IMG/VR virus record: IMGVR_UViG_3300033143_000957
Span: 1 to 23,769 of that record
Reading direction: 5' to 3' (one strand)
Origin: a virus
DNA length: 23,769 nucleotides
This document shows, piece after piece, positions 1-23,769 of this stretch. Each line of letters opens with the position of its first letter. Within the stretch, counting starts at the first letter, position 1. The notes under the pieces are model-generated. The model ran no database searches and was not told the DNA's origin. It saw only the letters and a program-made list of their open reading frames with translations. Position numbers and translations under genes: made by a program.

Positions 1-422
1 CTGATCTCTGCCCACTCTTCTAAACTTGTGGCGGGGTTGTTGCCTTGGTTGTCATCGACCAGAGAGATATAGTAGCGGCTGTTTTCCACAACTATATCAT
101 CCTTGCCGTAAATCTGCGTGATTAAGTACGCATCAAACTGCACCTCGCCTGCTCGGTTACTCGTTACAGGGTCACGCTCTTTCTGCTGCACACCGTTTTT
201 GTCAAGCAACACAACGCGATACGCCCCGTCTAAATACAGGCTAGGGATACCGCCCGCACCATCTAGCGGCACAGGGTTTTGCAAGGGTATAGCAAACGCC
301 GCATCTGCATAGATAGCTTTTAACTCTGTTGTGCCTGAGTCATAGAAAGCTATGCTGCCGCCTGTCAGTACGTCGCCGCTGTCGTCAAAAAACTGCGGGA
401 ACGGATTAATAAATCTGCTCAT
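1..422 (-). CDS. Tailspike/tail-fibre head-binding N-terminus (partial, runs off window)
   Basis: Start ATG at 422, overlapping the upstream stop (ATGA), preceded by a strong AGGAGA ribosome site about 9 nt away. The frame is open to base 1, giving about 140 residues. The N-terminus carries the NPFPQFFDDSG...LTGGSIAFYDSGT pattern followed by a PLDGAGGIPSLYLDGAYRV segment. This layout is common in head-binding domains of podovirus tailspikes and fibres, which attach the spike to the virion. Near the cut end is a YYISLVDDN...NPATSLEEWAEI stretch resembling small carbohydrate-binding or linker repeats of phage fibres. Its place directly after the gp16-like ejection gene is where P22-type phages carry the tailspike. 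The receptor-binding or enzymatic C-terminal part lies outside the window, so specificity cannot be judged. Confidence 0.8.
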   Translation of the reverse strand, partial: MSRFINPFPQFFDDSGDVLTGGSIAFYDSGTTELKAIYADAAFAIPLQNPVPLDGAGGIPSLYLDGAYRVVLLDKNGVQQKERDPVTSNRAGEVQFDAYLITQIYGKDDIVVENSRYYISLVDDNQGNNPATSLEEWAEI

Positions 423-2329
423 GGTTGTAGCTCTCCTACAGGGCTAGTCTGGTCTTGGTCTGAGTCTAACGCACTGTTAACTTCTCCTTGCGCGTAAGCA
501 GCGAGTAAAGCCGCTTGCCCTTGTAGCGGGCTAGTCTTGTTAAGGTTTATACTCTCTACAGGCACACGGTTATCAATAAATAAAGCAGCTAAAGTCTCAG
601 GGTTTCTTTCGTTTGGTGGCGTGTTCTTAACATACGCTTTAGTTATAGCTTTAGCGTGTGCGTCTGAACCGTTTACACGCCTACTATACCTCCCCTGAGA
701 TATTTTTCTATAGAGGTCAAAAGCTATATCATCTGCTATTACGTTCGCTCTTTCTTTTGCAGCTTTCGCCGCCATGCCTACGCCGCCCATAGTCATAGCT
801 AGTTTAGCTATTTCTTTTTGGCTGGCTTCGTTAGCGTTTGAAAACGCGCCCCACCTAGCTTTGGCAACAAGCACTTGCCCTATTCGCTTAATTTTATCTG
901 CAACCCCAATGGCGTTTGTGTCGTCCCTAGCTTCTTTAAACGCCTCTTTAAGATCATTCGGCACTTTAACGCCTTTCGCCCTTCCGTGAAAAACGTCGAT
1001 TACGTTATCCCACTCCGAGGCGTATAACCTAGCCGCATCTTTTTTACTTTTGTCCTTAACGTAGTCGATACTATCTTTAGTAGAGCTAGCGTTTAAGTAC
1101 CTAGACCAAACATCGTTAGCTTCACCTAACAACTCTTTAGTTCCGTCATCACGTTTAGCTGAGTAATTAGTTATGGCGTCCTCTACAGTTTTCAGCCCTT
1201 TACTTGCTATTCGCGCCGATGTAGTGGCGGTACCTGCTTCTGTTCTGTCATTGGCTGCGTCTTTTAACTCTTTGCGTAAATACTGTAACTGGTTAAAGTC
1301 TAGCGTCTTGCCTTTGCTTTTTTTAGTTATCCCAAAATCTTTAAAAATTTTGTCTACGCTTCGCCGCGCTCCCTGCCCTTTAGACTTACCTATTTTGTTA
1401 GCGTCCATAACCCCGTCACTAAGTGCTACTTCTATGTTTTTCTTTAGCTCTTTAGTTTCGGTAGGGCTTAACTCTATTCTGTTTGGGCCTTCTTTTAGCT
1501 CGTCAAAAAGTTTAGTGCCTCTGCTTTTTAGCTGCTCTGGTGTGATGTCCACATTTTTTTCTAGCGCTAAACCTGCTAGCGCATCCTCGTTTTTAGCGTA
1601 GCGATACCCTGCACCTACACCGCCCCCTATCTCTAACAGTGCTGCTACGTTGTCATCTGCACCAAATTCTCGCGCCGTTTGCCCTGCTACGGCGCTGACA
1701 GCGGGTACGCCCGCCGCTACTTTCAAGCTGTCATCTGCCGCCATTCGCACTACGTTGCTGCCTACGTTCTGTGCGCTTTGTATGTTTGCAGGGTTAAGAA
1801 CCTTGCGGCCTGCTGCGGCTAAAGCGCCTGCCCCTGCTACACCGCCGCCCGCAAATTCCCCTATCTGCCCTGCAAACCTTCCTGCCATAGAGTCATCAAA
1901 CGCCCCTGCCTGCTCAGTCATTGCTTCGGAAAAGCTAGGGATTTTAGGCACTCTAGTTTCTGACCCTGACGCTTCTAGTGCGGGGTTAATAACGCCCTCA
2001 ATCCAAGGGTTTGCTAGGCCGTTACGAAAGCCCAAAGTAGCTAAGTCTAGCACCCCTGCGCCCGCCCTGTTTACACCTGCCACCCCTTCCATAGCTACAT
2101 CACCTGCCCGCTGTAAAAACGATTTACTAACCTCGTCCTCACTGTCGTCAGGCGCTGTCTCAGCCATTAGTCTGTCAAATTCTGCTTTAGAGAATCTACC
2201 TTGTGAGTTTTCTCCCGCAGGGACGGGAGCGTTTACACCCATTCCATAGTCTGCACTGTCGAAACTTACCTCCCCTGTATCGTCAGGAGGGGTTTCTTCA
2301 AGTAGCTTTCTAAACTCTTTGTCGTTCAT
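419..2329 (-). CDS. Ejection / DNA-transfer protein (P22 gp16-like position)
   Basis: 636 aa, close to P22 gp16 (about 609 aa) and in the same place: last of three ejection genes, just before the spike gene. The start ATG overlaps the previous stop by 4 nt (ATGA). Residues about 72-175 are rich in Gly and Ala with several amphipathic segments (GVAGVNRAGAGVLDLA, GQIGEFAGGGVAGAGALAAA), compatible with membrane insertion. The rest is charged and probably helical, with many Lys-rich segments. A 13-residue motif occurs twice near the N-terminus: EFRKLLEETPPDD (5-17) and EFDRLMAETAPDD (50-62). In the P22 family this protein is packaged in the head and injected to help DNA cross the inner membrane. 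The assignment rests on position, size and composition; no catalytic motif was seen. Confidence 0.72.
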   Translation of the reverse strand: MNDKEFRKLLEETPPDDTGEVSFDSADYGMGVNAPVPAGENSQGRFSKAEFDRLMAETAPDDSEDEVSKSFLQRAGDVAMEGVAGVNRAGAGVLDLATLGFRNGLANPWIEGVINPALEASGSETRVPKIPSFSEAMTEQAGAFDDSMAGRFAGQIGEFAGGGVAGAGALAAAGRKVLNPANIQSAQNVGSNVVRMAADDSLKVAAGVPAVSAVAGQTAREFGADDNVAALLEIGGGVGAGYRYAKNEDALAGLALEKNVDITPEQLKSRGTKLFDELKEGPNRIELSPTETKELKKNIEVALSDGVMDANKIGKSKGQGARRSVDKIFKDFGITKKSKGKTLDFNQLQYLRKELKDAANDRTEAGTATTSARIASKGLKTVEDAITNYSAKRDDGTKELLGEANDVWSRYLNASSTKDSIDYVKDKSKKDAARLYASEWDNVIDVFHGRAKGVKVPNDLKEAFKEARDDTNAIGVADKIKRIGQVLVAKARWGAFSNANEASQKEIAKLAMTMGGVGMAAKAAKERANVIADDIAFDLYRKISQGRYSRRVNGSDAHAKAITKAYVKNTPPNERNPETLAALFIDNRVPVESINLNKTSPLQGQAALLAAYAQGEVNSALDSDQDQTSPVGELQP

Positions 2330-3834
2330 GGCGTAGCCTGCCCGCTCTGAATCTGCTGATGCTCTATATTAATTAACCCTTTAAGCTTTCTTTGCTTACG
2401 CGCCTGCCCTATTTGCGAAGGTGTGTATTTTTCTTTTACCCTGTCTAGCGAACCATCATAAGCCCAAGCAGGTGCCTGCCCTGTTAAAAAAGCTTGAGGG
2501 TCTAGCCTGCCAAAAACCATAGTCTCATATATGTTTCGGATTTTAAGGTTCTTAACGCCTTGCGGAGTTACTACAGGCATTTCAAACTGCTCAAACTGAT
2601 CAGGCCCGAAATTCTTTGTGCGGATTTTTGTAAGGTTATCGCTAGAATCACGTAAATACATTTCTTCGGCTTCGTTAAAGGCTTTCTTTAGAAAGTTCTC
2701 TCTAATCCTTCCCGCCGAAACTTCTCTAATATTTTCGTTAGTTAGCCCGTTTGCGCCAGACGCTACCCCCGCTTCGGCTAGTTCTAAGTTAGTAGTGTTA
2801 CCTTTAAAATATCTGCCTAAACTCTGCAACTGCCCCACTTTTAGCCTAGCCTTTAACGTCGCCGTATCTGCGGTCTTACCTGCTGCCTGAATGCCAAACG
2901 GCGCACCCAACTGGTCCACAAACAGCCCAAGACTACCTAGCCAAGTCTCGTCTGCGCCGTAAGACGCCGCTATAATATTCCTTAAAACGTCGTCATTTTC
3001 TTCAAGTTGGCTGAACTCTTGAGAGTGTTTCTCAAATCGCTTATTGTCTAAGGCAGTTTGAGCATCAACTCTAGCTCTATAAGCCTTAGTATTTGCTTTT
3101 TCTGTATCATAAGCTCGCTTCTCTTCTAAAAGCCTTCTTTCCTCGTCTAATTCTTTAATTCTTTGCTCTTCCGCTTGCGCTGTTTTTGCGTTTTCGGCGG
3201 CGGCTAAGTCTGCGACGGTTCTCCCCATAGTATCCGTAGGTACTAGGTTGTTTAATATATTAGGGTCAGTTATCTGTGCGCCTGTGGGGTCTACATACAT
3301 AACAGGTTTGTTAGGGTCGTTTGAGGCAATTCTTGTGACAGAAGTACCGTTTGGCCCTCTAAAATTCTGCCGATCTGCCAAAGAAAGTTTACTGTCTGGC
3401 CCGCCAACCCCTAAAATAGAACTTGCTAGTTCTGGAATTTCTAAACCTCTACTAACTATGTTTTCAAGGTATGGCGCTCGCTCGGCAAAAGGCATTTGCC
3501 TGACCATTAGCGTGTCGCTAGGGTCGTAGCCGTTCTGCCTAAGCTGCTCAATCCTTCGATCTAAAAAAGCGTTTTGTGAGCCTTCATCTGTAAATTTTAA
3601 AGCCTCCGCTGCGCCACGTATAACGCTTTGCCCCTGCCGCATTGTCTCGGCCTGCTGCGCTTTCATCTGCGCGGCCTGTATATCGCGCTGCTCTTGGCGC
3701 TCGGCCATGCCTATGTTTGCTCTTTGCAGCTCTGCATTACGCATGTTCTGTGCAAGCTGTGACCCTACGCTCATGCCCCGCGCCAAGCCCTTGCCTGCTG
3801 CTAAACCTGACCAGTCGATATTCCCGATAGACAT
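2326..3834 (-). CDS. Ejection / DNA-transfer protein (P22 gp20-like position)
   Basis: 502 aa (P22 gp20 is about 471 aa), second of the three ejection genes. The start ATG has an AAAGGCGG ribosome site 6 nt upstream, and its stop overlaps the next start (ATGA). The N-terminus (about 8-75) is Gly/Ala/Gln-rich and helical with repeated Gln-Ala patterns. Residues about 200-285 form a strongly charged Glu/Lys/Arg helix that looks like a coiled coil (EEQRIKELDEERRLLEEKRA). A Gly/Phe segment follows (GSLGLFVDQLGAPFGIQAAG), and the C-terminal third is mixed. There is no signal peptide or enzyme motif. It is inferred to be a head-internal protein expelled with the DNA. A strong hairpin lies in the short spacer upstream. 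Confidence 0.7.
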   Translation of the reverse strand: MSIGNIDWSGLAAGKGLARGMSVGSQLAQNMRNAELQRANIGMAERQEQRDIQAAQMKAQQAETMRQGQSVIRGAAEALKFTDEGSQNAFLDRRIEQLRQNGYDPSDTLMVRQMPFAERAPYLENIVSRGLEIPELASSILGVGGPDSKLSLADRQNFRGPNGTSVTRIASNDPNKPVMYVDPTGAQITDPNILNNLVPTDTMGRTVADLAAAENAKTAQAEEQRIKELDEERRLLEEKRAYDTEKANTKAYRARVDAQTALDNKRFEKHSQEFSQLEENDDVLRNIIAASYGADETWLGSLGLFVDQLGAPFGIQAAGKTADTATLKARLKVGQLQSLGRYFKGNTTNLELAEAGVASGANGLTNENIREVSAGRIRENFLKKAFNEAEEMYLRDSSDNLTKIRTKNFGPDQFEQFEMPVVTPQGVKNLKIRNIYETMVFGRLDPQAFLTGQAPAWAYDGSLDRVKEKYTPSQIGQARKQRKLKGLINIEHQQIQSGQATP

Positions 3835-3884
3835 TAGTAACCGCCTTTGCCGTTATTTATGTTGTACTGTTGTCTTTGTCTTTC

Positions 3885-3914
3885 GGGGGTGCCTAACACT
3901 GTGTTAGTACCCCC
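3885..3914 (-). other. Strong intercistronic hairpin between two ejection genes
   Basis: Inverted repeat starting 2 nt after the stop of the gp7-like gene. Arms GGGGGT and CTAACAC pair with GTGTTAG and ACCCCC, with a small A/GC internal loop and a very tight apex. There is no U-tract on the minus strand (GAAAGACAAAG follows), so it is not a textbook intrinsic terminator. It could be a mRNA stability or processing element that sets relative ejection-protein levels, or a weak attenuator. The structure is clear by eye; the role is inference. Confidence 0.6.
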
Positions 3915-3916
3915 AT

Positions 3917-4861
3917 TTACTTTACCGGCATACCCGTTAACGCCCCGCCGATTGTACCCAATACGTCCATGCCAAACTGACCCCTAGCGAGTGCTGCATT
4001 AGCTTGCGCCTGCCCTAGCTGGCCCTGAATCTGTGATTGCTGCGCTGCGCTGTTGGTCGCTATGTTCGATAGGTTTACACCTAATTGATTCTGAGCGTTA
4101 GCCATGTTTTGCGCTGTGTTGTTATACAAGTTGGCGCGGTTTGTTGCGTATTGGTCGGCTTGCCCTGCAAGTGATTGCCCTCGGTTTAGCTGCATGTTTG
4201 CTAAGTTAGTATTTAACCCAGTCCGCATGTTTGCAAGCGCCCCGCCTGCCTGCTGGCCTCTCGCCGCTATGCTTGACAGTCTGCTCATGCGGTTGCCAAA
4301 GTCCTGCATTGCCAAGCCTGTGCCGCGCCGGTTTAACTCTTCCAAAGCCGCGCCACTAAGCGAGCGGCCTTGTGAAGCAAAACCCCGCATAGCTGCTTTT
4401 TCGCCCATCTCGCGCATATACGCTATTTCAGGCGACTCTTGGTAGTTAGCCATAGCCTGCGCTTGTGCCTCTGGCCCTAACGCCCCCGACATTGCAGCTT
4501 CTAGCTGTGCTGCTTGCCCGCCTACGTCAGAATAACCTTGTAGCGGTGCCTCTGCATTAGCTTGGCCTCTGCGTAGCTGCGACATAGCGCCGCCGAACCC
4601 TTGATTTAGGTAGTTGGTGGCTTGCCTGTTGCCTGATTGCAAGTAGCTAGCTGCGTCGTCGCGCCCGCCTTGCAAGTAATCCATTTGCTGCTGAAAGTTG
4701 TCGTTTAAGTCAGCGCGACCCAAGCGCTGGCCTTCCGCTAACGTAGCTTGTTGCTGTCTCGCTGCGTTCTCGGCTGATCTTTGCGCTGCTTTCGTGCCGC
4801 TTGCATCATCAACAAGCCCAAGCGTCCCAACCTCTACAACTTTATCGACTATGCCGCCCAT
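3917..4861 (-). CDS. Ejection / internal virion protein (P22 gp7-like position)
   Basis: 314 aa, low complexity: very rich in Ala, Gln, Asn and Gly. ATG start with AGGTG 7 nt upstream; overlaps the gp14-like gene by 13 bp. Residues about 140-210 carry a pattern I associate with small phage DNA-transfer or internal proteins: SPEIAYMREMGEKAAMRGFA, then SGAALEELNRRGTGLAMQDF, then RLSSIAARGQQAGG. The C-terminal half (about 215-290) is a long Asn/Gln/Ala helix-like repeat (NLANMQLNRGQSLAGQADQY). The Gly-rich ends (MGGIVDKVVEVGTLGLVDD; DVLGTIGGALTGMPVK) are typical of membrane-active phage ejection proteins. In P22 the gene at this position makes gp7, which leaves the virion on infection. Longer than P22 gp7 (about 229 aa). 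A function other than ejection is possible but less likely. Confidence 0.68.
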   Translation of the reverse strand: MGGIVDKVVEVGTLGLVDDASGTKAAQRSAENAARQQQATLAEGQRLGRADLNDNFQQQMDYLQGGRDDAASYLQSGNRQATNYLNQGFGGAMSQLRRGQANAEAPLQGYSDVGGQAAQLEAAMSGALGPEAQAQAMANYQESPEIAYMREMGEKAAMRGFASQGRSLSGAALEELNRRGTGLAMQDFGNRMSRLSSIAARGQQAGGALANMRTGLNTNLANMQLNRGQSLAGQADQYATNRANLYNNTAQNMANAQNQLGVNLSNIATNSAAQQSQIQGQLGQAQANAALARGQFGMDVLGTIGGALTGMPVK

Positions 4862-5283
4862 TGTTTTGCACCTAATCTTAATTTGTTCATCATTTTATCA
4901 CTATTTTGCGGAATATCTAAGAAACCCAAGAATCGGGCAAAATCCGCAACGCTGTCGTGCTCTCTTGGAATATCTACTAACAGCATGTTACCTATGCCAA
5001 AGCCGTAATCTATGGCCTTGCTTACCGCCTCTGTTGCGTTCCCGTCCCTGTGCTCTGGCAAAACGTATGGGTGAAACTGTACGCCGCCGTAAACTTGCTC
5101 GAACATAGCGCAACCAATTATCAAGCTGTCTTTCGCAATCATCACATACTCGTGCTCATGCCCCATAGGTAGCAAGTTGCGGTCTGGATTGTTTACACGC
5201 TTTGAAAGTAACGGCCAAATCTCAGGATGGCACAAAACTATAGCTAGTTCGTCTTTGCTGCGGGTTGGGTAAACTTCAATCAT
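4849..5283 (-). CDS. GNAT-like protein at the P22 gp14 position
   Basis: 144 aa. ATG start overlaps the stop of the upstream gene by 4 nt (ATGA). The sequence reads like a compact GNAT-type acetyltransferase fold: an N-terminal helix with a HPEIW motif (about 19-23), a strand run YVMIAKDSLIIGCAMFEQV, a strand ending HPYVLPEHRDGNATEAVSKA that resembles the acetyl-CoA binding turn (R/Q-x-x-G-x-A) followed by a helix, and a late strand LLVDIPREH plus FARFLGFLDI. Proteins of this kind sit between head-completion and ejection genes in P22-like phages, where gp14 is required for assembly of infectious heads. Position strongly supports the gp14 analogy. Whether it retains acetyltransferase activity cannot be told from sequence. 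Confidence 0.62.
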   Translation of the reverse strand: MIEVYPTRSKDELAIVLCHPEIWPLLSKRVNNPDRNLLPMGHEHEYVMIAKDSLIIGCAMFEQVYGGVQFHPYVLPEHRDGNATEAVSKAIDYGFGIGNMLLVDIPREHDSVADFARFLGFLDIPQNSDKMMNKLRLGAKQWAA

Positions 5284-5723
5284 ACTGTTGCCGGTATCAG
5301 TGAGGTATTAAGTTTAATACGCCGCAAGTCTAGCTCTTGCTCTGGCGTAAGCCCTGCATTGCTTAATACAGATCGGTTAGACACAATCTGACGTATAAAC
5401 GAGTTAAAACCTGTAGCTTGCTGAAAAATATCTTGATTAGAGTCTCGAGGAAACAAATTTCCATTGATAACAACTTGCCCATCTGCTTCTGGCGCACGTA
5501 TTCGCCAGCCTAAGTCGTTACGCAAAAAGTAATAAGGCTCAATCTCTTGACCGCCGCCAATAGGGTCGCCGCCCGTTGTTTCAAACGCAGGTAGAAACTT
5601 TGTATTATCGCCAAGCCGTACCCACCGCTTCCACGCTGAGTAGAGGTCAATCTCCGAGCTATAATCCCCCAAGCTCGGTAACTGTATGATCAAATTTGGC
5701 CCGTCAAAAATAGCTTCTGGCAT
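5280..5723 (-). CDS. Virion structural protein of a widespread phage tail-module family
   Basis: 147 aa from the ATG at 5723, which overlaps the upstream stop in a TGATG coupling. An in-frame GTG three bases upstream is a less likely start. Characteristic pattern: DYSSEIDLYSAWKRWVRLGD (about 20-39), LPAFETTGGDPIGGG, YYFLRNDLGWRIRAPEAD, and VVINGNLFPRD. I recognise this W-K-x-W-V / PAF / GGDP / GWRI-P / GNL signature from small structural proteins at the end of tail or fibre modules in many phages. Their exact role is not established to my knowledge. It is translationally coupled on both sides, so it is probably made in step with the fibre protein before it and the gp14-like protein after it. 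Confidence 0.6.
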   Translation of the reverse strand: MPEAIFDGPNLIIQLPSLGDYSSEIDLYSAWKRWVRLGDNTKFLPAFETTGGDPIGGGQEIEPYYFLRNDLGWRIRAPEADGQVVINGNLFPRDSNQDIFQQATGFNSFIRQIVSNRSVLSNAGLTPEQELDLRRIKLNTSLIPATV

Positions 5724-7894
5724 CACGGATTCTCATAATTTCTGTCAAAAAATTGCTGAACAGGTATTGAGCGAGTTGCGCTTGTGTCTATATTGTCTAA
5801 TTTTTGGTAAATATAGTCTAGGTTATGGATAACAATATCAACAGCAGGCACACCGAAAAGTTCAAAGCTTTCGCTTGTCCCGCTATTCTCAACACCGCCA
5901 ACCTCGTTAATTGTTCCGGCCTCATACAGTCTTATTTCTGTGTTTGGTTCCAAGCCTAGCAGCGTAATCGTTGCAGGGTTTGTTATGTTTACTGTGCCGC
6001 TTTGTGGAGAATATACTTTCTCGATGGTCAGGTTTGTGCCGTTAAGGTTAGTCCAGTTTAACGGTTCTGTGCCTCTGTACTCAAGGTGAATACTAGACAA
6101 GGCGTTAAACGTAAAACCGCTAAGAGATAAGCTTAACGGTGTGCCTGCATCATTGATGCGAATTGTTAGCGGATCGTTTACACCTATAACCCCAGCCAAA
6201 GCGTCAAGTTGCGTCTGCATCTGCGCTTCTGTGCCTGATATGTTATAGGTAGGTAAAGCCCCGCGCCTGAATAAGTCCTTAACTAAATCTTCGCTTGTCT
6301 CTTCTGAGTACGTAACCCACTGACTAAAATAAGTGTCCTCTTGGTTTCTAAAAAGCACGTCTGTACCTCCAACCTCCAAGTTTCCGCCGGGGCCGCCTAA
6401 ACTAATATCGCCGCTGTGAGCATCTAAATCTGTAGATAAAAGCGGATTGCCAGAAGTTGACTGTTGCTTTTCACCGTCAAGAAACAAAACAAACTCTTTT
6501 GTAGGCTCTGTATAGCTGAACTTAAATAAAATATGATAGTTTCTGTTAGGCTCTAAAGACACATCACTAAAAGCCTGCACATTATCGTCACTTGTGTCGG
6601 CCTGTTGCGCTATAAGTGTGTTATTAATACCTAAGAAAAAAGCCAAGTTGTTTACGCCGCCTCCCTCCTCATAAAGACAGCTAAAACCTGTTTGGATACC
6701 GCCCAGCCGTATCCACCCGCCCATAAGCCGATTAGTTGTTATTGTTGTGTTCATATTCCCTGAGTTTGGGCATTCCCTGCGCCCGTCTTGCACTCGCCAA
6801 GACTGCGGCGCATCTTCACATATTTGCAAGGCTGCAAATCCGTTTGTGCCGACTGTTACGGCAGTAAAAGGGTTGGCCCCTACAGCGTCATCGTAATTCC
6901 CGCTTAACGGCCACCAGTGATCAGGGTTAGATGAGGCTATAACTATATCGTAGCTGGGCAGACCAAAAATTAACGTAACTGATATGCGATTTCCATCGCT
7001 ATCAGTGACAAACAGGAACAAAAGCCCGTCAGGAAAAACAGAAAGCCCCGTTTCATCATACTCTATAAAAGTATCTGACCAAGCGACTACAGTTTGCTCC
7101 ACTAAAGTAGCGGTCGAGTAATCTGCGCTATCCCCTATCTCTACCTTACCCGAACCCTGAACAGGCTCAAAACCAAACCCGTCAATAGGAATGCTTGTGT
7201 CATTTATTTTTATTTCTGTTTGCGTGGAGTTTATGCCTATTTCGGGCGGTGCGCCAAGCCTTAGCGCAAAGGCTAAAGTGGTGTTTTGAGAGTTCCCCCC
7301 GCCATAGGTGTAAGTGTCTGGGCCTAGCAAGCCTGTTGCTGCTGTCTGCTGTGTAGCAAAAGCGCCTGCCGCCGACCCTGATCCTGTTCCTGCTGGGCCG
7401 TTCTGGTTGTCGCTAATTGTTGTCCAGCCCGCCCCTGACCACGCGGGGCTTACAGGGTTGCCGCTGTTACCTGACTCTAGCCCCAAAAAAGCAACGCACA
7501 TTTGGTCTGATATGTCTCGCGTTATCTGCGGTACTTGTGAGCTAGAGACGCCTGTAGTGCTTACAAAAGAGTTGAAGCTTTGGAACGGGTCAATATTATC
7601 TACTTCGCGGAACAAAGCAAGGCAGCACCATGCCCGCTCGTTCCCGTTCATTGTAACTGTATAGTTTGCAGGCTCTACGCCTACAGCCTTCCACCAAAGC
7701 GAATCATTGGCAGACCCAGAAGAAGTGCCAGCATATTGCTGAGTAAAACCGCTTACCGAGGGGGCCGCGCCGCCATCTTTGGCAACAAACAGTATGAGGA
7801 CGTCGCCCGAAACCGACCCTGCCGGAAGCGCAATAGTTGCGTTTGGCGCGTTGTCAGAGTTTGCTGTTGTGTAGCTTACTAAGCTAGTCGCCAT
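5723..7894 (-). CDS. Large fibre/appendage protein with LamG-like domain and shared C-terminal module
   Basis: 723 aa, ATG with AGGA 6 nt upstream, overlapping the preceding gene by 11 bp. Visible layout: residues about 1-212, a beta-rich domain resembling phage jelly-roll modules (ALPAGSVSGDVLILFVA; AWCCLALFREVD; TLAFALRLG); about 215-315, an Ig/IPT-like domain (INDTSIPIDGFGFEPVQGSG); about 325-545, a concanavalin/LamG-like domain (DHWWPLSGNY; RLMGGWIRLGG; FVLFLDGEKQQS); about 560-723, a module nearly repeated in the next upstream gene and ending FDRNYENP. These folds usually bind carbohydrate or other surface ligands, so a role in adsorption or surface decoration is inferred. No catalytic residues or signal peptide recognised. 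Exact attachment in the virion is unknown. Confidence 0.68.
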   Translation of the reverse strand: MATSLVSYTTANSDNAPNATIALPAGSVSGDVLILFVAKDGGAAPSVSGFTQQYAGTSSGSANDSLWWKAVGVEPANYTVTMNGNERAWCCLALFREVDNIDPFQSFNSFVSTTGVSSSQVPQITRDISDQMCVAFLGLESGNSGNPVSPAWSGAGWTTISDNQNGPAGTGSGSAAGAFATQQTAATGLLGPDTYTYGGGNSQNTTLAFALRLGAPPEIGINSTQTEIKINDTSIPIDGFGFEPVQGSGKVEIGDSADYSTATLVEQTVVAWSDTFIEYDETGLSVFPDGLLFLFVTDSDGNRISVTLIFGLPSYDIVIASSNPDHWWPLSGNYDDAVGANPFTAVTVGTNGFAALQICEDAPQSWRVQDGRRECPNSGNMNTTITTNRLMGGWIRLGGIQTGFSCLYEEGGGVNNLAFFLGINNTLIAQQADTSDDNVQAFSDVSLEPNRNYHILFKFSYTEPTKEFVLFLDGEKQQSTSGNPLLSTDLDAHSGDISLGGPGGNLEVGGTDVLFRNQEDTYFSQWVTYSEETSEDLVKDLFRRGALPTYNISGTEAQMQTQLDALAGVIGVNDPLTIRINDAGTPLSLSLSGFTFNALSSIHLEYRGTEPLNWTNLNGTNLTIEKVYSPQSGTVNITNPATITLLGLEPNTEIRLYEAGTINEVGGVENSGTSESFELFGVPAVDIVIHNLDYIYQKLDNIDTSATRSIPVQQFFDRNYENP

Positions 7895-9095
7895 CGTAAT
7901 TCCTGTCGAATTGTTGGCTAACGGGCAGGGTTACATCACCGCTCGTCATATCAATGCCGTTTACACGTATATAAACATAATCTTCTTTGAGTATAACAAC
8001 ATCAACAAAATTAGCTTGCACTGCCGCAGAAAAGCTTGCTCCACTAGACTCTACACCGCCAAGCTCGTTAATCGTTCCAGACTCGTAAACTCTCACCTCT
8101 GTGTCAGGTATTAAAGGCTCTGCCGTTATCGTAGCAGGTGTTATTAAGTTAACTGTGCCGCCGTTTGGCGTTGATACAATCGAAGCGTTAGAGCCGTTAC
8201 TGTTAATATAGGTAAGCACCCCTGCACCCATCCATTGAATATGTATTGAGGCTAGAGGGTCGTGCGTTATGTTGTCAGCTATGAGCGTCAGATCGCCGCC
8301 GTTGTCAGCTATGCGAATGTTTAGCGGCTCGTCTGGCCTTACTGTGTTTGCTAGTGCGTCAAGCTCTGCCTGATTGGTCACGGTCACGCTAGGCAAAGCG
8401 CCTTTCTCAAAAAGCTCTGTTCTTATCTGCGCGTCAGTCAAGGCCGAAGCTGAGGCATCAAAGAAACTAGCCCAAAAATTATATTGCCCATTGGTAGGTG
8501 CGTTTAGTAACACTGTTGCGTTGCCTGCCTCGGTTGCTCCGCTAGGGTCTGCAAACTGCGCTGCCGTTCTAGCTGGAATATTTGCAACACCTGTTTGCGC
8601 GCTTGTCGGCACAGTTATAGATTGCTTAACACCGTCGATGAATAGCGCGAACTCACCGCCGCCAAGGAAGCGGCTAAACGCATGGTATGTGCGGTTAGGC
8701 TTTAATACATTATTAGAGAAAGCCTGCAAAACCGTCGTGCCTGACACAATATCAAGCATTAGGCGATTGCCAGCCCACATTATAATACTGTACTGGTTTC
8801 CTGTTGTGCCTTCGCGATATATAGATTTTGGCGGTAACTGTATGCTGTTTACACGAAGCCACCCGCCAACTGCTTTATTGGTTGCCGCCCCGTCAATGTC
8901 TGCTTGCGTAGTTAAGGTAACTCTGTCACCCGTCCCGTCAGACTGAACGCTATTTGCTACGCCCTCGCACAAAGCAGCAGACGTAACAAGCCCTGCGTTT
9001 GTCCCATCTGCTGCGCCAACTGAGTCAGTGTAAACGCCATCAAAAGTCCAAACATGCTGCGGGGCTAGTACTGTAACATCATCTATGTAAGCCAT
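7884..9095 (-). CDS. LamG-like appendage protein, paralogue of the downstream 723-aa protein
   Basis: 403 aa, ATG start 3 nt after the previous stop. Residues about 10-235 form a LamG/concanavalin-like domain: HVWTFDGVYTDSVG at the start, AVGGWLRVN, NRTYHAFSRF and FALFIDGVKQS. Residues about 240-403 closely parallel the end of the 723-aa protein: LNIRIADNGG versus LTIRINDAGT, PLASIHIQWMG versus ALSSIHLEYRG, GTVNLITPATIT versus GTVNITNPATIT, TEVRVYESGTINELGGVESS versus TEIRLYEAGTINEVGGVENS, and the ending FDRNYDGD versus FDRNYENP. The two genes are tandem duplicates of at least the C-terminal module and LamG part. It is probably a virion surface or fibre component with a carbohydrate-binding role; that role is inferred from the fold only. 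Confidence 0.66.
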   Translation of the reverse strand: MAYIDDVTVLAPQHVWTFDGVYTDSVGAADGTNAGLVTSAALCEGVANSVQSDGTGDRVTLTTQADIDGAATNKAVGGWLRVNSIQLPPKSIYREGTTGNQYSIIMWAGNRLMLDIVSGTTVLQAFSNNVLKPNRTYHAFSRFLGGGEFALFIDGVKQSITVPTSAQTGVANIPARTAAQFADPSGATEAGNATVLLNAPTNGQYNFWASFFDASASALTDAQIRTELFEKGALPSVTVTNQAELDALANTVRPDEPLNIRIADNGGDLTLIADNITHDPLASIHIQWMGAGVLTYINSNGSNASIVSTPNGGTVNLITPATITAEPLIPDTEVRVYESGTINELGGVESSGASFSAAVQANFVDVVILKEDYVYIRVNGIDMTSGDVTLPVSQQFDRNYDGD

Positions 9096-9098
9096 TTA

Positions 9099-10451
9099 TT
9101 AAGGATTGCTGTAGTTCCGCTCTAGTGCTGATACGAGCGCAAGTGTTTGACCGCTAGCCCGCAATATCAAGCCCTCGTTTTGCACATATTGGGCATCTTC
9201 CTCACCTATCGCCACCGCTATAATTGGCGCATCGGTTCCTGCTGTTCTGCCGCCCTGCGTGTTACCGTCATAGTCAAACGTAAACGCAAGTGAAGCATTG
9301 CCGCCGACGTTGCCAGAAATAGGATTACCGTCGTTATCTTCCACAATTATTGCGCCCGCTGTGCCAAAAGTATCGGCAAAGAACACTGCAAAAACAGCGT
9401 CAGGGTCGGCTTGTAAGTTGCTATTAAAGTTGATTTGCCCACTTGCAACAAACGGGAATTGCAGCTCTGCGCCTGTGTTGTCAGCAAAGACAATCCTGTT
9501 TGTGTCGTTGGCGTTAAAGTTGTCGATGTAAACACCGCCACCGCCACCGTCAGGATTGTTTATAACCTGAGTTTTTAGCGTATCGCCTTCAAATATTAAC
9601 AACTGATCTAGCAAAGAGCCTATAATGTCTGGCCCCGCGTCGGGGTCAATGTCAACATTTTGCCTTAGCTGGTACTGCACAAACTCATAAATTTGCTCTG
9701 CTGTCCCGTCGTTACCGTCAATGATTACGCCGAAATCATAACTTGTGCCGCCAATATCGCGCTGCTGTGGGCTTGGGAAAAGTCTAATGCTCATGCCCGT
9801 ATATGGCGCATCATTCTGAATCTGCGAATCAGTAGCGGTTATTTTTAAATCGTCTGACTCATTCAGAGGAAAACGATACGTAATGTAGGTTATCCCGCTT
9901 ACGCCTATATCTGTCGTAGTAGACAAGCCGTATGTTTTGCCTTGGGTGCGTATAAACAACGCAAGCGTTTCGCTTCGCTTATCAAAGTTGCCGTTAGCTA
10001 CATCACCAAACGTCTGTATGCCTTGGTTAACAGGCCCGCTAAAGTCGAAATCTGTCTTACTTACGTCAGAGTCAAAAGCATAGTAGGCTGTGTCTGCTGC
10101 GTCGATATTACCAAGCGATACAATGCCCGTATACTCGCGTTTAATATCGCCTGCCGCTGTAATCTCTCGCCAGCCTGCGGTTCTTAAAAGCGTTCGCGTC
10201 TGCTCATTGCTTGGCTTCCAATCTTCTATAAACTCGAACTGTTCTGGCGTGATCGAGATGGCAGGGAAGTCATATGGAATTAAAAGCGGGTCTGTGCGCC
10301 ATTCTTCCTTAAAAAAGGAGTAAAGCGCCTGCCCTGTTACGCCATCATCTGACAGATTGCCAGCAATATTAAGCGTGAACTCCTTCAAGCTTGTATCTAT
10401 CGTAACCTCGACGCCTTGGTTTAGGTCATCTGGATCATCTATAATTGCCAT
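9099..10451 (-). CDS. Putative virion structural / fibre protein ending in RNY-type C-terminus
   Basis: 450 aa, ATG with AAGGGG 6 nt upstream. I do not recognise the N-terminal domain family with certainty. It starts IDDPDDLNQGVEVTIDTSLK and contains acidic, aromatic-rich strands (FFKEEWRTDPLLIPYDFPAI, EFIEDWKPS, REYTGIVSLG, TYITYRFPLNESDD). The middle is beta-rich with a glycine run (NNPDGGGGGVYIDNFNAND). The C-terminus (APIIAVAIGEEDAQYVQ... ALERNYSNP) matches in spacing and final motif the ends of the next two gene products, so it shares their C-terminal element. No signal peptide, coiled coil or catalytic motif was seen. Its position between the gp10-like and gp14-like genes, where P22 has only the tail needle, argues for an appendage or tail-hub role. 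Confidence 0.58.
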   Translation of the reverse strand: MAIIDDPDDLNQGVEVTIDTSLKEFTLNIAGNLSDDGVTGQALYSFFKEEWRTDPLLIPYDFPAISITPEQFEFIEDWKPSNEQTRTLLRTAGWREITAAGDIKREYTGIVSLGNIDAADTAYYAFDSDVSKTDFDFSGPVNQGIQTFGDVANGNFDKRSETLALFIRTQGKTYGLSTTTDIGVSGITYITYRFPLNESDDLKITATDSQIQNDAPYTGMSIRLFPSPQQRDIGGTSYDFGVIIDGNDGTAEQIYEFVQYQLRQNVDIDPDAGPDIIGSLLDQLLIFEGDTLKTQVINNPDGGGGGVYIDNFNANDTNRIVFADNTGAELQFPFVASGQINFNSNLQADPDAVFAVFFADTFGTAGAIIVEDNDGNPISGNVGGNASLAFTFDYDGNTQGGRTAGTDAPIIAVAIGEEDAQYVQNEGLILRASGQTLALVSALERNYSNP

Positions 10452-10461
10452 TTTTAGCCCC

Positions 10462-11133
10462 TTACGTCACTGTCTCAGAAACGCTCGCAAGCGTTCCGTC
10501 AATATTATAATTAAACTGTTTGGTTATAGTGTTTACACCGTCAAAAAATACTAGCTGGGTTAGCTGTTCGTCTAAGTTATAGCTAAGCGTTTTAGTCTTA
10601 CCGTCACTATAAGCTATATCGGTTAAAAAGTCGCCAGTGTAAGTAAAAACAGGGTTACGCAACCGCTGCCCGTCAACAATCGCGTTGACTTCTGCTTTTG
10701 TGTATTTGTCTAGGTCGGTTATGTCTGCTTCAACGTGCGTATGCGGCAAAGGCACCCGCGCATCACTTAGTCTAGGATCGGCCCCGCGACAAACGTCATT
10801 AAACCCTGCACCAAAATTTTTATTAAACGCTGTATTCTCAAAAAAGTCGTCTTTCTTGCCATCTAGCAGCGTGTTAACGGCTGACTGTGAGAAGTAGCGA
10901 AGATCGCCTCGCGCTGCGTTTAAATACTGTGGGTGATCGTCTGCATCTAAATTAGTTAATAAACTGTGATTGCCTGCGGGCGAACCCCCGCCGTTGTCTT
11001 GGTTCTTTTGCGCCACACGGGCAAGCTGCTCAAAAAACTCTGACAGTATTTGAGTAGCGACAAGCTCATTTGTTTGCGGTAACGGCTCTACTATCCGCTC
11101 GCCGCGCTTAGGTGCAATTATCTTTTCTGTCAT
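10462..11133 (-). CDS. Short tail-fibre or tail-needle-like protein
   Basis: 223 aa. The ATG overlaps the gp10-like stop by 4 nt (ATGA), so it is likely translated in step with it. The middle carries phage-fibre signatures I recognise: NLDADDHPQYLNAARGDLRY (about 61-80), a following FSQSAVNTLLDGK segment, and ADPRLSDARVPLPHTH with DITDLDKYTKAEVNAIVDG. Such motifs are frequent in trimeric tail-fibre shafts. The C-terminal 60 residues are beta-rich with repeated YSDGKTKTLSYN and FDGVNTITKQFNYN-like units (G-x-x-x-T-x-x-x-x-Y-N). P22 places its tail needle gp26 directly after gp10, so this could be the functional counterpart, although it lacks gp26's long heptad coiled coil. Fibre identity is well supported; needle role is speculative. 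Confidence 0.62.
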   Translation of the reverse strand: MTEKIIAPKRGERIVEPLPQTNELVATQILSEFFEQLARVAQKNQDNGGGSPAGNHSLLTNLDADDHPQYLNAARGDLRYFSQSAVNTLLDGKKDDFFENTAFNKNFGAGFNDVCRGADPRLSDARVPLPHTHVEADITDLDKYTKAEVNAIVDGQRLRNPVFTYTGDFLTDIAYSDGKTKTLSYNLDEQLTQLVFFDGVNTITKQFNYNIDGTLASVSETVT

Positions 11134-12563
11134 GCTGTCTTAGCTTCCAGCTTCAAAAAGCTAGGGTCAGAATCTTCGCTAAACTGAAACATTAAAACAC
11201 GTTGCTTAGGTACGCGGCCAAGTCTGCGCCAAATTGTACGCCGCTTGTAATCGCCTGCTTTGCCTAAGCCCCTAAATGTCATTTCACTGAACGTGCGTCC
11301 GCCGTTGTCGCTGTAAGACATGCCTAGCAACGGGTCTAGCTCATAAGTCCCTGAGCCGCTTACCATTCTAGGTTCAAGTTCTGACACTCGATAAGGCCCA
11401 CCATCAAAAGGCTGTGTCGCGCATTTGCGGATCATTACGTTGCCGTATTCGCGCCTGACACCTGACTTTAGCACACCTATGCGACCGTCAAACAGATCAC
11501 CAACAAACAGCCGATTATATGCAGACACAATAGTAGAAGCCCGCCACTGTATGTCTAAACCTTCAACACGGCTTGAGCGTTCATGCCAAATCTTACGCCC
11601 TGCAATGCTTGACGCTAGGCTGTCATAAATTAGCGTAGTATTGCCTACGGTCAGCCCCCAAAACTGCGCCCCGTCTATGGAGTGGTAAAAACTAAAGCCT
11701 TCCTCAAGCTGCTCTTGTGTCGCTTGGCCTAGCAATTCATCAACAGGGACAGTGCTTATCTTGGTTACGTTACCGCCGTTAAACCACCACACGGCAAGTG
11801 TTTCTTCCTCGCCTTTACCTATAAATATGAATCCGTAGCTGTTGTCGTAAACAAGGAATCTCGAGCGCAAGCCCTTGGATATAACACCACCGCGAATAGG
11901 TGCGAAAACAAACGCTGTCCCGCCTACGTTCTGGAATGGCTCAATTGTTTCTGTGCCAATGGCATAGAGCGTATTTCGGTCAACATGCAGCGCGACAATG
12001 TTATCAGGGTCAGACTCAGCCTCGCCAAAGTCTAGCGCGTTGTAATTCTTCCCGTCGCGTAGCTCGCTGTGAAATATTACATTGCTGTCGGTCTTGTTGA
12101 ATACAAAGTAACCATCAACAAAAACCACTGTCTCAGCAGGCCCGTTAAAAGCTGGACTTGTTATTTCTTCTAAAGTCCCGTCAAAAATATACGCCTTACC
12201 TGCTGGCACAACTATGCAAAGCTGCAAGCCATTATCGGCCATTGATACGCGCCCTGTGCCTTCGATGGTGCCAAGTGATTCAACGGTTAGCGTTTCAATG
12301 TTCGCCTCGTCTACTGTTCGCACAATGCGATAAAGCGTATTGCCGTTGACAAAGAACGGCACCCCTGCCATTTCATGCGAGCCGCGATTAGATTCTAAAG
12401 GCTGCCCAGCATCGACAAGTTCAATGCCTGCGCTTCCGAATAAGTTCTCTTGGTTAAGTGCGCCCGCCTCGTTGACGTTAACATACCAATTAACGCAAAT
12501 CTGCGAACTTAGCGGGGTCGCCTTGCTGTTGTAAAAGCCACCCGTAAAAGGTAGATCAACCAT
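11130..12563 (-). CDS. Packaged-DNA stabilisation / tail accessory protein (P22 gp10-like)
   Basis: 477 aa, almost the length of P22 gp10 (472). Start ATG directly follows the corrected stop of the preceding gene (TAGATG), with AGGTG upstream. Features shared with gp10: an N-terminal FYNSKATPLSSQICVNWYVN segment, LYRIVRTV then GRVSMADNG, a blade-like repeat region (YNALDFGEAESDPDNIVALH; TETIEPFQNVGG; GVISKGLRSRF), and a C-terminal WRRLGRV-type ending followed by short strands. In P22, gp10 forms the second ring below the portal on top of gp4 and closes the filled head. Order after the gp4-like gene agrees, apart from one fibre gene in between. Confidence 0.85.
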   Translation of the reverse strand: MVDLPFTGGFYNSKATPLSSQICVNWYVNVNEAGALNQENLFGSAGIELVDAGQPLESNRGSHEMAGVPFFVNGNTLYRIVRTVDEANIETLTVESLGTIEGTGRVSMADNGLQLCIVVPAGKAYIFDGTLEEITSPAFNGPAETVVFVDGYFVFNKTDSNVIFHSELRDGKNYNALDFGEAESDPDNIVALHVDRNTLYAIGTETIEPFQNVGGTAFVFAPIRGGVISKGLRSRFLVYDNSYGFIFIGKGEEETLAVWWFNGGNVTKISTVPVDELLGQATQEQLEEGFSFYHSIDGAQFWGLTVGNTTLIYDSLASSIAGRKIWHERSSRVEGLDIQWRASTIVSAYNRLFVGDLFDGRIGVLKSGVRREYGNVMIRKCATQPFDGGPYRVSELEPRMVSGSGTYELDPLLGMSYSDNGGRTFSEMTFRGLGKAGDYKRRTIWRRLGRVPKQRVLMFQFSEDSDPSFLKLEAKTA

Positions 12564-12759
12564 CTAAGCACCTGAAACCTTAAAGTTAACATTGCTAAAA
12601 GTAACGTCGTCACCCGTACCGTCGCCACGCACGTACAAGTTTAGGTAGTCGCCTGTGCTCATTTGCGTGACTGTCGTTATCGCGCTAGAGCCTACGTTGC
12701 TCCCGTCATAAAGAGTAAGGCCGATCTGTGCGCCTGCCAGCGGGGCATCGTCGCCCCTG
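12564..12759 (-). pseudogene. Out-of-frame 3' end of the beta-helix-like structural gene
   Basis: After the frame break near 12754-12757, the next frame reads DDAPLAGAQIGLTLYDGSNV and continues through STGDYLNLYVRGDG to FSNVNFKVSGA, stopping with TAG at 12564-12566, immediately before the ATG of the gp10-like gene. This reads as a normal beta-sheet virion C-terminus. It fills what would otherwise be a 128-bp gap in a tightly packed operon, and abuts the next start exactly. One additional base in the run of four C (plus strand 12754-12757) would fuse it to the upstream ORF as DAGGDDAPLAG. It has no plausible start of its own. Confidence 0.75.
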
Positions 12760-14077
12760 CATCTACCAGTATATCTTTGTTGCCTATGTAAGTTATGCGC
12801 CCGCTTGATTGATCTATTAAAAAGCGGCTTTCTACAGCCTGTGTAAACACGCCAGACATTAGCGCAAATACGCCATTACTGACGGGCGTAGCAAGCGTGT
12901 TATCTGTCAACGTAGCGAGCGCAATGTTTTGGCTTTCTGGCACGACATTACTAACGCTGAACTCCCAACGCAAATCGCTAGGCAGTATGTTGCCTGAGCT
13001 TGTATAGTCGTTAATAATATTAATGTTTCTAAACGTGCCAGTCCCTGTCGGGGCCACGTTGCCGCTGTTTGGTAACCCGTCAAGCACTTGGTTTGAGGCG
13101 TTGTTGCTAACGACTGTGACGTTCTCAATGTTTATAACGTCCGTCACGCTGCCGTTAAGATCAAACATTGTCCCGTCGAAGTTGCCGACAAAAACGCTGT
13201 CAATGTTCATTACCGACAACTCGCCTTGTATTTCTAGCCCGTCACCTAATGAATTTTCTAGGCGTAGCAGCCGAACTAAAAATGTCTGATAGTTGTTTAC
13301 ACGCCCCATGCTTGCGCAGTTTGCTATGCTGACCTCGCTTAACGCAAACACGCCCGTTTTAGCTGTTGGCGAGTCGAAATCAAATATCTGAGCGTTTGGT
13401 GCATTTATAAACATATTGTTTAGGCTGATGCTTGAGCCTGTGTCACTACAGAATAGGGTGTCGCTTGTGCTTGATATGATGCCGCCGATCAATACGCTTT
13501 GTGCGCTCATTACAGTGTTATCGCCTGATCGAAACTTTAGCGAGCCTATGTCTATGGTGTCGCCTAATTCATAATCGGTATCGCCTGCAAGCTGTATTTC
13601 ACCACCCACAGGGGCAGGGAAGTCGTTAACATCATTGACCAGCTTGGTTTTGGTTGGCGTAGGGATGATGTTGCCTGAAATAGTAATTGTGCCGCCTGCT
13701 TGCGTCACTACTATGCCACCATCACCCTCAATAGCGCGGGCGACCAAAGGCACCGCCGTATCGTCTACAAATATCTTAGCGCCGCCCTCGCTGGTGTTCT
13801 CAATAGCTGTGCTAAGCTGAATGTTATTAGTTGGCCCGACGCTTAGGCTAAGGCCACCCGTTGCCTCGATAGCTCGAATGTTGTACTGAGCACCAGCCTG
13901 ATCCAGAACAGGTACTCCGTTCCCCTGCGTCCGAATATCCGCAAGGCCGAACTGCTGGGCAAAGTCGCTGACTGAAATCGTAACATTCTGGCCTCCTTCA
14001 ACGATACACACCGAAGCTGTGCCGCTAATTGATTGAACCTTGTTAAATTCTGACCATTTCTTGCCGTAATTTCTCAT
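12692..14077 (-). CDS. Beta-helix-like virion/fibre protein (frame-broken near its 3' end)
   Basis: 461 aa as read, but the last about 19 residues (from TMPRWQAHRSALLFM) look unlike the rest and arise from a frame break. The restored protein would be about 504 aa, ending at 12564. The start ATG overlaps the gp4-like stop by 3 nt (ATGA). The N-terminus VQSISGTASVCIVEGGQNVT resembles the attachment domain of phage structural proteins. Two AIE-GDGGI/ATGGL repeats follow: IRAIEATGGLSLSVGPTNNI and ARAIEGDGGIVVTQAGGTI. Residues about 170-370 show short repeated beta-strand turns (SLKFRSGD, SISLNNMFIN, FALSEVSIANC, SVMNIDSVFVGN, INIENVTVVSNN) consistent with a right-handed parallel beta-helix as in tailspikes. 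No catalytic site is assignable. It sits between gp4-like and gp10-like genes, which is unusual for P22 order. Confidence 0.65.
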   Translation of the reverse strand: MRNYGKKWSEFNKVQSISGTASVCIVEGGQNVTISVSDFAQQFGLADIRTQGNGVPVLDQAGAQYNIRAIEATGGLSLSVGPTNNIQLSTAIENTSEGGAKIFVDDTAVPLVARAIEGDGGIVVTQAGGTITISGNIIPTPTKTKLVNDVNDFPAPVGGEIQLAGDTDYELGDTIDIGSLKFRSGDNTVMSAQSVLIGGIISSTSDTLFCSDTGSSISLNNMFINAPNAQIFDFDSPTAKTGVFALSEVSIANCASMGRVNNYQTFLVRLLRLENSLGDGLEIQGELSVMNIDSVFVGNFDGTMFDLNGSVTDVINIENVTVVSNNASNQVLDGLPNSGNVAPTGTGTFRNINIINDYTSSGNILPSDLRWEFSVSNVVPESQNIALATLTDNTLATPVSNGVFALMSGVFTQAVESRFLIDQSSGRITYIGNKDILVDAGATMPRWQAHRSALLFMTGAT

Positions 14078-14397
14078 TGATCGCCGCTCTCTTGCACAAT
14101 TACGCCTTGTGTCTCAGGCAATATGTCGTCAGTCTCTTCATAGTAGAAATTGTTACTCAAGAAACCGTCTTTGGTGTTGACGTTGCCGCTGCCTCTAGGC
14201 AGCGTCGAAGGATAAGGGGCGGGGCCAACATCAATAGTGATATTTTGTATTGCCTCCATGCCTTGCTTAGCTGTAGCCATAAGCGCGGGGCTTACGTTTG
14301 CGTCATACTGCGCTGCAAGCTTTATGGCAAGCATGGCAATTACGCCATCAATAGCAGCAGGAGGAACGGTTATCGGGTCGTACTTCGGTATAGCCAA
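14074..14397 (-). CDS. C-terminal part of gp4-like head-closure protein (separate frame)
   Basis: About 107 aa from a TTG, with no good ribosome site. The sequence AIPKYDPITVPPAAIDGVIAM then LAIKLAAQYDANVSPALMAT, IDVGPAPYPSTLPRGSGN matches the C-terminal two thirds of P22 gp4-type tail accessory factors (compare gp4: LACRIAPDYALEATAK and APYPSRMPTGSGN). P22 gp4 is 166 aa and binds the portal first during head closure. Here the N-terminal third lies in another frame just upstream (14348-14548). Joining the two by one base gives about 157 aa. This piece alone is unlikely to be translated from its own start, so the gene is either frameshifted, recoded, or wrongly sequenced. Confidence 0.75.
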   Translation of the reverse strand: MAIPKYDPITVPPAAIDGVIAMLAIKLAAQYDANVSPALMATAKQGMEAIQNITIDVGPAPYPSTLPRGSGNVNTKDGFLSNNFYYEETDDILPETQGVIVQESGDQ

Positions 14398-14548
14398 GCG
14401 CGTAGCCTCTGGCCTCCCATTGGTTCATCATGCGATTAAGGTAGCGTATTGCAGTTTGAGCCTCGTCGGGCTGAATAGGCTGCTCAACGCTTTGCACCAG
14501 TATTTCTACTAGCGCATCTTTTATAACCGACTCTGCTGTTTCAGACAT
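14348..14548 (-). CDS. N-terminal part of gp4-like head-closure protein (frame-broken)
   Basis: 66 aa, ATG with GAGGA 7 nt upstream. Residues 1-53 (VIKDALVEILVQSVEQPIQP, then AIRYLNRMMNQWEARGYALG) match the N-terminal helices of P22 gp4 (AVDDLEAMMAEWYQDGI type). The last residues RPDNRSSCCY are an out-of-frame tail that ends at TGA. The family sequence continues in the +1 frame (PITVPPAAIDGV) from the overlapping ORF. The change lies in ACC GAA GTA CGA CCC GAT; removing one C of CCC (plus strand GGG, 14375-14377) yields GYTEVRPITVPP. Function: first protein to assemble beneath the portal after packaging. The stop may abolish function unless ribosomes shift frame. Confidence 0.75.
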   Translation of the reverse strand: MSETAESVIKDALVEILVQSVEQPIQPDEAQTAIRYLNRMMNQWEARGYALGYTEVRPDNRSSCCY

Positions 14549-14551
14549 TGC

Positions 14552-14713
14552 CTAGTCCTCGGCTTTAGCTTTTGGCTTTGCTTTAGCTTTTGGCTTTGCT
14601 TTTTTACGTGTCCAGCCCGCCGCTTCCGCAACGTTTATACTGTGCGGTTTTGAGTTAGTCTTGCACTCGCGACCGTCAGGTAGTGTCCACTCAATCATAT
14701 CTGTATTAGCCAT
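14552..14713 (-). CDS. Small lysine/alanine-tailed protein, 53 aa
   Basis: Read directly: ATG at 14713, TAG at 14552-14554. It begins ANTDMIEWTLPDGRECKTNS, continues HSINVAEAAGWTRK and ends in an (Ala/Lys/Pro)-rich basic tail KAKPKAKAKPKAKAED. The tail is encoded by an 18-bp tandem repeat. An AAAGG lies upstream of the ATG, and the stop is 3 nt before the gp4-like start. It lies between the coat terminator and the gp4-like gene. Not recognised; the N-terminal part looks like a small folded domain and the tail could contact DNA or an acidic partner. Low molecular weight and operon position suggest a minor head component. Confidence 0.7.
   Translation of the reverse strand: MANTDMIEWTLPDGRECKTNSKPHSINVAEAAGWTRKKAKPKAKAKPKAKAED
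14563..14598. repeat. 18-bp tandem repeat, two copies, coding for the Lys/Ala tail
   Basis: The unit CTTTAGCTTTTGGCTTTG occurs twice head to tail (14563-14580 and 14581-14598) without mismatches. It is in frame in the 53-aa protein and encodes two copies of a KAKPKA-type hexapeptide, so copy-number change would lengthen the basic tail by six residues without breaking the frame. Confidence 0.9.
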
Positions 14714-14734
14714 TTTTAGAAACCTTTAAGTGTT

Positions 14735-14756
14735 AAAAAAGGCACCCGAAGGTGCC
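14735..14756 (-). terminator. Intrinsic terminator after the coat gene
   Basis: On the minus strand: stem GGCACC, loop TTCG, stem GGTGCC, then six T. A UUCG tetraloop closing a six-base GC-rich stem followed by a U-tract is a textbook rho-independent terminator. It begins about 14 nt after the coat stop codon, inside the otherwise continuous late operon. It is likely partially read through or overcome by an antiterminator, so that coat is made in excess over downstream genes. Confidence 0.88.
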
Positions 14757-14769
14757 AGAGGAAGGGTAA

Positions 14770-16038
14770 TTACAGCCCGAAGGACTTGACCGCAAAGAAC
14801 GGATTCAACACGCCGTAAGCAGGGCGGAAGTCGAAACGAACTTTTTGTTGGTTCTCTAAGAAGCCTACGCCTTTCGACACTCGCATTTGCAAACCGTCGT
14901 CAGTTCTAGCCAGCGTGTCTGTGCTGTGTAGCTTATGGATTTTGACAGAACCGATACAGAACGCGTCTTTGTGCCATGCAAGGTTAGGTTGGAGGATAGT
15001 CTCTGCCGAGCCTAAGACCGTAATAGCATCACCTGATTGCAAAGCTGCATCTACAGTGTTGTAAGCACCGTTAGCTTCAAAGATAGCAGGGCCAGTGATA
15101 GTTAAGTTACCTTCGCCCGACCCATTTAGTGTCGCTGTCTGCGTTACCGTAGCAGTGTACTTGATAGGGTTGCCGGACTCATCAATCATAACCTCGCGGG
15201 TTGCGAGATTTAAGCGGTTAACGTCACCAATAACAACCGTTTCGCCTGCACTGATGGTAAGGTTAGGTTCAAGACCTGAGACAGAAATTTGCTGTGTCAT
15301 GGTGTCTTTCGCCGCTGTGTAGGTAGGCGTAGGCGTAGCGGTAAGCGCGCCTGTTCGTGTACCTGCTCCTGTTGTGTAGCGCCCTAGAGTGTTACAGGTC
15401 ATAACTTTCATGCCTGCGAAGTTCTCTGTGATGGTCGCTCGCTGGTTAGCAGTCATTGAGCCAGTTTCGCCGCCTAGTGAACGCTGATCACCTGCAAGCT
15501 TACGCTGTGTAAACGGGTTCATTGCATAACACATGGGTGCGCCTTTTGGTACACCTGTCGCCTCAAGCATAGAGCCTGCATTTGCTACGTCAGCCCAATT
15601 CTCGATAGCGTTACCAACTGTACCAGACAATAGCGCGGTGTTCGCCATAGCGAACCGTGCAAAGTCTAGCTCCATATCTGTAACGATACGAGTTGCCAAA
15701 GGCGCTAATAGCTGGTCTAGCTGATCCATCTTAATAGCTTCGTCAGCTTCTTTGTAGTCTACAAACGCCGTAAAATACGGCTGCACTACCGCGCTTGCCT
15801 TACCAGTGATGATAGGTGATTCAGTCTCGCCAGAAACGTCACCGTCAGGGGTTCGCACTGATACAAAATCAGTAGGCCGTTTGATGTCAATCGTATCGCC
15901 CGTTGAAGGGTCAAACGAGTTAGTTTGAATAAACTGCGTGTTTACGTTCTTAGAAACTATACGCTCGTTTTCAAACGATGCGAGGAAAGATCGCGCTAGT
16001 TTGCGCGTAAAGTTACTGTCAAAATTGTTGTTAGCCAT
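14770..16038 (-). CDS. Major capsid (coat) protein, P22-type
   Basis: 422 aa (P22 coat is 430), directly after the scaffold gene. ATG with TTTGGAG about 10 nt upstream. The N-terminus FTRKLARSFLASFENERIVS corresponds to the N-arm; TGDTIDIKRPTDFVSVRTPD is the E-loop-like strand region; FTAFVDYKEADEAIKMDQLD, the helix RIVTDMELDFARFAMAN and MCYAMNPFTQRKLAGDQRSL match the backbone of the P22-coat family. A beta-rich central insertion (about 225-345) with repeated Thr/Val strands corresponds to the I-domain seen in P22. The C-terminus returns to the HK97 A-domain. It forms the icosahedral shell. The strong ribosome site and the downstream terminator fit high expression. Confidence 0.9.
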   Translation of the reverse strand: MANNNFDSNFTRKLARSFLASFENERIVSKNVNTQFIQTNSFDPSTGDTIDIKRPTDFVSVRTPDGDVSGETESPIITGKASAVVQPYFTAFVDYKEADEAIKMDQLDQLLAPLATRIVTDMELDFARFAMANTALLSGTVGNAIENWADVANAGSMLEATGVPKGAPMCYAMNPFTQRKLAGDQRSLGGETGSMTANQRATITENFAGMKVMTCNTLGRYTTGAGTRTGALTATPTPTYTAAKDTMTQQISVSGLEPNLTISAGETVVIGDVNRLNLATREVMIDESGNPIKYTATVTQTATLNGSGEGNLTITGPAIFEANGAYNTVDAALQSGDAITVLGSAETILQPNLAWHKDAFCIGSVKIHKLHSTDTLARTDDGLQMRVSKGVGFLENQQKVRFDFRPAYGVLNPFFAVKSFGL

Positions 16039-16055
16039 TGTTGCTATGCTCCAAA

Positions 16056-16865
16056 TTATTCAAAAGTTGCCCCTTTTAATAGGGGGGAATCGGTTGCTGG
16101 CGGTTCGCGTCCTGAGTCTGTGCTAATCGGATCAGGGGCGGCGCTCGCCTTTTTCGTTAAAGCTTTAGCTCTCAAACTCTCAAGTTTAAGGGCTGCTCGC
16201 ATTGGCGGCATAGACACAACTTCTGACAAAACCTGTTGGTTCTGTGCTAGATAGTGCATAATCTCTGGCCCGTTTGGGTCGTCCATTATAAAACCTGCAA
16301 CGTCAGGGTGCGGGTTATATGCTGCAACGATATTCTCAGACTCAATTAACTTTTCGGCTGGAATACCAGACTCTATCGCTCTACTAACAAACCCTTGCTC
16401 TTGTTCTTTGGCGCGGGCCTGAATTTGTGTTTGCTGTGCCTGCTGCTGTTGTGCTTCAAGTGTTTTCTTTGCTTCTGCTCTAGCAAGCTCGCGGGCCTGT
16501 TCAAGAACGCTCTCGTTGTATGCTTTTATCTGCTTCTGATACTCTTCTGGATCAGAATAGATCAAGTCATTATCTGGCATAGCTACTGCGGGTGCAGTAG
16601 ACGCTAGTGGTGCAGATTCTTGGGGTTTGGCCGCCTCCAAGTCTGCCAGCCGTTTCGCTAGCTCTTCATTACGCCGTTTCTGCTCGTTCTTTTCCCACGT
16701 TAACTTGTTGAACTTCTTTTGAGCCGCTTCGTCTAGCTCTACAAAGTCATCCACTGCTTTAGGTGCAACTTCCTCGCTTGCCTCAGTTTCAACAGGTGTT
16801 TCGTCTTGCTGTTCGACTACTTCATCTAACTGTGGCTCGTCTTGGAGCATATCTTCATTGTTCAT
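16056..16865 (-). CDS. Scaffolding protein, P22 gp8-like
   Basis: 269 aa (P22 gp8 is 303), between portal and coat as in P22. ATG with AAAGG 7 nt upstream. Residues 1-45 are very acidic (Asp/Glu-rich). Residues about 45-75 form a charged helix (FNKLTWEKNEQKRRNEELAK), and about 115-160 a long Gln/Ala/Glu helix likely to be a coiled coil (EQARELARAEAKKTLEAQQQ). The basic end includes MRAALKLESLRAKALTKKAS followed by AAPDPISTDSGREPPATDSP; a basic C-terminal helical segment followed by a Pro-rich APxPI motif is typical of podovirus scaffolds. It directs procapsid assembly and portal incorporation, then leaves. No protease domain is visible. Confidence 0.83.
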   Translation of the reverse strand: MNNEDMLQDEPQLDEVVEQQDETPVETEASEEVAPKAVDDFVELDEAAQKKFNKLTWEKNEQKRRNEELAKRLADLEAAKPQESAPLASTAPAVAMPDNDLIYSDPEEYQKQIKAYNESVLEQARELARAEAKKTLEAQQQQAQQTQIQARAKEQEQGFVSRAIESGIPAEKLIESENIVAAYNPHPDVAGFIMDDPNGPEIMHYLAQNQQVLSEVVSMPPMRAALKLESLRAKALTKKASAAPDPISTDSGREPPATDSPLLKGATFE

Positions 16866-16885
16866 AATAATACCTTTTTGCTAAA

Positions 16886-16902
16886 ACGACAAATTCTGTC
16901 GT
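16886..16902 (-). other. Small hairpin between portal and scaffold genes
   Basis: On the minus strand ACGACA - GAATT - TGTCGT, followed by TTTT AGC, lies in the 53-bp spacer between the portal stop and the scaffold start. A six-base stem with modest GC and only three or four T makes it a weak terminator candidate or an mRNA processing site. The scaffold ribosome site is just downstream. Confidence 0.35.
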
Positions 16903-16918
16903 GCATGTTGTTAGAGCA

Positions 16919-18931
16919 TTACTGCTCTAGTTGGTTTTGCGCACCTTGAACAATAGCTGCTTGTTCTTCATACGCTTGGGCCGCAGTAGGCGACATTACT
17001 GCATCTGCGCCCATTGCATTTTTTAGTGTTTCAAGTGTTTGAGCCATCACTTTTAGTTGCTCAGTTACTTGTTTGTTTTGCTCAATTTGTAACTTGGCGA
17101 TTTGCGCTTCTTGCTCGGCTTCTTGTTTTTCCGCTTGCAGTTGGATGTCTGCTTCAATTTTCGCTGCCTCGTTCATTGTTTTATTTATCTCTGCCTCGGC
17201 TATCAAGTCAGAGGGTGTGGGTTCTTTAGGCTGGCTTCTGATCTTTTCAACCAATGCTAACTCTTCTGCGGTTAGCTGCTGATCAGGTATTAGACCGTTT
17301 AGCACCATGTTATACCGCTTACGCTCGGCCAGCTTATCCATGCTTGGGGCGTTTATGTTGCCTAACAGTATGTCACCCCCGTCTTGCATTATGGTAGGGT
17401 CTACCTTGGCGTACTCAACTATAGCGGTAACTGCCTCTTGCTGGCGATTCTTAAACGCAGGGCCAACGTCACAAGTAACATCGTGAATACCTTTACTCAA
17501 ATCGTTTTTAGGCTGCATTTGCCCGTATTGGTCTTGCTGAACGCCGTTAATCTCGACCATCTCAAAACTACCATCCTCGTTCATAACCCTAACCATGCGG
17601 TTAGTGTCGTAGAGTGTTGGTATGGCGTTAAGCAGCACTTTACCTACGTGCCTAATCATTGTCTCTTGCGCTTTAAAATATTGGTAAGTACCTGTCTGCC
17701 CTCGATTTTCTAGGCGCTCTAATGCAATGTCCGATTGCAAGCCTGTATTGTTTGAAGGGTTTACACCAAACACGCCGCTTGACCGCTCGATGTTAGAAGT
17801 CATGCTTTGACTAACTTCCGAAAGCCCTGCGTTTACTTGCGGGCCTGCTGTCTGGTACGGCGCTGGCTGGCCTTCTATGTGCTGGTAAAACTGTACGGGG
17901 CTGCCGTTAGTGTTCATTGTGGCAAGAGAAGCTTCGTTACCCTTGGCTTGGTCGCGAGTCATCATCAACTTAGGTCTAGGCGCTAGCGCCACCTCTTCGA
18001 CCTTGCGGCTCTCTACATAGTTATAAACGCGCTGCGCGTCCATTATATGTTCAATAGCTCCCCAATAGATTACCTTATCTTCTATGATCTGGAAATTAGC
18101 ATATAGCGGAATGACAGGCAGCAAGTCGAACACTGTTTTTTCGCTTTTAGTTAACCACCGTTTCCCGTCAAACTTGCGGCTATACACAACATGCTTTACG
18201 TATTCTCGCTCTTTTGCGACAGTAAAACCAGCCGCAAGTGTCGCCTGCTCAAGCTGCTCATCATTGACGACCATGCCATTATTGAGCAGGTATATTTTTT
18301 CCTTGATTTCTTTTTTGCACAGAAATTCGCCAATAATGATTTTTTCAGCCTTAGCTTCGTATCTGCTTTCGCTTCTTTCATCAGGTAAGCTAGTACAGGC
18401 ATGTTCATCACTACCGTATTTCTTCTCATATTCGTCTTTTCCTATGCTGGACAACACAAAACAAAACCGCGCGTCTTCCATTGTTCGCTGCTCGGCTACT
18501 GCATCAAACCACACTCTGTCTACAGCGTTGTTTAGCTCTTTAATGCGTAGCTCTTGATCAAAAGTAGCGCCCTCGCCCCAATCTTGAACTATACGGATAG
18601 CTGCAAAACCTGTCTGGATTACTTTTTTGCCAGTGCTGGCATAATGCTCGGCTGCGTTGCTTATTGTCTCAATATTGCGAATAATACCGTCTAGCAGCAT
18701 TGCGCTTTCTTTGCTTGCTTCCTCACCCGCTGGCTTAATCCGCAAGTCAAAGTCATTTTGTGCCATTTCGCCCCAAACAGTCTCGACGACAGGGTTAGAT
18801 AAGTCGAACGTATAGCGCGGGCGCTTATCTAGCAAATTATATATTTCAGGCTCCCACATACCGTCAGGATCATTTAAGAAGCTGTTAATCTCTCGCACAG
18901 CTTCGCGCCGATCACGGTCAGCTGTTGTCAA
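16919..18931 (-). CDS. Portal protein, P22-type
   Basis: 670 aa from TTG at 18931 (P22 gp1 is 725). An ATG at 18938, which overlaps the terminase stop (TAATG) and is 9 nt from AAAGG, is out of frame by one base with the main ORF, so the TTG may not be the real start. Pattern of the P22 portal family: DRREAVREINSFLNDPDGMW (N-terminal helix and W), then LLDKRPRYTFDLSNP, a hydrophobic helix with GKKVIQTGFAAIRIVQDW, VDRVWFDAVAEQRTMEDARF, then the stem/crown region. The C-terminal about 100 residues are a Glu/Gln/Lys-rich helix (KIEADIQLQAEKQEAEQEAQ; QIEQNKQVTEQLKVMAQTLE) comparable to the P22 barrel. It forms the dodecameric DNA-entry ring at one head vertex. Confidence 0.87.
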   Translation of the reverse strand: MTTADRDRREAVREINSFLNDPDGMWEPEIYNLLDKRPRYTFDLSNPVVETVWGEMAQNDFDLRIKPAGEEASKESAMLLDGIIRNIETISNAAEHYASTGKKVIQTGFAAIRIVQDWGEGATFDQELRIKELNNAVDRVWFDAVAEQRTMEDARFCFVLSSIGKDEYEKKYGSDEHACTSLPDERSESRYEAKAEKIIIGEFLCKKEIKEKIYLLNNGMVVNDEQLEQATLAAGFTVAKEREYVKHVVYSRKFDGKRWLTKSEKTVFDLLPVIPLYANFQIIEDKVIYWGAIEHIMDAQRVYNYVESRKVEEVALAPRPKLMMTRDQAKGNEASLATMNTNGSPVQFYQHIEGQPAPYQTAGPQVNAGLSEVSQSMTSNIERSSGVFGVNPSNNTGLQSDIALERLENRGQTGTYQYFKAQETMIRHVGKVLLNAIPTLYDTNRMVRVMNEDGSFEMVEINGVQQDQYGQMQPKNDLSKGIHDVTCDVGPAFKNRQQEAVTAIVEYAKVDPTIMQDGGDILLGNINAPSMDKLAERKRYNMVLNGLIPDQQLTAEELALVEKIRSQPKEPTPSDLIAEAEINKTMNEAAKIEADIQLQAEKQEAEQEAQIAKLQIEQNKQVTEQLKVMAQTLETLKNAMGADAVMSPTAAQAYEEQAAIVQGAQNQLEQ

Positions 18932-18937
18932 AGTCCA

Positions 18938-20356
18938 TTATAGCCAGCCTTTAAATTCTAATTCTTGCGTTAGTTCGCCTGTGGAGTCGGGCATAAAACA
19001 ATTCATCATTAGCGCATCTGCCATGTTCGGGCTAGGTATCTCATACGGTTTTTTAGACATTTCTAGCTTAGACATAACCTGAAACTTTCCCGAAGCGTTA
19101 GCTTTCTTGGGTATGCGGCAAACTTCTGCCCGTAGTTCGTCAAGACAGCTAATTTTACTAGATAAGCTTATCATATCGTCAGGGTGAACGTAGTCACCGC
19201 GTTTAACCGCTCTGTAAGTATTATAAAACCTATCGCGAAGTCTGCGATAGTATTGCGACCGCTTATTAAAAAACGCATCTCGGTTAGTTCGTGTCTTGCC
19301 GGTGTCGTCGCGGTACATTTCGCCGCCTTTTTCTACCCGCTCGCTGCCTTTGAACATAAAATACGACATTTTCTTGCCGTTAAGTGCGGTTTCTACTTGC
19401 GATTTCAGCGCTACACCTAAACCGTCGCAGTCCCACACAAACCAATCAGCTTTTTCTTCTATGGCTTTAGCTAAAGCCCAGTTAGTCCCTTCTGTTACGT
19501 CACCGTCTGTTTTCTCGCATACGTCTAAGATCACGGAGCCATGCCGTAGCGCGTAGCCTTTACTGTCTGGCCCTAAATCACTTGGATCGAAGGAGGCTAT
19601 AACCGCGCCTTGAGGTGCGAAACCTAGCTTTTTGTGCGCGTCAATCGCTGCGTCATACCAATCTACAGGGATAATGCTACCCTGCACCTCATCATAGAAC
19701 CGGCCCTCCCAAACATGCTCGTATAAGGCCCGTTCCATGATAACCTTATCGTTAAGCCGTTCTTCTTCGAGAACACTTGGCAGCATCGGGTTATCTGAGT
19801 GATTAACTAAAATTATTAAATGCTGGTCATCCTCGTAGTACCCGTCGCGGTAAATCTGTTTTTCAAACGGTTTTATAAACCGCTGGCTGAACGGATCGGC
19901 GCTAGATCGCGGATTTGCACTAAACCAAAGCTCTGAACCTTCCTCTCGAAGCGTTGGCGCTAAGTTTTTTAAACTTTCTGAGCTAATTGTTTGCGCTTCC
20001 TCGACCCAAAAGCGTGTAAACCCATAGGATGACTTAACGCCCTCTGGATTACGCGCCAAACCGCGAAATTTAAACGCATCTTCGCCGTTATACATGATTT
20101 TAGTAGATTGAACTTCAAAACCTTGTAGCTTTAGATCGCGAATTTGCCCTGCAAGCAGTGAAATAACAGAATCGTCTATACTGTTTTGGTATTCACGGAA
20201 GCACATTGTTTTTGTGCCTTCGGTTTGGGCGCTCATTAACGCAAGGATACCAAAAGTCATAGATTTTCCGCTGCCCCGCCCGCCAATAGCGATTTTGTAT
20301 CGCTTTTTCTTAGCTACGAAAGGCTCTAGCTTTTCAGGGATAAATACGTCCGGCAT
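18938..20356 (-). CDS. terL: Terminase large subunit (packaging ATPase and nuclease)
   Basis: 472 aa. ATPase: Walker A GGRGSGKS at 25-32; Walker B-type RFWVEEAQ at 115-122 with catalytic Glu at 119-120; coupling motif SANP at 146-149. Nuclease: acidic residues in IASFDPSDLG (D257), WDCDGLG (D309 and D311) and NMADALM (D447), arranged as in the RNase H-like nuclease domain of Terminase_3-type enzymes. Length and motif order fit a PBSX/P22-like large terminase. It drives DNA into the procapsid through the portal and cuts concatemers. The ATG immediately follows the upstream gene. The stop overlaps an ATG (TAATG). The small subunit that normally precedes it was not recognised in this window. Confidence 0.93.
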   Translation of the reverse strand: MPDVFIPEKLEPFVAKKKRYKIAIGGRGSGKSMTFGILALMSAQTEGTKTMCFREYQNSIDDSVISLLAGQIRDLKLQGFEVQSTKIMYNGEDAFKFRGLARNPEGVKSSYGFTRFWVEEAQTISSESLKNLAPTLREEGSELWFSANPRSSADPFSQRFIKPFEKQIYRDGYYEDDQHLIILVNHSDNPMLPSVLEEERLNDKVIMERALYEHVWEGRFYDEVQGSIIPVDWYDAAIDAHKKLGFAPQGAVIASFDPSDLGPDSKGYALRHGSVILDVCEKTDGDVTEGTNWALAKAIEEKADWFVWDCDGLGVALKSQVETALNGKKMSYFMFKGSERVEKGGEMYRDDTGKTRTNRDAFFNKRSQYYRRLRDRFYNTYRAVKRGDYVHPDDMISLSSKISCLDELRAEVCRIPKKANASGKFQVMSKLEMSKKPYEIPSPNMADALMMNCFMPDSTGELTQELEFKGWL

Positions 20357-20590
20357 TTACTTGCCTATTGCAGTGATAAAAACTCGTGCATTAGTCGCGG
20401 AAACCCTGACTCTCCCCGCTATCTCTAAAGTAAACGCAGTTGACTCTGTGAACGAACTATCAGGCACAAGTATGTCGTTTGCTCCGCTATTAAGCAGCGT
20501 CAAACTAGCTGAGCCGCCGCCCTGTATGTCGTATTTGACGTTAAATCTGCCATTTAAGCTCGTTGTCGCACCGTCTTTAAACTCTGCCAT
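20357..20590 (-). CDS. Small predicted virion protein, 77 aa, unrecognised
   Basis: ATG with GGTGA upstream, one base after the preceding stop; the terminase ATG directly follows its stop. The whole protein reads as a single beta domain: FKDGATTSLNGRFNVKYDIQ, then SASLTLLNSGANDILVPDSS, then AFTLEIAGRVRVSATNARVF. There is no helix-turn-helix, coiled coil or DNA-binding pattern, so it does not look like a small terminase in spite of its position. Most likely a small virion decoration or fibre-associated protein; this is inference from composition and neighbours. Confidence 0.55.
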   Translation of the reverse strand: MAEFKDGATTSLNGRFNVKYDIQGGGSASLTLLNSGANDILVPDSSFTESTAFTLEIAGRVRVSATNARVFITAIGK

Positions 20591-20591
20591 T

Positions 20592-21152
20592 TTATTTCAC
20601 CATTGCCGTAATCATTGTCGTTACCATAGGCTGAACCATTGCCCCAACTTCACCGCTTGGTGGATCGGGCGGTACTGGCGGGCCTAAGTCATTAATTGTA
20701 AAGCTTACCACTGCTGTGTTTGTCTGTGCGCTTTCGTCCCAAAAGAATCCATCAAACGTCAAAGTTTGAGGCGGGTCAACGATTGGCGTACCGTCTGGCC
20801 GAAACGTCAGCGCGGGGTTTGACTCCCAATTAAATCGGTCGCCAGCCTCTAGCACTAGCCCGAACTCTGACAATGCAAGCTCTTGAAAACTTTCAGTCGT
20901 AGCAGGGTTTAATATTGTCCCGTCATAGTCTTGATACTCCCAACCAGTCGCAGGGCGTATAAACACGTTACTTAGCGTTGCTGTGCCTTCGGGCGTTGTC
21001 ACTTCTAGCGGATACGAGTTATCCCACTTTAAGCTAGTGGGGAAAGGTACGTCTACTGTAATAGTCTGCCCTTCACCGCCCGCAGGGAAGTTTAGCGGGC
21101 TGTCAAACAGTAAGTTTCCCTCGTAAACTGGACTGTCAAATCGTAAAGGCAT
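20592..21152 (-). CDS. Predicted virion/fibre accessory protein, 186 aa, unrecognised
   Basis: ATG with AGGT upstream, one base after the restored stop of the LamG-like gene, which supports the start. The sequence is beta-rich and proline/glycine-containing: LRFDSPVYEGNLLFDSPLNF at the start, TTPEGTATLSNVFIRPATGW, TLTFDGFFWDESAQTNTAVV, and a proline linker GPPVPPDPPSGEVGAMVQPM followed by a short hydrophobic Met/Thr-rich end. The repeated FDSPVYEG / FDSPLNFP motif near the N-terminus is notable. No enzyme motif. Family not recognised; a structural role is inferred from the operon and style. Confidence 0.5.
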   Translation of the reverse strand: MPLRFDSPVYEGNLLFDSPLNFPAGGEGQTITVDVPFPTSLKWDNSYPLEVTTPEGTATLSNVFIRPATGWEYQDYDGTILNPATTESFQELALSEFGLVLEAGDRFNWESNPALTFRPDGTPIVDPPQTLTFDGFFWDESAQTNTAVVSFTINDLGPPVPPDPPSGEVGAMVQPMVTTMITAMVK

Positions 21153-21153
21153 G

Positions 21154-21505
21154 TTATTGTACCTGCATTACATATTTTAGCTCGCTACGCTTACCGCCTA
21201 CGCCACCAGCTTTATAGTCAAGGATTAAAGTACCCTCTTCACCTTGATTTAGCGTTGAGTTTGGCAGGCTAAAAGCAAACTGGCCTCCGCTAGTAAATTC
21301 AAAGCCAGCTCTACTCCGTCAAACCATGCCCACCGTACTTGATTATCAGGAAAGACAACGCCATCTACGTCCTGCAAAATTTCTGAGTTTTGGATAAAGC
21401 CGCACGTAGTTGCAGTAACTACGCCAGCGCCTAAAACATCAGAAACACCGTCAAGCGCATAATAGTAGTCGTATTCGGTAAAACTTGACCCTGTAGTAAA
21501 TACTA
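21154..21505 (-). pseudogene. Displaced 3' part of the LamG-like structural gene
   Basis: Downstream of the duplication the coding continues as YYYALDGVSDVLGAGVVTAT through VFPDNQVRWAWFDGVE. A second frame change near 21310 then leads to AGFEFTSGGQFAFSLPNSTL and KAGGVGGKRSELKYVMQVQ, ending with TAA at 21154-21156, one base before the next ATG. Read with one copy of the 56-bp repeat and one extra A near 21310-21312, it joins the upstream ORF into a continuous protein. As given, it has no usable start and would not be made. Confidence 0.7.
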
Positions 21506-21561
21506 GTCAAGCGCATAATAGTAGTCGTATTCGGTAAAACTTGACCCTGTAGTAAATACTA
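21450..21561. repeat. Exact 56-bp tandem duplication inside a structural gene
   Basis: Bases 21450-21505 and 21506-21561 are identical over all 56 positions and directly adjacent. Because 56 is not a multiple of three, the second copy brings a TAG into frame (ALD then stop) and truncates the LamG-like gene. Perfect identity indicates a recent event or an unmerged contig overlap. Confidence 0.95.
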
Positions 21562-22513
21562 ACGGCTCGCCAAAAAGGTTAGTGATGTTAGCAGGGGCAG
21601 AAGCAACCTCTAATATGTCGCCACCAACTGTAGCATTAATAACCTCTGCCGCTGTAGTGGGGGCTGCTGAACCCGCTGTTTGCCTAACACAATAGATAGT
21701 CCCTGCCAGCGTTGATGCAATGAGTAAAGTATTTCCGAATCCATTTATTAATACGCCCTCATTAGCAATAGGAGACGTTGGATTTACGTCACTGTAAACC
21801 CACCCGTCAGGGTAAGGGGCGGTTAAATTTACTGGATTAGTAGAACCTTGATCAACAATGTCTCCTGAGCCCCAATCATCAATAAATGACCAGTAGTGGT
21901 CAAGCACTCTGCCACCAGTTGTATACTTGGGGTCAGTTATGTTCTTATTTGCTGCTATTTCTGAAAGTTCAGCATCAGTTAGTGCACCAGAAAAATAAGC
22001 TAAATTACCCACTCTAGTGCCATCAAAACCTTTAGCTTGAAAAGCATTATCTTGAAATAGGTTAAAGTCTTTATAAGACGGAGCTAGCCCACCTAAAAGA
22101 AACAAATTCCCCGTGACTTCTGGAAACAACTCATTACCTATAACGTCATGGTATCTGATTTTTACATTACCTGTAGCCGCTGTCCATTCTACGGCTATTT
22201 GAGCATAGCTACTAAAAGCGGCGGAATCTGCTACACTCACCCCGAAACCAACAGTTCCAGCAGTTGCCCTTCCTACTGCGCCATAAGCTGTACTGCCCCC
22301 TTGACCGCCACCCCCTAGGCCTACTAATCTGTTAGCTGTAGTATCACTTTCAAGGGTAGTTAAGTATACAAAGTCACTACTCTGACTACCTATCCAATCT
22401 TTCGCAAAGCAAACTATAGTCAATACGGCTGGTAGGCCCGTTGGGTATAGATTGTCTATTTGATACTGAGGGTCTAAGCTGGTAATCCCCCCTAAATCAA
22501 CAAGCACAGCCAT
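21503..22513 (-). CDS. LamG-like virion protein, truncated by a tandem duplication
   Basis: 336 aa as read; the ORF ends EYDYYYALD and then TAG created by the 56-bp duplication. ATG at 22513 overlaps the small upstream gene (TAATG) and has a strong GGAGGA ribosome site. Residues about 1-185 look like a concanavalin/LamG-type jelly roll: LPAVLTIVCFAKDWIGSQSS, AQIAVEWTAATGNVKIRYHD, RVGNLAYFSGALTDAELSEI, HYWSFIDDWGSG. The AELSEIAANKN helix is the usual end of such phage LamG modules. A second beta domain follows (NEGVLINGFGNTLLIA; TIYCVRQTAGSAAPTTAAEV). The intact gene would run to 21154. Probably a surface appendage protein; functional state uncertain. Confidence 0.68.
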   Translation of the reverse strand: MAVLVDLGGITSLDPQYQIDNLYPTGLPAVLTIVCFAKDWIGSQSSDFVYLTTLESDTTANRLVGLGGGGQGGSTAYGAVGRATAGTVGFGVSVADSAAFSSYAQIAVEWTAATGNVKIRYHDVIGNELFPEVTGNLFLLGGLAPSYKDFNLFQDNAFQAKGFDGTRVGNLAYFSGALTDAELSEIAANKNITDPKYTTGGRVLDHYWSFIDDWGSGDIVDQGSTNPVNLTAPYPDGWVYSDVNPTSPIANEGVLINGFGNTLLIASTLAGTIYCVRQTAGSAAPTTAAEVINATVGGDILEVASAPANITNLFGEPLVFTTGSSFTEYDYYYALD

Positions 22514-22692
22514 TAGTCTTCCTCCAATTTATCTGCTTTTTCAAAACTTTGAAGAAAATTCTCAACATCCGTAAGGCATTGCGTATCACTACACGGGATA
22601 TCTACCGCAGCAAAAACATTTTTCTTAGAAGCTTTAATTGAAATACTATCGCTATCGGCCATAACTTCTATTTTAATCTTCTCATCAACCAT
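22513..22692 (-). CDS. Small acidic protein, 59 aa, unrecognised
   Basis: Read directly: ATG at 22692 with AGGTGA 5 nt upstream; TAA at 22513-22515 overlapping the next ATG (TAATG), so it is coupled to the LamG-like gene. It starts VDEKIKIEVMADSDSISIKA, contains one VDIPCSDTQC segment with two cysteines five residues apart, and ends in a charged helix VENFLQSFEKADKLEED. It fills the 187-bp gap between neighbours exactly. No family recognised. The strand-then-helix layout and the Cys pair could suit a small chaperone or assembly factor, but this is a guess. Confidence 0.7.
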   Translation of the reverse strand: MVDEKIKIEVMADSDSISIKASKKNVFAAVDIPCSDTQCLTDVENFLQSFEKADKLEED

Positions 22693-22699
22693 AAATCAC

Positions 22700-23347
22700 C
22701 TAAACTATCGGCATATTTTGACCGCCCAGCGTCACGCTAGTGGCGTTCTCAATGTTTGTTCCAGTTATGACAACATTCTGCTGTCCTGCTCTTACCTCGT
22801 TGTCCCCGTCTATGTCGTCAATGCTTGGGCCTGTAGCACTAGCAAGCTCTAAAGTAAACCCTGTTAAATACCTTGTAGTAGATGGACTCGAAGGCGAGTT
22901 AGTAACATCAATAAATAATGAGTCACTAGTAATAGTGCCAGTAAATTCTAACAAAGGCGCAGGTGGCCATGCTGTAGAGTTGTATTGTAAAGTTGTACCA
23001 TCCACCGTTACGTCATTGTCTCTAACTGAGTTGCTAAAGTGCGCTGTTTTTAATGTGTAAGTTTGCCCTATGTACGCACTTAGGTTATATATCTCGTACT
23101 CTAAGTCGCTGTTACTGCGAAACGAAACACCGTCCCAAACATCGTCAGGCCAATCATATATATCACCGCTACCTCGGCTTTCATTAATATTGACAGAGCC
23201 ACCGACAATAGCACGTAAAGATATTCCCGTAGTGCTACCCGTATCGTCAAGCATATCTGCTATAAGTGTTGTGTTGGTCGCTCCGTCTAATGTGCTTGAG
23301 TTCCAGCTCGGTACAGGGTCACCAAAGTTCATTTTTAATAAAGTCAT
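22700..23347 (-). CDS. Virion protein with N-terminal jelly-roll and shortened IPT/TIG-like end
   Basis: 215 aa. ATG 1 nt after the previous stop, with a GGGG site. Residues about 1-165 are a beta-rich module seen in phage structural proteins (MNFGDPVPSWNSSTL; WPDDVWDGVSFRSNSD; YNLSAYIGQTYTLKTAHFSN; YLTGFTLELA). Residues about 172-215 look like the first half of an IPT/TIG (Ig-like) domain: IDDIDGDNEVRAGQQNVVIT then NIENATSVTLGGQNMPIV, where the chain stops. Such domains normally run 75-90 residues, so this one is cut to about half. Other frames downstream do not restore it. It is probably an appendage component. Confidence 0.6.
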   Translation of the reverse strand: MTLLKMNFGDPVPSWNSSTLDGATNTTLIADMLDDTGSTTGISLRAIVGGSVNINESRGSGDIYDWPDDVWDGVSFRSNSDLEYEIYNLSAYIGQTYTLKTAHFSNSVRDNDVTVDGTTLQYNSTAWPPAPLLEFTGTITSDSLFIDVTNSPSSPSTTRYLTGFTLELASATGPSIDDIDGDNEVRAGQQNVVITGTNIENATSVTLGGQNMPIV

Positions 23348-23348
23348 T

Positions 23349-23769
23349 TTACTGCCCCGCTACATAAATTTGATCATGGTACAACGAGAACGGATCTACA
23401 ACGACACCGCCTGAACCGCCCCATGTAGGCTCTAATTTAACAGCGTTAAACTTCCCAGCACTTGCACCGTTCCAAAACTCAACGTCTGAAACATCTGTGA
23501 TCAAGTTGTCATCTACCCACATTTGCGCTATACCATCAGCCACACCGTCAGCAGTATTGCTTTTAAAATATAGCTCAACAGTGTGATGCTGTCCCTTAAC
23601 AGGGTTAAACTCTTGAATTCTAGGTAAAGTCCTGCCAACGCTCGGCCCTTGCAAAAATAATATAAGTCTAGGGTCTTGCTGTTGCGTGTTATATGAAAGA
23701 AAAACAGGATCGCCGCCGCCGCCAAAATCATCAATAGTGACAAAGCAAACTTTGTTAGTGCCGGATGGG
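23349..23769 (-). CDS. Jelly-roll-like virion protein, 3' part only (continues beyond window)
   Basis: The reading frame is open to the right edge, so the gene starts outside the window; a TTG at 23654 that could be mistaken for a start lies inside the frame. About 139 residues are visible: NKVCFVTIDDFGGGGDPVFL, YNTQQQDPRLILFLQGP, HHTVELYFKS, AQMWVDDNLITD, KFNAVKLEPTWGGS, and the end FSLYHDQIYVAG. The HTVELYFK ... MWVDDNL ... DQIYV strand order is typical of concanavalin-like/polysaccharide-lyase-like jelly rolls, in which the last strand places an H/Y-D-x-I-Y-V motif. Carbohydrate contact is plausible; no catalytic residues can be assigned from this fragment. Confidence 0.6.
   Translation of the reverse strand, partial: PSGTNKVCFVTIDDFGGGGDPVFLSYNTQQQDPRLILFLQGPSVGRTLPRIQEFNPVKGQHHTVELYFKSNTADGVADGIAQMWVDDNLITDVSDVEFWNGASAGKFNAVKLEPTWGGSGGVVVDPFSLYHDQIYVAGQ

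Follow-up and report, generated by a model that had tools for sequence, protein, structure and literature searches.

A gene cassette related to Syn5 gp53–gp55 whose constant and variable proteins share a co-varying C-terminal tag

Three adjacent genes of a virus code for proteins of quite different lengths that finish on nearly the same residues, which raises the question of whether the shared end is a docking element carrying exchangeable heads and, if so, what such proteins might build. The stretch of DNA analysed here (the window) is a whole virus record of 23,769 bases, in which Pfam and PHROG identify terminase, portal, scaffold, coat and a gp10-like head-closure protein, in that order (the gp10-like protein by Pfam Phage_stabilise, E 3.6e-18, and PHROG head closure Hc3, E 3e-94; the remaining head genes by PHROG). 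We read this gene order and the gp10 as P22-like. The three genes, P0001, P0002 and P0003, are placed after gp10 and a fibre-like protein, P0005 (Table 1). Among the 121 window ORFs of at least 40 aa, only these three have a [DE]R[NQAV][YF] end, confirming the RNY-type endings that an earlier, sequence-only reading had picked out. That reading left out both a fourth gene, the gp55-like P0004, and the link to cyanophage Syn5. P0004 can start at a GTG at 5726 (148 aa) or at an ATG at 5723 (147 aa) that overlaps the P0003 stop.

Table 1. Features of the window discussed in the text (aa, amino acids; -, minus strand).
Feature	Position	Strand	Description or basis
Source record IMGVR_UViG_3300033143_000957	1-23,769		virus DNA
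P0001	9099-10451	-	450 aa; putative constant subunit, Syn5 gp53-like; ends ERNYSNP
P0001 C-terminal beta-sandwich domain, about residues 332-450	9102-9458	-	predicted model
P0001 end tag ERNYSNP	9102-9122	-	sequence and co-variation
P0002	7884-9095	-	403 aa; putative variable subunit, first paralogue; ends DRNYDGD
P0002 lectin-like (LamG/concanavalin) domain, residues 10-231	8403-9068	-	predicted model
P0002 C-terminal module, residues 285-403	7887-8243	-	profile match E 8.2e-42; profile started from P0002 and P0003
P0002 end tag DRNYDGD	7887-7907	-	
P0003	5723-7894	-	723 aa; putative variable subunit, second paralogue; ends DRNYENP
P0003 extra N-terminal part, residues 1-323	6926-7894	-	
P0003 C-terminal module, residues 604-723	5726-6085	-	profile match E 6.1e-40; profile started from P0002 and P0003
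P0003 end tag DRNYENP	5726-5746	-	
P0004	5280-5723	-	putative Syn5 gp55-like partner, last cassette gene; relatives in 114/138 sources
P0005	10462-11133	-	223 aa, fibre-like, just before cassette; PHROG tail-protein matches; possible accessory, not counted as member

P0002 and P0003 are more alike than their ends suggest: residues 12-401 of P0002 align with residues 324-721 of P0003 (pairwise, 35% identity, E 4e-62), a homology of some 400 residues where about 160 had been proposed. The homology takes up the whole length of P0002 and leaves no separate head there; the extra part of P0003 amounts to about 323 residues. First- and second-gene copies from nine loci with two module genes (the window, L013, L035, L042, L044, L048, L066, Maribacter phage Panino and L117) formed two clades in a tree (support 1.000). 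Judged from these sequences, the pair goes back to an old duplication that several phages have retained, suggesting that P0002 and P0003 occupy two distinct positions. As a query, P0003 found no relative in viral contigs.

A profile of the C-terminal module, seeded from the P0002 and P0003 ends and run over the 88 first loci, converged on 84 proteins, those two included. The addition of MAG loci brought the total to 100 module ORFs, and 98 of 101 domain matches finish at most four residues from the C-terminus; homologues keep the ends, contrary to one of the two outcomes by which the sequence-only reading could have been refuted. The N-terminal parts of module proteins range from 228 to 1260 aa and fall into 14 clusters (99 parts), whereas the 100 modules fall into only two, of 99 and 1. 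This disparity, together with the terminal position, indicates that a single conserved end with many heads is a property of the family and not of the window. The idea of different N-terminal domains on one common end therefore stands across the family and fails for P0002 and P0003, which are paralogues over 400 residues. Pfam returned no match for nine of ten N-terminal representatives of module proteins, neither Pfam nor PHROGs assigned P0001, P0002 or P0003 to a fibre family, and no fibre family in either collection was common to more than 5 of 72 module rows.

We asked whether P0001 belongs with the other two. Its pairwise BLAST similarity lies at its end only (E 0.007 to P0002, 1.3 to P0003), and a profile of the P0001 end alone detected no significant module protein (best E 1.6). 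Profile-profile comparison alone found the match, with the P0001-end and module-end families staying in register as far as their final residues (E 2.1e-6, probability 89%); this supports the proposal that P0001 shares the end, though pairwise similarity is weak. In a control with 41 windows of 60 residues slid along P0001, a good match to the module end was confined to the terminal window, at E 7e-5 across the final 19 columns; windows that overlap it came next, reaching 0.0076, and those free of overlap got no better than 0.011. By profile, then, P0001 stands for a conserved family of its own that resembles P0002 and P0003 at its end.

Predicted structures of P0001 and P0002, two of the three proteins, agree with this match. 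AlphaFold2 modelled P0001 with a pLDDT of 95.1 (83 for the last ten residues, the tag being modelled as ordered) and P0002 with 85.9 (mostly 93-98 in its C-terminal half), and the last four strands correspond in order and register (P0001 387-393, 408-415, 423-429, 435-439; P0002 355-359, 363-369, 376-382, 388-391), a correspondence read through the profile alignment of the two models and not by coordinate superposition. Alignment A4 comprises 55 of the 60 rows of A1, leaving aside annotated database records and L079, and the module alignment A5 comprises 61 of the 72 rows of A2, leaving aside annotated database records, the second L044 copy, L076, L077, L079 and L083. The P0001 end resembles transthyretin/CnaB-like (prealbumin-like) sandwiches with Z scores of 5.4-8.2, which are not distinctive and lie within the range of common arrangements. 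Foldseek gave no P0001 match in the PDB at E 0.001 or better, and sequence searches of solved structures gave nothing convincing (one match each, E 0.017-0.66); the top viral structure match of P0001 was Syn5 gp54 (E 1.9e-9), with 10% identity and an rmsd of 13.5 in an alignment that spans several domains. In its model, P0002 has a jelly roll of the LamG/concanavalin type at residues 10-231 (183 residues aligned with a domain of AbnA at Z 20.6 and rmsd 2.5), and Pfam Laminin_G_3 matched at E 0.00085, below its cut-off. As modelled, this N-terminal domain is lectin-like and probably sugar-binding.

Two smaller observations concern P0001. The family profile of its residues 16-79 aligns with residues 5-75 of P0004 (E 1.9e-5, probability 77.5%), so the P0001 and P0004 families may share a domain. 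In L020 and L038 (7330-7527 in each), the P0001-type gene is directly followed by an ORF of 65 aa, most of which repeats the last 40 or so residues of that gene's product, tag included; by its sequence, this ORF is a stand-alone end.

Over the family, the motif closes 86 of 88 closed P0001-family ORFs and 76 of 80 closed module ORFs; among the remaining closed ORFs in these loci, most of which had been fetched with P0001, 7 of 2972 have it. The tag is confined to gp53 and gp54 in the whole Syn5 genome (2 of 356 ORFs of at least 40 aa) and to the three cassette proteins in Panino (415 ORFs). A cause at the DNA level, namely the start signal of the next gene, was considered and discarded, since each of the two families uses all six Arg codons and there is variation in the Tyr and N/Q codons too. 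As codon usage varies at the tag, the constraint acts on the protein.

The last 4-8 residues of the P0001-type and module proteins co-vary within each phage, a result that is new here. Matching pairs (P0001 type first) include ELTYQNPI/DLTYKNP (L096), DPSYIQ/DVSYLA (L128), DRGYLA/DRGYLE (L064), DRAYVNP/DRNYSNP (L073) and ERNYANPI/DRNYNNPI (L139); mismatched ones are ERNYST/DRNYDNP (L003), ERNYQNP/DRVYSPG (L033) and ERNYSNP/DRNYIQ (L138), besides the DGD end of P0002. The test began with 110 sources holding both proteins, of which 93 were below 95% identity in the P0001 body and 91 had a readable motif in both. Over these 91 loci we counted 411 end matches, against 293.5 when ends were shuffled globally and 369.3 when they were shuffled within 55% clusters (z 6.7, P 5e-5), a coarse control for relatedness in that clusters were still 32 and 25 loci wide. 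The end of a protein's own partner was a better match than that of the nearest relative in 42 cases, a worse one in 21 and an equal one in 28 (P 0.0013), and the four seven-residue blocks directly upstream of the tag showed no co-variation (P 0.98, 0.78, 0.19, 0.20). An early tally of end classes, in which 73 of 78 pairs were alike, ignored relatedness and is superseded by the clustered test. Co-variation of the very ends within a phage fits the proposed reusable docking element, but P0002 and P0003 are not two different heads placed on it. The odd DGD end of P0002 is coded in the overlap with the P0003 start codon (window 7884-7907), where only DGD falls; L001 and L019 have NGD at this site.

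What might such proteins build? The P0001 protein is a full-length homologue of Syn5 gp53 (residues 1-450, 44.4% identity, E 6e-92). The end of P0003 matches that of gp54 (55% over 87 aa, E 3e-19), and P0002 matches gp54 from residue 290 onward, at the gp54 end only (E 5e-9). Gene order (gp53-gp54-gp55), the C-terminal module of gp54 and the end tag are likewise common to Syn5 and the window. Syn5 gp53 and gp54 reportedly make a horn, for which we know of no established role. The two phages differ in backbone, which we read as P22-like in the window and which is T7-like in Syn5, and in the gp54-type genes, of which the window has two paralogues and Syn5 one, with N-terminal parts unlike those of gp54. 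Used as a query, gp54 found only Syn5 itself. One paper describes Syn5 as having a horn opposite its tail (PMC10575957). In Panino, CDS0100-0097 comprise all four genes in the same order, the paralogue pair included, with the three larger proteins 36.6-43.1% identical to those of the window (P0002 to CDS0099, 36.6%, E 9e-62; P0003 1-722 to CDS0098, 36.8%, E 8e-112). It differs in having a 77-kb genome with chaperonins and many tRNA genes, and its cassette proteins are annotated as hypothetical. A literature search found no paper on such relatives of the Syn5 horn proteins, most subscription papers being outside its coverage.

Across 138 sources (137 loci and the window, most loci having been fetched with P0001 and duplicate contigs included, such as L109, which equals Syn5, L116, the L021 contig, and L123, the L060 contig), we found the P0001 type in 134, module proteins in 116, the P0004 type in 114 and all three in 106. 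The complete cassettes run module-P0001-P0004 in 54 cases and P0001-module-P0004 in 50, with the P0004 type last in 104 of the 106 simple orders and all gaps no longer than 300 nt in 78 of 106; some incomplete cassettes stop at a contig end on the maps. Since most loci had been fetched with P0001, two further queries were used: P0004 brought in 13 loci, 12 of them with P0001, and a module taken from a different clade brought in 17, of which 14 have P0001 and the other three lack all of the families. P0005-like ORFs occur in 10 of 106 loci, all with the P0001 type. In L004, whose coat protein is 67% identical to that of the window phage, the cassette sits between portal and scaffold and not after gp10, and this different site in a relative makes it seem that the cassette moves as a unit. 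A further occurrence, L107 (CP066686.1, 1015658-1033226), falls within a contig of 1.08 Mb that is labelled as a Candidatus Woesebacteria chromosome; the locus may be a prophage of a candidate-phyla bacterium.

We favour, at slightly better than an even chance, the reading that the cassette builds a virion appendage of the Syn5-horn type, with one C-terminal docking tag common to its constant and its swappable subunits. The genes at 5280-10451 form a single structural cassette, with P0001 as the constant subunit, P0002 and P0003 as variable ones and P0004 as a small partner. P0001 and the P0002/P0003 modules would plug into equivalent or shared sites by their last 4-8 residues, [D/E]-R-N-Y-x-N-P, with the N-terminal parts projecting outward and the lectin-like one of P0002 probably binding sugar. 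For the window phage, we infer a location on the head. Modular tail fibres also combine a constant end with swappable domains, and the likeness extends to the present family; the differences are that P0001, P0002 and P0003 match no known fibre-end family in Pfam or PHROGs and that the end here is also found on the constant subunit and co-varies with it. The cassette could nonetheless encode receptor-binding tail structures, either side fibres or spikes, whose C-termini would anchor them and whose lectin-like heads would bind the host surface; we consider this unlikely. The modelled P0002 domain would suit such a role, as would the position of the window cassette behind gp10 and a fibre-like protein, and in several loci the cassette is immediately preceded by genes with matches to collagen-like tail-fibre families. 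However, in Syn5 the annotated tail fibre is gp46 and not gp53-gp54; antibodies to gp53 and gp54 reportedly did not block infection; and in L004 the cassette lies among portal, scaffold and coat genes. Several portal families and several major-head-protein families of PHROG occur around the cassette, as do collagen-like fibres, and the immediate neighbours, head genes and collagen-like tail-fibre families alike, give no clear pointer to head or tail, a mixture that leaves the tail-fibre reading some probability.

Instead of docking, the tag might serve as a signal for assembly that a chaperone or the gp55-like protein reads, perhaps to be cut off afterwards. Short co-varying C-terminal tags would suit a reader protein, and the P0004 type is nearby and nearly always last in the cassette, but the P0001 end is modelled as ordered with its domain, and we judge this improbable. 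Lower still do we rate plain common ancestry, in which the ends would be alike through one duplicated C-terminal domain and have no shared partner: P0002 and P0003 are indeed paralogues, and the module and the P0001 end may be distantly related, yet ancestry alone does not explain why, within a phage, the last residues co-vary and the ones just before them do not. An alternative of another kind, to which the ordered P0001 tag would be congenial, is that both ends merely pack inside their own domains.

Extending the appendage reading, we put forward more tentatively, as possible but doubtful, that the 4-8 end residues act as an address code: the constant hub and the interchangeable arms of a phage would carry the same plug, read by one socket, with plug and socket drifting together, and the cassette would be a portable kit allowing T7-like, P22-like and large phages to mount a horn-type appendage and exchange its heads. 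The Syn5 horn has so far looked like a curiosity of one cyanophage; if the cassette is portable among many unrelated phages, horn-type appendages would be a general virion part. The co-varying tag would then be a handle that marks appendage proteins and predicts one partner for all of them, and the cassette points to a natural exchange of lectin-like heads on an unchanged anchor.

Elsewhere in the window, a 215-aa protein (22700-23347, minus strand) shows weak IPT/TIG-like similarity over residues 174-214, at an E value of 0.0023 that falls short of the curated cut-off. A gp4-like gene (14074-14548, minus strand) is split into two overlapping ORFs of 66 and 107 aa, and the window copy looks frameshifted, since a single ORF corresponds to both of them in L074, a near-identical contig (98-99%), and also in L004.
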